Below are positions 1 to 64,000 of a DNA stretch of 64,000 bases, in pieces. The notes under the pieces are model-generated. The model made no database searches, was not told the origin of the DNA, and was given only the letters and a program-made list of their open reading frames with translations. Location: NCBI RefSeq assembly GCF_022227845.1, contig NZ_JAJNQN010000009.1, positions 62,001-126,000 on the forward strand, written 5' to 3'. The first letter of the stretch is position 1. Every line of letters starts with the position of its first letter. The stretch comes from Ectothiorhodospira lacustris. Its GTDB lineage: Bacteria > Pseudomonadota > Gammaproteobacteria > Ectothiorhodospirales > Ectothiorhodospiraceae. The position numbers and the translations under genes are program-made.

Positions 1-275
1 TGGACATCGGCGTGCAGGGGGTGCTGAAGGGCGAGGCTGCGCGACTTGGTTTGCCGGTGCCGGTGTTGGTTCATCGCCTCTATGATGCACATGTGCCGGG
101 TAGCCGGGAGCGTGAGGCCGCCCGCTGCCTGGAGCTTTGCCGTGCCATTGAGGACCGCCATGCCGCCCTGGTTCACCAGGGTGGCATGGTCTGCCGGGGC
201 GCATTGCGGGCCCGGGACGCCGGGGGCGCGCTGGAGTTTCTCGGCCCGCAGGGCCGGGAACTGCTCAGGGCGTGA
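1..275 (+). CDS. C-terminal part of an unidentified protein (cut by window edge)
   Basis: Open frame entering from the left edge and ending at TGA 273-275; about 90 residues are visible. The first visible stretch (GVLKGEAARLGLPVPV) faintly resembles the helical C-terminal domain of ketopantoate reductases (PanE/ApbA), where a G-x-V-x-x-x-A-x-x-x-G-x-P pattern is common, but the remaining 60 residues do not help and I do not assign it. Its last 11 bases overlap the end of the convergent motB gene. Confidence 0.5.
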   Translation, partial: DIGVQGVLKGEAARLGLPVPVLVHRLYDAHVPGSREREAARCLELCRAIEDRHAALVHQGGMVCRGALRARDAGGALEFLGPQGRELLRA

Positions 276-1125
276 ACGGCAGGGACTGATCGCCCCGATA
301 CTCCACCGAGTCCTCCTTGAGGATGGACTGTTCCGTTGCCTGGTTCATGACAATGATGCTGATACGGCGGTTGATGGGGTTTTCAGGGTTCTCCCGATCA
401 AACAGCACCGTGGAACCCAGGCCGACCACACGTCCTACCTTGCTCTCTTCCATGCCGCCTGCCAGCATGGCGCGTCGTGCGGCGTTGGCCCGGTCGGTGG
501 ACAGCTCCCAGTTGCTGTAGTTGACCCTGATGAACGGGCGGGCGTCCGTGTGACCGGTGATACTGATTTTGTTGGGCACTTGGTTGATGATGGCGCCCAG
601 TTCCCGCAGGATGGCCGTGGAGTAGTTCATCAACTGGGAACTGCCCAGGTCGAACATGGGACGGTTTTCCTTGTCGACGATCTGGATGCGCAGGCCCTCC
701 GGCGTGATGTCCAACAGCAACTGGTCCTTGAAGGGCTCCAGCGCCTGGCTCTGTTCCATGGCCTCTTCCAGCACTTCCTTGAGGTTCTCCAGCCGCTGCT
801 GGTCCAGTTCCCGGGCCAGTTCTTCGGCCCGCTCCATGTCGATGGCGCCTTCAAAGTCGATGATGGAGGGTGAGGCCCCATCACCTTCGGTCGGGTAGGG
901 CGGGGTGGGACTGATCCCCATGGCGGCGGAGGGATCCTGGAAATATTGGGAGATCGCTGCCTTCTGCACGTCATCCGTGACCGATAGAATCCACAGCAGG
1001 AGAAAGAAGGCCATCATGGCGATGGCGAAATCCGCAAATGCGATCTTCCAGGCACCGCCATGGTGACCGCCTTTCTTGACGATCCGCTTGATGACGATCG
1101 GCTGTTTTTTCTCATCCATCGCCAA
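265..1125 (-). CDS. motB: Flagellar motor stator protein MotB
   Basis: Peptidoglycan-anchored stator subunit that, with MotA, couples ion flow to flagellar rotation. It has a short cytoplasmic basic N-terminus, one membrane helix (about residues 28-48) with the ion-binding Asp32 in the motif AFADFAIAMMAFF, and a periplasmic OmpA-like peptidoglycan-binding domain (about 150-265) with ITGHTDARPF and NRRISIIV. The start is a TTG at 1125, chosen because AAGGAG (1135-1140) lies 9 nt upstream. An ATG two codons later is 15 nt from that site and is the alternative. The gene lies 6 nt downstream of motA. Proton versus sodium specificity cannot be read from the sequence. Confidence 0.93.
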   Translation of the reverse strand: MAMDEKKQPIVIKRIVKKGGHHGGAWKIAFADFAIAMMAFFLLLWILSVTDDVQKAAISQYFQDPSAAMGISPTPPYPTEGDGASPSIIDFEGAIDMERAEELARELDQQRLENLKEVLEEAMEQSQALEPFKDQLLLDITPEGLRIQIVDKENRPMFDLGSSQLMNYSTAILRELGAIINQVPNKISITGHTDARPFIRVNYSNWELSTDRANAARRAMLAGGMEESKVGRVVGLGSTVLFDRENPENPINRRISIIVMNQATEQSILKEDSVEYRGDQSLPFTP

Positions 1126-1131
1126 GGCCGC

Positions 1132-1989
1132 TTACTCCTTGTTGCCGCGCAGGTGCTGTTCCAGCTCGATGAAGCTGGGGCGCATGTTGGAAGTCATGGC
1201 CTTGCGCCCGAACTCCACCGCCACCTGCGGGCTGTAGCCCTGTACATTGGCAAGGATGCAAGCCTTGAGGACCGCCAGATATTTGCTTTCTTCGTCGGCG
1301 CGTCGTTCAAGGGCATTGCTCAGAGGACCCACAAAACCGTAGGCCAGGAGGATCCCGGTGAAGGTACCCACCAGTGCGGCGGCCACCAGGCCACCGATCT
1401 TGTCGATGGGGCCGTCCAGGGCGGTCATGGTATTCACGATGCCCAGCACTGCCGCGACGATACCGAAGGCCGGCAGACCGTCGGCCACCCGGCTCACCGC
1501 ATGGGCGGGGTCTGCCGCCTCATGGTGGTGGGTTTCGATATCGATATCCATCAGGTTGTCCAGCTCGAAGGAGTTCATGCTGCCGCTGACCACCAGACGC
1601 ATGTAGTCCGAGATGAATTCCACCGCATGATGATTCTTCAGTACCCGGGGGTATTTTTCGAACAGGGGGCTGTTTTCCGGCTCTTCAACATCCCCTTCGA
1701 TGCCCATCAGCCCTTCCTTGCGCGCCTTGGTGAAGAGGTCATACATCAGGCTCAGCAGCTCCATGTAATCGTCTTTCTTGTAGACGGGGCCGCCCATCAT
1801 TTTGGGAATGAGGGTGATGACCTTCATGATTGTCTTCATGGGGTTGGCAATGACGAAGGCCCCCAAGGCCGCCCCGATGATGATGATGAACTCGTAGGGC
1901 TGCCAGATCAGGATGAGCTGCCCGCCATGAAGGGACCATCCGCCCAGTACGGCAACGATAACGATGATTGAGCCTAGAATGAGATTCAC
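1132..1989 (-). CDS. motA: Flagellar motor stator protein MotA
   Basis: Integral membrane stator subunit (285 residues, usual family length) with four predicted membrane helices. The first two are near the N-terminus (IIVIVAVLGGWSLHGG and YEFIIIIGAALGAFVIAN). The last pair, around residues 160-210, holds the conserved GIVAAVLGIVNTM and LVAAALVGTFTGILLAYGF segments that line the ion path with MotB. The large cytoplasmic loop between pairs contacts the rotor protein FliG. It is the first gene of a motAB pair. No other flagellar or chemotaxis gene lies in the window, as is common for motAB. Confidence 0.95.
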   Translation of the reverse strand: MNLILGSIIVIVAVLGGWSLHGGQLILIWQPYEFIIIIGAALGAFVIANPMKTIMKVITLIPKMMGGPVYKKDDYMELLSLMYDLFTKARKEGLMGIEGDVEEPENSPLFEKYPRVLKNHHAVEFISDYMRLVVSGSMNSFELDNLMDIDIETHHHEAADPAHAVSRVADGLPAFGIVAAVLGIVNTMTALDGPIDKIGGLVAAALVGTFTGILLAYGFVGPLSNALERRADEESKYLAVLKACILANVQGYSPQVAVEFGRKAMTSNMRPSFIELEQHLRGNKE

Positions 1990-2107
1990 GGGCCGTGTTC
2001 CTCCGGGTGCCTGGCTGGGGCTTTGGGCTGGCTAGGATGTGAGAATGCGGGCCATAATAACCGAATCTAACTCTGTGAAGCACTGCTCAATCTGAAGGAG
2101 CGAGCTG

Positions 2108-3583
2108 ATGGGCAAACACGTACCGGGCCAGTGGGTCGGTGTTTTTGGTGAAAGGGGCCTTCCCTTGCTGCCGGGTACCCGCGGGTTACTGGCTGATCTG
2201 GACTCGGATCAGATATCCAGCATGCGTCTGGTGGCTCGTCTGATCCAGCGGGATCCGGGGCTGGCCCTCAGCGTCGTTCGCACCGCCAACGCGGTGCCCC
2301 ATCGCCACTTCCACAGCGAGGTGGTGTCCCTGGACGAGGCCGCCATGATGATCGGCATCCAGGGTATTTTGCGCTGCATGGAAAATGTCATGCCGCTGGA
2401 GCGCCTGCTCGATCCTGCCGCCCAGGCCCGCTATCTCCAGGTGGCTGCCCGTTCCGCCTATACCGCCCTGTTGGCGGAGGTCTGGGGTGACATCCGCCAC
2501 GACATGATCCCCGCCGAGGTCTCCCTGGCCGGTTTGTTTTACAACCTGGGCGAGCTGGTCCTGGCGGCCCATGAGGAACGGCGGATCCAGCGCTACCTCT
2601 CGCTGATGGCGGATAGCTCCGTTCTACCCCATGAGGCGGAATATGTGGCCTTGGATCTGAGCCTGCGCGCCATGGGCCACCAGTTGGCGGAGTCCTGGCA
2701 ACTGCCGGAGATGGTGCGGCATTGCATGCGTCCTGCCAATGCCCGCCACCTGCGCACCCTGGGGGTCATGCTGGCGGCCAAACTGGCCCGTGAAGCGATG
2801 CGGGGTTGGTGCAGCCCGGGGCTGGTCGGAGATTTGCGGCTGGCGGCTGAGTATCTGGATGTGGATGCGGAAACCGTGGTGACACAGATCAACCGCGTCT
2901 CCGGGGAGTTCAATCTTTATGGGGATCTTTACGGCATCATGGCACCGATCCCGGAACTGCAGATCGAGGATATCGCCGAACAGTTGCGACAGGGTCCGAC
3001 ATCACCCGCGCCGGCCTTCTGTCTGGCGCCCAGGTCGGACCGGTTTGCGCAGGCTGAAGCCCGCCTTCAGGCCGCCGCGTCGGCCGATGAAGATGAGGTG
3101 GTGGAGGTGTTGCTGGCCGGTTTGCACCACGGTCTTGGACTGAACCGGGTTGTCTTCGCCCGTCTGGAGGACGGTGGGGAGAGGCTGGTGCCGGCCTCTA
3201 TGGAAGGCACCGATTATGAACCGGATTTCAATCGGGCCACCATTGATCTCAATGGACGCCATCTGCTGACGGTGCTCATGAGGCGCCCTGCCTCGTTTTG
3301 GCTCAATCCCGGCAACGTGGCGGAGATGTGGCCGCAGGTGCCCGAATCCCTGCGTGCGGCCATTGGCGTCCAGGAATTCTTCGCCCACTCCCTGTTTGCC
3401 GGAGAGCACCCCGTCGGCATGGTCTACGCCGACCGGCGTTCCCGGGCTTGTGCGCTGGATAAGCGGGCCCTGGCCGGGTTCAATCGCTTGACGACGCTGG
3501 CTCAGGCCGAGCTGCTGAGGTTGCAGCAGGCGGCCGGAGCCAGGCCCCGGCCCCGTGCCGAGCCGATCCGCACGTTGCGCTGA
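2108..3583 (+). CDS. HDOD domain protein with C-terminal GAF-like domain
   Basis: A cytoplasmic protein of 491 residues. The N-terminal half (about 15-215) is an HDOD domain, a catalytically inactive relative of HD phosphohydrolases common in bacterial signalling. It shows the typical RLIQRDPGLALSVVRTAN segment, then a regulator-like ILRCMENV helix and AGLFYNLGELV where a true HD enzyme would have HD. The C-terminal part (about 330-475) looks GAF-like (FFAHSLFAGEHPVGMVYADR). AAGGAG at 2095-2100 supports the ATG. It is divergent from motA, so a role in motility or second-messenger signalling is possible but not shown. The stop codon abuts the ispG stop (TGA/TCA). Confidence 0.82.
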   Translation: MGKHVPGQWVGVFGERGLPLLPGTRGLLADLDSDQISSMRLVARLIQRDPGLALSVVRTANAVPHRHFHSEVVSLDEAAMMIGIQGILRCMENVMPLERLLDPAAQARYLQVAARSAYTALLAEVWGDIRHDMIPAEVSLAGLFYNLGELVLAAHEERRIQRYLSLMADSSVLPHEAEYVALDLSLRAMGHQLAESWQLPEMVRHCMRPANARHLRTLGVMLAAKLAREAMRGWCSPGLVGDLRLAAEYLDVDAETVVTQINRVSGEFNLYGDLYGIMAPIPELQIEDIAEQLRQGPTSPAPAFCLAPRSDRFAQAEARLQAAASADEDEVVEVLLAGLHHGLGLNRVVFARLEDGGERLVPASMEGTDYEPDFNRATIDLNGRHLLTVLMRRPASFWLNPGNVAEMWPQVPESLRAAIGVQEFFAHSLFAGEHPVGMVYADRRSRACALDKRALAGFNRLTTLAQAELLRLQQAAGARPRPRAEPIRTLR

Positions 3584-4825
3584 TCAGCCCCTGCCGTAGC
3601 GGCGTTCGATGTACTGCTCCACCAGTTGCTGGAATTCCTCGGCGATATGGTCGCCCTTGAGGGTGACGGTCTTTTCGCCATCCTCATAGACCGGGGCCAC
3701 GGGCATTTCACCGGTACCCGGCAGGCTGATGCCGATGTTGGCATGCTTGCTTTCCCCCGGGCCGTTGACCACGCAGCCCATTACTGCCACGGTCATCTCC
3801 TCGACGCCCGGATAGCGCTTGCTCCAGTCGGGCATGTTGTGGCGGATATAGTTCTGAATATCCTGGGCCAGGTGCTGGAAATAATCGCTGGAGGTGCGGC
3901 CGCAACCGGGGCAAGCCACCACGGCCGGGATGAAGCGTCGCAGTTCCAGGCTCTGCAGGATTTCCTGGGCCACGATCACTTCCTTGACCCGCTCGGCCCC
4001 CGGTTCCGGGGTGAGGGAGACGCGGATGGTATCGCCGATGCCTTGCTGCAGCAGCACCGCCAGGGCGGCAGTGGAGGCGACGATGCCCTTGACGCCCATG
4101 CCCGCCTCGGTCAGGCCCAGGTGCAGGGGATAGTCGCAGCGGGCGGCCAGATCGGTATAGACACGAATCAGGGGCTGGACACCGCTGACCTTGCAGGAGA
4201 GCAGGATGCGGTCATGGGGCAGGCCGATCTCCTCGGCGCGCCGGGCGCTGCTCAGGGCGGACTCGATCAGGGCCTCGCGGTTGATGTCCTGGACATCCAG
4301 CGGCTGATCCCGCCGGGCGTTTTCGTCCATCATGCGGGCGAGCAGTTCCTGATCCAGGCTGCCCCAGTTGACGCCGATCCGTACCGGCTTGTCATAGCGG
4401 CAGGCCATCTCGATCATCTGGGCGAACTGGGTGTCGCGCCGGGCACCGCGGCCCACATTACCCGGGTTGATGCGCAGCTTGGCCAGGGCCTCGGCACAGG
4501 CCGGATACTTGCTGAGCAGGCGATGACCATTGAAATGGAAATCTCCCACCAGGGGCACGTTCAGGCCCATGGCATCCAGCGCTTCACGGATGTGGGGAAC
4601 GGCAGCGGCGGCTTCTTCGGTATTGACCGTGATACGTACCAATTCCGAACCGCCCCGGGCCAGGTCGGCCACTTGACGGGTGGTCTTTTCCACGTCGGCG
4701 GTATCGGTGTTGGTCATGGACTGCACCACCACCGGGGCGTCACCACCGACCACCACATGGCCGACGCGGACAGGGACGGTGACATGGCGACGGTAACCTG
4801 GAATATTGGCATTCATCAGCGGCAA
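3584..4825 (-). CDS. ispG: 4-hydroxy-3-methylbut-2-en-1-yl diphosphate synthase (IspG/GcpE)
   Basis: Iron-sulfur enzyme of the MEP isoprenoid pathway that reductively converts MEcPP to HMBPP. It has a TIM-barrel N-terminal part beginning at [22 protein letters not shown]. The C-terminal 4Fe-4S domain has Cys ligands in [10 protein letters not shown] and GCVVNGPGE. At 413 residues it is the usual bacterial length without the plant insert. In a phototroph this pathway feeds carotenoid and bacteriochlorophyll side-chain synthesis. It is a single gene, convergent and abutting with the HDOD gene. Confidence 0.97.
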
Positions 4826-4890
4826 GGATCCCGTTCTTGGAGTTGTGCAATCTTATCAGGAATTGTTTTTTCAGGGGCCTTGTGCGGATA

Positions 4891-5358
4891 TCAGCCGGCC
4901 TTGAGCACGCTGAGGCGAAATTTTCTGGCCTGTTCCGGCGTATCCAGCTGGCTGGACAACACCTCCAGGGCTTCATCCAGGGTGGTCACCCGGGGCCACG
5001 CCTCCTCGCAGATGAGTATCCCCATGGGGCCCATGAACTCGATGATCTCCCGTTCCAGTCGCTGCCTGAGTGCATCATCAAGCGGGGTGACCGGCACGTG
5101 TTGCGACGGGTCTGCAGGCAGGGCCGCTGCCTTCCCGCCTGCGGACCGGATATCGACGATGAGATCATCGTCCAGCAGCCCCTGGAGATGGGTGGCCACA
5201 TCCGTGAAACCGGAGAACTGATCCAGCAGTTCCCCGGTGGTTCGAGCGCCGTTGACCATGATGAGGATACGTCGCGCATCAATGGAGAGCGACCGGTCCT
5301 TGTTGTTGATGGCTGTTTTGCCCTTGCTGGTCTTGGCAAATATGCTGTTTCTTTCCAT
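4891..5358 (-). CDS. Conserved hypothetical protein, likely winged-helix-like N-terminus
   Basis: A 155-residue protein of unknown function. The N-terminal half (KTSKGKTAINNKDRSLSIDARRILIMVNGARTT split around residues 9-42) follows a pattern I associate with small proteobacterial proteins that pair a short winged-helix-like module with other domains: a KT-x-x-G-x-x-A start, an R-x-L-I-x-V-x-G core and a T-x-x-E-L end. No enzyme motif or membrane segment is visible. It lies 48 nt downstream of the Cache-HAMP sensor on the same strand, so it may be the missing cytoplasmic partner of that sensor. This is inference from position only. Confidence 0.65.
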   Translation of the reverse strand: MERNSIFAKTSKGKTAINNKDRSLSIDARRILIMVNGARTTGELLDQFSGFTDVATHLQGLLDDDLIVDIRSAGGKAAALPADPSQHVPVTPLDDALRQRLEREIIEFMGPMGILICEEAWPRVTTLDEALEVLSSQLDTPEQARKFRLSVLKAG

Positions 5359-5406
5359 GATGGCTTCACCCTGTTAGGCAGTTCCGGAACATCCGCAAGC
5401 CTGGGT

Positions 5407-6504
5407 TCAGGCGGGTTTGCGGAGGCGTTCAAGGGCGATTCTGATGCTCACTGACATGCGTTCGATGGCGCGCGCCAGCGCGCCGATCTCGTCTCCCCGG
5501 TGGGTACCGGCGATCCCGTGATCGAACTGACCTCGGCTGAGCCCCTCCGCGGCCCGGGTCAGCTGCACGATGGGACGCGAAATCTGCCGGGCCAGCAGGA
5601 AGGCGATCAGGACCACCAGCACCAGCGTGATGGCACTCATGGTCATGGCATCCCTGCGGGCCTTGAGCAGAGGCGCGAAGGCCTCCTGATAATCCTGCTG
5701 GATCATGACCGTCCAGCCCAGCCCGATCTCCTGCCGGAAACCCACCAGGCGTTGCCCTTGATGTTCGATGATCACGGGATACTGGTCGGCCCCCGGGGTG
5801 GCCAGAATGGGGTGCCAGCCGTAATCCTGAAGCTGTCCCTCCACCTGTTCCGGCTGGCCGTGGGCGATCAGCTGACGGGCGGGGTCCAGCACCATGGTGA
5901 AGCCGGTGTCACCGATTCTGGCCCGGGTGGTGGCATCGGAGACATCCACCAGGTGCTGGGCCGTCGCCATCACCCCCACCAGGTTTGACGGTCCTTCCCC
6001 GCCGTCATCAAGAATCGGTTTGGCCAGGATCAGGGCCGGCCTTCCGCTGGTACGGCCGATGAGGACCTGCTGCCCCACGGGCGCACCCTCGATGACCTGT
6101 CTGAAGTAGCCGCGGTCACCGTAGTAGGTCAGGGGGTTGTCGTCATTACGTCCGATGTTCCGCCCCTCCGGGTCAACCGTGAAGGCCAGGTAGACCCACT
6201 CATAGGCATCGTCCAGCGCCTTGAGCGGCGCCCTCTGCCGTTCGGTGTCCATGGCCCGGATGTCCGGCAGTGCCGCATTCTGGGACAACACCCTGAGATT
6301 CATGTCCAGCCAGCCGTCGATCCGGTCGGCAAGGCCCTGGCTGGTGAGCATCAGCTGTCGACTCACATTGTCGTGCCAGCTGCGCTCGATCTGATACACG
6401 GCGATGTAGAGCGCCCCCGCGATGGGAATGAAGGCCACCAGCAGCAAGGTAAGAAGGATTTTATGAAAGATCCTGAGGTGGAACAGTTTCCGTTCTGCAG
6501 ACAT
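5407..6504 (-). CDS. Cache-HAMP membrane sensor lacking an output domain
   Basis: A 365-residue inner-membrane protein. A basic N-terminus is followed by TM1 (about 14-34), a periplasmic dCache-like sensor region (about 36-270, with YYGDRGYFRQVIEG and GRTSGRPALILAKPI, typical of PDC/Cache folds), TM2 (about 278-298, ITLVLVVLIAFLLA), a HAMP linker (about 300-350, RQISRPIVQLTRAAEGLS), and then a stop only about 10 residues later. No MCP, kinase or GGDEF output is present. I chose the ATG at 6504 because CAGGAG precedes it. The longer open frame upstream has unlikely composition and overlaps the SRP RNA. It is probably cotranscribed with the following small gene. Confidence 0.83.
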   Translation of the reverse strand: MSAERKLFHLRIFHKILLTLLLVAFIPIAGALYIAVYQIERSWHDNVSRQLMLTSQGLADRIDGWLDMNLRVLSQNAALPDIRAMDTERQRAPLKALDDAYEWVYLAFTVDPEGRNIGRNDDNPLTYYGDRGYFRQVIEGAPVGQQVLIGRTSGRPALILAKPILDDGGEGPSNLVGVMATAQHLVDVSDATTRARIGDTGFTMVLDPARQLIAHGQPEQVEGQLQDYGWHPILATPGADQYPVIIEHQGQRLVGFRQEIGLGWTVMIQQDYQEAFAPLLKARRDAMTMSAITLVLVVLIAFLLARQISRPIVQLTRAAEGLSRGQFDHGIAGTHRGDEIGALARAIERMSVSIRIALERLRKPA

Positions 6505-6656
6505 TATCCGGCGCTCCTGGGGAAGACCCTGCGGTTCAGGTCGGGAGTGTAATCGGGTCGGGCGGTTTTGAACGCAAATTAGGCACTGCACACCGACGAT
6601 CCCCCTGAAAGACCCGATAAACCTTGCCTGAATGGCCCTTGTGTCCGGCAACCCGG

Positions 6657-6685
6657 TTGACGCAAGGGTTTCATGGACGCATAAT
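6657..6685 (+). promoter_or_regulatory. sigma70-type promoter of the SRP RNA
   Basis: TTGACG (6657-6662) and CATAAT (6680-6685) are separated by exactly 17 nt. Predicted transcription start is near 6692, about 54 nt before the mature SRP RNA, implying a 5' leader removed by processing, as in E. coli 4.5S RNA. Confidence 0.75.
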
Positions 6686-6745
6686 CCGAGGCCCTTTTGG
6701 CGGGTCGGTTTTGTCCCGACCGCGCCAATCACCTTGTTATGGTGA

Positions 6746-6847
6746 CCTGCACCGGTCCCCTCGCGACAATAAGCTGTGAACCCCGCCAGGCCCGGAAGGG
6801 AGCAACGGTAACAGTGGACTTGGGCGCCGGGGTGTGGCTGGTGCGGG
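6746..6847 (+). ncRNA. ffs: Signal recognition particle RNA, bacterial small type (4.5S)
   Basis: The apical core GCCAGGCCCGGAAGGGAGCA (6785-6804) carries the conserved GGAAG tetraloop and the asymmetric A-rich internal loop that bind the Ffh protein. The outer strands pair: CCTGCACC (6746-6753) with GGTGCGGG (6840-6847), leaving one non-canonical position. At about 102 nt it fits the small gammaproteobacterial type. Exact ends are estimated from pairing. Confidence 0.88.
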
Positions 6848-6956
6848 TTGCCACCCTTATCGTTGATGATGGCGGACACCGCCCGGGGGCTGGCCTTGCC
6901 GGTCCGATGCCCGCTACCATGGCCACATCTTGGATGTCCATGGAGACCTGCCCGCT

Positions 6957-7730
6957 GTGATCAAATCCTCTCTGTCCTTCTTGCTTGCCCTGGTTGCCGC
7001 TTGTCTGCTGCTTGCCCCGGCGGGCGCAGCCGAACTCCAGATCCGTGATCTCAAGACCGGCGACGGCCCCCGCGCCGATCGCCACCATGCCGTGCGGGTG
7101 CATTACACCGGCTGGCTGGAAGATGGCACTCAGTTTGATTCCAGCCATGACCGGGGCGAGCCCCTGAGCCTGATCCTGGGGCAGGGGCAGGTCATCCCCG
7201 GCTGGGAAACGGGTCTTCTGGGCATGCAGGCCGGTGGCCAGCGGGAACTGATCATTCCGCCTCGGTTGGGTTACGGTGAGCGGGGCGCGGGCCGGTCGAT
7301 TCCGCCCAATGCCACCCTGCGCTTCGAGGTGGAGTTGGTGGCGGTGGAATCGCCGCCCTTTGCCAACGTGAGCAACGACGAACTGGCCGAGCTCATCGCC
7401 GCCGGGGTCAAGGTCATCGACATCCGGCGGCCGGAGGAATGGCGCGAGACCGGGGTGTTGGAGGGCAGCTACCTGATCACTGCCTTTGATGCCAACGGCC
7501 GCTTCGTGCGCAGTTTCCCCCGCCATCTGACCCGGGTGGTGGAGCGGGACGAGCCCTTCGTGCTCATCTGCCGGGTGGGTAACCGCACCGGCGTACTGGC
7601 TCGGTTCATGGCTGAAGAAGCGGCTTACACCCAAGTGATGAACGTCACCGACGGCATCCTGGGCTGGTTGGGGGAGGGGCGCACCGTCAGCAGCGATTGC
7701 CCCAGCCTGCAGTCCGGTCAGCGATGCTGA
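6957..7730 (+). CDS. Exported FKBP-type peptidyl-prolyl isomerase fused to a rhodanese domain
   Basis: A 257-residue protein with a signal peptide ([16 protein letters not shown] through PAGA, cleavage near residue 24). It then has an FKBP prolyl isomerase domain (about 27-133: [49 protein letters not shown]) and a rhodanese-like domain (about 140-250) with active-loop Cys205 in the loop CRVGNRTG. The GTG at 6957 is preferred over an upstream TTG (6930) because it starts the signal peptide and has GGAG 11 nt upstream. Probable role is periplasmic protein folding combined with sulfur or persulfide handling. The sulfur-linked role is inference. It precedes purU by 21 nt. Confidence 0.9.
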
Positions 7731-7751
7731 ACAGAAAAGGGATCCCGGTTC

Positions 7752-8609
<858 letters not shown>

Positions 8610-8630
8610 GTACTTCCCCGCGACGATAAC

Positions 8631-8660
8631 AAAAAAGCCACCGTTTCCGGTGGCTTTTTT
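8631..8660. terminator. Bidirectional rho-independent terminator between purU and tRNA-Ser
   Basis: A perfect hairpin with GCCACCG (8637-8643), loop TTTC and CGGTGGC (8648-8654), flanked by A6 on the left and T6 on the right. It can therefore stop transcription of purU from the left and of the opposing tRNA-Ser from the right. Confidence 0.9.
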
Positions 8661-8671
8661 GTACTCTTGTA

Positions 8672-8762
8672 TGGCGGAGAGGGAGGGATTCGAACCCTCG
8701 ATACGGGGTTACCGTATACACACTTTCCAGGCGTGCGCCTTCGACCGCTCGGCCACCTCTCC
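8672..8762 (-). tRNA. tRNA-Ser (anticodon GGA)
   Basis: The reverse strand gives acceptor GGAGAGG pairing with CCTCTCC, discriminator G and encoded CCA. A long variable arm is typical of serine tRNA. The T-loop is GGTTCGAATCC and the anticodon loop has GGA. Total 91 nt. It reads codons TCC and TCT. Confidence 0.95.
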
Positions 8763-8881
8763 GCTGATTGTCGCGCTGCGCAAGGGCAGACGCTTGATCC
8801 GGTGGACCTTGCCCGTCCCGATCAAGGTGCCGAAAGATACCCGAATCTTTCGGCTTTGGCAAATCCCTTTACCGATTTTTT

Positions 8882-9226
8882 CTAGCCGTCCTTGCGCGGG
8901 GGGGTCCCCCCCTGGGGCAGGTAGCTGGCCGGGAAGGCGGTGACGTTGGCGCCCAGCTCGCTGATCTTGGCCACGCCTTCCTTTTCCACCTCGTCGATGC
9001 GGATGATGGCATGCATCGGGATCAGGCTGCGGGTGACGGACGCGAACTCGGTCTTGAGCTTTTCCTCGCCGGGGTCCACCACGATGGCGCTGCGCTCACC
9101 GAAGATCAGCTCTTCCACCACCACGAAACCGTACATCTCACTCTGATACACCTGGCGGGCGAAGACCTCGTACACCTTGCCCTGGTTGATGAAACAGACT
9201 CGATAGATATGCTTGGAACTGGCCAT
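8882..9226 (-). CDS. DUF1820 family protein
   Basis: A 114-residue cytoplasmic protein with the family's typical start (HIYRVCFINQGKVYEVFARQV) and the conserved segment GFVVVEELIFGE, then SVTRSLIPMHAIIRIDEVEKEG. The family is widespread in gammaproteobacteria and has no established function. Sequence beyond residue 100 (PQGGTPPRKDG) is low complexity. It stands alone on the minus strand between tRNA-Ser and the symporter operon. Confidence 0.85.
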   Translation of the reverse strand: MASSKHIYRVCFINQGKVYEVFARQVYQSEMYGFVVVEELIFGERSAIVVDPGEEKLKTEFASVTRSLIPMHAIIRIDEVEKEGVAKISELGANVTAFPASYLPQGGTPPRKDG

Positions 9227-9315
9227 GTCGTCTCTGCAAAGGGTATGACGGGTACGGCCGCTCGTGACAGGAGCGGGCAGGGCATTCTAGCAGAGCTTCC
9301 ACCTGATCCCCTGGT

Positions 9316-9435
9316 TTACCACAACGTCCCGTTGCGCCAGTCGCGCACCACCAGCCCCAGCAGCACCAGGATGCACAGGGTGGTGATCACGGTGGAGGTG
9401 ACGATCAGTACGGTCAGTAATTCAACGGATGCCAT
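9316..9435 (-). CDS. 39-residue single-helix membrane protein after the symporter
   Basis: A small gene, ATG at 9435, TAA at 9316-9318. The protein is one hydrophobic helix (residues 5-30, LLTVLIVTSTVITTLCILVL and on) followed by a polar tail RDWRNGTLW. AGGAG lies about 8 nt upstream of the ATG and the gene starts 16 nt after the symporter stop, so it is almost surely cotranslated with it. Small single-helix partners are known for some sodium:solute symporters (for example YhdT with PanF). A role as accessory subunit is inference. Confidence 0.7.
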   Translation of the reverse strand: MASVELLTVLIVTSTVITTLCILVLLGLVVRDWRNGTLW

Positions 9436-9451
9436 GGATGATGCTCCTGTT

Positions 9452-10888
9452 CTAGTGGCTGGGCGGCGGCTCATTGAGGGTTTGCCAGTCAAAGGACTGG
9501 GGCCACAGCCAGGTGGTCAGCAGCACGATCACCATGGAGACGGCCGCCCCCACCAGGGCACCCACATAGAAACCGATCAGGAAATAGGCGCCAATCCCCG
9601 CCAGACTCCCCAGCACCATGGCCAGGGAGGCCCCGATGCGGTTGGTCCGGCGCCAGTACAGCCCGGCGGCAATGGGCCAGATGGTGCTGGCCACGAAGGC
9701 CCCGGTGAAATGCAGAAGCTCCGCCAGGGTGGTGATGCGCGGCAGACAGAGCAGCCAGGCGATGATCCCCAGCAGCAGGATGGTCACCTTGGTGGCGGTG
9801 CGCAGGTGATCCGCCGTGGCCTGGGGGCGCAGATGCCGATAGTAAATATCGCGCACCACCAGCATGGCGGTGGCCGCCAGCAGGGAGTCCAGGCTGGAGG
9901 CCAGGGCGGCGAATACCATGACCAGCACGATGATGGCCCCCGCCAGCCCCAGCAGTTCCGAGGCGACGATAGGACCCACCATGTCGGCGGCCGGAATGTT
10001 CACCCCCAGCGCCGGCGCGGCCAGGGCGATGAAACCCGCCACGATGGGGATCGGTGCCCAGAAAAGGCCCGCCAGCAGGTAGGCCCACATGCCCACCCCC
10101 TCGCGAAAGGAATAGGCCCGGGTCCACCATACGTTGGAATGGAAGATTTCTCCCATGCCGAAGAGCAGGTTGTTGAACAGGAACATGATCGCCGCGGGCA
10201 TCAGCAGGGTGAGCAGTTCCGGCCGTTCCAGCTGCAGGCTGAGGTGGATCTCGTCAAAGCCGATGCGGCCGATCACCAGCCAGGCGATGGCCACCAGGCC
10301 GATGAGGATCAGGATCGACTGGATGAAGTCCGTGCCGATGACGGCGCGAAAACCGCCGATCAGGGTATAGGCCACGCAGGCCGCCAGGATCACCGTCATG
10401 CCCTGCCAGTAGGGGATGCCCGATAGGGCATGGGTGAGCACGCCCCCGGCCATGCCCAGGCTCACCAACCAGCCGAAACTATAGAAAAGGGAAATGGCCA
10501 GAAAGATCCGCCAGGCGACATGGCCGTAGCGCAGGCGCACGAAGTCGCCGCTGGTATAGCCATGGGGCATGAGGAAGCGGATACGCTTGGCCAGCGGCGC
10601 AAACAGCAGTAGACCCACGGAACCCAAGGCATAGCCGATCATGCCCCAGATACCGATCTGGTAGGCCAGTTGGGGGGCCATCATGGTGGTGTTGCTGGTC
10701 ACCCAAGTGGCCATGGCGGTGGCGGTCCCCACCGCCAGGCCCACCTTGCGTCCGGCCAGGACGAACTGATCCAGCTCCTTGTCCCGGCGGCCGAAGAACC
10801 AGCCCAGACCCACATACAGGGCGGTGAACAGGGCGATCAGCAACCAGGCCAGCCCCGGCTCCAGAATGGCGGTTTCCTGAATGCTCAT
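9452..10888 (-). CDS. Sodium:solute symporter family transporter
   Basis: A 478-residue polytopic protein with about 12-13 membrane helices. SSS-family features include the substrate/sodium segment ATAMATWVTSNTTMMAPQLA in helix 2, the signature-like GGFRAVIGTDFIQSILILIG around residues 175-194, and SSLDSLLAATAMLVVRDIY near residue 330 (the helix-8 sodium-site region of LeuT-fold SSS proteins). The substrate is not predictable. The start codon shares one base (TGATG) with the stop of the upstream fibronectin-like gene, showing translational coupling. Confidence 0.9.
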   Translation of the reverse strand: MSIQETAILEPGLAWLLIALFTALYVGLGWFFGRRDKELDQFVLAGRKVGLAVGTATAMATWVTSNTTMMAPQLAYQIGIWGMIGYALGSVGLLLFAPLAKRIRFLMPHGYTSGDFVRLRYGHVAWRIFLAISLFYSFGWLVSLGMAGGVLTHALSGIPYWQGMTVILAACVAYTLIGGFRAVIGTDFIQSILILIGLVAIAWLVIGRIGFDEIHLSLQLERPELLTLLMPAAIMFLFNNLLFGMGEIFHSNVWWTRAYSFREGVGMWAYLLAGLFWAPIPIVAGFIALAAPALGVNIPAADMVGPIVASELLGLAGAIIVLVMVFAALASSLDSLLAATAMLVVRDIYYRHLRPQATADHLRTATKVTILLLGIIAWLLCLPRITTLAELLHFTGAFVASTIWPIAAGLYWRRTNRIGASLAMVLGSLAGIGAYFLIGFYVGALVGAAVSMVIVLLTTWLWPQSFDWQTLNEPPPSH

Positions 10889-11337
10889 CAGTCTCTCCTG
10901 CCGGTGACGATCAGGGCGATGGTGGCCAGGAAAACAAAGGCACCCACGCCGAAGAGGGCCAGGGCCTGATAGAGGGCGTGATGTCTGACTTCGACGGTCA
11001 GAGGAGGGCTCCAGTCCGAGCGGGCGTCGTCGGCCAGGGTGGCCTGGACCCGGTAATGAAAGGTGCCGTCACTGCGACCGCTGATCACGGTGGCCCGGTC
11101 GGCCCCCTCGTAGAGGACCTGCGGTTCGCTGAAGTCCATGGATCGGGACTCTTCCAGGCGGTAGACGGCGCCGTCGGCGCCCGTCATGCCCCATCGGAGT
11201 TGATAGTAACCGGCGCGGGCGATCTGGGTGGTGGCGTCCAGCGTGGGCACGGCCTGGGCGAGGGCAAGCGACGGCATCATCAGGATGGCGCTCAGTGCGA
11301 GTGCCCACAGGGCATGTGGTGCGTGACGATGTGGCAT
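10888..11337 (-). CDS. Exported Fn3-like protein with C-terminal membrane anchor
   Basis: A 149-residue protein with a signal peptide (ALWALALSAILMMPSLALA), a fibronectin-III-like domain (about 30-110: YYQLRWGMTGADGAVYRLEE through FHYRVQATL), and a C-terminal membrane helix (ALYQALALFGVGAFVFLATI and on) ending in a basic tail. The ATG at 11337 is chosen because GGAG lies 7 nt before it. An upstream in-frame TTG (11355) would cover that site. It is first in a three-gene unit with the symporter and the 39-residue protein. It might be a periplasmic accessory of the transporter, which is inference from the coupling. Confidence 0.75.
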   Translation of the reverse strand: MPHRHAPHALWALALSAILMMPSLALAQAVPTLDATTQIARAGYYQLRWGMTGADGAVYRLEESRSMDFSEPQVLYEGADRATVISGRSDGTFHYRVQATLADDARSDWSPPLTVEVRHHALYQALALFGVGAFVFLATIALIVTGRRD

Positions 11338-11498
11338 GGCAGTCTCCGCCTGCAAAGGCCTTGCTTCCCCATTTTTACCCTAGACCCCCGAGAAACGAGG
11401 GTCAAGGTCGCCCCCGTACCCGTAAAACCCCAAATTGTTTGCACCACCCACCTCCTGTGGCCTAATTTATGCGCCCCTGAACTCCCTGGAATCACCTC

Positions 11499-12950
11499 AT
11501 GTACTGGTCTTCGGTGCTCCGTGTCGTCGGGCTGCTGCTGATGCTCTTCAGCGTCACCATGCTGCCCCCGGCCCTGGTGGCTTTAATTTACGACGATCAA
11601 GGGCTGGTGCCGTTTCTGGTCTCCTTCGGGATCATCCTCGCCGTCGGCACCCTGATCTGGTTGCCGGTGTGTCGTCGCCGCCAGGAGCTGCGCACCCGCG
11701 ACGGTTTTCTGGTGGTGGTACTGTTCTGGACCGTGCTGGGGCTGTCCGGCGCCGTGCCGTTGACCCTCTCCCACGCCCCCAGCATCTCCATCACCGATGC
11801 CGCCTTTGAGAGCATGTCCGGGCTCACCACCACGGGTGCCACGGTACTTACCGGTATCGAGGACCTGCCTGAATCCATCCGCTTCTACCGCCAGCAGCTG
11901 CAGTGGCTGGGCGGCATGGGTATCATCGTGCTGGCGGTGGCCATCCTGCCCATGCTGGGGGTCGGGGGCATGCAGCTCTATCGGGCCGAGACCCCGGGGC
12001 CGGTGAAGGATTCCAAGCTCACCCCCCGCATCGCCGAGACCGCCAAGGCCCTGTGGTACATCTACCTCACCCTGACCATCGCCTGCGCCACCGCCTACTG
12101 GGCCGCGGGCATGAGTTGGTTTGATGCCATCGGCCATAGTTTTTCCACCGTGGCGATCGGCGGTTTCTCCACGTACGATGCCAGCATCGGGCACTTCGAC
12201 AGCCCGCTGATCTCCATGATCTGTGTGATCTTCATGTTCATCGCCGGGATCAATTTCGCCATGCATTTCCTGGCCTGGCGGAGCCGCGCCTTCAAGCACT
12301 ACCTGCAGGACCCGGAGGTGCGCTGGTTCATCGGCATCATGGTTACCACCGGGATCGTGGTCACGGTCACCCTGATGCTGACCCGGCACTACGGCGGTTG
12401 GGGCGATACCCTCCATCAGGCCATCTTTCACACCGTCTCCATCGGGACCACGGCAGGTTTTGCCACCGACAGTTTTGACCAGTGGCCCCTGTTTCTGCCG
12501 GTCCTGCTGGTACTGGTGGCCTTCATCGGCGGCTGTGCCATGTCCACCGCCGGCGGCATCAAGGTGATCCGGTTCATGCTGCTGATCAAGCAGGGGTATC
12601 GAGAGGTGATCCGGCTGGTGCATCCCCAGGCCCAGGTGATCATCAAGGTGGGCAGGAAACCGGTGCCGGACCGGGTGGTGGACGCGGTGTGGGGGTTCTT
12701 TGCAACGTATGTGGCGTTGTTCGGTCTGATGATGATGATTCTGATGGCCACGGGGCTGGATCAGGTGACGGCCTTTTCCGCGGTGGCGGCCAACATCACC
12801 AACCTGGGGCCCGGGTTGGGTGAGGTGGCCGAAAATTACAGCAATATCAGTGATCTGGCTAAATGGGTTTTGATGTTTGCCATGCTGCTGGGGCGGCTGG
12901 AGGTCTTCACCCTGCTGGTTCTGTTCACCCCGGCCTTCTGGCGGCACTGA
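11499..12950 (+). CDS. trkH: Trk/Ktr potassium uptake membrane subunit TrkH
   Basis: Potassium-translocating subunit of the Trk system (483 residues, as in E. coli). It has four pore-like repeats with selectivity-filter segments: SGLTTTGATV (first), SFSTVAIGGFSTYD (second), TVSIGTTAGFATDSF (third) and AAVAANITNLGPGLGEV (fourth), plus the QQLQWLGGMGIIVLAVAILP helix. It works with the cytoplasmic NAD-binding TrkA, which is not in this window. The TGTFATTP-type variation between repeats is normal for the family. Confidence 0.95.
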   Translation: MYWSSVLRVVGLLLMLFSVTMLPPALVALIYDDQGLVPFLVSFGIILAVGTLIWLPVCRRRQELRTRDGFLVVVLFWTVLGLSGAVPLTLSHAPSISITDAAFESMSGLTTTGATVLTGIEDLPESIRFYRQQLQWLGGMGIIVLAVAILPMLGVGGMQLYRAETPGPVKDSKLTPRIAETAKALWYIYLTLTIACATAYWAAGMSWFDAIGHSFSTVAIGGFSTYDASIGHFDSPLISMICVIFMFIAGINFAMHFLAWRSRAFKHYLQDPEVRWFIGIMVTTGIVVTVTLMLTRHYGGWGDTLHQAIFHTVSIGTTAGFATDSFDQWPLFLPVLLVLVAFIGGCAMSTAGGIKVIRFMLLIKQGYREVIRLVHPQAQVIIKVGRKPVPDRVVDAVWGFFATYVALFGLMMMILMATGLDQVTAFSAVAANITNLGPGLGEVAENYSNISDLAKWVLMFAMLLGRLEVFTLLVLFTPAFWRH

Positions 12951-12968
12951 CCCGATAAGATTTTCCCT

Positions 12969-15284
12969 ATGTCCAAAAAGCATCCCATCGTCGTTTGTCT
13001 GCGGGTCTGGGTCCGCGGCCAGGTTCAGGGGGTCGGGTTCCGGCCCTTCATCCATGGCCTTGCCACGGAGCTGAATCTGTCGGGCTGGGTGCGCAATGAT
13101 CCGGCCGGTGTCGAACTCATGGTTCAGGGGGCTCAGCATTCGGTAGATCAGTTCCTGCACCGGCTCTCCCATCACCCACCCCCGCTGGCCCGGGTCGACG
13201 TGGTCGAGGCCAACCACCTGGAACCCATCCCCGAGATGTGCGGTTTTGCCATCGTGCCCAGCGTGGGCGGTGCCATTGCCACCGGCATGACCCCGGACGC
13301 TGCCGTCTGCCCCCAGTGTCTGGAAGAACTCTTCGATCCCTGCAATCGCCGCTACCGCGATGCCTTCATCGGCTGCACCCATTGCGGCCCCCGCTATACG
13401 GCCATGACCGCCATCCCCTATGACCGCGCCCACACCAGCATGGCCGCGTTCACCCTGTGTGCCGCCTGCCGCCGGGAATACCAGGATCCCGGCCAGCGGC
13501 GCTTTCATTCCCAGCTCAACGCCTGCCCCGAGTGCGGCCCAAGGCTGAGCCTGCTGGACCCTACCGGCATGCCCTTGCCGGTGGACGACGTCATCCAGGC
13601 GGCATTGCAGCAGATCCAGGCCGGCAAGATCCTGGCGGTCAAGGGACTGGGGGGGTTCCACCTGATGTGCGATGCCCGCAACGAGGACGCCGTTGCCCGT
13701 CTTCGGGCTCGCAAGCAGCGGGAAGAAAAGCCCTTCGCCATCATGGCCGCCAACCTGGCCTCCATCCGCGATCTGGTACAGCTGCAGCCGGAGGAGACGC
13801 ATTTGCTCAAGGGCTATGCCCGGCCGATCGTCCTGCTGCGACGCAAACCGGACAGCCGCCCCACGCTGGAGGGGGTGGCGCCCGGCATGCAGCGCCTGGG
13901 GGTGATGCTTCCCTATACGCCGCTACAGTATCTGCTGTTCCACGAGGCCGCCGGACGGCCCGACGGCACCCGCTGGCTGCAGGAAGAACCCCAATCTCTG
14001 CTGTTGGTCTGCACCTCCGCCAATCCCTTCGGTGAGCCGGTCATCATCAGCAATCAGGGCGCAGTGGACCGGCTGGGCCAGATCGCCGATACCCTGCTGG
14101 TGCATAACCGGGACATCCGGGTTCGCTGTGATGACAGTGTGGTCCGCATGACGTCGACCGGCCCGGGGTTCCTGCGGCGGGGCAGGGGATTCACCCCCGA
14201 GCCGGTGCGCTTGCCCCGCTCCGGACCCTGTGTCCTGGGCACCGGCGCCTGGTACAACAACACCGCCTGCATCACTCGGGGGCAGCAGGCCTTTCTGTCC
14301 CAGCATGTGGGCGATCTGGACAGCCCCGCAAGTTGCCGGGCCCTGGACGAAACCGTCGAGCACCTGATGCTGCTGCTGCGCATCCGCCCCGAGCGCATTG
14401 CCTGTGATCTACATCCGGATTACTACAGCACCCGGCTGGCCATGCGCCTGGCCAAGATGCTGGATGTGCCGCTGCTGCGGGTCCAGCATCATCACGCCCA
14501 CTTGGCGGCTGTCCAGGCGGAACACCAACTGGATCGTCCCGTGATCGGGTTGGCCCTGGACGGGTACGGCCTGGGGGACGACGGCGCCGCCTGGGGCGGG
14601 GAACTGCTGCGGGTTGACGGCGCCAGTTATCAGCGCCTGGGGCACCTGCGCCCCCTGCCGCTGCCGGGTGGCGACCAGGCCACCCGGGAACCCTGGCGCA
14701 TGGCGGCCGCAGTCTTGCATACCCTGGGTCGGAGCCATGAGATACCGGATCGTTATCAGGTTTTTGCCGCCGCCCAGGGGCTGCCCAAACAGATGGACAC
14801 CGAACGTAATCCCCATCTCACTACCAGCCTCGGGCGCCTGTTCGATGCGGCGTCCGCTTTGCTGCGGGTGAAGTGGGTGGCCCGCTTCGAAGGACAGGCC
14901 CCCATGCTGCTGGAAGGACTGGCCGCCCGCCACGGGCCGGAAGTCCCCCTGTCCGGCGGCTGGGTGGTGGATCAGGGGGTGCTGGATTTCATGCCGTTGC
15001 TGTCCCGGCTTGCCGACGGCATGGACCCGGGTACCGGCGCCGGTGTCTTCCATGCCACCGTGGCCCAGGGTCTGGCTTGCTGGTTGATCGAGGCGGCCAG
15101 GGCGCAGGGCATCCGTGATCTCGTCCTGGGGGGCGGGTGCTGTCTCAACCAGGTGCTGATGCAGGATCTGGTTGAGCGCCTCACCGGTGCCGGGTTCCGG
15201 GTCTACAAGCCGCAGTGGTCGCCGCCTAATGACGGTGGCCTGAGCCTGGGACAGGCGTGGATCGCCCTGCAGGCCCCGATCTGA
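12969..15284 (+). CDS. hypF: Carbamoyltransferase HypF (NiFe-hydrogenase maturation)
   Basis: Makes the carbamoyl group that HypE turns into the cyanide ligands of NiFe hydrogenases. Domains in order: acylphosphatase-like (about 8-95, VRGQVQGVGFRPFIHGLA), two zinc-finger-like pairs (CPQC with CTHC and CAAC with CPEC, about 115-185), YrdC-like (about 205-390), and a Kae1/TobZ-like domain (about 410-765, with the HHHAHLAAVQAEH metal motif and ALDGYGLGDDGAAWGGELL). At 771 residues it is full length. No other hyp or hydrogenase gene is in the window. It starts 18 nt after trkH, so it may share its transcript. Confidence 0.96.
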   Translation: MSKKHPIVVCLRVWVRGQVQGVGFRPFIHGLATELNLSGWVRNDPAGVELMVQGAQHSVDQFLHRLSHHPPPLARVDVVEANHLEPIPEMCGFAIVPSVGGAIATGMTPDAAVCPQCLEELFDPCNRRYRDAFIGCTHCGPRYTAMTAIPYDRAHTSMAAFTLCAACRREYQDPGQRRFHSQLNACPECGPRLSLLDPTGMPLPVDDVIQAALQQIQAGKILAVKGLGGFHLMCDARNEDAVARLRARKQREEKPFAIMAANLASIRDLVQLQPEETHLLKGYARPIVLLRRKPDSRPTLEGVAPGMQRLGVMLPYTPLQYLLFHEAAGRPDGTRWLQEEPQSLLLVCTSANPFGEPVIISNQGAVDRLGQIADTLLVHNRDIRVRCDDSVVRMTSTGPGFLRRGRGFTPEPVRLPRSGPCVLGTGAWYNNTACITRGQQAFLSQHVGDLDSPASCRALDETVEHLMLLLRIRPERIACDLHPDYYSTRLAMRLAKMLDVPLLRVQHHHAHLAAVQAEHQLDRPVIGLALDGYGLGDDGAAWGGELLRVDGASYQRLGHLRPLPLPGGDQATREPWRMAAAVLHTLGRSHEIPDRYQVFAAAQGLPKQMDTERNPHLTTSLGRLFDAASALLRVKWVARFEGQAPMLLEGLAARHGPEVPLSGGWVVDQGVLDFMPLLSRLADGMDPGTGAGVFHATVAQGLACWLIEAARAQGIRDLVLGGGCCLNQVLMQDLVERLTGAGFRVYKPQWSPPNDGGLSLGQAWIALQAPI

Positions 15285-15367
15285 TGCGGATAGACCAACT
15301 GTCCATCTATTCAGCCATAATGCTAAGATATCGTGATTGTTAATGGTTTAGGTAATAACAATCAATT

Positions 15368-16072
15368 ATGGCCAATTTCGCAACCCATGTGGCAGTGGCC
15401 GGCATGGTCGCAACGGGTATGGCTTCGGGGATCGCCGTCACCGGCATGTTGTCCTGGTCGGACAGCCTGATCCTGGGTGTATTCCTGGTGGCGGGTACCC
15501 TGTTGCCCGATATCGATGTGGACGGAGGTCGGCCCCAGCGTTGGCTGTTTTCCCTACTGGCATTGGCGGCGGCCATCGTCGCTTCCAGTTTGACCACCCG
15601 GATGCAGACCACGCCCCTGTTCACCGTGCCGGGGCAGACCGTCTCCTGTGAAGCCATCGCGGCGGGTTTTCTGGTCTGGTTGCTGATCCGTTACCCGGCC
15701 GCCTACCTGTTCCAGAGGTTGACCCGCCACCGGGGGCTGTGTCACAGCTTGGTGGTGGGCGGCCTGTGGGGGCTCGGCTGGGTCTATCTGGGACTGCAGT
15801 GTCTGGCGTCGGAACCCCTGACCATCTGGCTGCAAGGGATGACGCTCTTCCTGGGTTTTCTGGTCCATCTCGTGCTGGACGAGGCCTACAGCGTGGATAT
15901 CAACAACGCCCGTATCAAGCGATCGTTCGGGTCCGCCCTCAAGATCTGGGAACCCGATTTCCCCGTGGGATCCCTACTGGCCACGGCCGCCCTGATGGGA
16001 CTGGTGTGGTTACTGCCCTATCCCCATGAGTTGATTCAGTGGCTGCATCGCGGCGTACAGCTACTGGGCTAG
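15368..16072 (+). CDS. DUF457 (YdjM-like) membrane protein, putative metal-dependent hydrolase
   Basis: A 234-residue integral membrane protein with 5-6 predicted helices. Family marks are ANFATHVAVAG at the N-terminus (His in the first helix), GTLLPDIDVDGGRP (acidic DxD after helix 2), LTRHRGLCHSL (HRG-x-x-HS) and FLVHLVLDEAYSVDI (HxxxD). These conserved His and Asp residues are why the family is described as a putative metal-dependent hydrolase. E. coli YdjM is a LexA-regulated member. No SOS box was noted here. Confidence 0.85.
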   Translation: MANFATHVAVAGMVATGMASGIAVTGMLSWSDSLILGVFLVAGTLLPDIDVDGGRPQRWLFSLLALAAAIVASSLTTRMQTTPLFTVPGQTVSCEAIAAGFLVWLLIRYPAAYLFQRLTRHRGLCHSLVVGGLWGLGWVYLGLQCLASEPLTIWLQGMTLFLGFLVHLVLDEAYSVDINNARIKRSFGSALKIWEPDFPVGSLLATAALMGLVWLLPYPHELIQWLHRGVQLLG

Positions 16073-16178
16073 ACCGGCATTGGCCCGCAGGAGCGGCCAC
16101 GGCTCACCTCTCGAAGCGGTAGGATGCCCGGCTCTGATATGCTTCTCTGACCGACAGGTGAGGAACGGGCTCGCTGCC

Positions 16179-17363
16179 ATGCAACACCGATGTTTCCTTT
16201 TCAGCGTGACCTTGCTGCTTCTGCTTGGGAGCAGCATGTCGTGGGCGGATGATCTTATGCAGTACTGGGACATCGGCAGCTACCTGGGTCGGTATCCGGA
16301 CCAGCAGTCCTTGCTCCACGATTTTACCGCGCGGGTTAGAAGCGCTCCTCGGCCGCTACCGGCCGACATGAGCGACAGACCTGTCGTCAGAGTGGCGCTG
16401 CTGTATCCCGATCTGCAGGCTTCCGACTATTGGCAGCGCAACCTGACGGCCTTTGAGCGCCGCGCCCGAGCACTTGGGCTCAATCTCTCCATCACGGTCT
16501 ATTCCAGTCAGCCCGGCGGCATCGATCCCATGCTGCAGGCGGAGCAGTTGCGGGTGGCGTTGGCCGGGCAACCTGATTACCTCGTCTATACCCTGGACAC
16601 GCCTATCCATCACCGCTTGGCCGAGCGTTTGCTGGCCATGTCCTCCGCCGACAGAGCGGGTCCGAAAATCATCCTGCAGAATATTACGACTCCCTTGCGC
16701 GCCTGGGACGGCATGCAGCCTTTCCTGTATGTGGGTTTTGACCACATCGAGGGTTCGCGCATGCTGGCGCGCCACCTTGCCGGTATGACCAGTGGGCAGG
16801 GAGAAGTGGTGGTGCTCTACGCGGGGGATGGCTATATCAGCGAAGTCCGGGGTGATACATTCATCCGTGAGATCGCCGCCTTCCCCGGGCTCCGGGTCCG
16901 CGCTACCTATTTGACCCACCTGCAGATGGACGTCGCCCGTCGGGCGACCGAGGACGCGCTGAAGCGCTACCCGAATGCGGTCCTGATCTATGCCTGCGCC
17001 ACTGATATTGCGCTCGGGGCGGTGGCGGCGGTGGCGAACGCGGGGCGTGGGGACACCCCGCTCGTTAATGGCTGGGGCGGCGGCGCCGAGGAACTGCATC
17101 TGATCGGTACGGGAGCCCTGGCCGCCACCATAATGCGCATGAATGATGATGCCGGTGTGGCGATGGCCGAGGCCATCGCCATGGACCTGCAGGGGGAGGG
17201 GCATCGGGTGCCGCAACTGTTTTCCGGGGACATGGTGCTGGTGACCCGTGACATGGAGGCCGCCACGATCGATCATCTCAAGCAACGGGCCTTTCGCTAT
17301 TCCGGCGCACCGGCGGATGCGCCGTCACGACAAATCCTTCCCGCTCCTCTGACCGGCCGTTAA
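16179..17363 (+). CDS. luxP: LuxP-type periplasmic autoinducer-2 receptor
   Basis: A periplasmic type-1 binding protein of 394 residues with a signal peptide ending at SWA/DD (residue 23). It aligns along its whole length with Vibrio harveyi LuxP as I recall it: QASDYWQRN, IILQNITTPLRAWD, PFLYVGFDHIEGSR, ISEVRGDTFI, YACATDIALGAV, NGWGGG and MRMNDDAG. The eight residues contacting borated AI-2 in LuxP (Q77, S79, W82, N159, R215, T266, W289, R310) all appear at regularly shifted positions: Q80, S82, W85, N168, R224, T275, W299, R320. The ATG at 16179 is chosen because it begins the signal peptide. The GGDEF-EAL gene follows after 18 nt. Ligand identity is inferred from residues. Confidence 0.9.
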   Translation: MQHRCFLFSVTLLLLLGSSMSWADDLMQYWDIGSYLGRYPDQQSLLHDFTARVRSAPRPLPADMSDRPVVRVALLYPDLQASDYWQRNLTAFERRARALGLNLSITVYSSQPGGIDPMLQAEQLRVALAGQPDYLVYTLDTPIHHRLAERLLAMSSADRAGPKIILQNITTPLRAWDGMQPFLYVGFDHIEGSRMLARHLAGMTSGQGEVVVLYAGDGYISEVRGDTFIREIAAFPGLRVRATYLTHLQMDVARRATEDALKRYPNAVLIYACATDIALGAVAAVANAGRGDTPLVNGWGGGAEELHLIGTGALAATIMRMNDDAGVAMAEAIAMDLQGEGHRVPQLFSGDMVLVTRDMEAATIDHLKQRAFRYSGAPADAPSRQILPAPLTGR

Positions 17364-17381
17364 TTTCGGAACGTTTCCCCC

Positions 17382-20189
17382 ATGGCCAGACGTACACTGA
17401 TCAACACGATCGTCGTTGCACTGGGTGGCGGCATGGTGCTGTTCAGTGTGTTGGCGGTGGTGCTGACCATCCAGGGTACCCGTCAGGCCACGCTGGCGGA
17501 ATTGCAGCGAGGTTTTGATCGCAGTGCAGCCCTGGCAAGCCTGATCCTGGATCAGGAAATCGAGGGCATCCAGCGCATGAGCAACGAAATCATGCGTCTG
17601 CGCGCCTTGCAGCAGGCGGTACTGGAAGGGCGGCGGGACCTGGCGGAACATCTGTTGTTGCGTCAGATACAGTTGGATCTCCAGGGCGTTTTTGACGGCC
17701 TGGTCATCAGTCGTGAAGAGGATGCCCTGTGGCTGTCCGGAGGCTTTGCCGTCTATCGCAAGGAGGCATTGCTGGAGTGGCTGGCGCTACAGCACGAAAA
17801 CCACAGCGGGTTGTCGGGCAGCCGGCTGCACGAAATGGTGGATGAAGGCGGGCGGTCCCATCTGGTGCTGGTGGTGTCCCAGCATTTTCGCGACCCGGAC
17901 ACCGGGCGCCGGCTGGGCAGTTTCAAGGGGGCTGTGATTCTTTCCGACCGCCCAAGCCTGTTCAATCGGGTCAGGAGCGCGGCCGATCTGCAGGGAGTGG
18001 GATGGATGATTGACAACCATCTCTTTGTCGGACCCCTTCCGGCCGACACTCTGCTGTCCGGGGGCCGGCCCCGGCTGATGGCGTCGACCAATGCCGCCGA
18101 CGGCTTCATTCGCGATGACTCGCTCTACATCGCCCTGCGCCCCTTGAACCTCACCACCATCACCCAGGCGCCGGTCATGATCATGAGTGTGGAAGATCCC
18201 CGTGACGAAGCCCGCATCCTGATCACCGTGATGAGTCTGCTGGCGACGGTCATCGTGATTGTCATGGCGGGGCTCCTGCTGTTTTTGACCCGCTTCGTCG
18301 CCTTGCCCTTGCGCCGCCTGGCCGAGCAGGCGCGGCAGCTATTGCCGGCCGGGCCGTTGCGGCCGCTGAGCAAGCCTCGTTTCCATACCGATGACGAGTT
18401 GGGCCAGCTGGTGAACGCCTTCAATGACCTCATTCGGCGTATCTCGATTCACCAGCACGAACTGGATCGCATGGCGCATTATGACATCCTGACGGGGGTA
18501 CCCAACCGCAGGCTGCTGGCCGACCGCATTTCCCAGGCCATTGCCCGTGCTCGCAGGACTCGCTCCCCCATTGCAATCTGCTATCTGGATCTGGACGGTT
18601 TCAAGCCCATCAATGACCGCTTCGGTCATGCCACGGGAGATCGCCTGCTGCTGGACATTGCCGAGCGTCTCAAGGGCTTGCTGCGGGCCGATGATACCCT
18701 GGCCAGGCTCGGTGGGGATGAGTTCGTGCTTCTGTTCAATAATCTGGGCAGCACGGACGAGGCACATCGTCTTTTCCAGCGCTTACTCATCGCCGTGGCA
18801 GAGCCGGCAATTTTCGACGGGGCCTGTGTGCGATTGTCAGCCAGTATGGGGGTTACCTTCTTTCCCGAGGACGATAACGACGCCGATACGCTGATCAGGC
18901 ATGCGGATCAAGCCATGTATCAGGCCAAGGAGGCCGGTAAGAACCGGTACGCCATCTTTGATATGGACCAGAGTCTGCGGCATCAGGGGCGGTTGGAGTT
19001 CATCAAGTCCATGGAAGCCGGTCTGCGGGAGGCACAGTTCCTGTTGCACTATCAGCCCAGGGTCGACCTGGTCAGCGGCAGAGTGACTGGCGCCGAGGCC
19101 CTGCTGCGGTGGCAGCACCCGCAACGGGGCTTGCTCATGCCCGCCAGCTTCTTGGACGATCTGAGCAGCAGCGGGCTGGAACCGCGCATCGGCCGCTGGG
19201 TCATTGAGCAGGCACTCTGCCAGATGGCACAGTGGCAGGCACAGGGATTGCGTCTGAGCATCAGCGTCAACATCAGTGCCCATCATCTTCTTGAACCGGG
19301 CTTTGCCGGTTGTCTGGAGTCGGCACTGGCGCGCTACCCTCAGTTGCCACGGGAATCACTGGAATGCGAAATTCTGGAGAGCGCTACCTTCAGCGACCTC
19401 TACAAGGCCGGCAGCGTCGTTGCCCAATGCAAGAAACTGGGGGTTCGGTTCGCGCTGGATGACTTCGGTACGGGCTACTCCTCGCTGGCCTATTTTCGCA
19501 CCTTGCCGGTGGATGTGCTCAAGATCGATCGTAGCTTTGTCATGGACATGCTGGAAGACCCCAACGATCTGGATATCGTCGAAAGCATCGTGGGCCTGGC
19601 GGCCACCTTCAATAAGGACATCATCGCTGAAGGGGTGGAAAACATGGAACAGGCCGCTTTCCTCATCCGACTGGGATGTCGCCATGTCCAGGGATACGGC
19701 ATTGCACGTCCCATGCCTCAGGAGGCACTGCCTGCCTGGATTCGAGAATGGACGTACAATCGGCCGGTACTGCCGGTCCATCTTGGCGGGGGTCTGGAAG
19801 GGGACCTGAACCTGTCAGTAGCAGTACGCGGCTATCAGCGCTGGTTTGAGAATGTGATGCTCAGAATTCAGGAAGGCAGTCCGCCCCCGGATGATCTGTT
19901 CAATACCCGTTTTGTGCGTTGGTATAACGGTAGTGGCTCGGCCCGCTACGGTATGTATGAAGCCTTCTCGGACCTGTGGGGAGCCCATGCCAGGGTGCAC
20001 GAACTGCTGTTATCTCTAGTGGGTCCGACAAGAGCGGGCGCATGGCCCCAACGGCTGCATGGTCGTCGACCCGAGCTTGAGGCGGCTCGGGATGCCGTGT
20101 TGGCGTGTTTTGTCCGGCTGGAGCGCCGCGGTGCTTTGGAGGAGGGCAAGAGTGTCCAGCGGCATCCGACGAATGCAGCGCGCAGATAG
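17382..20189 (+). CDS. LuxP-coupled membrane GGDEF-EAL protein with CZB-like C-terminus
   Basis: A 935-residue inner-membrane c-di-GMP enzyme. It has TM1 (about 8-30), a large periplasmic domain (about 31-280), TM2 (about 284-305) and HAMP (about 306-360). A GGDEF cyclase domain follows (about 365-525) with GGDEF at 444-448 and an intact inhibitory site RADD five residues before it. An EAL phosphodiesterase domain (about 540-785) has EAL at 572-574, DDFGTGYSSL and AEGVE. Both catalytic domains look competent. The C-terminal 110 residues resemble a CZB zinc-binding domain but with two ligands changed (Y818, T842; H869 and H873 kept). Its position 18 nt after luxP suggests it takes the place of LuxQ. 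V. cholerae NspS-MbaA is a precedent for this layout. Confidence 0.9.
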   Translation: MARRTLINTIVVALGGGMVLFSVLAVVLTIQGTRQATLAELQRGFDRSAALASLILDQEIEGIQRMSNEIMRLRALQQAVLEGRRDLAEHLLLRQIQLDLQGVFDGLVISREEDALWLSGGFAVYRKEALLEWLALQHENHSGLSGSRLHEMVDEGGRSHLVLVVSQHFRDPDTGRRLGSFKGAVILSDRPSLFNRVRSAADLQGVGWMIDNHLFVGPLPADTLLSGGRPRLMASTNAADGFIRDDSLYIALRPLNLTTITQAPVMIMSVEDPRDEARILITVMSLLATVIVIVMAGLLLFLTRFVALPLRRLAEQARQLLPAGPLRPLSKPRFHTDDELGQLVNAFNDLIRRISIHQHELDRMAHYDILTGVPNRRLLADRISQAIARARRTRSPIAICYLDLDGFKPINDRFGHATGDRLLLDIAERLKGLLRADDTLARLGGDEFVLLFNNLGSTDEAHRLFQRLLIAVAEPAIFDGACVRLSASMGVTFFPEDDNDADTLIRHADQAMYQAKEAGKNRYAIFDMDQSLRHQGRLEFIKSMEAGLREAQFLLHYQPRVDLVSGRVTGAEALLRWQHPQRGLLMPASFLDDLSSSGLEPRIGRWVIEQALCQMAQWQAQGLRLSISVNISAHHLLEPGFAGCLESALARYPQLPRESLECEILESATFSDLYKAGSVVAQCKKLGVRFALDDFGTGYSSLAYFRTLPVDVLKIDRSFVMDMLEDPNDLDIVESIVGLAATFNKDIIAEGVENMEQAAFLIRLGCRHVQGYGIARPMPQEALPAWIREWTYNRPVLPVHLGGGLEGDLNLSVAVRGYQRWFENVMLRIQEGSPPPDDLFNTRFVRWYNGSGSARYGMYEAFSDLWGAHARVHELLLSLVGPTRAGAWPQRLHGRRPELEAARDAVLACFVRLERRGALEEGKSVQRHPTNAARR

Positions 20190-20587
20190 CGGGCTTATCT
20201 CAAGTGCTTTATCGCTGAGAAGGGCTAAGTTCCAACCGTGCAAGGAGAAACCGGCGCTATCCACAGAAGCTGTGGATAAGTGTGTGGATAGCGTGTCGGA
20301 AACCGTTGCCGGAGGCCGCCATCCCGAGGCTTGTCTTAAAATGGTCATGAAATGATCAAATTTATTAAATCAAGTGAAATCATTTGCTTGTTGTCTTTTT
20401 CAGGTTTGCAGGAAACAGGAGTTGACAGTTGGGAGCCGGATGGTTTATGAGTTTGCCCGTCTGTGTATAAACCCTTGGGCCGGCTGTTCGAATGCGTTGC
20501 AGATCGGCTTTCCAGGCGGGCCTATGGCCACTGTAGGGCCGGACTGCTAACATGGCTCCACCCTCTCCGTTGCTCCTGGAGTCATGC
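20190..20587 (+). other. Non-coding region with a DnaA-box cluster and AT-rich block
   Basis: No gene was recognised here. Four sites match or nearly match the DnaA box TTATNCACA: CTATCCACA (20257-20265, one mismatch), TGTGGATAA (20271-20279, exact on minus), TGTGGATAG (20283-20291, one mismatch) and TGTGTATAA (20462-20470, fits consensus on minus). An AT-rich block lies between them (about 20338-20405). This resembles a replication-origin layout. However, dnaA, dnaN, gyrB, rnpA, rpmH and mnmG are all absent from the window, so a DnaA-titration or regulatory locus is equally possible. Confidence 0.5.
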
Positions 20588-21022
20588 ATGATGCGTGTCC
20601 TTCGTCCGGTTTTCATCGCCGGCACCCTTCTGATGCTGTCCCACGGCGCCCTGGCGACGGATCTCAACATCCAGCCGGGCGACTGGGAATTCACCAACGT
20701 CACCCGCATCCTGGGCGACTCCCCCTTCCCTGAGCACACCACCACCAACCGGCAGTGCATCACGGCGGAAGACGTTGCCAAGGGACCTCAATTCATGGAC
20801 CTGAGCGAACACTGCGACATGTCCAACCTCCAGGTCACTTCCGGCACCATGCGCTACGACATGCTCTGCCGGGAAAACGGCATGGAAGTTCAGATGACGG
20901 CTGACATGACCTTTCAGGGCGATCGCCTGAGCGGGCAGGTCAATGCCGAGCTGGAAGGCCCCATGGGCAGGATGCCCATGCAGACGGACATCACAGCCCG
21001 CAGGGTAGGTGACTGCCCCTGA
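20588..21022 (+). CDS. DUF3617 family exported protein
   Basis: A 144-residue protein with a signal peptide (VLRPVFIAGTLLMLSHGALA) and the usual DUF3617 features: LNIQPGDWEFTN (family start P-G-x-W-x), a Cys pair in RQCITAEDVA and EHCDMSNL, and a later Cys in MLCRENG. The family is periplasmic with no known function. The tandem ATG ATG at 20588/20591 follows GGAG (20578-20581). I used the first. It lies downstream of the DnaA-box region. Confidence 0.8.
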   Translation: MMRVLRPVFIAGTLLMLSHGALATDLNIQPGDWEFTNVTRILGDSPFPEHTTTNRQCITAEDVAKGPQFMDLSEHCDMSNLQVTSGTMRYDMLCRENGMEVQMTADMTFQGDRLSGQVNAELEGPMGRMPMQTDITARRVGDCP

Positions 21023-21111
21023 AGTGCGGAGTCAACGGGCCGCCGTGTAGGGTATAAGGGTTTAGGTCCGCCGGACCCGGGGCAGGGAAGCGTCACAGGA
21101 CCACTTCGATC

Positions 21112-21468
21112 ATGTTGCAGGCCATCATCCTTATCCTGCTGTGCCAGCTTGCCGGCGAAGTGACGGTCTTGTTGCTGGGTCTGCCTTTCCCCGGGCCGGT
21201 GCTGGGCATGTTGCTGATGTTCGTCGGTCTGTTGATCCGCGGTGAAACGCCGCCGGCGCTGAAAGCATTCAGTGACAGCCTGCTGCGCTACCTGGCCTTG
21301 CTGTTTGTGCCCGCGGGTGTCGGTCTGATGGTGCATTTCGGCCTGGTGGCCCGGGACTGGCTGCCCATTCTGGCGGCGCTGGTGGCCAGCACCGCCTTGG
21401 CAATGATGGTAACCATGGTGGTGCTCTCTGCGCTCATTCGGCTGCGGGAGCGTCGCCATGGACGATGA
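21112..21468 (+). CDS. lrgA: CidA/LrgA family holin-like membrane protein
   Basis: A small integral membrane protein (118 residues, four helices) with the family pattern LCQLAGEVTVLLLGLPFPGPVLGMLLMF (residues about 10-37) and LLRYLALLFVPAGVGLMVHF. Members were linked to control of murein hydrolase activity in Gram-positive bacteria and more recently to pyruvate or small-acid transport. The role here is not known. It overlaps the next gene, lrgB, by 11 nt, the usual gene pair. Confidence 0.92.
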   Translation: MLQAIILILLCQLAGEVTVLLLGLPFPGPVLGMLLMFVGLLIRGETPPALKAFSDSLLRYLALLFVPAGVGLMVHFGLVARDWLPILAALVASTALAMMVTMVVLSALIRLRERRHGR

Positions 21469-22192
21469 GTTCACCGATATATGGGCCTTTCTCGCCGCCA
21501 GCCCTCTGCTCTGGCTCACCATGACCTTGGTAGTCTTTCAGCTCAGCCTCTGGCTCAACCGGCGTCTGGGCGGCAGTATGGTCCTGCATCCCGTCCTGCT
21601 GTCCATGGCCCTGCTGATCGGCATCCTGCTCCTGACGGGGACGGACTACGACACCTACTTCGCCGGTGCCCAGTTCATCCACTTCATGCTGGGACCCGCC
21701 ACGGTGGCGCTGGCCATACCCCTCTATGAAAACCGCCACCAGATCCGGCAGCTGTTGATCCCTCTGCTGGTTGCGGGTGTTGTCGGTGCTTTCGTTGCCG
21801 CCGGGAGTGCGGTCATGGTGGCTGCCGCTCTCGGGGCGGATCGCGTCACCCTGCTGTCCCTGGCGCCCAAATCGGTGACTTCGCCCATTGCCATGGGGAT
21901 TGCCGAAAAGCTGGGTGGCTTGCCCTCCCTGACGGCGGCGCTGGTGCTGTTGACGGGGGCCATCGGCTGCATGTTGTCACCCTTGCTCATTCGCCTGCTT
22001 CGCATTCAGGATGACCGGGTCAAGGGCTTTGCCCTGGGGCTGTCTGCGCATGGCTTCGGCACCGCTCAGGCGTTTGGTATCAGCGCCACGGCAGGCGCCT
22101 TTGCCGGACTGGGGCTGAGCCTGGCAGGTATCCTGACCGCCTTCCTGCTTCCCGGTGTCGCACCCTGGCTACCCGGGCTGATGTGGTCTTGA
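21458..22192 (+). CDS. lrgB: LrgB/CidB family membrane protein
   Basis: Partner of the LrgA-like protein: 244 residues, multiple helices. Family motifs are LGPATVALAIPLYENRHQIR (about 71-90), LAPKSVTSPIAMGIAEKLGG (about 135-154) and LGLSAHGFGTAQAFG (about 190-204). It acts with LrgA in the inner membrane. The first 11 nt overlap lrgA, so the two are translationally coupled. No LytTR or LysR-type regulator, often next to lrgAB, is present. Confidence 0.93.
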   Translation: MDDEFTDIWAFLAASPLLWLTMTLVVFQLSLWLNRRLGGSMVLHPVLLSMALLIGILLLTGTDYDTYFAGAQFIHFMLGPATVALAIPLYENRHQIRQLLIPLLVAGVVGAFVAAGSAVMVAAALGADRVTLLSLAPKSVTSPIAMGIAEKLGGLPSLTAALVLLTGAIGCMLSPLLIRLLRIQDDRVKGFALGLSAHGFGTAQAFGISATAGAFAGLGLSLAGILTAFLLPGVAPWLPGLMWS

Positions 22193-22323
22193 CCCGTCGG
22201 GCATGATCGCCGCCCGTCGCCCTGTCTTGCGGATTCGACGGAATTCGCACCTTTCATGGCTTTGACGGCTATGCAAACGCCTATAATCAGATTCTTACCT
22301 GAGCAACAAAATTCGAGACAGCA

Positions 22324-22692
22324 ATGGAAACCACGCCGGCTGCAGAAACCGTGATGGAAGTCTACGTCACCAAATGGGCTCTGACCAAAGGCATTGTCAA
22401 GGTCGGCGCCCAGCATACCTCGGGAGATCAGAAAACCGTCTGCTTCCGGCTGTTTTTCGACGATCTGGGCAAAATATTCACACTGCCCGAATATGCCCAC
22501 GCCGGGGAATGGTTCCACACCCTGGAAGAGGCAAGGGCGCAGGTGGAGAAGATGCGAGCCAAGGAAATAGCCGTGCACAGGCAGGCCATCGACGATCTCA
22601 AGGCGAGGGATATTCCCGTGATCAGTGCCAACAAGGGCATGAGGGGCAGGGGAGGAATGGCCAAGATCAGGGAGGAACTGCTCAGCGACTGA
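22324..22692 (+). CDS. Hypothetical protein
   Basis: A 122-residue soluble protein, not recognised. It starts with VMEVYVTKWALTKGIVKVGA, has aromatic-rich FRLFFDDLGKIFTLPEYAHA and a helical charged second half (TLEEARAQVEKMRAKEIAVH), ending in glycine- and arginine-rich GMRGRGGMAKIREEL. No signal peptide or catalytic motif is seen. It is followed after 141 nt by the opposing antenna genes. No link to them is visible except proximity. Confidence 0.6.
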   Translation: METTPAAETVMEVYVTKWALTKGIVKVGAQHTSGDQKTVCFRLFFDDLGKIFTLPEYAHAGEWFHTLEEARAQVEKMRAKEIAVHRQAIDDLKARDIPVISANKGMRGRGGMAKIREELLSD

Positions 22693-22833
22693 AGTTGCCG
22701 GATAAGCATCGGCTGCTCTATCAGATATCGGGGCTGATGACAGCAAAAGGGGCGAAGATGATGGCCACCAGGGTGGTAACCGTCACCTACGCCCCCAACG
22801 CTCTACTTCAGAGCGGTGAGCCTGCGGGCCTTC

Positions 22834-22971
22834 TTAGTAGAAGGGTCTCCACATGAACACCAGGAAGTGAGCGGCGGCAGCCAAGACCATGAACACGGTG
22901 AAGGTGGTCTTGAACTGCTCGTGGAATTCTTTTGCCTGTTCTTCGGTCAGGCCGGAGATGCTGTTTTCCAT
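22834..22971 (-). CDS. Light-harvesting complex beta subunit (LH2-like)
   Basis: A 45-residue antenna polypeptide that binds bacteriochlorophyll a and carotenoid in the photosynthetic membrane. It matches the LH2 beta peptide of Phaeospirillum molischianum as I recall it: SGLTEEQAKEFHEQFKTTF, then AAAAH, then RPFY. His35 is the B850 bacteriochlorophyll ligand and His17 the upstream conserved histidine. Position 44, Trp in the molischianum peptide, is Phe here. The ATG at 22971 has GAGGA about 8 nt upstream. It follows the alpha gene by 15 nt. Confidence 0.93.
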   Translation of the reverse strand: MENSISGLTEEQAKEFHEQFKTTFTVFMVLAAAAHFLVFMWRPFY

Positions 22972-22986
22972 GATCATAGTCCTCGA

Positions 22987-23172
22987 TTACTCGGAAACGG
23001 TGTAGGTGAGCGGGTTGTAGCTGTCGTTGCTGTACACGACAGCATGAACGGCCAGAGCAACCACGAGAACAGCCATCAGGATCGGCATCAACCAGGTGCC
23101 GGGATTGACAACCAGCCACAGTTTCCAGTCGTCACGGGGATTGCTGGGACTGCTGGGTCTGTACTCACTCAT
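22987..23172 (-). CDS. Light-harvesting complex alpha subunit (LH2-like)
   Basis: A 61-residue antenna polypeptide. SNPRDDWKLWLVVNPGTW (10-27) matches the N-terminal segment of P. molischianum LH2 alpha. Asp15 corresponds to its alpha-Asp6, the B800 bacteriochlorophyll ligand. AVHAVV contains His43, equivalent to alpha-His34, the B850 ligand. The usual Trp 11 residues after that His is replaced (Pro54). GAGAGGG precedes the ATG by about 8 nt. It is the first gene of the pair, so the order is alpha then beta, opposite to the common pucBA/pufBA order. No puf, puh, bch or crt gene is in the window. Confidence 0.92.
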   Translation of the reverse strand: MSEYRPSSPSNPRDDWKLWLVVNPGTWLMPILMAVLVVALAVHAVVYSNDSYNPLTYTVSE

Positions 23173-23363
23173 TGATATCGCCCTCTCAAGATTATAAAAC
23201 CGAGTCTTATTGTGAAGACCAGGCCGCCTGAAGCCGACATGACCACTGACGCGGAAACAGTCAGCTTAAAAACGTCTTTGTGTTTTCAGATGTGGCACTC
23301 GGCGATCCACGGAGGGTGGAGTCCGATCCTGAAAACCTTCTTCTGCTTGCCCCTGTTCCGGGG

Positions 23364-23393
23364 ATGTCGACGGTGTAAACCCTGATTCGACAT
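23364..23393 (-). promoter_or_regulatory. Inverted repeat ATGTCGA/TCGACAT upstream of antenna genes
   Basis: Perfect 7-bp half-sites ATGTCGA (23364-23370) and TCGACAT (23387-23393) separated by 16 bp, about 190-220 bp upstream of the alpha start. This could be an operator. The factor is unknown. Confidence 0.4.
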
Positions 23394-23396
23394 GGG

Positions 23397-23414
23397 CGTC
23401 AGTCTACGTTGACA
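23397..23414 (-). promoter_or_regulatory. Possible PpsR/CrtJ-like site
   Basis: The minus strand reads TGTCAACGTAGACTGACG, which fits TGTCA-N8-TGACA in all but the last base. TGT-N12-ACA is the known site of the photosynthesis repressor PpsR/CrtJ. It lies about 225 bp upstream of the antenna start, far for direct promoter occlusion. The assignment is tentative. Confidence 0.35.
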
Positions 23415-23665
23415 GCACGGGATGTCAAGGGGGCGGTACAGATGGGAATGTGGGGAAAACTACAAACATTCAAAAACCTTGAGCCGGATCAAAAGTGTGT
23501 GGTTTGCCCCCTGCTCGGTCGGCCTGAAATCCGCCCCGGAGCGGGGGGGGGGGCTGCAGCCTGCCGGAAATCCGCCGGGAAACGGCAGCTGATTTTTTTT
23601 CGTGCATTTTTTGAAAAAGCCGCTATAATTCGCCCCCATCACACAGCAGTGTGGTGAATCGATCT

Positions 23666-23742
23666 GGAGTGGTAGTTCAGTTGGTTAGAATACCGGCCTG
23701 TCACGCCGGGGGTCGCGGGTTCGAGTCCCGTCCACTCCGCCA
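23666..23742 (+). tRNA. tRNA-Asp (anticodon GTC)
   Basis: 77 nt: acceptor GGAGTGG pairs with CCACTCC, discriminator G, encoded CCA. The anticodon stem is CCGGC/GCCGG with GTC in the loop, and the T-arm has GGTTCGAGTCC. It is followed 54 nt later by tRNA-Thr, probably cotranscribed. Confidence 0.96.
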
Positions 23743-23796
23743 TCTTAAAAGCCCTGGGGCAGCGCGCTGCGGGGCTTGATGTGTTTCAAGTGTTTT

Positions 23797-23871
<75 letters not shown>

Positions 23872-24037
23872 TCCCCCCCCCCTTGGTTTTCCCTCGTGTC
23901 TTCCATCGTTTCCCGGTGGATTGCTCCCTTGTCTTCAGCATCTTGCTCAATTGAGGCATGATGGTCCCGCAGGCATCGGTGCCCCCTCGTGTGTGGCGTC
24001 CGGATGCCATCCTGGTTAACCGGAATGGGGCTGATCC

Positions 24038-24832
24038 ATGAGTCAAAGAGTGTGTGTGGAAGATCTGGCCATTTTGCTGATTGAGCCGTCGCGGACACAG
24101 CGCCAGATCATCACTCGCTTGCTGTCCGAAGGGCATATCCACAAGATCGAGACCGCCGACAGCGCCGGTGCCGCCCTCGATCTCATGGTTTCCTACATAC
24201 CGGATCTGCTGATTTCCAGTTTTTACATGCCGGACATGGAGGCCCCCGACCTTTTTGCCCGGATGACGGAAGATCCGCGTCTGACGAATATCCCGAAAAT
24301 GGTGATTTCCAGTGAGCAGCACCATGACAAGCTGGATGCGGTGCGTCAGAGTGGTGTGCTGGCCCTCTTGCCCAAGCCGTTTGACCGCAACGATCTGGAG
24401 CGCGCCCTGGCGGTCACTCTGGATTATCTGGAGGAGGAGGAGCTGGATCTGGAAGACCGGGATATCGCCGATGTGCGGGTGTTGCTGGTGGATGATTCGC
24501 GCATGGCGCGCAATCATCTGTGTCGGGTGCTGGAGCGCGTGGGGGTGCAGCATATTGATCAGGTGGAGAACGGCGCCTTGGCCCTTGAGCAGCTCCGCCG
24601 GCATGAATACGACCTGGTGGTAACCGATTACAACATGCCTGTCATGGATGGTCAGGCTCTGGTCAACGAGATCCGCGGTAATCCCGCCTATGTGCATATT
24701 CCGGTGATGATGGTGACGTCCGAGTCGGACGCCTCCCGGCTGTCATCGGTGAAGAAGGCGGGGGTGTCCGCCATCTGCGACAAGCCCTTCGAGGTGGACC
24801 AGGTGCGCAGGTTGTTGCGGCGGATGATCTAG
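24038..24832 (+). CDS. Response regulator with two receiver domains, first one degenerate
   Basis: A 264-residue protein made of two CheY-like receiver domains and nothing else. The first (about 10-130) lacks the phospho-acceptor: the segment LLISSFYMPD has Ser61 where Asp is expected, and the acidic pocket is reduced to Glu16, although Lys113 remains. The second (about 145-264) is canonical: LLVDDSR, Asp197 in VVTDYNMPVMDG, MVTSES and CDKPF. It presumably acts by protein-protein contact, perhaps in chemotaxis-like or phosphorelay signalling. No kinase is adjacent. The start is the ATG at 24038. Confidence 0.88.
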   Translation: MSQRVCVEDLAILLIEPSRTQRQIITRLLSEGHIHKIETADSAGAALDLMVSYIPDLLISSFYMPDMEAPDLFARMTEDPRLTNIPKMVISSEQHHDKLDAVRQSGVLALLPKPFDRNDLERALAVTLDYLEEEELDLEDRDIADVRVLLVDDSRMARNHLCRVLERVGVQHIDQVENGALALEQLRRHEYDLVVTDYNMPVMDGQALVNEIRGNPAYVHIPVMMVTSESDASRLSSVKKAGVSAICDKPFEVDQVRRLLRRMI

Positions 24833-25012
24833 CCGCGCCGGCTTCCGTCGAGGCGTCGCATCAGTCCCGCAGTCGCTGGGGAGGGGGGGGGCAGAAACAC
24901 CTCCATCTGGACCTGCGCCGGGGTGACCGGTCCGCTCACCCTGGATGCAGGGTCATGCAGTCGTCACGGTCACACGATGGTGACACCGGTCGTGTTACCT
25001 GTGGCCAAGCAT

Positions 25013-25051
25013 AAAAAAAGCGGCCCGGGTATCCCGTAAGCCGCTGTTTTT
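25013..25051. terminator. Rho-independent terminator (bidirectional form)
   Basis: AGCGGC (25019-25024) pairs with GCCGCT (25040-25045) with an additional CGGG/CCCG inner stem. It has A7 on the left and a T5 run on the right. It lies just downstream of the minus-strand tRNA-Val and about 180 nt downstream of the response regulator, so it could serve both. Confidence 0.85.
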
Positions 25052-25062
25052 ACTGCAAATTC

Positions 25063-25139
25063 TGGTAGGCGCGATTGGACTCGAACCAACGACCCCCACC
25101 ATGTCAAGGTGGTGCTCTAACCAGCTGAGCTACGCGCCT
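25063..25139 (-). tRNA. tRNA-Val (anticodon GAC)
   Basis: The reverse strand gives acceptor AGGCGCG with CGCGCCT, discriminator A and encoded CCA. The anticodon arm is ACCACCTTGACATGGTGG (anticodon GAC), almost identical to the E. coli GAC isoacceptor. The T-arm has GGTTCGAGTCC. 77 nt. Confidence 0.95.
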
Positions 25140-25337
25140 GTCGTTGTTGAAGGGCGCATTATACAGGCTGTTGCCACTGTGTCAAATATTTTTTCAAGCT
25201 ATTGATTTTAATGATTTTAATGGTTTTTTATGGTGGTTACTTGAGGTCAGTGGCAGGCAGCCCACGCCTCACAGGCCTTTTCGGGATTGCCGACGACAGT
25301 CCGGCAGGTTCTGTCACCGTCCGTTTATAATCCCTCC

Positions 25338-26135
25338 ATGCGCCGACTCTTCCTGTCTCTGTTATTTTCATTGTCCCTCCTGGCGATCCTGCTGCCCGCT
25401 TCGGTCTGGGTGGCGGCTCAGGTCCCGCTCACGCCCTTGCAGGCATTTGCCGATCGACATCTTCCCATGCCGGAGCCCTTGGCCAGGTTGAACATTGAGG
25501 GTTCCCTGGGACGCGGCCAGGTGACACAAGTGGTTTTCCCCGGGACGGCCGGTGCGGATCTGGGGGCTGTGGACCTCTCATGGAAGTTGCGGCCCATGCA
25601 GGCCGTCACCGGACGTATCGCTGCCGACGTGGAAGCGCATTTCGACGGCGGCCGGTTTGAGGGCGTGGCCAGTCGAAGTCTGGCAGGCTGGCGTATCACC
25701 GAAGGCCAGGGTCAGCTACCGGCGGCACGCCTGGAACGGATACTGGAGGGAGCGGGGCTGCAGGGTGTCGGCCTGGATGGCACTGTGCGGCTGGACCTGA
25801 GACGGCTGGACATGACCGATGACGGGCAGCTTCAATCGGCCGGCGGGCAACTGGAGTGGCACCATGCCGCCATTCTCGCCGACAGGCCCATCCCGTTGGG
25901 GCAGTTGTCGGGCCGGTTTCATGCCGAAGGTGACCGTTTTCAGGGCACGTTAAGGGATCAGGGGGGACCCCTGGCGCTGCAGGGGCGCGTGACCGGCGAT
26001 CTTCGCCGGGGCAGGGTGCAATTCGAGGCCGTCGCCACGCCCCGCGACAGGAATGATTCGGCCCTGATCGGCATGTTGGCCGAGGTGGGTGAAGCGCAGG
26101 GTGATGGGTTCGTGATCCGGTTTCAGAGGCCGTGA
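25338..26135 (+). CDS. gspN: Type II secretion system protein N (GspN)
   Basis: A 265-residue bitopic inner-membrane protein. It has an N-terminal basic residue pair and membrane helix (LFLSLLFSLSLLAILLPASV), then a periplasmic domain with features I associate with GspN: LNIEGSLGRGQVTQVVF, VDLSWKLRPMQAVTGRIAADVEAHF and GWRITEGQGQLPAARLERIL. Such proteins accompany type II secretion, often as the last gene of a gsp operon. No other gsp gene lies here, so it is an orphan. The ATG at 25338 is chosen because it directly starts the membrane anchor. Confidence 0.8.
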   Translation: MRRLFLSLLFSLSLLAILLPASVWVAAQVPLTPLQAFADRHLPMPEPLARLNIEGSLGRGQVTQVVFPGTAGADLGAVDLSWKLRPMQAVTGRIAADVEAHFDGGRFEGVASRSLAGWRITEGQGQLPAARLERILEGAGLQGVGLDGTVRLDLRRLDMTDDGQLQSAGGQLEWHHAAILADRPIPLGQLSGRFHAEGDRFQGTLRDQGGPLALQGRVTGDLRRGRVQFEAVATPRDRNDSALIGMLAEVGEAQGDGFVIRFQRP

Positions 26136-26218
26136 TCATTTGCGGTCCCCTATGACGTGGGCGGTGGTGGACTATATCAGTACGAAGAACCCAGCCACTT
26201 TTTCAGGATCCCCGGCCC

Positions 26219-27157
<939 letters not shown>

Positions 27158-27292
27158 CGTAGTCCGGCCGGTCTGACTTGGTGCGCGGCAGGCCCCACCG
27201 TTCAGGCCGGAGAGGATGTCAAGGGTGCAATACTTGCCAGGCTGCGCTAGTCTCGGTAGACAGGCATTTTCAATTTAAACCTGAGAGGAAAC

Positions 27293-29170
27293 ATGAGCGA
27301 ACAAGCAAGAACCCAGTCAGTCCCCGGCACCGATTATTCCAGCGAGGTGAGGAATGAGGCTCTGGTCCACTGGGTTCAGGAGATGGCGGATCTGTGCAAG
27401 CCTGACGCGGTCTACTGGTGCAACGGCTCTCAGGAAGAATACGATTTCTTTACCAACCAACTGGTGGAGCAGGGGACCTTCATTCGACTGAACCCGGAAA
27501 AACGGCCCAATAGCTTTGCCTGTTTCTCCGACCCCAGCGACGTGGCCCGGGTGGAGGATCGTACCTTCATCTGCAGCCTGCGCAAGGAAGATGCCGGTCC
27601 CACCAACAACTGGGAAGACCCCAAGGCCATGAAGCAGACCCTGAATGGTCTGTTCGACGGGTGCATGCGGGGGCGCACCATGTTCGTGATCCCCTTCAGT
27701 ATGGGGCCGCTGGGCTCTCCCATTTCCCAGATCGGCGTGGAACTCAGCGACTCCCCCTACGTCGTGGTCAACATGCGCATCATGACTCGCATGGGCCGAA
27801 AGGTCATCGATATCCTCGGCGAGGGGGACTTCGTCAAGTGCCTGCATACGGTGGGCGCCCCCCTGGCCCCGGGACAGCAGGATGCCAAGTGGCCCTGCAA
27901 CCCTGACACCAAGTACATCGTGCATTTCCCCGAAGAGCGCTCCATCATGTCCTACGGCAGCGGCTACGGCGGCAACGCCCTGCTGGGCAAGAAGTGCTTT
28001 GCCCTGCGCATTGCCTCGTCCATGGCCCGGGATGAGGGGTGGCTGGCGGAACACATGCTGATCCTGGGAGCGGAGTCTCCTGAAGGGGAAAAGACTTACC
28101 TGGCGGCCGCTTTCCCCAGTGCCTGCGGCAAGACCAATTTCGCCATGATGATCCCGCCGGAGGCCCTGGACGGCTGGAAGATCACCACCGTCGGTGACGA
28201 CATCGCCTGGATCAAGCCCGATTCATCCGGGCAGCTCTACGCCATCAACCCCGAGGCGGGCTATTTCGGGGTGGCGCCGGGCACGAACTACAAGACCAAT
28301 CCCAATGCCATGGAAACGGTCAAGGCCAATACCATCTTCACCAACGTGGGGGTGACGCCGGACGGGGATGTCTGGTGGGAGGGCATGAGCGATGAACCGC
28401 CCAAGGGTACCATCACCTGGACCGGGGCCGTGTATGATCCTTCTTCCGGCAAGCCCGTGGCCCATCCCAACGCCCGTTTCACGGTGCCTGCCGGTCAGTG
28501 CCCCAGTATCGATCCGGAGTGGGAGAATCCCAAGGGGGTGCCTATCAGCGCCTTTATCTTCGGCGGGCGTAGAAGCACCACGATTCCGCTGGTGTACCAG
28601 TCCTTCAACTGGAGTTCAGGGGTTTACATGGCGGCCACCATGGGCTCGGAGATGACCGCCGCGGCCTTCGGCAAGCTGGGTCAGGTGCGGCGGGATCCCT
28701 TTGCCATGCTGCCCTTCGCCGGGTACCACATGGGGGATTATTTCAATCACTGGCTGCAGTTCGGTCGTGACCTGCCGTCGCCGCCGCGTATCTTCGGGGT
28801 CAACTGGTTCCGCAAGGATGAGCACGGCAACTTCGCCTGGCCCGGCTTTGGCGAAAACATGCGGGTGCTCAAGTGGATCATCGACCGCGTCAAGGGCAGG
28901 ACGTCGGCGGTGGAGAGCCCCATCGGCTGGATGCCCCATTACAACGACATCGACTTCAAGGGGCTGGAGTTCTCCATGAGGGATTTCGACAAGGTCATGG
29001 AGGTGGATCGCGAGGCCTGGAAGGAGGAGTTGATGGCCCACGACGAACTGTTCTCCAAACTCCATGACAAGCTGCCCAAGGAGTTCTTCTTCATGCGGGA
29101 ACTGTTGCTGTCGGGGCTGTGGCGCTCACCGGAGCACTGGCATCTGGCGCCTGAGCGGGAAGAGGTCTGA
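27293..29170 (+). CDS. pckG: Phosphoenolpyruvate carboxykinase (GTP)
   Basis: Interconverts oxaloacetate and PEP with GTP/GDP, the gateway of gluconeogenesis. At 625 residues it is the GTP-type length. Motifs include the kinase P-loop [15 protein letters not shown] (about 268-282), the metal site TTVGDDIAW, substrate loop segments [11 protein letters not shown] and [15 protein letters not shown], and [28 protein letters not shown] precedes the ATG. In a phototroph it may also work in the anaplerotic direction. A single-gene unit. Confidence 0.97.
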
Positions 29171-29276
29171 ACTGCACCGTGCGGGAGCGTGCCTAATAAC
29201 GGGCTCGTTCCCGCGTGGGAGCGGTCCTTGGTCGCGTAAATGGGAGGCTGCAGCCCCCCACTGCCGGGAGTGTTGT

Positions 29277-30617
29277 TCAGGCCACCCCGATTTTCCTTTC
29301 CCCCCCCGCCGGGTTCTGCGCCACATCATGCAATGTCGATCCCGGGTCCCGGATCAGCTCCAGTAGCTGATGCCGCCGGTAGACTCCGGTTTTCTGAAAA
29401 ATGCGATGCATGTAGGTCTTGACCGAAGACTCTGAAATGGAGAGGGCGTCGGCCACCTCCCGGTAGGTTTTTTCGGTCAGTACCTGGCGCAGCACCTGCT
29501 GCTCTTGGTCGGACAGTATCTGAGTGAGGGCATCAGGCAACCGCACTGCACTGTCCTGGGTTGATGGCGCATCATCGGCCGCCGTGGTCTCGGCCCCCTT
29601 TCTGGGAAGATACAGGCTCAGCACGGCCATGTTCAGCAGGATCAGGCCGACAAAGGCGATGGTGTCAGCGGCCCCGCCCAGGGCCATGCTCAGCAGGTGC
29701 CCTACCAGGATCCCCCCGCAGAGTACCCCGACACCGTAACCATAGGCACGAACCAGATCCGTCTGCTTCAGCACCAGGAAGAGCAGCAGCAGGTCGATGA
29801 TGCCCGCCGCCGCCATCATGAAGAACATGGCCCCATGGATGCCCACCCCGCTGGGTAGCAGCGACCACAGGGCAAACGCCGCCAGGGCGGAGACCACGCC
29901 GATCAGCATGGCGGTGGGTTGCGTGTATTTGACCAGCCAGAGACAGCCGATGGCGCCGACGCCGTAGAAGATCACTTCCAGTCCGGGCACGACGGCATGG
30001 GCTTCATAGGCGGGAATCAGACCACCGTACATCAGTCCCGAGACGATCTGGAACACAAAGATGAAGGGCAGGTAGATCAGTAATTGCGGCAGATGCGTGG
30101 GCGTTGTTGCCCGGTGAGGTTGCCCGGGACCCAGCGGTGTCAGCAGGAACAGCAGCAGGACGCTGACGAAGGTGAGCTTGAGTTGGGGGGAGAGAGGCGC
30201 CAGACCCAGTGCCAGGGCCAGCAGGTTGCCGGCCGCCAGGGCCAGCGCGGCAAAGACGATGGGTCGCTCGGAGGCCTTGAGATATTGCCCCATGCGCAGG
30301 GAGACGGGCGCAGAGACGATGCCTAGCAGGACCATGAGGGGGATGGACCAGCCGCCCTTGAGTTCCAGGGCCAGCAGGCTCAAACCCACCGTGCCGATCA
30401 GGCCGATGCGTATCAGCTGTTGGAGTTGTTGCGCCGGCATACCGGCGGCAAGGCGACCCAGCCCGAACAGGACGCACACGTGGGGAGCAAGGAACCACGG
30501 CATCAACTGCTCGTGAGTCAGCAACATCCCTGACATGGGGAGCGCGGTCAGCCAGGCGATGAAGAGGGCGGCGATGCAGATTCTCACCAGATGTCGGGGA
30601 GCAAGCGTCATTGACAT
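29277..30617 (-). CDS. LuxR-family regulator with polytopic membrane N-terminus
   Basis: A 446-residue protein. About the first 340 residues form 10-12 hydrophobic helices arranged like a transporter fold (for example ICIAALFIAWLTALPMSGML and LIYLPFIFVFQIVSGLMYGG). The C-terminal 70 residues (about 365-435) are a LuxR-type helix-turn-helix: LSDQEQQVLRQVL, TYREVADALSISESSVKTYM, HRIFQKTGVYRRHQLLELI. It is thus a membrane-embedded transcription factor that may sense a membrane-soluble or transported ligand. The architecture is known from Actinobacteria such as Eggerthella, less so from proteobacteria. It is divergent from the vWA operon, a possible target. Confidence 0.85.
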   Translation of the reverse strand: MSMTLAPRHLVRICIAALFIAWLTALPMSGMLLTHEQLMPWFLAPHVCVLFGLGRLAAGMPAQQLQQLIRIGLIGTVGLSLLALELKGGWSIPLMVLLGIVSAPVSLRMGQYLKASERPIVFAALALAAGNLLALALGLAPLSPQLKLTFVSVLLLFLLTPLGPGQPHRATTPTHLPQLLIYLPFIFVFQIVSGLMYGGLIPAYEAHAVVPGLEVIFYGVGAIGCLWLVKYTQPTAMLIGVVSALAAFALWSLLPSGVGIHGAMFFMMAAAGIIDLLLLFLVLKQTDLVRAYGYGVGVLCGGILVGHLLSMALGGAADTIAFVGLILLNMAVLSLYLPRKGAETTAADDAPSTQDSAVRLPDALTQILSDQEQQVLRQVLTEKTYREVADALSISESSVKTYMHRIFQKTGVYRRHQLLELIRDPGSTLHDVAQNPAGGERKIGVA

Positions 30618-30651
30618 CCCAAGTTGCTGATCTCGTGCGGGAGTCTACACC

Positions 30652-30690
30652 ATGGTTGACATGGCTCCAATGGATGGTTGACAGGTTGAC
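30652..30690. promoter_or_regulatory. GGTTGAC direct repeats between divergent genes
   Basis: ATGGTTGACA occurs at 30652-30661 and 30674-30683 (22-bp period, two helical turns) and GGTTGAC again at 30684-30690, within the 139-nt space between the LuxR-like gene and the vWA gene. They could be operator half-sites or overlapping -35 elements. No good -10 was found. Confidence 0.4.
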
Positions 30691-30756
30691 GACTTATTGA
30701 AATACGTGATCGAAGGCAGAATGGTGCCTTCACCATACCCTTTCGGAGAGCCGCTG

Positions 30757-32883
30757 ATGAATCCTGCGCCTGTTGTCGATCGACGAATCAGTCGCGCTGC
30801 CGTCTGGCTGGTGCTGCTATTGAGCGTGCCTGCCCTGGCCGATCTTGCCGCGCTGGAAGGGACGACGGGCCATCCTCCGCCCACCTCAGCGCTCTGGGCG
30901 CTTGAAGGCACCGAAGGGCATGAGACTGCCTCCGGCGGCAGCGTTCGGGAAGATGATATCCGCTGCACCGGCGATGTCCCCTGTGTGGAGATCGCCACCG
31001 ATCTGGCGCTTAGGGGCCTGCCCAGGCCGTTCTCCCACATCTATCGGGAACCCCGGGTGGAAGAGGGCATGATCGCCGTGGCCAATGTGCCGGCCTTTCG
31101 TCCCCTGTATGTATTCGAGCGCAGTGATCTGGACTTTACCCAAGGCGCGGATCCACGGGGTTGGTACCGGGTGGGCGCCAACCGGGCCCGGTCCGATGGC
31201 TGGATGCAGGCCAAGGATCTGCTGGAATGGCGGCAGGCCCTGCTGGTGTCTTATACCCATCCGGGTGATGCCATCGAAGGCCGCAATCCGGTCCTGATGT
31301 TCAGGGATCTCAAGGCCCTGGAAGCCGTGGTGGACGACCTGGACATGGCGGGGCGGGCCAGGGCCATCTACCAGGGGATCAGCAAGGGCGAGGTGCCCGA
31401 GTCCGTGATCAGCATAGAGCCGGCCCGCTTCGTGGATATCACTCGCCAGTTCTACATGCTGCCCATCATCGACTGGCAGGAAACCCGGATTCACGGTGAC
31501 GATGCCCGTTTGTTGCAGCTGGCAGCCGCCGTGCCGCGTCAGCGCGGCGCCGATACCCTGGAAGACGACGCCTACCGGACCCAGTCCCTGGTGAGTAGGA
31601 CCCAGGCCGGCAGCAGCGCCGGGGAACTGAGTGTGGATATCGTGTTCGTCATCGATACCACCCGCAGCATGCAGCCCTTCATCGACATGACCCGCGAGGC
31701 GGTGATCCGCATGACCCGCCAGTTCACCGACGAGACCACGGGCCGGTTCCGCTTCGGTCTGGTGACCTTCCGGGATTCCACCGAGGTGATCCCTGCCCTG
31801 GAGTACGTGACCCGCAACCATACCCCGACTCTGGTGGACGGCAACACACTGGTGGAGCTGCTGGGCAATTCCGCCCGGGCCACACAGGTGGGCAGCCTGG
31901 ATTATGCCGAGGAGGTCTTTGCCGGCGTAGATACCGCCTTGCGCAGTCAGTGGCGTGAAGGTGCTCTGCGCTTCATGATCATGGTCGGTGATGCCGGCTC
32001 CCATCCCAAAGGGCATCCCCAGAACGTTACCGGCAAGGATGAAACGGACCTGCGCCGGGAGCTGGATGACGCCCAGATCCACCTGCTGTCCATTCATCTG
32101 CAGGATCCCCGGGCGGCGGAGGATCATCCCATCGCCCAGGCCCAGTTCGGGCGTTTGTCCCGGATTCGCGGCGATGAATCCCGGTCCGCCCTGGAAGCGG
32201 TCAATGCTTTTGATGAAGCCGAATATCAGGCTCTGGTGGATCGTGTAACCGGGGGCATCAACCGGTTGCTTACCACCACTATCGGTGCCGAGGCGTCCGC
32301 TGCCGAGGCATCGGCCACCGCCGAGCCGGTGCTGGAGTCCGTGTCCAATCTCTGGCAGGCGGCCATGGTGGAGTATATCGGTCGGGATGCCAATCCACCC
32401 AAGGATGTGGTGGCCTGGTCCCTGGACCGGGACCTGGTGAATCCTGCCGATCGGGCGCTGGATGTGCGCGCGCTGGTGAACCGGGAGCAGCTCAGCTCCC
32501 TGGCCCAGTCCCTGGACATGGTGGTGCAGGCCCTGATGCGTGCTGAGGTGACCCAGGCGCAATTCTTCGAGGCCTTGCAGGGGGTGGCCGGACAGACCAT
32601 GAAGCGGCCGGATGAGATCGGCCAGGGCGCTCGACTGGCAGAGACCGGGCTGTTGCCCGCCTTCATCCAGAGCCTGCCTTACCGCAGCGATATCCTGTCC
32701 CTGACCGATGAGATGTTTGCCGGCATGACCACCGAGCAGCGTTCACAGCTGGAGTGGAGCATCCTGGCCAAGCTGGAGCAGTACCGGGCCATCAACGAAC
32801 AGGTGGATGCCTGGTTCCGCCTTAACGATGCCGACGAAGACAGGGACATGGTCTATCCGCTGCATCTGGACTACCTGCCCTGA
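30757..32883 (+). CDS. Periplasmic von Willebrand factor A domain protein (PpkA-C-terminal-like)
   Basis: A 708-residue exported protein with a signal peptide (RAAVWLVLLLSVPALA, cleaved near residue 28). After an acidic linker comes an SH3-like region (about 95-190: PLYVFERSDLDF, GWYRVGANRARSDGWMQAKD, TRNPV-type block). A vWA domain (about 293-500) has the MIDAS DTTRSM at 300-305 with the following GLVTFRDST. A helical C-terminal part (about 540-708) ends the protein. This layout recalls the periplasmic half of the type VI secretion kinase PpkA, but no kinase domain or internal membrane helix is present. The ATG at 30757 has GGAG 8 nt before. It heads the operon with the ABC genes 14 nt on. 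Confidence 0.82.
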   Translation: MNPAPVVDRRISRAAVWLVLLLSVPALADLAALEGTTGHPPPTSALWALEGTEGHETASGGSVREDDIRCTGDVPCVEIATDLALRGLPRPFSHIYREPRVEEGMIAVANVPAFRPLYVFERSDLDFTQGADPRGWYRVGANRARSDGWMQAKDLLEWRQALLVSYTHPGDAIEGRNPVLMFRDLKALEAVVDDLDMAGRARAIYQGISKGEVPESVISIEPARFVDITRQFYMLPIIDWQETRIHGDDARLLQLAAAVPRQRGADTLEDDAYRTQSLVSRTQAGSSAGELSVDIVFVIDTTRSMQPFIDMTREAVIRMTRQFTDETTGRFRFGLVTFRDSTEVIPALEYVTRNHTPTLVDGNTLVELLGNSARATQVGSLDYAEEVFAGVDTALRSQWREGALRFMIMVGDAGSHPKGHPQNVTGKDETDLRRELDDAQIHLLSIHLQDPRAAEDHPIAQAQFGRLSRIRGDESRSALEAVNAFDEAEYQALVDRVTGGINRLLTTTIGAEASAAEASATAEPVLESVSNLWQAAMVEYIGRDANPPKDVVAWSLDRDLVNPADRALDVRALVNREQLSSLAQSLDMVVQALMRAEVTQAQFFEALQGVAGQTMKRPDEIGQGARLAETGLLPAFIQSLPYRSDILSLTDEMFAGMTTEQRSQLEWSILAKLEQYRAINEQVDAWFRLNDADEDRDMVYPLHLDYLP

Positions 32884-32897
32884 GCCGGGGGAGCGAC

Positions 32898-33647
32898 ATG
32901 TCCATGGCCATGCTCTGCCTGGAGGGTGTCATCAAGCACAGGGAGCAGGGGGGGAGCCGCTTTGAGCTGGAGATCCCGGCCTTCTCGGTCAGCGCCGGCG
33001 AACTGGTGGCGGTGGTGGGCGCCAGCGGCTGCGGCAAGAGTACCTTGCTGGATCTGTTGGCGATGGTGATGGAACCCACCCAGGCGGACCGTTTTCATTT
33101 CAGGCCCCGTCAGGACACTGTGCCTATTGATGTGCGTGTGCTCTGGGCCCGTGCCCGGGAGGCCGAACTGGCGGGGCTGCGGCGCGACTATCTGGGCTAC
33201 GTGCTGCAGACCGGTGGTCTGCTGCCCTTTATCAGTGTGCGTGACAATATCCGTTTGCCGGGGCGCATCCGTGGTGGTGTCGGTGGGCAGTCCGGGCGGA
33301 TTACTGCACTGGCCCAGCGCCTGGGGGTGGCGACCTGTCTGGATCGTATGCCTCATGCCCTTTCCGTAGGGCAGCGGCAGCGGGTGGCCATTGCCCGGGC
33401 GCTGGCCCATGAACCCCGTCTGGTGCTGGCCGATGAACCCACGGCGGCGGTGGACAAGACCCGTGCGCGGGACATCATGCGGGATTTTCATGCCCTGACT
33501 CGCGATGAAGGTGTGGCGGTGGTGATGGTTACCCATGACGTGGAACTGGTGACCGACCATGCCGACCGTTTTTATACCTTCGATGTGCAACAGACCACTG
33601 CGCAAAGGACTCGCTCCGTCTGTCGTCCGCTCCATGCCGCGCAGTAG
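32898..33647 (+). CDS. ABC transporter ATP-binding protein, LolD/TagT-like
   Basis: A 249-residue cytoplasmic ATPase with Walker A GASGCGKST (about 38-46), a Q-loop in YLGYVLQTGGLLPF, signature LSVGQRQRVAIARAL (a variant of LSGGQ), Walker B LVLADEPTAAVD and the switch His in VTHDVEL. The short family close to LolD/MacB/FtsE energises mechanotransmission-type permeases. It sits between the vWA gene and the FtsX-type permease with 6 nt to the latter, so the pair forms one complex. It corresponds to TagT in the type VI TagQRST module. Confidence 0.93.
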   Translation: MSMAMLCLEGVIKHREQGGSRFELEIPAFSVSAGELVAVVGASGCGKSTLLDLLAMVMEPTQADRFHFRPRQDTVPIDVRVLWARAREAELAGLRRDYLGYVLQTGGLLPFISVRDNIRLPGRIRGGVGGQSGRITALAQRLGVATCLDRMPHALSVGQRQRVAIARALAHEPRLVLADEPTAAVDKTRARDIMRDFHALTRDEGVAVVMVTHDVELVTDHADRFYTFDVQQTTAQRTRSVCRPLHAAQ

Positions 33648-33653
33648 GTCTCC

Positions 33654-35492
33654 ATGCCCAACAGCCTGAGCCCGTTTCGACTCATTCCCGCCCTGGCGGC
33701 CGCCCATCTGCGCCATGACTGGATACTCACCCTGTGCCTGGTGGTGGCCCTGGCGGCGGTGATTGCCCCCCTGCTGGTACTGATGGGGCTCAAGCACGGC
33801 ACCATCGAGACCCTGCGCGAACGTCTGGTGGAGGACCCGATGTTCCGGGAGATCAGGCCCGCCCAGACCCGGCAGTATGCCCCCGCATGGTTCGACGAGG
33901 TCGAACGGTGGCCCGGGGTGGCCTTTGTCACGCCTACCATTCTGCCCCTGTCCTCGGTGCTGCAGGTGGTGCATTCGGGGACCGGCCGTACCGAGTTGTT
34001 CGATCTGGTGCCCACGGCGGCGGGAGACCCTCTGCTGCTGGAAAACGGCGCCCGCATCCCTGGCGAGGATCAGCTGGTGCTCAGCCATGAGGCTGCGCGT
34101 CGCCTGGGGGTGTCCGCCGGTGATCGTCTCACGGTGCGAGTAACCCGTTCGCGGGCGGGGCGCACCGAGCAGGCCGAGGAAGTGCTGGAAATCGTCTCCG
34201 TATTGGCATCCCGGGCCGGGCATCTGCCTCGGATCTACGCCCCCCTGTCGCTGGTACTGGATGTGGAAGCCTACAAGGAAGGCTACGGTGCACCCCGGCG
34301 GGGTTGGCCGGGAGAGACGCCGGAGCCTCACCTGAGCTTTGACGGCGCCATCCTGCTGCTGGAGAGTCCGCTGGATCCTATTGCCCGCACCGGCCTGGTG
34401 ATCAATACCGGTTTTGCCCGGATGCAGGAAGCATCTTCGGAACGAATCCGCACCCTGCTGGGCTTCACCCCGCCGGCTCGGTTGCACGCCTATGAACTGC
34501 TGACCCCGGGGACGGCCGTCACCCTGTCCAACCTGCGTGCCATCGAACAGAAGCTCCGGGGGCAGGAACGCTGGTTGCTGCCCTATGTGACGCAGGTGCA
34601 GCTCCATGCCGGAGCGGATCTGCCCTGGTCACCGGTGGGTCTGTCCCTGACGGTTGAGCAGGCGACCCACCTGGGCGTCGATCCGACGCCCTGGGGCGGC
34701 TTCACGGGCAGCGCCCCCGCGGGCGAACGCCTGGTCTCTGTCCTGTTGCCCCGGGATGCCGGCTTGTCGCAGACTCCGCTGGTGGTCGGTAGCCGGGGTG
34801 TGGCACCTCTGTCGCTGGAGCTGGCCGTCCTGGGACAGACCGGCCTGGATCGCCCCGTGGTGCCGGTGGAGTTGCTGGGGGTGCTGCGTACGGCCACCCA
34901 GCGGGCGGTGATCCAGGACCCCGAAACCCGCCGTTTCGAGATGGCCCGGGGCGGTTACCGGGGATTTCGTCTCTATGCCTCCGGCATTGATGAGGTGCCC
35001 GCCCTGGCCCGACGCCTGGAGGCTCAAGGCATTGAATTCATCGCCCAGGTGGAAGCCATCGAACGCATTCGGATCCTGGACGCCGGTCTGGGCCGACTGT
35101 TCCAGCTGATCGCCCTGCTGGGGATCAGCGGCGGGACGGCGGTCCTGATCGCCAGTCTCTACGCTTCCGTGGAACGTCTGCGGCGGGATCTGGGGGTATT
35201 GCGTCTGCTGGGACTGGCGCGCCGGCATGTGTTTTTCTTCCCAGTGGCGGAAGGGGCGATGATCGCCGCCCTGGGGCTGCTGGCTGCCTTTGCCGGCTAC
35301 GCCGCCCTGGCCATGACGATCAATCGTACCTTTGCCAGTGAGCTGGCGCCCGGCGAGCGTTTTTGCACCCTGCCGCCGAGCCATGTCCTGATGGCCATCG
35401 TCGCCACCCTGTCGCTGGCGGTCCTGGCCTCCCTGGTGGCCGCCTGGCGGGCCACTCATATCGATCCTGCGGAGGCCATCCGTGAACAGTGA
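33654..35492 (+). CDS. FtsX/MacB-type ABC permease, TagS-like
   Basis: A 612-residue inner-membrane protein. It has a first helix at about residues 22-45 (LTLCLVVALAAVIAPLLVLM), a very large periplasmic domain (about 50-470), and three C-terminal helices: LFQLIALLGISGGTAVLIAS, then FFPVAEGAMIAALGLLAAFAG, then VLMAIVATLSLAVLASLVAAW. The conserved FtsX cytoplasmic loop RRDLGVLRLLGLARRHV is present. This is the mechanotransmission topology. It corresponds to TagS of the TagQRST module. Its last 11 nt overlap the next gene. Confidence 0.9.
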   Translation: MPNSLSPFRLIPALAAAHLRHDWILTLCLVVALAAVIAPLLVLMGLKHGTIETLRERLVEDPMFREIRPAQTRQYAPAWFDEVERWPGVAFVTPTILPLSSVLQVVHSGTGRTELFDLVPTAAGDPLLLENGARIPGEDQLVLSHEAARRLGVSAGDRLTVRVTRSRAGRTEQAEEVLEIVSVLASRAGHLPRIYAPLSLVLDVEAYKEGYGAPRRGWPGETPEPHLSFDGAILLLESPLDPIARTGLVINTGFARMQEASSERIRTLLGFTPPARLHAYELLTPGTAVTLSNLRAIEQKLRGQERWLLPYVTQVQLHAGADLPWSPVGLSLTVEQATHLGVDPTPWGGFTGSAPAGERLVSVLLPRDAGLSQTPLVVGSRGVAPLSLELAVLGQTGLDRPVVPVELLGVLRTATQRAVIQDPETRRFEMARGGYRGFRLYASGIDEVPALARRLEAQGIEFIAQVEAIERIRILDAGLGRLFQLIALLGISGGTAVLIASLYASVERLRRDLGVLRLLGLARRHVFFFPVAEGAMIAALGLLAAFAGYAALAMTINRTFASELAPGERFCTLPPSHVLMAIVATLSLAVLASLVAAWRATHIDPAEAIREQ

Positions 35493-37173
35493 ATGGTGTG
35501 TTTGGGTGAACCGGCGACGCTGGTACCCCTGGGTGCTGTTGGTCGTGACCCTGATGAGTTCGTGGGCAGGCGCCGACGAGACACTCACCCCCACTTTCTT
35601 TAATCCCCGACCTGCAGCAGGGGATATCGTCCTGCCCATGCCCAACAGCGCCGAGATGGTGTTTCGGGCTGTACGGGTGCCCGGTAGCGGGTTTTGGGGG
35701 GATCGTGAGCGGATCATCCAGATCGGGGATGCCTCCGGGGGGATCTTCGAGGGTTTGCAGCGCACCCAGATCAGTGGTTCGTTTCCCAGTACGGACGGGC
35801 AGGGCTGGGACATCATCCTGGCCAAGTATGAGCTGACCCGGGCCCAGTATGTGGCGGTGATGGGCATGGATTCCCTGCTGGCGGTGAGCGGTGACCCGGA
35901 GGATCAGAAATTGCCGACCTTGCAGGGGCGGGCCCTGCGGGATGCCCTGACCCTGCCGCTGGCCTTTGTCAGCCACCAGGACATTCAGGCCTTCATCCGC
36001 CGTTACAACCAGTGGCTGTTCGATCCAGAGCATCCGGAGCGCGCCCTGGCATTGCCCCGGGTGGATGGTGTCCCCGGTTTCCTGCGCCTGCCCACCGAAG
36101 ATGAATGGGAATATGCGGCCCGGGGTGGTCTGCCGGCCCTGCAGGCGGGGACGTTCAATGACCGGCTGTCGTTTCCCGAGCGTGAGATCAATGAATATGC
36201 CTGGCATCTGGGTAATGCCCGTCATCAGTTGCGGTCCGTCGGTCTGCGCCGGGCCGATACCCTGGGTTTCCATGACCTGCTGGGCAATGCCCAGGAAATG
36301 ACCGCCGGCCTGTTCCGGCCCGAGGTCTGGCAGGGCAAGCCGGGCGGGGTGGCCGTCCGGGGCGGCAGCGTCTCCACACCGCAGGCAGAGCTCAGAAGTG
36401 CTCTGCGGGCTGAACTGGATGCCTATGCCTGGAATGCGGATCAGGGGCGCATGGAGGAGCGGCGGTCTTTCAATACCGGCGTGCGCCTGGCCATCGGTGC
36501 CAACGTGGTGGTCAGCACCGCCCAGCGCAATCGCATCGAGCAGGAATACGAACAGTACCGGGCGGACCTGCGGCGCACCATGCCTGTGGGCCGAACCCTG
36601 GACAACCTGGTGGCCCAGGCCGCGGTGCAACTGGGCACGGTGGAGCCCATCCTGGCCCGGTTGATGGAGGAGAACGTCGCATTGAGGGAGCCGCTGACCG
36701 CGGTACAGGCGCACATGGACCGGGCCCGGGAACGTCTGGAACTGGCCCAGCGGGAGAGTGCCCGCAGTCTGGCCCAGGATGCCGCCCGCAACGGGGTGAA
36801 CCTGAGTGTCTACTTATCCCGCCTCAGCCGTCTGCAAGGCAGCCTGGAAACCGCTCGCCGGTTGGCTGAACTGTCCACCCGCTACCAGGAGCAGGTGACC
36901 GCGGTAGAGGCGTCGATCAGGGACCTTGACGGGGCGGCCCGGGAACAGTTGCAGGGCTACCGGGACAAGGTCTCCGCTCTGGGGGATTACGAACCAGCCT
37001 ATATTGAACAGGCCTTTGCCGCTCTGGCCGCCCGCGAGACACCCAGGCGGGAGCAGGTAGTGCTGGAACTGCTCAGGACCCATGCCGAGGACTTCAATGA
37101 AGAGCGCCGGGCCGATCTGGACCGCTGGCTGGAAGACTACCGGGAGCGTTTTCGGGACTTTAGCGACGGCTAA
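35482..37173 (+). CDS. SUMF1/FGE-fold protein with C-terminal coiled coil, TagR-like
   Basis: A 563-residue exported protein with signal anchor WYPWVLLVVTLMSSWAGA. A formylglycine-generating-enzyme fold follows (about 95-335) with AKYELTRAQYVAVMG, RLPTEDEWEYAARGG, GNAQEMTAGLF, VAVRGGSV and FNTGVRLAI. The only cysteine is residue 6, so the catalytic Cys pair of true FGE is missing and it is not an oxidase. The C-terminal part (about 350-560) is long, charged and helical, probably coiled coil. It matches TagR, the periplasmic SUMF1-like activator of PpkA, but with an added helical tail. Start GTG 35482 overlaps the permease gene. Confidence 0.85.
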   Translation: MNSEWCVWVNRRRWYPWVLLVVTLMSSWAGADETLTPTFFNPRPAAGDIVLPMPNSAEMVFRAVRVPGSGFWGDRERIIQIGDASGGIFEGLQRTQISGSFPSTDGQGWDIILAKYELTRAQYVAVMGMDSLLAVSGDPEDQKLPTLQGRALRDALTLPLAFVSHQDIQAFIRRYNQWLFDPEHPERALALPRVDGVPGFLRLPTEDEWEYAARGGLPALQAGTFNDRLSFPEREINEYAWHLGNARHQLRSVGLRRADTLGFHDLLGNAQEMTAGLFRPEVWQGKPGGVAVRGGSVSTPQAELRSALRAELDAYAWNADQGRMEERRSFNTGVRLAIGANVVVSTAQRNRIEQEYEQYRADLRRTMPVGRTLDNLVAQAAVQLGTVEPILARLMEENVALREPLTAVQAHMDRARERLELAQRESARSLAQDAARNGVNLSVYLSRLSRLQGSLETARRLAELSTRYQEQVTAVEASIRDLDGAAREQLQGYRDKVSALGDYEPAYIEQAFAALAARETPRREQVVLELLRTHAEDFNEERRADLDRWLEDYRERFRDFSDG

Positions 37174-37209
37174 TGACTTATTCGACACTGAACGTGAGGG
37201 GGAAAGACC

Positions 37210-37854
37210 ATGAATAACACCCATAAAGGTTTGTCACTGTTGTGCGCCGTGGCATTGCTGGGGGGATGCGCCACCATGGATGATCAGCAGCGTACCCGTG
37301 GGGAGGGCGCCGCGGGGGGCGCCCTGATCGGCGGCCTGCTGGGTTATGCCATCGACCGCGAGCGCGGTGCCGCGGTGGGTGCCCTGCTGGGGGGCGGGAT
37401 CGGCTTTGCCGTGGGCAACGAAATCGCCAAGCGCAAGCAGGCCTATGCCAGCACCGAGGATTTCCTGGATGGTGAGATCGCCCGGGTGGCGGAATTCAAT
37501 ACCACGACGCTGGCCTACAACCAGCGTCTGAGCACCGAGATTGCACAGCTTGAAACGGAATCCCGCAACCTGCGGGCTCGGTACAACGCCGGCAATGCGG
37601 ACCGCAAGGCCTTGCAGGCCCGCAGGGATGACCTTAGAGGCCGTATCGAGACGGCGCAGAAGCTGGAAAAGACCCTGGAAGACGAGCTCAAGGTCCAGAA
37701 CGCCATTCTGGCCCAGGAAAGCAAGGGTCGACCCAAGGATGATCCCTACATCGCCCGTCTGGAGCAGGAGGTCGCGGCCCTGCAGGCCAACCTGGGACAG
37801 CTGCAGGAAGGCAGCGCCCAGTTGGCCCTTATCGATCAGAGGCTGTCCGTATGA
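37210..37854 (+). CDS. Outer-membrane lipoprotein with glycine zipper and coiled coil
   Basis: A 214-residue lipoprotein with signal MNNTHKGLSLLCAVALLGGC (lipobox LLGGC, Cys20 lipidated). A glycine-zipper segment (about 32-75: GAAGGALIGGLLGYAIDR, AVGALLGGGIGFAVGNEIAK) is followed by a long coiled coil (about 95-205). Glycine zippers of this kind associate with membranes. It could play the part of the TagQ lipoprotein in this module, by position only. It overlaps the next gene by 4 nt (ATGA). Confidence 0.82.
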   Translation: MNNTHKGLSLLCAVALLGGCATMDDQQRTRGEGAAGGALIGGLLGYAIDRERGAAVGALLGGGIGFAVGNEIAKRKQAYASTEDFLDGEIARVAEFNTTTLAYNQRLSTEIAQLETESRNLRARYNAGNADRKALQARRDDLRGRIETAQKLEKTLEDELKVQNAILAQESKGRPKDDPYIARLEQEVAALQANLGQLQEGSAQLALIDQRLSV

Positions 37855-38393
37855 AGGCTTGCAGGCTGATGGCGATCGCCCTGCCCATGGTCTTGCTGGC
37901 AGGCTGTGCCACTTCCACTGACCCCCGGGAAGGCGGGCTTCTGGGCGGCATTCAGGGATTGGGCAGCGGTGCCTATGACTCCCGGGTGCAGGAACGTGAG
38001 GCACGTCTGGAGGCGTTGCGCAGGACTCAGCGGGAACTGGAAGGTGAACAGGGTGACCTGGAAGCCCGCAAGGCCGAGCAGACCCGGCAGGTGGCGGCGG
38101 AGCGTACGCGTCTGGACCGACTCAATGCGGACGTGGCGGCCCTGGACCGGGAGATGGCGAGTCTGAGTGCGCAGCACGGCCGGGGTGATCAGCGGGTTCG
38201 GGAACTGCAAACCCGCCTGACCGACCTGAAACAGCAGATGGGCCAGCAGCAATCCGCCCTGGATGCCCTGGAAGGCAGTGGTCTTGGCGACAGTGATACA
38301 GACCTGCGTCGTCGTCAACTGGAGCAGCAGCGTCAGGCGTTGCAGAAGGAATATGAACTGCTCATGCAGCTGTCCCTGGAGTTGGCTCGTTGA
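37851..38393 (+). CDS. Coiled-coil lipoprotein
   Basis: A 180-residue lipoprotein with signal MKACRLMAIALPMVLLAGC (lipobox LLAGC). After a short glycine-rich linker, nearly the whole chain (about 42-178) is a heptad-rich charged coiled coil (EREARLEALRRTQRELEGEQ and on). No known domain. It overlaps its neighbours by 4 nt on both sides (ATGA, TTGA), so it is made in step with the preceding lipoprotein and the following protease. It may form an elongated periplasmic pair with the preceding lipoprotein. Confidence 0.8.
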   Translation: MKACRLMAIALPMVLLAGCATSTDPREGGLLGGIQGLGSGAYDSRVQEREARLEALRRTQRELEGEQGDLEARKAEQTRQVAAERTRLDRLNADVAALDREMASLSAQHGRGDQRVRELQTRLTDLKQQMGQQQSALDALEGSGLGDSDTDLRRRQLEQQRQALQKEYELLMQLSLELAR

Positions 38394-39577
38394 AACGGAG
38401 TCTGGCGTTGTTGCTGGTCTGTCTGACCCTCTCTGGAGGGACTGCCTGGGGTAGCGGGAGCGGTGACGCAGCGACTCCCCTGGATGAGATTCGCCAGGTC
38501 ATCCGGGAACGTGCACTGCATCCGCCCGCTGAATCGGTCCTGCAGGGGCTGACCGTCGGGAATCTGGAGCAGGATCTCCAGGCCCTGGATCCCCATGCCC
38601 GTTACTTTCCCGCGGGCGCGTGGCGTTCTCCCATGTTGGGCCGGGATGCCTGGGTGGGGATCGGCGCCGATCTGGTGTTTGAGGACGGCAAGGTCATACT
38701 GTTGCCTTACCAGGGCGGCACTGCCGCCCTGGCCGGCATCGAGGAAGGCACACAGTTGCTGCAGGTCGGCAATGCTTCCGTGGTCGGGCTTTCTCCCCAG
38801 GAACTCCTGAGCGTGCTGCGGGGGACGGAGGGAAGCCGCGTGGCCCTGACCTTGTTGCCCGGCGGACTAAATGCCGAGCCTGTGATGCAGGTGATTACCC
38901 GGCAGCGATTTCGTCCCCTGGACGTGGAGTTGCTGGGGCCGCCCGGGCAGCGGATCCTCAAGGTACGGGATTTCGTCGGCGGCCTGACACGGCCGGCGTT
39001 GCTGGCAACACTGGAGTTCGTGCTTGCATCACCGCGTCCCTCCGGTGATGGAGACATGCCCCTGATCCTGGATCTGCGGGATTCCGGGGGTGGGGATCTG
39101 TTTGAAGCTTTGGATATGGCTGCCCTGTTCCTGCCCGCGGGTGCCGTGCTGGGCAGTGTGCAAGGGGCTGACGGCCATCCCGCCATTTTCCATGCGCCAC
39201 CCGGACGAAAGGTGGATATCCCCATGGTGCTTTGGGTGGGGCCGGATACGGCCAGTGCGGCAGAAGTGTTTGCCGGGGCGCTGCAACACCATGGTCGGGC
39301 GAAGGTCGTGGGGCGGCCGACTTTCGGCAAGTGCAGCAGCCAGACGGATGTCAGCCTGTCGGATGGCTCGGTGCTGCGCCTGACCAACCGGATGGTCCTG
39401 CTGCCCGGGGGCGAGCGCTGCACGGCTGCGGGCATCCAGCCCGATGTGGCGGTGAGTGCGGCGATGCTGCGGGATCCATTGCGTTTGCTCGGCGTGTCCA
39501 GAGCTCTCTTGCATGGCCGGCCCGAGGCCATCCCGGCTGTTGAACGTGAGCCGCAGATTCCTGATGAATCACGCTAG
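38390..39577 (+). CDS. S41-family (carboxyl-terminal processing) protease with PDZ domain
   Basis: A 395-residue exported serine protease related to Tsp/CtpA. It has a signal peptide (SLALLLVCLTLSGGTAWG), a PDZ domain (about 90-170: VGIGADLVFEDGKVILLPYQ, AALAGIEEGTQLLQVG), and an S41 catalytic core with DLRDSGGGDLFEAL, nucleophile Ser289 in DTASAAEVFAGAL and Lys314 in PTFGKCSSQT. The spacing of 25 equals that of the Ser-Lys dyad in E. coli Tsp, so it should be active. The start is TTG at 38390, overlapping the lipoprotein stop, with GGAG 9 nt upstream. A terminator follows, so this ends the operon. Confidence 0.88.
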   Translation: MKRSLALLLVCLTLSGGTAWGSGSGDAATPLDEIRQVIRERALHPPAESVLQGLTVGNLEQDLQALDPHARYFPAGAWRSPMLGRDAWVGIGADLVFEDGKVILLPYQGGTAALAGIEEGTQLLQVGNASVVGLSPQELLSVLRGTEGSRVALTLLPGGLNAEPVMQVITRQRFRPLDVELLGPPGQRILKVRDFVGGLTRPALLATLEFVLASPRPSGDGDMPLILDLRDSGGGDLFEALDMAALFLPAGAVLGSVQGADGHPAIFHAPPGRKVDIPMVLWVGPDTASAAEVFAGALQHHGRAKVVGRPTFGKCSSQTDVSLSDGSVLRLTNRMVLLPGGERCTAAGIQPDVAVSAAMLRDPLRLLGVSRALLHGRPEAIPAVEREPQIPDESR

Positions 39578-39610
39578 GAAAATAGCCTGACGGGATGTCA
39601 ATCACCCTTG

Positions 39611-39635
39611 CCGCCCGGCAACGGGCGGTCTTTTT
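39611..39635 (+). terminator. Rho-independent terminator after the vWA/ABC operon
   Basis: CCGCCCG (39611-39617), loop GCAA, CGGGCGG (39622-39628), followed by TCTTTTT. It separates the S41 protease from the beta-propeller gene 18 nt downstream, which then needs its own promoter or read-through. Confidence 0.88.
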
Positions 39636-39653
39636 GTGATGGGAGTTCATGTC

Positions 39654-41867
39654 ATGAATGCATTGCGTGGGTCCGTGCTGTTGTTACTGCTGTGGCTGCC
39701 GTGCATGTCCGGGGCGGAATCAGCGTCATGGCCGGATGAGTTGCTGGCACTGGAGCAGCAGGATCGCCTCACGGTACGCGCCCTGGCCGCCTATGGCCTC
39801 TTGCCGGATCGCTATCGCGCGCTGGCGATGGCGTTGCGGGGGCATGACCTGGATCTGCTGGCGGCGGACAGGCGCCGGCTCGAGAACTGGATCAATGAGG
39901 CGGCGCTGTCGGCCGAGCACCTCGCCGCCCTGGGGTCGTTGCTGGAACTCATGACCCCGCCGCTGGCGGTGGTCCAGGTGATCGGGACGGTGGATACCCG
40001 GTCTGAACCGTCGAGCAGCGCGGAATCGGGCCTCTGGTATGACGTGGTCCGTACCGTCGACCTCAATCTGCCGAACCAGGCGGCACCGATCGAGGCATCC
40101 CGCCTGTTACAGGATTCCCAGGGGCGCTGGCATGTGCTGTTCAAGCAGGTCAACGATGGCCGGGCGGCGATGGCGAGGTTGGATGCGCAGACCCTGCAGC
40201 CGGAAGCGACTCCGGTGCCGTTGATCCATGAGGGCCGCCCGCTGGGCTATGTCCATAACGGGGTTTTTACCCGCGATGGGGAACTGATCATCTCCCGCAT
40301 GGCCATGGGTGGTGAATCACCCCTGCTGAGGCTGTTTCCAGGTACTGAGCGATTGGCCGAGGCGATCACCCTGACCGGTGAGGTCAATCAGGTGGGAGGT
40401 GCCTTTGATCTGGATCTGGACGGTGAAGGCAATATCCATGTGGTGGAGGCCGCGTCGGATTTTTCGGGTGTCAAAGGCGTGAAGAAGTTCTCGCCGGAGG
40501 GCCGCTTCCTGGCCTTTTTCAGTGGCCCCAATGGTCGCCTGGAACACCAGTATGGCCGTATCCGTGACCTTCGTATCTCCGCCGACGGCACCATCCATGT
40601 GGGGGATACCCATCGTGTGAAGCGCCTGTCCGCCGAGGGTGAATTATTGAACATTCTGGCTTCTCCGGCTGATGAGATGGCCTGGCGGGGCGGTCCTATT
40701 GCCGTGGATGACAGTGGCGCCGTCTTCCTTGCGGACACTGCCCATGGACGGATTCTCAAGTTCTCCCCGGGAGGGGATTTGCTCAGTGTCATTGGTCGAC
40801 AGGGGAGCGGTACCGGCGAGTTCATGTTCCTGCGGGACCTGCAGGTGGATGCGGCCGGGCGGCTATATGTCCTGGACGACATGCAGGATGCCGACCGCAA
40901 GCCCCGGCTTCGACTGCAGGTCCTGGCGCCTTCCGACAAGGCACCCGAACCCATGCTGTCCGAGCGGCTGCACCTGGCCACTTGGGCGCAGAAGGGGGCC
41001 AGAGATATGGCGGTGGGTCCCGACGGTACCCTGTGGGTGCTGGCGCGTTGGGAAGAAAAGACGGATGACGGCGCCATCGGTGTGGTCAGGATTCTGCGTC
41101 TGAATCAGGACGGAGAACTGGCCGTGCACTTCGGAACGTGGGGGACGGCGCCGGAAGCCCTGAGTGTGCCGGAGTCGCTGGCCGTGGGGCCGGACGGGAC
41201 GTTTTACGTGCTGGATGTCGGCGAGTCCGGCCCGGTGGTCAAGGTTTTTGATCCTGAAGGCAGGTTCCTGCGGGGCTGGGGGACCATCGGGACCTATGAG
41301 CAGCGCGAAGAGCCGGGGCTGCTGCGCAGTCCGCGCAAGATCCGCGTGGCGCCGGACGGTACCCTGCTGATCACCGACCCCATGAAATTCGGTGTCCTGC
41401 GTTTTGATACTCAGGGAAATTTTCTGCATCAGGCGGGTCGAGAGCGGGAAAGGTACTCCAATGAGATCGAGGGGTTCCCCCAGTATCCCGAGGATGCCTT
41501 TGCCGCTGCCGACGGGCGCATCTTCATGCCGGACAAGAACAATGGTCTGATCCAGGTGTTTGATGCCGATGGTGCTTTTCTGAGGCTCATCCGGCGAGAG
41601 GGGGGATATCTGGGCGGACTGTCGATTCCCAAGGCACTGGTGGTGGATTCAAGGGGACACATCCTCGTCACCGAGGGCCATCATGTTCAGGCCTTCCACG
41701 GGGATGGTTCACTGCATCTGAGGCTGGGCGCGCCCGGGGGGCGGGACGGCCATTTTGACGAGCCGGTACGCATCGAAATCGCACCGGACGACAGTATCTA
41801 TGTCCTGGATACCTTTCTGATCGGCGACCGGCCACCCCGTATCCAGCATTTTCGGGCCTTGCCATAG
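39654..41867 (+). CDS. Exported NHL/six-bladed beta-propeller protein
   Basis: A 737-residue periplasmic or secreted protein with a signal peptide (ALRGSVLLLLLWLPCMSGAE). A helical domain (about 25-110) is followed by two successive propeller-like regions (about 200-440 and 450-735) built from repeats such as DLDGEGNIHVVEAAS, ISADGTIHVGDTHRVKRLSA, VGPDGTFYVLDVGESG and IAPDDSIYVLDTF. These NHL-type blades usually bind proteins, peptidoglycan or sugars. The ATG at 39654 is preferred over GTG 39636 because GGGAG (39641-39645) is correctly placed. It may belong functionally with the preceding envelope operon despite the terminator. Confidence 0.85.
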   Translation: MNALRGSVLLLLLWLPCMSGAESASWPDELLALEQQDRLTVRALAAYGLLPDRYRALAMALRGHDLDLLAADRRRLENWINEAALSAEHLAALGSLLELMTPPLAVVQVIGTVDTRSEPSSSAESGLWYDVVRTVDLNLPNQAAPIEASRLLQDSQGRWHVLFKQVNDGRAAMARLDAQTLQPEATPVPLIHEGRPLGYVHNGVFTRDGELIISRMAMGGESPLLRLFPGTERLAEAITLTGEVNQVGGAFDLDLDGEGNIHVVEAASDFSGVKGVKKFSPEGRFLAFFSGPNGRLEHQYGRIRDLRISADGTIHVGDTHRVKRLSAEGELLNILASPADEMAWRGGPIAVDDSGAVFLADTAHGRILKFSPGGDLLSVIGRQGSGTGEFMFLRDLQVDAAGRLYVLDDMQDADRKPRLRLQVLAPSDKAPEPMLSERLHLATWAQKGARDMAVGPDGTLWVLARWEEKTDDGAIGVVRILRLNQDGELAVHFGTWGTAPEALSVPESLAVGPDGTFYVLDVGESGPVVKVFDPEGRFLRGWGTIGTYEQREEPGLLRSPRKIRVAPDGTLLITDPMKFGVLRFDTQGNFLHQAGRERERYSNEIEGFPQYPEDAFAAADGRIFMPDKNNGLIQVFDADGAFLRLIRREGGYLGGLSIPKALVVDSRGHILVTEGHHVQAFHGDGSLHLRLGAPGGRDGHFDEPVRIEIAPDDSIYVLDTFLIGDRPPRIQHFRALP

Positions 41868-41893
41868 GGCACATAGGTATAGGGCACATAGGT
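41864..41893 (+). repeat. 15-bp tandem repeat spanning a stop codon
   Basis: ATAGGGCACATAGGT is present twice head to tail (41864-41878 and 41879-41893) plus a partial third (ATAGG). The beta-propeller stop codon TAG (41865-41867) lies in the first copy. Confidence 0.85.
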
Positions 41894-41987
41894 ATAGGCA
41901 GGCAGGTTGCGGATGTCAACGCAGTGTCTTGCCGTGCGTGTATGGTGTTGAAGATATTCACCATCAACCTGGAGTACGGACATACCC

Positions 41988-44198
41988 ATGCCCCCTTACC
42001 TCAAGCGGACGCTGAGTTGGCTGCATCGCTGGCTCACCCTGATCCTGCTGCCCCTGTTTGCCCTTATCATCATCACTGGCGCGATCCTCTCCTTCGATCC
42101 CATCCTTGATGACCTCCGGTCGGGGTCTGCGGCCGAGGCCCCGGCGGACGCCGTCGCGCTGGTGCAACTGCTCAACCAGGTCGATCCCGGGCAGCGGGCA
42201 CGCTCCGTGGTGGTGGAAGAAGGCCGTGTGGTGTTGCTGGAGTTCCGCGAGCAGGGCCGTTCCCAATTCATGACCTTTGATCTGGACACCGGTGAGTCGC
42301 TTGAGCATCGCGGCGAAAGGGGCGATTTCTTTAATACTGTCAAGCACCTGCACAAGGATCTGTTGCTGGATGCCGCCATCGTGGTGGAGATTGCCACCTA
42401 CCTGATGGTGCTGGTGATCATCGCCGGCCCCTTCCTGGCCTGGCCCCGGTTGCGCCGGACCCTCATGGGTTGGCACACCCTGGGTGGTTGGGTGGCCCTG
42501 CCGCTGGTGCTGATGATCGCCGTGACCGGGATCCTTATGTCCCTGCACATCGGCACGCCACGGCTGCCCCCGCTGCACCCGGATGACCGGCCCGTGGGGA
42601 TGGCGTCCGCCATCGAGCAGGCCATGGCCAGCGGCGATCTGTCCGGGGTACGGGAGGTGACCCGGGTCAAGCGCTCTGCCGCCGCGGTCCGGGGTGTCGA
42701 TCCGGTTGGTGAAGCGGTTCATGTGGTGAGCCGTCATGGGGTGATTCGACAGGACCACTTTCCGGGGTTGGTGAAGGAACTCCATGAAGGCACCTGGTCC
42801 GGTGCCTGGTCCGGCATGCTCAATCTGCTGGCCTCCGTGATCCTGATGGGGCTGATGGGTACGGGGCTGTGGTCCTGGGAACGTCGCCGGCGCCAGAGCC
42901 GCCGACGCAGCGGGGACGCCCACGCGGATATCCTGGTGGCCCACGCCAGTCAGACCGGTACGGCCGCGAAGCTGGCAGACCTGACCCGCCAGGCCCTGCA
43001 GGCCGGCGGTAGCCGGGTACTGCACGCCTCGGTGGCGGGGCTGTCCGTGGCGGAGCTGAAGGGATTTCGCCAGGTGTTTCTGATTGTCTCCACCGCGGGG
43101 GAGGGACAGGTGCCCGAACAGGCACGATCGTTCCTCAAGGTCTTGGGTGGCGCGGATCTGGCCGGTTGCCGGTTCTCCGTCCTGGCCCTGGGGGATCGCA
43201 GTTATACCCACTTCTGTCGCGGTGGCGAGCAGCTACGCGCGGCCCTGCTGGCCGCCGGTGGCGTGGAAGTCCTGCCGATGATGACGGTGGATGGGGATCC
43301 GGCGGCGGACTGGCGCCGCTGGCTGGATCAGGTGGCCGCTCAGTTGGGCATCGGCCTGGGGGACGTGGCTGCGCCGCAGGGGGACCAACCGGTCCGGCTG
43401 ACCTTGAGGGAGCGGCGTCAACTTAATGATCCCGCTGATCCGGATACCCATGAGGTCTGGAGCCTGCGGTTTGAAAGTGATGTGCCGCTGACGTTCCGGC
43501 CGGGGGATCTGCTGCTGGTGCGACCGGCTGCCGGTGAGCCGGCGCGGCCTTATTCCATCGGTAGCACGCCGGACGAGGATCCTCGCTCGATCCTGCTGAC
43601 AGTGGCCCTGGTGAGCCACCGGGAGGCGGATGGGGCGGAGCGGCTGGGCAAGGCCTCGGGCCTGTTGTGTCGGCAACTCAAGGAGGGGGATGTGCTGGAG
43701 GGCCGGCTTCGCGCCCATCCCGACTTCAATCCGCCCGAGGACCCTGCGCGTCCCATGATCATGCTGGCTGCCGGCTGCGGGATTTCCCCGTTCGTCGGCT
43801 TCATTGCCGAGCAGGCCTTCCGAAAGCGACCGGGGCCGACCTGGCTGATCTTCGGCAATCGCAAGCGGGCCGGGGATTTCTTCCATGGGGAGCAGCTGGC
43901 GGCTTGGCATCGGGCCGGGGATCTGGACCGGCTGGATGCGGTTTTTTCCCGGGATCCGGAAGGAGGCGGTTATGTGCAGGATCAGCTGCATGCGGCCGCC
44001 GATGAGCTGATGACCTGGGTGCTGGAGCGTGATGCGGTGATCTATGTCTGCGGCAATGCCCGGACCCTGGGGCAGGGGGTGCGCACCGCGCTGGCGGAGA
44101 TCCTGGCGGCCCGAGAGGGGGTGACCGTGGACGAGGCCGTCCGGCGCCTCCAGGCATGGGAGGCCGGGGGCAAGCTGCGGATGGATCTGATTGACTGA
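41988..44198 (+). CDS. PepSY-TM / flavodoxin / NADPH-flavin reductase fusion
   Basis: A 736-residue inner-membrane electron-transfer protein. The N-terminal PepSY-TM part (about 1-300) has four helices (WLHRWLTLILLPLFALIIIT, VVEIATYLMVLVIIAGPFLA, VALPLVLMIAVTGILMSLHI, MLNLLASVILMGLMGTGLWS) with His residues on helices that could bind haem. A flavodoxin domain follows (about 310-450, VAHASQTGTAAKLADLT). The FAD/NADPH reductase domain (about 465-735) has RPYSIGS, AAGCGISPFVGFIAEQ and IYVCGNARTLGQGV. It probably carries electrons from NADPH across the membrane, for instance to ferric siderophores or periplasmic acceptors. The acceptor is unknown. Confidence 0.9.
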   Translation: MPPYLKRTLSWLHRWLTLILLPLFALIIITGAILSFDPILDDLRSGSAAEAPADAVALVQLLNQVDPGQRARSVVVEEGRVVLLEFREQGRSQFMTFDLDTGESLEHRGERGDFFNTVKHLHKDLLLDAAIVVEIATYLMVLVIIAGPFLAWPRLRRTLMGWHTLGGWVALPLVLMIAVTGILMSLHIGTPRLPPLHPDDRPVGMASAIEQAMASGDLSGVREVTRVKRSAAAVRGVDPVGEAVHVVSRHGVIRQDHFPGLVKELHEGTWSGAWSGMLNLLASVILMGLMGTGLWSWERRRRQSRRRSGDAHADILVAHASQTGTAAKLADLTRQALQAGGSRVLHASVAGLSVAELKGFRQVFLIVSTAGEGQVPEQARSFLKVLGGADLAGCRFSVLALGDRSYTHFCRGGEQLRAALLAAGGVEVLPMMTVDGDPAADWRRWLDQVAAQLGIGLGDVAAPQGDQPVRLTLRERRQLNDPADPDTHEVWSLRFESDVPLTFRPGDLLLVRPAAGEPARPYSIGSTPDEDPRSILLTVALVSHREADGAERLGKASGLLCRQLKEGDVLEGRLRAHPDFNPPEDPARPMIMLAAGCGISPFVGFIAEQAFRKRPGPTWLIFGNRKRAGDFFHGEQLAAWHRAGDLDRLDAVFSRDPEGGGYVQDQLHAAADELMTWVLERDAVIYVCGNARTLGQGVRTALAEILAAREGVTVDEAVRRLQAWEAGGKLRMDLID

Positions 44199-44282
44199 GC
44201 CGCCGAGTGCTATCCTGTGCGCTCCTGCCGGCCGCGAGGGCGGACCCGGCAGTGATGTCTTAACCTCACGGGAGAATCAGGC

Positions 44283-44651
44283 ATGTCGGAGATTTCAGGA
44301 AATACGGTTGGGGGCGAGCCGGGCAAGGATCAGGCCATGATGCCGAAGATCATCTATGCCCTGTACTTGGTCTCGCCCATCGTCGGCCTGACGGGGCTGA
44401 TTGGTGTGATCGTGGCCTATGTCTATCGGGGCGACGGCAGCGGCTGGCTGCGGAGCCATTATGATTTCCAGATCCGTACTTTCTGGATTGGGCTGTTGTA
44501 CGTGATCGTGGGCATACTGCTGACGTTCGTCGTCGTTGGCTACCTGGTGCTGCTATTCTGGTTTGTGTGGCTGGTTATCCGTTGCGTGAAGGGCTGGAAG
44601 GCGCTGAGCGAGGGGCAGGCCGTGGCCAACCCAGAACGCTGGTCGTGGTGA
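44283..44651 (+). CDS. DUF4870-like small membrane protein
   Basis: A 122-residue protein with three predicted helices (IIYALYLVSPIVGLTGLIGV, then WIGLLYVIVGILLTFVVVGY, then LLFWFVWLVIRCVKG). Between them is WLRSHYDFQIRTFW, the conserved loop (HYxFQ-x-RTFW) typical of the DUF4870-type family. No function is known. It is on the same strand as the fusion reductase, 84 nt downstream. Confidence 0.78.
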   Translation: MSEISGNTVGGEPGKDQAMMPKIIYALYLVSPIVGLTGLIGVIVAYVYRGDGSGWLRSHYDFQIRTFWIGLLYVIVGILLTFVVVGYLVLLFWFVWLVIRCVKGWKALSEGQAVANPERWSW

Positions 44652-44679
44652 AGTGCAGGTGCTCCGGAGGGGCGGCAGG

Positions 44680-45318
44680 TTAGCGGCCCCTTTGCCCTGC
44701 TGAGCGCAGGGAGAGCAGGGCGGGCGTCAGCACCAGCAGGGCCAGGATGCCCAGAGGCAGCAGCAGGCTCGGGGAGAGGATGTCCGTCATGCCCAGGCTC
44801 TGCGCCTGGGTCAGGCTGGACAACTCCGCCCCCAGACTCGCCACGACGAAGGAGATGGGCAGCAGCCCCAGAAAAGTGGCCACCAGTACATGGCGGAAGG
44901 GGATCGGAAACGCCACCGGCAGCATGTTGATCAGCCAGGCCGGTACCAGGGGGAACAGGCGCGCCGCCAGGATCACGCTGAAGGCATTTGCGTTCACCTT
45001 CGCCTCCATTTTCTGCAGTCGGTGTCCCCAGCGGCGATGGATGGGACCGCGGAACAGCCGGCGCCCCACGGCACCCACCATCACCGCACTGAAGGCCGAA
45101 CCGGTGGCACTGAGCACGGCACCCAGCGGCGCCCCGAACAGGAAGCCGCCCGTGAGCATGAGCAGGAACCCCCCGGGAAACGGGGTGACCTTGCCGAAGG
45201 TCACGGCCACCACGTAGCCGGCGGCCATCGCCACGGGATGAAGCGCCGTCCACGCCAGCAGGGTTTCCTGGGATGCGACGACCCAGGCGGTCAGGTTGAA
45301 CAGGGGCTCGTTCATCAT
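44680..45318 (-). CDS. TVP38/TMEM64 (VTT/DedA-like) membrane protein
   Basis: A 212-residue integral membrane protein. VTT-domain marks are GKVTPFPGGFLLMLTGGFLFGAPLGAVLSA (about 42-71), then GAVGRRLFRG and FSVILAARLFPLVPAWLINM. The family relates to DedA scaffolds and eukaryotic scramblases. Bacterial members are linked to lipid carrier recycling and membrane homeostasis. The specific role here is unknown. It is convergent with the DUF4870 gene and divergent from thrS. Confidence 0.88.
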   Translation of the reverse strand: MMNEPLFNLTAWVVASQETLLAWTALHPVAMAAGYVVAVTFGKVTPFPGGFLLMLTGGFLFGAPLGAVLSATGSAFSAVMVGAVGRRLFRGPIHRRWGHRLQKMEAKVNANAFSVILAARLFPLVPAWLINMLPVAFPIPFRHVLVATFLGLLPISFVVASLGAELSSLTQAQSLGMTDILSPSLLLPLGILALLVLTPALLSLRSAGQRGR

Positions 45319-45524
45319 TTGGTCTGAGGATTATAACCACTTGTGCTTTTTCGCCATTTTCGCTAGCCTGAGCGCCATTGTCAGGTTCACGCATCGGCAG
45401 TACCCGGGCTGCCGGCCTTGCCCCGCCATGGGGTCAAAGGTCGGCAGCCCTTTCCCGTGGGGCCATCCCCTTCATCACGAATAGCGCACGACCCCTCGTA
45501 CAGGCCGGCGCAGGAGACATCGAC

Positions 45525-47456
45525 ATGCCCGTCATTACCCTCCCCGACAACAGCCGTCGCAGCTTTGATGCGCCCGTCACTGTGGCTCAGGTGGCCGCCG
45601 ATATCGGTCCCGGCCTCGCCAAGGCCACCCTGGCCGGCAAGATCGACGACCGCCTGGTGGATGCCGCTTACCTGATCGAAGATGATGCCCGTCTGGCCAT
45701 CATCACCGACCGCGATCCGGAAGGGTTGGACATGATCCGCCACTCCACCGCCCACCTCATGGCCCAGGCGGTGAAGACCCTGTATCCCGGCGCTCAGGTG
45801 ACCATCGGTCCCGTGATCGAGGATGGGTTCTACTACGACTTCGCCTATGAACGCCCCTTCCATCCGGAAGACCTGGAAAAGATCGAGGCGAAAATGAAGG
45901 AGTTGGCCAAGGCCGATCTGCCGGTGGCGCGCCGGGTCATGCCCCGTGACGAGGCCGTGGCATTCTTCCGCGAGCAAGGAGAGGAATACAAGGCCCGCCT
46001 CATCGCCGACATCCCCACCAACGAGGATATCTCCCTCTACAGCCAGGGCGAGTTTACCGACCTGTGCCGCGGCCCCCACGTACCCGGCACCGGCAGGCTC
46101 AAGGCCTTCAAGCTTACCAAAGTGGCCGGTGCCTATTGGCGCGGGGACTCCAAGAACGAGATGCTCCAGCGCATCTACGGTACCGCCTGGCCCAACAAGC
46201 AGCAGCTGGAAGAGTATCTCCACCGCCTGGCGGAGGCGGAGCGCCGCGATCATCGTCGCATCGGCCAGGAGCTGAATCTGTTCTCCATTCAGGAGGATGC
46301 CGGCGGCGGCCTGGTATTTTGGCACCCTAACGGCGCCCGCATCCGCCGCGCCATCGAACAGTTCTGGTCCGAGATGCATGAGCGGGCGGGGTACGAGTTT
46401 CTGTATACCCCCCATATCGCCAACCTGGAGCTGTGGAAGACCTCCGGTCATGCGGACTTCTATGCCGAGTCCATGTACGAGCCCATGCAGGACGAGCATC
46501 AGGCCTTCCAGCTCAAGCCCATGAACTGTCCGTTCCATGTGCTGGTGTACAAGGATCGCCTGCGTTCCTACCGTGACCTGCCCCTGCGCTGGGCGGAGAT
46601 GGGGACGGTCTACCGCCGCGAGATGTCCGGTGCCCTGCACGGCCTGATGCGGGTGCGCGGCTTTACCCAGGACGATGCCCACATCTTCTGCCGGGAGGAT
46701 CAGATCGAGGCGGAGATCCTGCGGATCCTGGATCTCACCCTGGCGGTGCTGCAGGCTTTTGGTTTCGAGAACTTCGATATCAACCTGTCCACCCGCCCGG
46801 ACAAGGCCGTGGGCTCGGATCACATCTGGGAGCATGCCACCGCCGCGCTGCGGGCGGCCCTGGAGAAGAAGGGGCTGGCCTATGAGGTGGACGAGGGCGG
46901 CGGTGCCTTCTACGGCCCCAAGATCGATATCAAGATCCGTGACGCCATCGGTCGTCAGTGGCAGTGCTCCACGGTGCAGCTGGACTTCAACCTGCCGGAA
47001 CGCTTCGACATGGAGTACGTGGCGGACGACAACACCCGCAAGCGGCCCATCATGATCCATCGCGCCCTGCTGGGGTCGGTGGAACGCTTCTTCGGCGTGC
47101 TCATCGAGCACTATGCCGGTCACTTCCCCCTGTGGTTGGCGCCGGTACAGGTGCAGGTGCTCACCATCACCGATCGGCAGAACGATTATGCCCGTCAGGT
47201 GGCCGATATTTTGCGCGAACAGGGCTTCCGCGCCGACATGGACTTGAGAAACGAGAAGATCGGCTTTAAAATCCGCGAGCATACGCTTCAACGAGTGCCG
47301 TATCTGCTGGTCCTGGGGGACCGGGAAAGGGATACGGGTACAGTCGCCGTGCGTACGCGCGATGGGCGGGACCTGGGAACGATGGAGATCGATTCCCTGA
47401 TTCAGCGTCTTTCCCTCGAAACCGCGAGCCGCGGCCATTCCATTTTGGAGGATTGA
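45525..47456 (+). CDS. thrS: Threonyl-tRNA synthetase
   Basis: Class II synthetase, 643 residues (E. coli 642). It has an N-terminal TGS domain (about 1-62), an editing domain with HSTAHLMAQ (HxxxH zinc-like motif) and the CRGPH element, a class II catalytic core with zinc ligands including Cys in [11 protein letters not shown], motif 2 in [17 protein letters not shown]-like sequence, and motif 3 near [21 protein letters not shown]-terminal anticodon-binding domain ends the protein. CAGGAG lies 8 nt before the ATG at 45525. The upstream in-frame extension is not coding-like. It starts the translation operon. Confidence 0.97.
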
Positions 47457-47459
47457 CAT

Positions 47460-47978
47460 ATCAGCGCTGGTAAAGAGAACCGATTAAACGAGCAGATCAA
47501 TGTGCCCCAAGTGCGTCTGATCGGTGAAGACGGCGAGAACATGGGGGTCATGCTGACGCGCGAGGCGATGCGAATCGCCGAGGAAGCCGAACTGGATCTG
47601 GTGGAAATCGTGCCCACGGCCGATCCTCCGGTCTGTCGGGTCATGGACTACGGCAAGTTCAAGTTCGAGCACAGCAAGAAGACGCAGGCTGCCAAGAAAA
47701 ATCAGAAACAGGTTCAGATCAAGGAAGTCAAATTCCGTCCGGGAACGGACGAAGGTGACTACCAGGTCAAGCTTCGCAATCTAAACCGCTTTCTGGAGAA
47801 TGGTGACAAGTGCAAGGTCACCATCCGCTTCCGCGGCCGTGAGATGGCGCACCAGGAGCTGGGTGCAAGGCAGCTCGACCGGATCGAAGCCGATCTGGGT
47901 GAGCTGGCGACGGTAGAACAGCGTCCCAAGATGGAAGGTCGCCAGATGATCATGGTGATCAGTCCGAAGAAGAAGTAA
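47460..47978 (+). CDS. infC: Translation initiation factor IF-3, non-canonical AUC start
   Basis: Prevents premature 50S joining and proofreads initiator selection. The frame is a clear IF3: [76 protein letters not shown] and [13 protein letters not shown]. The first ATG/GTG-type codon (GTG 47502) would cut off the conserved N-terminal leader. The frame extends back to ATC at 47460, preceded by GGAGG (47447-47451, 8 nt spacing) and giving [21 protein letters not shown]3 genes are known for rare AUU/AUC starts that allow autoregulation. 172 residues; begins 3 nt after the thrS stop. Confidence 0.93.
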
Positions 47979-48095
47979 GCAGTCGGCAGTAAAAAGTAAA
48001 GGCAGTCGATAAGAAAACGGATGCATGGGTCCCGGTACACCTGTGCGTCTTGACCAACATGTCGCCAGCGAGGCGGCATCATCTGGAGTTCAAAG

Positions 48096-48293
48096 ATGCC
48101 GAAGATGAAGACCAATCGGGGCGCCGCCAAGCGCTTCACCAAGACCGGCTCGGGCGCCTTCAAGCGTGCCCAGTCCCATCGTCGTCATATCCTGACGAAG
48201 AAGAGCACCAAGCGTAAGCGTCACCTGCGCGCCGCGTCTCACATCCATGCCTCGGATGTGGCCGCCGTGCGTCAGATGTTGCCCAATAGCTGA
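48096..48293 (+). CDS. rpmI: 50S ribosomal protein L35
   Basis: A 65-residue, strongly basic protein with the family signature [20 protein letters not shown] at the start and [11 protein letters not shown] in the middle. It lies between infC (117 nt upstream, a space where an L20-binding regulatory structure occurs in E. coli, not verified here) and rplT. Confidence 0.97.
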
Positions 48294-48319
48294 GCCGAGT
48301 CACCCAGGAGTTTTAGAGC

Positions 48320-49803
<1,484 letters not shown>

Positions 49804-49821
49804 GAAAATTCTGAATCAGTC

Positions 49822-49913
49822 ATTCCCGCGCAAGCGGGAATCCAGTCATGGACTGGACACTCCGTCACTCCCGCGTAAGCGGGAGTGACGGAGGGGCGGG
49901 AGTGACGGAGGGG
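49822..49913 (+). repeat. REP-like palindromic elements within the pheS-pheT intergenic space
   Basis: The first palindrome is ATTCCCGC/GCGGGAAT (49822-49841). The second, larger one is TCCGTCACTCCCGC with GCGGGAGTGACGGA (49861-49892, 14-bp stem, loop GTAA). GCGGGAGTGACGGAGGGG then repeats directly (49879-49896 and 49896-49913). They resemble extragenic REP/BIME units, and mRNA structure here could set the ratio of pheS to pheT. No REP-associated transposase is nearby. Confidence 0.82.
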
Positions 49914-49963
49914 AATTTGTTCAGTGTTTCCCTAACCCATTCCGAATCCAAGGTTGAGTATCT

Positions 49964-52342
49964 ATGAAAATCAGTAATCAATGGCTGGGTCAGTGGGTGG
50001 ATCACGGCCTGGCGGTGGACGCCCTGGGCCATCGCCTGACCATGGCGGGCTTGGAGCTGGACGCCGTCACGACGGTGGCGCCGGATTTTACCGGCGTGGT
50101 GGTGGCCCATGTGATCGCCGTGGAACCCCATCCGGACGCAGACAAGCTGCGGGTTTGTCAGGTGGATGACGGCAGCGGCGAGCCGGTGCAGGTGGTCTGC
50201 GGCGCGCCTAATGTGCAGGTGGGCATGCGCGCTCCCTTTGCCCGGGTCGGCGCGGTCCTGCCTGGCGATTTCAAGATCAAGAAGGCCAAACTGCGGGGGG
50301 TACCGTCCTTCGGCATGCTCTGTTCCGCCCGGGAGCTGGGTCTGTCCGAGGCCCATGAAGGTCTCATGTCCCTGCCGGACGAACCGGCGGCGGGCACGGA
50401 CGTTCGTGTGCTGCTGGGGCTGGATGACCAGGTCCTGGAAGTGGACCTGACACCGAACCGGGCCGACTGCCTGAGCATGGCCGGGGTGGCCCGGGAGGTG
50501 GCGACCCTGACGGGCCGGCCCCTTCAGGTACTGGAAGTGCCGGCAGTGTCGGTGGCCTGTGAGGATGTCTTCCCGGTGCGCCTGGAGGCGCCCGCGGACT
50601 GTCCGCGCTATGCCGGTCGGGTGATCCGGGGCGTGAATCCCGCCGCGCCCACGCCGCTGTGGATGCAGGAACGTCTGCGCCGGGCCGGGATCCGCAGCCT
50701 GGGTCCCCTGGTGGATGTGACCAACTACGTCATGCTGGAGTTGGGTCAGCCCATGCATGCCTTCGATCTGTCCGTGCTCGATGGCGCCATCGTGGTGCGC
50801 CGGGCCCGGGACGGTGAGACCCTGGTATTGCTGGATGGCCAGGAACTCAAGCTGGGCGCCGATGATCTGGTGATCGCCGACGAAGGTAAGCTGCTGGCTC
50901 TGGCGGGCATCATGGGCGGCGAGGCCAGCGGCGTGACCGATGACACCCGGGATGTATTCCTGGAGTCGGCCCACTTCGTGCCCATGGCCGTGGCCGGGCG
51001 TGCCCGCCATCATGGCCTGCACACCGAGTCGTCCCACCGTTTCGAGCGGGGTGTGGATCCGGCGCTGCCCCTGCGTGCCCTGGAGCGGGCCACGCAGCTG
51101 CTGTGCGAGATCGCCGGCGGTACCCCGGGGCCGGCCAACGTGGCCGAGGAGGCATCTCAGGTGCCGGTGTGCGCACCCATTACCCTGCGGCCTGCCCGGG
51201 TGAGTCGTCTGCTGGGCCTGGCGCTGCCGCCCGCGCGGATGCGGGAGATCCTCGTTGCCCTGGGCTGCGAGGTGAGCGGAATGGGGGAGGCCTGGCAGGT
51301 CGCGGTGCCCTCGTTCCGCTTCGATCTGGCCATCGAGGAAGACCTGGTGGAGGAGATCGCCCGGGTTCATGGCTATGACGATCTGCCTTCCGAGCTGCCC
51401 CTGGTCCGCCCCGGCATCACCTGGCTGGACGAGGCGCGGGTGGATCCTCGCCGCCTGCGCTCCCGCCTGTGTGATCTGGGGTATCTGGAGGCCATCACCT
51501 TCAGCTTCGTGGATGAGGCCCTGGAGGCCGGGTTCTCCCCGGACACCCGGCCGCTCAGGCTGGCCAATCCTCTCTCTTCGGAGTTGGCGGTGATGCGCAC
51601 CACCCTTTGGCCGGGGTTGGTGAAGGCGGCCCTGCACAACCTGCACCGCCAGCAGGCGCGGGTGCGCCTGTTCGAAGTAGGACTGAGGTTCGTGCCCCAA
51701 GACAATGGACTGAAGCAGGAAAAGGTTATCTCCGGCCTGATCTGCGGCGCCCTGTTTCCGGCGCAGTGGGGTCAGGCCGAGCGCCCGGTGGATTTCTTCG
51801 ACATCAAGGGGGATGTGGAATCCCTGCTGGCCCTGGCGGGGCTGGACCGGCGGGTGAGCTGGCGGGCCGGCCGTCATCCGGCGCTGCATCCCGGGCAGTG
51901 CGCCGAGCTGTGCCTGGACGGGGAATCCCTGGGTTGGGTCGGCGCCCTGAATCCGGCGTTGGAAGCCGGGCTGGATCTGGAAACACCGGTGTTCCTGTTC
52001 GAGCTTTCACTGGAAAAGGTCTGCCGGGGGCGTCTGCCCGGATTCCGGGAGCAGAGCCGGTTCCCGGCCATTCGTCGCGACCTGGCCCTGCTGGTGGACA
52101 CCGCCCTGCCGGCCGCCCGGGTGGTGGAAGTGATCGAAAGCGCCGGCCACGAAGCGCTCAGAGGGGTGAACCTGTTTGACGTCTATACGGGGCGGGGGGT
52201 GCCGGAGGGTAGAAAAAGTCTTGCTTTGGGCTTGATTTTACAGGATTTATCCAGCACTCTTACCGACGAAAAAGTGGACGAGATGATCCACGACATCGTG
52301 ACCAAATTACAAGAAGAGGTTGGGGCGACCCTCAGAGCTTGA
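49964..52342 (+). CDS. pheT: Phenylalanyl-tRNA synthetase beta subunit
   Basis: A 792-residue subunit that recognises tRNA-Phe and hydrolyses mischarged Tyr-tRNA. It has an N-terminal tRNA-binding OB domain (about 39-150, VIAVEPHPDADKLRVCQV and GAPNVQVGMRAPFA), B3/B4 editing region (about 205-395, with VDVTNYVMLELGQPMHAFD), B5 (about 400-475) and a C-terminal FDX-ACB domain (about 700-792, FPAIRRDLALLVD). It follows pheS across the REP region and is followed by ihfA after only 3 nt. Confidence 0.97.
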   Translation: MKISNQWLGQWVDHGLAVDALGHRLTMAGLELDAVTTVAPDFTGVVVAHVIAVEPHPDADKLRVCQVDDGSGEPVQVVCGAPNVQVGMRAPFARVGAVLPGDFKIKKAKLRGVPSFGMLCSARELGLSEAHEGLMSLPDEPAAGTDVRVLLGLDDQVLEVDLTPNRADCLSMAGVAREVATLTGRPLQVLEVPAVSVACEDVFPVRLEAPADCPRYAGRVIRGVNPAAPTPLWMQERLRRAGIRSLGPLVDVTNYVMLELGQPMHAFDLSVLDGAIVVRRARDGETLVLLDGQELKLGADDLVIADEGKLLALAGIMGGEASGVTDDTRDVFLESAHFVPMAVAGRARHHGLHTESSHRFERGVDPALPLRALERATQLLCEIAGGTPGPANVAEEASQVPVCAPITLRPARVSRLLGLALPPARMREILVALGCEVSGMGEAWQVAVPSFRFDLAIEEDLVEEIARVHGYDDLPSELPLVRPGITWLDEARVDPRRLRSRLCDLGYLEAITFSFVDEALEAGFSPDTRPLRLANPLSSELAVMRTTLWPGLVKAALHNLHRQQARVRLFEVGLRFVPQDNGLKQEKVISGLICGALFPAQWGQAERPVDFFDIKGDVESLLALAGLDRRVSWRAGRHPALHPGQCAELCLDGESLGWVGALNPALEAGLDLETPVFLFELSLEKVCRGRLPGFREQSRFPAIRRDLALLVDTALPAARVVEVIESAGHEALRGVNLFDVYTGRGVPEGRKSLALGLILQDLSSTLTDEKVDEMIHDIVTKLQEEVGATLRA

Positions 52343-52345
52343 TCG

Positions 52346-52648
52346 ATGGCATTGACAAAGGCGGAGATGGCGGAGCGGCTGCATGAAGAACTCGGGCTTA
52401 ACAAGCGTGAGGCCAAGGAGCTTGTGGAGCTCTTCTTCGAGGAAGTTCGCACCGCACTGGAGGTGGGGGAGCAGGTAAAGTTGTCGGGGTTCGGCAACTT
52501 CACGCTCAGGGACAAGAACCAGCGGCCCGGCCGTAATCCCAAGACCGGTGAGGAGATTCCCATTTCCGCCCGTCGCGTGGTGACGTTCCGTCCTGGTCAG
52601 AAACTGAAGGCGAGGGTCGAGTCCTATGCTGGAAGCGGGCAACAATAG
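52346..52648 (+). CDS. ihfA: Integration host factor alpha subunit
   Basis: A 100-residue DNA-bending protein of the HU/IHF family: [60 protein letters not shown] (the minor-groove arm with the intercalating Pro), [19 protein letters not shown]. The location after pheT is the usual gammaproteobacterial order for ihfA rather than ihfB. Its 3' end overlaps the merR-family gene by 23 nt. Confidence 0.97.
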
Positions 52649-52991
52649 CGAACTCCCGGCCATTCCCGGGAAACGTTATTTCACCATCGGGGAGGTCAGC
52701 GAGCTGTGTGGGGTGAAGCCCCATGTATTGCGCTACTGGGAACAGGAGTTCCCCTCCCTGAAGCCCGTCAAGCGGCGCGGTAACCGCCGTTATTACCAGC
52801 GACAGGATGTCATCCTGATTCGCCAGATCCGCAGCCTGCTCTATGAGCAGGGTTATACCATCGGCGGTGCCAGGCAGAAACTGTCGGGGCAGGAGGCCCG
52901 CGACGACACCTCCCAGAGTCAGCAGATCATCCGGCAGATGCGGCTGGAACTGGAGGAGATCCTGCACATCCTGCGGCAGAAGCCGTCGTGA
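52626..52991 (+). CDS. MerR-family transcriptional regulator
   Basis: A 121-residue regulator with an N-terminal winged helix-turn-helix: [40 protein letters not shown], then the dimerisation helix [20 protein letters not shown]. This is the gene regularly found after ihfA in gammaproteobacteria. It lacks metal-binding cysteines of classical MerR sensors and its target is unknown. It overlaps ihfA by 23 nt. Confidence 0.93.
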
Positions 52992-53063
52992 AAAAATAGT
53001 AAGAATTTGGTCGCAAAAACACTTCACAAATGGAAAAACATACCCTACAATGCTGCACTTTCT

Positions 53064-53142
<79 letters not shown>

Positions 53143-53152
53143 TCCCGAAAAA

Positions 53153-53175
53153 CCCGGCTCAAGGCCGGGTTTTTT
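53153..53175 (+). terminator. Rho-independent terminator after tRNA-Pro
   Basis: CCCGGC (53153-53158), loop TCAAG, GCCGGG (53164-53169), then T6. It is preceded by an A-rich stretch. Confidence 0.9.
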
Positions 53176-53227
53176 GTGCCCGCCATTCGTCCTGTTCCCG
53201 CGAACCTTACCGAGGGTGCCGCGCATC

Positions 53228-54616
53228 ATGAGTACCGAGGTCGTTCCAGAACACCGCCGGGACTGGCGCGCCGCCCTGGCCGTCTATCGGCATCCCCGGG
53301 TCCTCGGCATGCTGTTTCTGGGTTTTGCCGCCGGCTTGCCGCTGCTGCTGGTGGGGGGGACGTTCACCGCCTGGTTGCGGGATCTGGGGGTGGAACTGGC
53401 CGCCATCGGCTTTTTGAGCTGGGTGGGCATGGCCCACAGCATCAAGATTTTCTGGGCGCCGGTGGTGGACCGGATGCCCTTACCCTTCCTGACCCCTTGG
53501 CTGGGACGGCGGCGTGCCTGGATGATCCTGGCCCAGGGGGTGATCGCCCTGGGGCTGTTGGGTATTGCACTGACCGATCCCCGCGAGCATCTGTGGCTGG
53601 TGGCCGTCTGGGCGGTGCTGACCGCTTTTGGTTCGGCGACCCAGGACATCGCCGTCGACGCCTATCGCATCGAGGCGGTGAGCCGGGACCGGCAGGGCGC
53701 CATGGCGGCATCCTACATCTTCGGTTACCGAGTGGCCCTGCTGGCCGCCGGAGCGGGGGCGCTGCATCTGGCTGCCGTGGGGAACTGGAGTCTGTCCTAC
53801 GGGGTGATGGCCGCGCTGATGGCGGTGGGCGTGATCACCACGCTGATCATCCGCGAGCCGGAGGTGACCACCAACAGCAGCACCCGGCGCCTGGAGCAGC
53901 GGGTGGTGGATTATCTGGATCGCACCGCCCATCGTGGTTGGCGTCGTCGTTTCACGGCCTGGTTCATCGGCGCGGTGATTTGCCCCTTTGCGGATTTTTG
54001 GCACCGCTACGGTAAGGTGGCCCTGCTGGTGTTGCTGTTCGTGGCCACGTTTCGCATCAGCGACATCTTCATGGGGGTGATGGCCAACCCCTTCTATCTG
54101 GACCTGGGCTTTTCCAAGACCGAGATCGCTAACGTGGCCGCGGCCTTCGGCCTGGCCATGACCCTGACCGGGGCCGCGCTGGGGGGGCTTTTGGTGATGC
54201 GCTTCGGCATCACCCGCATGCTCATTGCGACCGCCTGTCTGGCGCCCCTGACCAATCTGACCTTTTCCTGGTTGGCCACCCTGGGTCCGGAGCTGTATGG
54301 TCTGACATTTGCCATCATGGCGGACAACATCAGCGGGGGACTGGCCATTTCTGTGTTCATTGCCTATCTGTCGAGCCTGACCAACAGTGCCTATACGGCC
54401 ACTCAGTATGCCCTGTTCAGCTCCATCATGACCCTGCCGGGCCAGTTCCTGGCGGGCTTTACCGGGCTGCTGGTGGAGCAGGTGGGCTGGGTCTGGTTCT
54501 TCATCTCATCGGCCGGCATCGGCCTGCCGGCTATCCTATTGGCGGTGCTGATCGCCCGCCTGGCCAATCCCGATCAGGTGGTCAGGCCCGGCCGCCCGGC
54601 GGAAAACCGCAGATGA
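53228..54616 (+). CDS. AmpG-like major facilitator transporter
   Basis: A 462-residue inner-membrane permease with about 12 helices. AmpG-type features near the start are FLGFAAGLPLLLVGGTFTAW, LRDLGVELAAIGFLSWVGMA and KIFWAPVVDRMPLPFLTPWL, followed by GRRRAWMILAQ and SATQDIAVDAYRIE. The family imports GlcNAc-anhMurNAc muropeptides for cell-wall recycling. The upstream in-frame extension runs through tRNA-Pro, so the ATG at 53228 is used. The next gene, a hybrid kinase, follows after 9 nt. Confidence 0.88.
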   Translation: MSTEVVPEHRRDWRAALAVYRHPRVLGMLFLGFAAGLPLLLVGGTFTAWLRDLGVELAAIGFLSWVGMAHSIKIFWAPVVDRMPLPFLTPWLGRRRAWMILAQGVIALGLLGIALTDPREHLWLVAVWAVLTAFGSATQDIAVDAYRIEAVSRDRQGAMAASYIFGYRVALLAAGAGALHLAAVGNWSLSYGVMAALMAVGVITTLIIREPEVTTNSSTRRLEQRVVDYLDRTAHRGWRRRFTAWFIGAVICPFADFWHRYGKVALLVLLFVATFRISDIFMGVMANPFYLDLGFSKTEIANVAAAFGLAMTLTGAALGGLLVMRFGITRMLIATACLAPLTNLTFSWLATLGPELYGLTFAIMADNISGGLAISVFIAYLSSLTNSAYTATQYALFSSIMTLPGQFLAGFTGLLVEQVGWVWFFISSAGIGLPAILLAVLIARLANPDQVVRPGRPAENRR

Positions 54617-54625
54617 GGTTCCATC

Positions 54626-56923
54626 GTGGATGATGCCGGACAACAAAAAAAGCAGCCCGGCCGCCGCCATGACGTTCTGCTGATGGTGGGCGGGTTTTAT
54701 GTGCTCGCCAGTGTGCTGTCGGTAGGCTGGTGGCTGCAGACCCGGCAGACGGACATCTGGCCGCTGACAGCGGTGCTGCTCGGTCTGGGGATCGTCATCC
54801 TGGTGGCTTTGCTGTGGTTCCGTCAGCGGGATGTGGAACGGCTGGTGGTAGAACGCGGCCAGGCCCTGGAAAAGAACCGAACACTGATGCGTTCCATCAC
54901 CGAGTCGGCCCGGGATGCGATCATCCTGATGGCGCCGGGCGGTCGGGTGGCCTTCTGGAATCCGGCGGCGGAAGCCCTGTTGGGGTTCTCCCGGGAGGAG
55001 GCGATCGGTCGTGACCTGCATGACATGATCATGCCCGGAGGTACGCCGGGCATGATCATGCGCAAGCTCTTGAATTTTGAAGGCAGCGGCTGCGGCAACG
55101 CCATCGGCCGGACCCTGGAATTGCAGGCCCGCTGCAAGGATGGACACGTGATCCCGGTGGAGCTGTCTCTGTCTTCATTGCATCTGGACACGGGCTGGCA
55201 CGCGCTGGGTATCCTCAGGGACATCACCGACCGTAAGCAGGCTGAACGACGCTTGGTGCGTCTGACCGAATGTCTCTCCAGCATGGGGCCGAATTTCGAC
55301 GATAATGCCCAGGATATCACCCGGCTGTGCGGAGAGCTGTTCGGCAGCGACGCGGCCTTCTACAACCGCCTACAGCAGGGGCGGTTGTGCAGTCTGGGGC
55401 ACTGGAACCGCCCGCCGGGCCTGCCCCTGGAGGATGATCCCGAAGGCCATGTCTGTCATGGTCTGATCAAGGATACCGCCCTGGAGTGTCTCGTCATTGA
55501 GGATCTGGAGCAGTCCCCGTATTTCGAGACGGATCCGGCGATTCAGCGCTATGGTCTCAAGGCGTATTTCGGCCACAAGGTGTACTGCCGGGGTGAGGCG
55601 GCGGGCTCCCTGTGTGTGGTCTTTACGCGTCGTTGCCGACCGAGCGATGAAGAGCGGCGCCTGCTCACCCTGCTGGCCGCCGCCCTGGGTGCGGAGGAAG
55701 AACGTCACCTGGCGGTACAGCAGTGGCATGAGGCCAAGGAGCGGGCGGAACAGGCGAACCGGGCCAAGTCCGAATTCCTCTCCCGCATGAGCCATGAGCT
55801 CAGGACCCCCATGAATGCGGTCCTGGGATTTTCCCAGCTGCTGGAGGCGGATCCGGCGTTGGGGGAGGAGCAGCTGGACAATGTGCACGAGATTCTGCGC
55901 GGCGGCCGGCATCTGCTGGAGCTGATCAACGAGATCCTGGACCTGTCCCGCTTGGAGGCCGGCAAGATCGAACTGTCCCTGGAGCCGGTGGCCATGTCCT
56001 CGGTGCTGACCGAGTGCATTACGCTGCTGCGCCCCTTGGCGGATGAGCGACGGATTCGCCTGCATGTGAACAGCCGACAAGACCATGCCGTGCTTGGGGA
56101 TCGCACCCGGCTCAAACAGGTGCTGATCAATCTCATGTCCAATGCCATCAAGTACAACCGGCCGGACGGTGATGTGTGGCTTGAAACTCGGATGGGTGGC
56201 GGTGGGGAGACGATCCGGGTGAGTGTGGCCGATACTGGGCTGGGTATTGACCCTGCGCGCATGGATGAGCTGTTCCAGCCCTTCAATCGCCTGGGTGTGG
56301 ATGATCAGGCCGCGACGGAAGGGACGGGTATCGGGCTGACCATCGCCCTGCGTCTGATGGAGCTGATGGGGGGGGGCATCGGTGTGGAGCCACGGCAGGG
56401 GGGCGGGAGCGTGTTCTGGTTCGAGTTGCCGGCGGTGCAGGATGCACCGGTCCCGGTCCCGTCTCACAGGCCGTTCGGGGGTATTGCTCCGAGCGGGGGA
56501 ATCGCCTCGGGTCACTGTATCCTGCACGTGGACGACAATCCTTCCAACCTGCGCTTGGTGGCGCAGGTCCTGGCCAAGCGTCCGGGGATTCAGGTATTGC
56601 AGGCACCGGGGGCGGACCTGGGGCTGGCCCTGGCGCGCAGTCATCGGCCGGATCTGATCATTCTGGACATCAACATGCCGGGCATGAATGGCTATCGGGT
56701 ATTGAAGTCCCTGCGAGAGGATGCGGGGACGGCCGCCATACCGGTCTTTGCCCTGACTGCCAATGCCACCCAGCGAGATGTGATCCGGGGAAAGGAGGCC
56801 GGCTTTGATGAATATCTGACCAAGCCTCTGGATATCCCTGACTTCATGGCCCTGCTGGATCGGTACCTGGTCATGTCCATGGCGACGGACAGGGCCTCGG
56901 GTTGCCCGGAAAGCACCCCATGA
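54626..56923 (+). CDS. Hybrid sensor histidine kinase (TM-PAS-GAF-HisKA-HATPase-REC)
   Basis: A 765-residue membrane kinase. It has two helices (about 17-37 and 45-64) with almost no periplasmic loop, a PAS domain (about 88-210, VAFWNPAAEALLGFSREEAI) and a GAF-like region (about 220-370). HisKA has the phospho-His in SHELRTPMNAVLGFSQLLEA (about 390). HATPase_c shows N-box NLMSNAIKYN and G-boxes ADTGLGID and GTGIGLTIALR. The C-terminal receiver (about 630-750) has HVDDNPSN, Asp in LIILDINMPGMNG and YLTKPLD. A GTG start. The input probably arises in the membrane or cytoplasm. The output partner is not adjacent. Confidence 0.92.
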   Translation: MDDAGQQKKQPGRRHDVLLMVGGFYVLASVLSVGWWLQTRQTDIWPLTAVLLGLGIVILVALLWFRQRDVERLVVERGQALEKNRTLMRSITESARDAIILMAPGGRVAFWNPAAEALLGFSREEAIGRDLHDMIMPGGTPGMIMRKLLNFEGSGCGNAIGRTLELQARCKDGHVIPVELSLSSLHLDTGWHALGILRDITDRKQAERRLVRLTECLSSMGPNFDDNAQDITRLCGELFGSDAAFYNRLQQGRLCSLGHWNRPPGLPLEDDPEGHVCHGLIKDTALECLVIEDLEQSPYFETDPAIQRYGLKAYFGHKVYCRGEAAGSLCVVFTRRCRPSDEERRLLTLLAAALGAEEERHLAVQQWHEAKERAEQANRAKSEFLSRMSHELRTPMNAVLGFSQLLEADPALGEEQLDNVHEILRGGRHLLELINEILDLSRLEAGKIELSLEPVAMSSVLTECITLLRPLADERRIRLHVNSRQDHAVLGDRTRLKQVLINLMSNAIKYNRPDGDVWLETRMGGGGETIRVSVADTGLGIDPARMDELFQPFNRLGVDDQAATEGTGIGLTIALRLMELMGGGIGVEPRQGGGSVFWFELPAVQDAPVPVPSHRPFGGIAPSGGIASGHCILHVDDNPSNLRLVAQVLAKRPGIQVLQAPGADLGLALARSHRPDLIILDINMPGMNGYRVLKSLREDAGTAAIPVFALTANATQRDVIRGKEAGFDEYLTKPLDIPDFMALLDRYLVMSMATDRASGCPESTP

Positions 56924-57999
56924 TGCAGCGATTCGTTACATCGCCCACGGAGCAGGTTCTGCACCTGGTCCTGCCGGGCCTGTTGACGCGCACCGCCGGC
57001 TGGCAGGCCGATTACGGCAATTTGGGGCGTTATCCCGCCCTGGAGTGGTTGTGGTCGCGGGGCGGCCCCACTCCCGTCCGCGCCGACGATCTGGAAACCC
57101 TGTTGTGCCGGCATTACGGTGCCGATACCGATGCCCCCGTGGCCGCCCTGACACGGCTGGCGGCTGTTGCGAACGTGCCGGCAGGGTACTGGTTCTGTGC
57201 CGACCCAGTGCATTTGACGGTGGGCACGGATGATCTGGTCCTCTCCCGGGTTGTCGGCCCATCGCTGACTGCCGCCGAGAGCGACGCCCTGGTCACCCTG
57301 ATCAACGACCATTTTCAGGAGCGGTCCTGGCGGCTGCACAGTGCCGCCCCGGGGTACTGGCATTTGTGCCTGGAGCAGGATCCGGGCCTGTCCACCGTGC
57401 CCCTGTCCCGCGCCCTGGGGCAACGGGTGGGTGGTCTGCTGCCCAGGGAGAGTGCCGCTGCCCGGGCCTGGCAACGGGACCTGACGGAGTTGCAGATGCT
57501 TTTGTTCGGCGCGCCGGTGAATGCGGCGAGGGAGGCCCGGGGAGAGGTGACGGTCAACAGCCTGTGGCTCTGGGGGGGCGGGCGCTGGCCCTGTCCGCCG
57601 CCGCCCGCTGCGCTGGCGACCGCCCATGGCCACGGCGCGTTGCTGGAAGGGCTCTGTCGCTGGACGGGCACGCCCCTGCATCCCGTGCCGGAGTCGGCCA
57701 CGGCGTGGCTGGCATCCGGGCCGCCGCAAGGCCATGTACTGGTGGTGCTGGAAGATCTCTTCCCGGCCGCCGCCGGGGATGATATCGAGGCCTGGATGAA
57801 CGCAATGACGGTATTGGAGCAGAACTGGTTCGAGCCCCTGCGCCAAGCCCTGGCGCGGGGCCGGCTTCGGCACCTGATGATCCAGGGCGAGGATGGCCGG
57901 GGGGTACGGCTGGATGGCGGGTCCCGCCGCCGGTGGTGGCGGCGTTCCCGTCCGTTCGGGGAATGCGTGGTGGGCCTTGGTGCGGAGAGTGCCCGATGA
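56920..57999 (+). CDS. COG4255-like uncharacterised protein upstream of recJ
   Basis: A 359-residue soluble protein with no catalytic motif I can name. The pattern HLVLPGLLTRTAGWQADYGN, YWFCADPVHLTVGTDDLVL, VNSLWLWGGGRWP and WFEPLRQALARGRL is the one seen in a conserved protein that precedes recJ in many beta- and gammaproteobacteria. It is sometimes annotated as phosphoglycerate-mutase-like because of fold similarity. Its ATG overlaps the kinase stop (ATGA) and its end overlaps recJ (ATGA). The recJ link suggests a shared context but the function is unknown. Confidence 0.75.
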   Translation: MMQRFVTSPTEQVLHLVLPGLLTRTAGWQADYGNLGRYPALEWLWSRGGPTPVRADDLETLLCRHYGADTDAPVAALTRLAAVANVPAGYWFCADPVHLTVGTDDLVLSRVVGPSLTAAESDALVTLINDHFQERSWRLHSAAPGYWHLCLEQDPGLSTVPLSRALGQRVGGLLPRESAAARAWQRDLTELQMLLFGAPVNAAREARGEVTVNSLWLWGGGRWPCPPPPAALATAHGHGALLEGLCRWTGTPLHPVPESATAWLASGPPQGHVLVVLEDLFPAAAGDDIEAWMNAMTVLEQNWFEPLRQALARGRLRHLMIQGEDGRGVRLDGGSRRRWWRRSRPFGECVVGLGAESAR

Positions 58000-59711
58000 A
58001 GGCCGCGCGCAGGCTGCAGCGGGGGCGGGCGCCGGCCGAAGGTGCTGATCTTCTGGCCCGGCTCTATGCCAACCGGGGTGTCCTGGACCCGGCGGAACTG
58101 GATTGCTCCCTGTCCCGTATGGTCCCGGTCGGTGCCCTGGGCGGGATCGATCGGGCCACGGCCTTGCTGGAACAGGCCCTGACCCGGGACCGACGGATAC
58201 TGGTGGTGGGTGATTTCGATGCCGACGGCGCCACCAGCACCGCCCTGGCCTTGCGGGCCCTGCGGGCCATGGGTGCGGCGGCGGTGGATTACCTGGTCCC
58301 CAACCGGTTCGAGTATGGCTACGGGCTGACGCCGGAGATCGTGGCGGTGGCTGCCGATCGGGCGCCGGACCTGATCATCACCGTGGATAACGGCATCTCC
58401 AGCCTGGACGGGGTGGCGGCCGCGCGGGGCCGAGGCATGCAGGTACTGGTGACCGATCATCACTTGCCCGGTGCCCGGTTGCCCGATGCCGAGGCCATCG
58501 TCAATCCGAATCTGGCCGATGACCCCTTTCCCAGCAAGGCGCTGGCCGGGGTAGGTGTGATCTTCTATGTCATGGCGGCCCTGCGGGCCCGCCTGCGCGA
58601 CAGGGGCTGGTTCGGGCTCCGGGGGATTCCAGAGCCTAATCTGGGCAGTCTGCTGGACCTGGTGGCACTGGGTACGGTGGCGGACGTGGTGCCCCTGGAT
58701 CGCAACAACCGCATCCTGGTGGAGCAGGGGCTACGGCGGATGCGGGCAGGTCAGGCGGCACCGGGTATCCGGGCCCTGCTGCAGGTGGCGGGTCGTCATC
58801 CGGAGCGGGTGGTGGCCGCGGACCTGGGGTTTGCCGTGGGGCCGCGCCTGAACGCCGCCGGGCGCATGGATGACATGGCCATCGGCATCGAATGTCTGCT
58901 CGCCGATGACCCGGATCGGGCTCTGACCCTGGCACAGACCCTGGACGACCTGAACCGGGATCGGCGGGAGGTGGAGGCGCAGATGCAGGACCAGGCCCTG
59001 GACAGCCTGACCCGGCTGATGGATGAGCGGGGCCTGACGGGGGCGGGCGGCCATGGCTTGTGCCTGTATGAGCCGGAGTGGCATCAGGGGGTGATCGGCA
59101 TCGTCGCCTCCCGCATCAAGGACCGGGTACACCGGCCGGTGATCGCCTTTGCCGATGCCGGTAACGGGCAGCTCAAGGGGTCGGCCCGTTCCATCCCCGG
59201 GCTGCATATCCGGGATACCCTGGATGCCATTGCCTCGACCCATCCGGGCCTGGTGAGCAAGTTCGGCGGGCATGCCATGGCGGCGGGTCTGAGCCTGTCG
59301 GCGGACCGTTTCGAGGCCTTCCGGCAGGTGTTTGACGAGACCGTGCGTCGGTTCGTCGACCCGGCGGATCTGGAGGGGGTGATCTGCAGTGACGGCCCGC
59401 TGGCACCCCATGAGCTCACGCTGGAGACCGCCGAGGCCCTGCGCGCCGGCGGCCCTTGGGGACAGGGATTCCCGGAACCCCTGTTTGACGGCGAGTTCGA
59501 GGTGCTGGAACGGCGTTGGCTGAAAGGCAGGCATGTGCGCCTGCGTCTGCGCCATCCCGAGGGCGGGGAAGTCGTTACCGGCATCGCCTTCAACGCCGAT
59601 CCGGCCCAGTGGCCGGAAGGGCGGGATCGGGTGCATCTGGCCTATCGGCTGGACAGCAACGAATACCGGGGCCTGTGTTCCGTCCAGATGGTGGTGGAAC
59701 ACGTTTTCTGA
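57996..59711 (+). CDS. recJ: Single-stranded-DNA-specific exonuclease RecJ
   Basis: A 571-residue 5'-3' ssDNA exonuclease in recombination and mismatch repair. DHH-family motifs are VVGDFDADGATSTAL (about 67-81), IITVDNGISS and VTDHHLPG (DHH), and LGTVADVVPLDRNNR. The DHHA1 domain has the GGHAMAAGLSL element, and a C-terminal OB-like part includes RWLKGRHVRLRLRHPEGG. The ATG at 57996 overlaps the previous stop. The frame upstream of it runs inside that gene. The end is only 3 nt from the convergent mgtE stop. Confidence 0.96.
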   Translation: MKAARRLQRGRAPAEGADLLARLYANRGVLDPAELDCSLSRMVPVGALGGIDRATALLEQALTRDRRILVVGDFDADGATSTALALRALRAMGAAAVDYLVPNRFEYGYGLTPEIVAVAADRAPDLIITVDNGISSLDGVAAARGRGMQVLVTDHHLPGARLPDAEAIVNPNLADDPFPSKALAGVGVIFYVMAALRARLRDRGWFGLRGIPEPNLGSLLDLVALGTVADVVPLDRNNRILVEQGLRRMRAGQAAPGIRALLQVAGRHPERVVAADLGFAVGPRLNAAGRMDDMAIGIECLLADDPDRALTLAQTLDDLNRDRREVEAQMQDQALDSLTRLMDERGLTGAGGHGLCLYEPEWHQGVIGIVASRIKDRVHRPVIAFADAGNGQLKGSARSIPGLHIRDTLDAIASTHPGLVSKFGGHAMAAGLSLSADRFEAFRQVFDETVRRFVDPADLEGVICSDGPLAPHELTLETAEALRAGGPWGQGFPEPLFDGEFEVLERRWLKGRHVRLRLRHPEGGEVVTGIAFNADPAQWPEGRDRVHLAYRLDSNEYRGLCSVQMVVEHVF

Positions 59712-59714
59712 GGG

Positions 59715-61082
59715 CTACATCCCGGCCATCTGCAGCACCAGGGTCGCCACGGCGAAATACATCACGATGCCGGCCACGTCCACCACCGAGGTGACCAGCG
59801 GGGCGCTGGCGGTGGCCGGGTCCAGCTTGAAACGGGCCAGGATGAAGGGCAGCACCATGCCGAACATGCTGCCGGTGATGACCACCAGCACCATGGAGAT
59901 GGCGATGGCAATGGCCACCTCGGTGCCCCCCAGCCACAGGCCGATGAGCCAGACCGCCAGTCCCAGGGTGATGCCCAGGCTCAGGGCCACCAACAGCTCC
60001 TTGCCCCAGAGTCGGAACCAGTCCCGGGCCTGCACATCGCCGGTGGCCAGGGCGCGCACCATCAGGGTGGAGGCCTGGGCCCCTGCGTTACCGCCGGAGG
60101 CGATGACCATGGGCAGGAAGAAGACCAGGGCCACCACCTTCTCGATGGCCGTCTCGAAAAAGGCGATGGCGGCACCGCTCACGATGTTCACTGCCACCAG
60201 GATCACCAGCCAGCCGATGCGCTTGCGGTAGAGCATGCCCGCGGTGGCGTCCTTCACGCTCAGGTTCAAGACCCCCACCGAGCCCATCTTGTGGAAGTCC
60301 TCGGTGTCTTCCTTCTGTACCACGTCCATGACGTCATCCACGGTGATGATGCCGGCCAGGGTGCCGTCCGCGTCCACCACGGGCAGGGCCTGCAGGTCAT
60401 AGCGACCGATGAGGCGGGCCGCCTCTTCTCGGTCTTCCTGGGTGTGGATGCTGATCAAGTCCCGGTGATAGTGTTGCGCCACCTGGGTGCGGGGGCGGGA
60501 GAGCAGCAGGTCCTGAAGGCTGATCCAGCCCAGCAGACGACCCCCTTCGCCGGTGATGAAAAGGGTGTTGAGGGTTTCGCCAACATGGGCCTGTTCACGC
60601 ACGTGATCCAGGGCCTGGCGTACGGTCCAGTCGGGGGAGAGGGCCACGAACTCCGGGGTCATGAGGCGGCCGGCGCTGTGCTCCGGGAAGGCCAGCAGGG
60701 CCTTGAGCACCTGCTGGTCCGCCTCCGGCAGCATCTCCATCAGGGAGTCCGTGTGCGCGTCCGGTAGTTCGTCCAGGATGGCGGCGGCATCGTCATAGGA
60801 GAGTTCGCCGATGAGGCGGGTCTTCTCCTCGTCGCTCAGGTCTTCCAGCAACTCGGTCTGCAGGCCGGTGTCCAGATAGGCGTAGACCGCGGAGGCTCGC
60901 TCCGGCGGCATCAACCGCATCAGGCGCACCCGGTCGCTCCGGGGCAGTTCCGGCAGGGCGTGGGCGATGTCCGGCTCAGCCGGATCCGCCAGCACCGCCT
61001 GGACGGCTTCCCAGTCCTGCTCGGCCAGCAGGGCCGGCAGATCGGCCAGGCCGGGACGCTCCGGGGTGGCAGTCTCGCTCAT
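59715..61082 (-). CDS. mgtE: Magnesium transporter MgtE (second copy)
   Basis: A 455-residue magnesium channel: N domain (superhelical, about 10-130, with ELSYDDAAAILDELPDAH), a pair of CBS domains (about 135-255, ITVDDVMDVVQKEDTEDFHK), the plug helix, and five membrane helices (about 285-455). These include ASGGNAGAQASTLMVRALAT and the pore segment LPFILARFKLDPATASAPLV with the conserved Asp. It is translated just after the sister gene (TGA then ATG one base later). The two proteins share the same layout and long identical stretches, which suggests a tandem duplication. Confidence 0.95.
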   Translation of the reverse strand: MSETATPERPGLADLPALLAEQDWEAVQAVLADPAEPDIAHALPELPRSDRVRLMRLMPPERASAVYAYLDTGLQTELLEDLSDEEKTRLIGELSYDDAAAILDELPDAHTDSLMEMLPEADQQVLKALLAFPEHSAGRLMTPEFVALSPDWTVRQALDHVREQAHVGETLNTLFITGEGGRLLGWISLQDLLLSRPRTQVAQHYHRDLISIHTQEDREEAARLIGRYDLQALPVVDADGTLAGIITVDDVMDVVQKEDTEDFHKMGSVGVLNLSVKDATAGMLYRKRIGWLVILVAVNIVSGAAIAFFETAIEKVVALVFFLPMVIASGGNAGAQASTLMVRALATGDVQARDWFRLWGKELLVALSLGITLGLAVWLIGLWLGGTEVAIAIAISMVLVVITGSMFGMVLPFILARFKLDPATASAPLVTSVVDVAGIVMYFAVATLVLQMAGM

Positions 61083-61083
61083 G

Positions 61084-62451
61084 TCATAGGCCTCCGCCGG
61101 CGGGCAGATTCAGGATGGCCACCGCCAGGCTGAAATAGATCAGGATCCCCGCCACGTCCGCCACCGAGGTGACCAGCGGGGCACTGGCGGTAGCCGGGTC
61201 CAGGCGCGCCAAGCTGAGGATGAAGGGCAATATCATCCCCACCATGCTGCCCACCACCACCACGATGGCCATGGCGATGGCCACCAGCAAGGCGATCTCG
61301 GGTCCGCCGCGCCACAGTCCTACCGCCGACACGGCGATACCCATGGTCAGACCCAGGGACGTGGCCACCAGCAGTTCCTTGCCCCAGAGCCGGAACCAGT
61401 CCGAGGATTTCACATCCCCCGTGGCCATGGCGCGGACCATCAGGGTGGAGGCCTGGGCCCCGGCGTTGCCGCCGGAGGCGATGATCAGGGGCAGGAAGAA
61501 TACCAGCACCACTACTGCCGCGATGGTGTCCTCGAAGCTGGCGATGGCGATGCCGCCGAACATGTTCAGGAACACCAGCACCAGCAGCCAGCCGATACGC
61601 TTGCGGTAGAGCAGGGCGGGTCCGGCATCCCGCAGGCTCAGGTTGAGGGCGCCCACCGAACCCAGCTTGTGGAAGTCCTCGGTGGTCTCCTCTTCCACCA
61701 CGTCCATGACGTCGTCCACCGTGACGATGCCCAGCAGCACACCCTCGTCATCGGTGACCGGCAGTACTTCCAGGTCATAGTGCTGGATCAGGCGGACCGC
61801 CTCGGCGCGATCTGCGGTGACCGGGATGGTGATCATGGGCTCCGTGCCCAGGCTGGAGACCGGCTCATCGGCCCGACCCATGACGAAGCGGCCCAGAGGG
61901 ATGCTGGTCAGCAGGCGACGGTCCTCGTCGGTGACGAAGATCACGTTCGCCATCTCGCCCCGCGCCTTCTGTACCCGGATGAAGTCCAGGCTGTCCTGGA
62001 TGGACCAGTCCGCCGCCACGGCCACGAATTCCGGTGTCATCAGGCGACCGACACTGTTGTCCGGGTAGTCCAGCAGGGTGAGGGCACGACGGATGGCGCG
62101 AAAGGGCAGCAGGCGCAGCAGTCGGCGCACCTCGTCCCGGGGCAGGTCCTCCAGCAGGGCGGTGAGGTCGTCGGGCAGCATCTCCGACAGGATGTGGCGG
62201 GCATCGGCCTGGGCGACGCGGTCCAGCAGGGCATGCTGGTGATGGGGGTCCAAATAGGAAAAGACGTCCACCTTGCGGCCACGGGCAAGGGCATTGAAGA
62301 CCCGCTCCACGGCGTCATCCTCCAGGGCCATCAGCACATGGGCGATGTCCTGAATGCGCATGACGTCCAAGGTCCGGCGCAGATCGCTCTGGTCTTCCTG
62401 CTCCAGGAGTTCACGGATCGCAAGCAGGTACTGTTCGAATTCCAACTCCAT
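61084..62451 (-). CDS. mgtE: Magnesium transporter MgtE (first copy)
   Basis: A 455-residue MgtE of identical length to its downstream sister: N domain (about 1-125, LLEDLPRDEVRRLLRLLPF), CBS pair (about 130-250, VTVDDVMDVVEEETTEDFHK), then five membrane helices with ASGGNAGAQASTLMVRAMAT and SLARLDPATASAPLVTSVAD. The ATG at 62451 is preferred because GGGAGG lies 6 nt upstream. A longer frame to 62529 adds 26 unlikely residues. The two MgtE subunits could form hetero- or homodimers. Confidence 0.95.
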   Translation of the reverse strand: MELEFEQYLLAIRELLEQEDQSDLRRTLDVMRIQDIAHVLMALEDDAVERVFNALARGRKVDVFSYLDPHHQHALLDRVAQADARHILSEMLPDDLTALLEDLPRDEVRRLLRLLPFRAIRRALTLLDYPDNSVGRLMTPEFVAVAADWSIQDSLDFIRVQKARGEMANVIFVTDEDRRLLTSIPLGRFVMGRADEPVSSLGTEPMITIPVTADRAEAVRLIQHYDLEVLPVTDDEGVLLGIVTVDDVMDVVEEETTEDFHKLGSVGALNLSLRDAGPALLYRKRIGWLLVLVFLNMFGGIAIASFEDTIAAVVVLVFFLPLIIASGGNAGAQASTLMVRAMATGDVKSSDWFRLWGKELLVATSLGLTMGIAVSAVGLWRGGPEIALLVAIAMAIVVVVGSMVGMILPFILSLARLDPATASAPLVTSVADVAGILIYFSLAVAILNLPAGGGL

Positions 62452-62646
62452 CGGCAGCCTCCCAGGCCGGTATGGGCCGAGACGGAACATTCGCAAAGGA
62501 CGCACTCCATCCGCGGCAACGGATGGCACGAGGAGGGCCGCTCAAGCGATGCGTGTTAAGGGAACCGAGGACGGCGCCATCGGCATCGGCCGCCTCTGGG
62601 TGCAGGGCGACTGATTATAGCAATCCGTCCGGCAGTGCGGAATGTT

Positions 62647-63816
62647 TCAGGGCAGCACAGTTACCTGGGCGGTGTCACGCACTTCCTCGTAGAGCGTCAG
62701 CATGCGTGCTGCCATCTCCCGTGCGCTCCAGGCCAGGGCGCTCTGCCGTGCCTGCAGCGACAGGGTCTGTTGCAGGCACGGATCGGACAGTAGCCGGATC
62801 GCCTGCCGGGACAGATCCCGATCATCCTCGGCCACCAGGGCCCCCTGACCGGATGACAGGATATCCCGCGTCCCCATGACGGCGGTGGAGACCACCGGGA
62901 CCCCCAAGGCCATGGCCTCCAGCAGGACCAGGCCCTGGGTCTCGGTACGAGAGGCGAAGACGAAGCCATTGCCCGCCCGGTAGCAGTCCAACAAGGTGGT
63001 GCGCCGGTCCAGGTAGCCGGCAAAACGAATGGTCTGCTCCAGCCCCAGTTGCCGGGTGAGGCGGCGGACATGGCCCATGGCCGGGCCATCGCCGGCGATC
63101 ACCAGCATGGCGCCGGGGATGGCCCGGCGCACGGTCACCATCATGTGCAGCAGGGCATCGATGTTCTTCTCGAAGGCAATCCGACCCACATGAACCAGCA
63201 AGGGGGTATCTTGGTCGATTCCCATACGTTGTCGAAACGCCATGCCGTCCCCGCCGACGAAGGCCTCCTGGTGAATCCCGGTGGGGATGATGGACATGGG
63301 CGTTCGCACCCCATAACCCGCCAGGACCTCGGCCATGGCCCGGGAGGGGACGACGACCGCATCCACTTGATTGCACTGGCGTCGTGACAGACGCCGTGCC
63401 ACGGACCGCATCCAGGTCCGAGGCAGGAAGGAGAGGTAATGGAACAGGTATTCCTCGAAATAGGTATGGTAGGACTCCACCACCGGGATACCCAGGCGCC
63501 GCCCCAGTTGCAGGCCCGCATAATGGGCCACGAAGGGGGTGTGCACGTGGATGAGGTCAAACCCCTCACCGGCCAGTTCATCGGCTCGGGCCAGAATCCG
63601 GCGCGGTTTCATCATCCGGTCTTCCGGGTCCAGGATCACGTAGCGGGAGGGGATGCGCAGGATATGGGATTCCCCTTCATGCCCGGTAGGATAAGCCGGT
63701 GCAATCAGGGTGACGTCATGGCCTTCCCGGCGCAGCTGGCGCCGGAAGGTGGCAATGGAGGTGGAGACGCCGTTGATGCGGGGGAAGAACACATCACTGA
63801 TCATCAGGATCTTCAC
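62647..63816 (-). CDS. Group 1 (GT4) glycosyltransferase
   Basis: A 389-residue GT-B fold enzyme. The N-terminal half binds the acceptor: MKILMISDVFFPRINGVSTS (the GV-x-x-S nucleotide-loop typical of lipid/mannose GT4 enzymes), DLIHVHTPFVAHYAG, VESYHTYFEEYLFHY. The C-terminal half binds the nucleotide sugar with HVGRIAFEKNIDALL, VIAGDGPAMGHV and the EX7E-type SRTETQGLVLLEAMALGVPV. Relatives transfer glucose or mannose to diacylglycerol or phosphatidylinositol, so a membrane glycolipid role is possible but unproven. It is a single gene, 195 nt from mgtE. Confidence 0.9.
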   Translation of the reverse strand: MKILMISDVFFPRINGVSTSIATFRRQLRREGHDVTLIAPAYPTGHEGESHILRIPSRYVILDPEDRMMKPRRILARADELAGEGFDLIHVHTPFVAHYAGLQLGRRLGIPVVESYHTYFEEYLFHYLSFLPRTWMRSVARRLSRRQCNQVDAVVVPSRAMAEVLAGYGVRTPMSIIPTGIHQEAFVGGDGMAFRQRMGIDQDTPLLVHVGRIAFEKNIDALLHMMVTVRRAIPGAMLVIAGDGPAMGHVRRLTRQLGLEQTIRFAGYLDRRTTLLDCYRAGNGFVFASRTETQGLVLLEAMALGVPVVSTAVMGTRDILSSGQGALVAEDDRDLSRQAIRLLSDPCLQQTLSLQARQSALAWSAREMAARMLTLYEEVRDTAQVTVLP

Positions 63817-63917
63817 TGTCCGCTGCGCTCCCCTAAGGTGTCAGGATCGGCCTGTTGGGGCCGTTTCGGCCGCTGATGTTAAAGTTTTCACATGACGATT
63901 CGGTGAACAGGGTGCCC

Positions 63918-64000
63918 ATGGACAACCGGCAGATACAGAACACGGATCCGCAGATCCCCGCCCATCCTCCGGCGCTGGTGCAGCTGGAGGCAGTGAGCAA
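63918..64000 (+). CDS. Start of an unidentified gene, possibly an ABC ATPase (cut by window edge)
   Basis: An open frame from ATG 63918 to the right edge (27 codons). An in-frame GTG at 63903 is an alternative start. After a polar leader it reads PALVQLEAVSK-like, similar to the opening beta strand of ABC transporter ATPases (L-x-x-V-S-K), but too little is present to be sure. Confidence 0.4.
   Translation, partial: MDNRQIQNTDPQIPAHPPALVQLEAVS

What the first reader, a model, noticed from the sequence alone, without database searches (positions are those of the whole stretch)
16179..20189. LuxP-type AI-2 receptor wired to a GGDEF-EAL enzyme instead of a LuxQ kinase
Seen: a LuxP homologue with all eight AI-2 contact residues of Vibrio LuxP present (Q80, S82, W85, N168, R224, T275, W299, R320), offset from the Vibrio numbers by +3, +9 or +10 in blocks. 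The next gene, 18 nt on, encodes TM-periplasmic domain-TM-HAMP-GGDEF-EAL with both catalytic motifs and the inhibitory RADD site intact. Known: in Vibrio, LuxP signals through the LuxQ histidine kinase, and in V. cholerae NspS (a different binding protein) signals through the GGDEF-EAL protein MbaA. Inferred: here AI-2 occupancy of LuxP directly sets c-di-GMP level, a quorum-to-second-messenger switch with no phosphorelay, in a phototroph.
Basis: partly seen in the sequence, partly recalled or inferred. Interest (0 to 1): 0.92.

Follow-up and report, generated by a model that had tools for sequence, protein, structure and literature searches.

The report
AI-2 sensor wired to c-di-GMP enzyme
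A purple phototrophic bacterium carries the Vibrio-type receptor for the chemical signal AI-2 next to a membrane enzyme that keeps Vibrio's matching sensor domain but makes and breaks the messenger c-di-GMP, so it can probably listen to its neighbours' AI-2 although it has no known gene for making AI-2 itself.

Summary
Eighteen bases on, window:17382-20189 encodes TM, periplasmic domain, TM, HAMP, GGDEF, EAL, motifs intact.

Pfam gives LuxQ-periplasm below cut-off, profile comparison with Vibrio LuxQ 92%, and LuxQ leads all three structure searches. This is a LuxPQ-type receptor with another output.

It is no one-off: the pair is in 8 of 10 genomes of the genus (Ectothiorhodospira), 3 with GGDEF alone; a parallel LuxQ-PAS-GGDEF-EAL form follows 23 of 58 LuxP genes in a Marinobacterium's family.

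"Quorum" is not supported: luxS is absent from 10 of 10 genus genomes, so it looks like an eavesdropping receptor. Direct AI-2 to c-di-GMP signalling is published for other sensors (YeaJ, rpHK1S-Z16), and a binding protein acting on a GGDEF-EAL enzyme is known (NspS-MbaA). Ligand, complex formation and sign of the effect are inferred. New variant of a known kind.

The parts
16179..17363 (+). luxP-type gene: periplasmic AI-2-binding-protein homologue, 394 aa
   Evidence: phmmer E 3.8e-84 to V. harveyi LuxP 1ZHH_A; 44.5% identity and 8 of 8 listed contact residues; Peripla_BP_4 E 1e-20
16179..16247 (+). probable Sec signal peptide (about aa 1-23)
   Evidence: read by eye from the translation; no predictor was run
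17382..20189 (+). LuxQ-type-periplasmic-domain / HAMP / GGDEF / EAL / CZB-like-tail membrane enzyme, 935 aa, starts 18 nt after the luxP stop
17409..17465 (+). first transmembrane segment (about aa 10-28)
   Evidence: hydrophobicity scan
17472..18215 (+). LuxQ-type periplasmic domain (aa 31-278)
   Evidence: Pfam LuxQ-periplasm E 1.6e-4, 21.8 bits against cut-off 25.7; hhalign with 5 Vibrio LuxQ domains 92.3%, E 5.6e-7; AF2 pLDDT 86.3, pTM 0.85; Foldseek ranks 1-6 all LuxQ; VIA Z 16.9-18.2 for five LuxQ entries, next 14.9
18228..18284 (+). second transmembrane segment (core about aa 283-301)
   Evidence: hydrophobicity scan
18282..18443 (+). HAMP linker (aa 301-354)
   Evidence: Pfam E 6.3e-7, 30.1 bits against cut-off 25
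18474..18947 (+). GGDEF diguanylate cyclase domain (aa 365-522), GGDEF motif and RxxD inhibitory site intact
   Evidence: Pfam E 1.4e-45; motif check
19020..19712 (+). EAL phosphodiesterase domain (aa 547-777), the checked motif set intact
   Evidence: Pfam E 2.8e-69; motif check
19839..20006 (+). CZB-like (chemoreceptor zinc-binding) C-terminal stretch, below cut-off (aa 820-875)
   Evidence: Pfam E 9.2e-4, 20.0 bits against cut-off 29.4; tail aligns in five EAL-bearing relatives

Best explanation
This is a LuxPQ-type two-protein receptor whose cytoplasmic output is c-di-GMP turnover instead of phosphorelay. SHOWN by sequence: a LuxP with the AI-2 pocket, co-oriented 18 nt ahead of a membrane protein that has a LuxQ-type periplasmic domain, HAMP, a GGDEF and an EAL domain with intact motifs; the same pairing across most of the genus; no luxS in the genus. 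INFERRED from the LuxPQ system: LuxP sits on the periplasmic domain; borated AI-2 closes LuxP; the closed form re-arranges the receptor dimer; HAMP passes this to the enzyme and shifts the balance between diguanylate cyclase and phosphodiesterase. Because the cell has no LuxS, the signal is most likely other species' AI-2. Sign: in LuxPQ, AI-2 drives an asymmetric dimer and inhibits the kinase (PMC8396549 passage), so I lean slightly (about 55:45) to AI-2 lowering c-di-GMP; NspS-MbaA, YeaJ and rpHK1S-Z16 are precedents for the opposite sign.
For: 7 of the 8 pocket columns are among the 43 of 337 columns conserved at 95% or more (hypergeometric p 2.5e-6, relatedness not corrected). LuxQ-type domain; the model behind one search used only genus sequences and no LuxQ. 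Linkage: LuxP in 8 of 10 genus genomes, each followed by the LuxQ-domain enzyme; at E 1e-5 the domain is found once in each of 9 of 10. GGDEF motif intact in 8 of 8 genus partners beside LuxP, EAL motif set in the 5 of 5 that have EAL. Non-Vibrio LuxPs can bind AI-2: PMC12268683 says that 3 sensory domains picked from 267 LuxPs of Proteobacteria and Deferribacterota showed AI-2 binding (passages).
Against: luxS is absent from 10 of 10 genus genomes, so AI-2 as natural ligand rests on pocket conservation. The Pfam LuxQ-periplasm score is below the curated cut-off for the window protein and for the two other genus members scanned. Other dCache folds follow LuxQ in the structure lists (Z 14.9 against 16.9-18.2), so direct ligand binding by the periplasmic domain is not excluded. 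G002 has an intact 927-aa enzyme but no luxP, so the enzyme may matter without LuxP there. In G009 the partner frame is broken at its 5' end. No complex was modelled and no biochemistry done.
Confidence: 0.74

Rival explanations
1. Same two-protein receptor, but LuxP's natural ligand in Ectothiorhodospira is not AI-2: another furanose or a borate-sugar adduct present in its saline, alkaline habitat.
For: No luxS in 10 of 10 genus genomes. LuxP belongs to the sugar-binding Peripla_BP_4 family. A274 replaces S265. In a family where luxS occurs, the LuxP-GGDEF-EAL genomes taken alone do not hold luxS significantly more often than the rest: 16 of 23 against 53 of 93, p 0.35. A borate-rich habitat is recalled knowledge, from no call.
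Against: All eight AI-2 contacts, with the two arginines named for AI-2 (R215, R310; PMC3794749 and PMC6452917 passages), are kept in the window while LuxP identity within the genus falls to 47-51%. In that other family, all LuxP genomes together do go with luxS: 39 of 48 against 30 of 68 without LuxP, p 6e-5, relatedness not corrected.
Confidence: 0.17
2. The periplasmic domain binds its own small ligand directly, as dCache sensors do, and LuxP is a dispensable modulator or has another job.
For: Other dCache structures follow LuxQ in the lists. G002 has the enzyme without LuxP.
Against: In 8 of 9 enzyme-bearing genus genomes luxP is directly upstream. In the Marinobacterium's family 53 of 58 LuxP genes have a downstream protein that matches my LuxQ-domain profile, though some of these matches are weak (E up to 5e-4), and Pfam shows no LuxQ-periplasm in 3 of the 4 HisKA_3 kinases scanned. 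LuxQ itself senses through LuxP (PMC8396549 passages).
Confidence: 0.12
3. The pair is a decaying remnant of a transferred receptor with no present signalling role.
For: luxP missing in G002, partner 5' end broken in G009, no match to either gene in G005; EAL and tail missing in three genomes.
Against: Both reading frames open in 7 of 10 genomes (8 with luxP, less G009 with its broken partner); GGDEF motif in 8 of 8 and EAL set in 5 of 5; seven pocket positions unchanged in all 8 genus LuxPs (the eighth is E in G009), while the partner's periplasmic domains are only 37-77% identical to the window's.
Confidence: 0.08

Closest known systems
LuxP-LuxQ (Vibrio harveyi, V. cholerae)
   Same: LuxP with the same pocket letters; LuxQ-type periplasmic domain by profile and by fold; luxP directly upstream in the same orientation, as in the Vibrio loci fetched
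   Different: Output is HAMP-GGDEF-EAL, or GGDEF alone, in place of histidine kinase plus receiver; no luxS in the genus
NspS-MbaA (V. cholerae, Sinorhizobium meliloti)
   Same: A periplasmic binding protein controls a membrane GGDEF-EAL enzyme; V. cholerae: PMC8079147 (passages); S. meliloti: PMC9993111 (search listing)
   Different: NspS senses norspermidine and, by recall, belongs to another binding-protein family; MbaA has SGDEF and EVL motifs, here GGDEF and EAL
YeaJ (GAPES1 diguanylate cyclase, Salmonella) and rpHK1S-Z16 (dCache diguanylate cyclase, Rhodopseudomonas palustris)
   Same: AI-2 directly controls c-di-GMP synthesis (PMC9637222 passages; PMC7584622 passages); R. palustris is a phototroph by recall
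   Different: They bind AI-2 in the enzyme's own periplasmic domain, without a binding protein
LuxQ-periplasm proteins with a c-di-GMP output counted in PMC4822843, Table 1
   Same: The table gives 115 LuxQ-periplasm proteins: 112 under HK and 1 under GCD (passage). I take GCD to mean c-di-GMP domains, as in PMC12268683; its expansion in the 2016 paper was not seen
   Different: A bare count in the passages I saw; no LuxP partner or AI-2 link is mentioned in them

Membership tests
LuxP (AI-2-binding periplasmic protein) | Best match to LuxP among solved binding proteins over nearly the whole chain | tested here: met
   E 3.8e-84 over residues 27-375 of 394; best non-LuxP entry 5.1e-14
LuxP (AI-2-binding periplasmic protein) | AI-2 contact residues conserved | tested here: met
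   8 of 8 listed; S265 is A274
LuxP (AI-2-binding periplasmic protein) | Binds borated AI-2 | not testable with these tools
   needs calorimetry or the V. harveyi bioassay
LuxQ | LuxQ-type periplasmic domain by profile comparison and fold | tested here: met
   hhalign 92.3%; Foldseek ranks 1-4 and 1-6; VIA Z 16.9-18.2
LuxQ | Pfam LuxQ-periplasm score over the curated cut-off | tested here: not met
   21.8 bits against 25.7; genus relatives 18.7 and 20.4
LuxQ | Histidine kinase and receiver output | tested here: not met
   No kinase or receiver domain listed; HAMP, GGDEF, EAL instead
LuxS/AI-2 quorum sensing | Own AI-2 synthase LuxS | tested here: not met
   PF02664 in 0 of 10 genus genomes; the control search rings in 5 of 14 named genomes
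Bifunctional GGDEF-EAL enzyme | Intact GGDEF and EAL motifs | tested here: met
Bifunctional GGDEF-EAL enzyme | Measured cyclase and phosphodiesterase activity | not testable with these tools
   needs biochemistry
NspS-MbaA | NspS-type binding protein | tested here: not met
   The binding protein is LuxP; that NspS belongs to another family is recalled, no NspS was compared

The most novel reading that the evidence does not exclude
LuxP plus the LuxQ periplasmic domain is a portable AI-2 input module that evolution has plugged into at least five outputs: hybrid histidine kinase, HisKA_3 kinase, GGDEF, GGDEF-EAL and a SpoIIE-type phosphatase. Direct AI-2 to c-di-GMP wiring through LuxP is a main form in one marine-type family and was acquired separately in Ectothiorhodospira, which lacks luxS and uses it as a dedicated eavesdropping receiver. 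The LuxQ-type domain also changes its binding protein, lying next to a TctC protein in some genomes.
Probability: 0.5. Interest if true: 0.75.

Novelty: new variant of a known kind. Interest (0 to 1): 0.62.

Why it matters
That gives a natural set of receptors with one sensor and different outputs, a direct test of how a binding-protein signal crosses the membrane, and, in luxS-less phototrophs, a candidate for true interspecies listening, since the cell cannot make AI-2 by LuxS.

Tried and rejected
Rejected: a plain sugar-transporter binding protein (the gene that follows is the enzyme and then a DUF3617 protein; the pocket letters are LuxP's). Rejected: chance neighbourhood (the neighbour carries a LuxQ-type domain). 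Rejected as too strong: a proven separate origin of the two c-di-GMP forms. The LuxP tree needs two label changes once 8 of 81 rows of unclear label are set aside, and the window protein has HAMP where the marine-type proteins scanned have PAS domains, but one clade of all 31 is not rejected (p-AU 0.131). In that count the partners of about 600 aa were labelled kinase, although only four of them were scanned by Pfam. Rejected as too strong: that LuxP-GGDEF-EAL genomes follow luxS (16 of 23 against 53 of 93, p 0.35).

Led nowhere or weak: a Protein Data Bank sequence search with the 8-row profile put LuxQ first but only at E 0.011. The first structure model was poor (pLDDT 58.6). A 369-genome class sample found LuxP only in the genus (2 genomes, own included, E 1e-40). 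In a 398-genome phylum sample 19, own included, had LuxP-like matches; partners were looked at for 10 loci, and none was GGDEF. The luxP remnant in G002 was recognised by eye only: tblastn with nine LuxPs gave no significant match there. Papers: no paper of the library holds both 'Ectothiorhodospira' and 'autoinducer-2'. I saw no description of a LuxP with a GGDEF or EAL partner in the listings of searches or in the passages read; these cover open PubMed Central papers only, I read no paper whole, and subscription papers and most preprints are outside them.
Full report
WHAT IS THERE. window:16179-17363 encodes a 394-aa LuxP homologue and window:17382-20189 a 935-aa membrane protein 18 nt further on. 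S265 of V. harveyi, which I recall as lining the pocket, is alanine here, as in two of the Vibrio LuxPs aligned and 19 of 81 rows in all. As a control, ribose-type protein 5DTE shares 1 of the 5 contact positions that its alignment covers.

THE ENZYME IS A LuxQ-LIKE RECEPTOR WITH ANOTHER OUTPUT. Pfam finds HAMP, GGDEF and EAL above cut-off, and LuxQ-periplasm (E 1.6e-4, 21.8 bits, cut-off 25.7) and CZB (20.0 bits, cut-off 29.4) below it. Three lines raise the LuxQ match. (1) The profile of 8 genus domains against 5 Vibrio LuxQ domains gives 92.3% probability, E 5.6e-7, colinear over 181 columns. (2) A model from genus sequences alone, of poor confidence (pLDDT 58.6), has four V. harveyi LuxQ chains as its four best Foldseek matches. 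(3) A model from 49 domains has pLDDT 86.3 and pTM 0.85; LuxQ chains are Foldseek ranks 1-6 and VIA-align ranks 1-5 at Z 16.9-18.2, rmsd 3.6-4.3, 204-216 residues, against 14.9 for the next, a dCache sensor. Line 3 is not blind to LuxQ, since LuxQ rows were in its alignment.

THE PAIR IN THE GENUS. The genome belongs with Ectothiorhodospira: contigs of two genus relatives have the same lengths as those of E. shaposhnikovii and E. magna records. LuxP is in 8 of 10 genus genomes and in none of the other 48 relatives searched, at E 1e-20. All 8 are followed by the LuxQ-domain protein: with GGDEF, EAL and tail in 5 (G000, G001, G003, G004, G008), with GGDEF only in 3 (G006, G007, G009). In G009 the partner's 5' end is out of frame. 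A search with the LuxQ-type domain at E 1e-5 finds one copy in each of 9 of 10. The ninth, G002, has an intact 927-aa GGDEF-EAL partner but no luxP match; the short gap between it and the YdjM-like gene upstream holds letters that look by eye like the LuxP C-terminus, without a significant tblastn match. G005 has no match to either. So the pair is conserved but not invariably. Beside LuxP, the GGDEF motif is intact in 8 of 8, the RxxD site in 7 of 8 (one KxxD) and the EAL motif set in 5 of 5. The reaction-centre family PF00124 is in 10 of 10, so the host is a phototroph.

NO OWN LuxS. PF02664 is in 0 of 10 genus genomes; the same search rings in 5 of 14 control genomes. Non-LuxS routes to AI-2 are mentioned as proposed in PMC7584622 (passage) and were not tested here.

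BEYOND THE GENUS. A genome-collection scan gave 17 loci, two of them in the genus. Of the 7 non-genus partners scanned by Pfam, one, in a Marinobacterium, is LuxQ-periplasm, PAS, GGDEF, EAL, and six are LuxQ-periplasm kinases: two Vibrio, Pokkaliibacter, Desulfobotulus, an alphaproteobacterium, and Magnetovibrio, the last ending in a hemerythrin domain. In the family of that Marinobacterium 48 of 116 genomes have LuxP. I fetched all 58 LuxP places listed: 23 have a LuxQ-type GGDEF-EAL partner, 10 a LuxQ-type kinase that my profiles recognise, 20 a protein with a LuxQ-profile match (some weak, E up to 5e-4) and no recognised output, 5 no LuxQ-profile match downstream. Four of the partners of about 600 aa were scanned by Pfam and all four are HisKA_3 kinases (L107, L110, L117, L120), but LuxQ-periplasm was found in only one of them, L107; the others of that size were not scanned. 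Two of the 20 show no kinase: L090 is a free LuxQ domain of 337 aa and L108 is cut by its contig. luxS is in 39 of 48 LuxP genomes and 30 of 68 without LuxP (p 6e-5, relatedness not corrected), but the 23 LuxP-GGDEF-EAL genomes taken alone (16 with luxS) do not differ from the rest (53 of 93, p 0.35). In a class sample around Desulfobotulus 7 of 241 genomes have LuxP; one partner there ends in a SpoIIE phosphatase domain (L136). In a phylum sample 19 of 398 have LuxP-like genes; of 10 loci looked at, 4 have LuxQ-type kinases, 2 a protein with a weak LuxQ match and no recognised output, 4 none, and no GGDEF.

THE POCKET ACROSS OUTPUTS. Over 81 LuxP rows, 31 of them with c-di-GMP partners, plus V. 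harveyi LuxP, the eight letters QSWNRTWR are complete in 76 of 82. Among the 31 the one exception is Q to E in L032 (G009). Duplicate loci (L011, L014, L015, L020, L081) and L017, whose LuxP frame is broken, were left out before this count. The pocket thus does not depend on the output, the expected pattern for one ligand with several effectors.

EVOLUTION. In the LuxP tree the genus (8 rows, 100/99) and the marine-type GGDEF-EAL rows form two groups. With 8 of 81 rows of unclear label set aside the tree needs two changes, yet a single clade of all 31 is not rejected (p-AU 0.131). The linker differs: HAMP in the window protein, PAS in the two marine-type proteins scanned, L011 and L178. In the marine-type form the EAL set is intact in 23 of 23, the GGDEF motif in 21 of 23 and the RxxD site in 8 of 23, which hints at phosphodiesterase-led enzymes there and feedback-controlled cyclases in the genus. 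That is inference.

MECHANISM AND PRIOR WORK. LuxP-AI-2 drives an asymmetric LuxQ dimer and inhibits the kinase (PMC8396549, passage). NspS-MbaA shows that a binding protein can set the balance of a GGDEF-EAL enzyme (PMC8079147, passages). AI-2 already acts directly on diguanylate cyclases through dCache (PMC7584622) and GAPES1 (PMC9637222) domains. LuxPQ itself lowers c-di-GMP in V. cholerae, through the phosphorelay and transcription (PMC11796354, passage). A 2016 survey lists one LuxQ-periplasm protein in its GCD column (PMC4822843, Table 1). The 2025 survey that reports 267 LuxPs speaks of LuxP binding AI-2 'for transport into the cell', and its main text does not hold the word LuxQ (PMC12268683, passages). 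Against this background, LuxP plus a LuxQ-type domain driving GGDEF(-EAL) is a new variant: the parts are known; the wiring I did not find described in the listings of searches.

VERDICT. Observation confirmed; interpretation partly supported. What remains open is what needs a bench: ligand, complex and sign.

Noticed in passing
L175:3423-7177, L181:2611-6433; by eye also L176, L179, L180 (family of G402, genomes without a LuxP match): LuxQ-type-domain GGDEF-EAL proteins lie directly downstream of a TctC-type binding protein instead of LuxP (TctC confirmed by Pfam for L175 and L181 only; in L176 the enzyme frame is split; in L177 the upstream gene is a PfkB kinase). The LuxQ-type domain seems to have changed its binding-protein partner.
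   Followed up: partly
L136:5218-7461 (G694, class of Desulfobotulus): A LuxP is followed by LuxQ-periplasm, HAMP (below cut-off), PAS and a SpoIIE phosphatase domain: a further output for the same sensor.
   Followed up: partly
L174:5850-6000 (G002, same genus): luxP is missing; letters that look by eye like its C-terminal end remain just before an intact enzyme gene: an orphan sensor.
   Followed up: partly
L178:898-4196 and L092 (G457): LuxP and a LuxQ-GGDEF-EAL protein are about 144 kb apart on one contig, on opposite strands, with a weak LuxP-like C-terminal piece (profile E 4e-3) beside the enzyme: perhaps an operon split by rearrangement.
   Followed up: no
L170:3476-6181 and L173:5002-7689 (G910, G895): Divergent LuxP-like genes are followed by frames of about 900 aa with a weak LuxQ-periplasm match and no other Pfam domain at E 0.01: output unknown.
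   Followed up: no
window:19839-20006: CZB-like tail after EAL: no conserved Cys is seen where I recall the zinc ligand, and one His of the HxxxH pair is missing in three of six sequences compared (L026, L028, L031), so metal binding is doubtful.
   Followed up: partly
L025:7097-9349 (Magnetovibrio blakemorei): The LuxQ-type kinase next to LuxP ends in a hemerythrin domain, which could join an oxygen or iron input to the AI-2 input.
   Followed up: no
L019 and L020 (Motilimonas): LuxP genes with no LuxQ-type gene next door.
   Followed up: no
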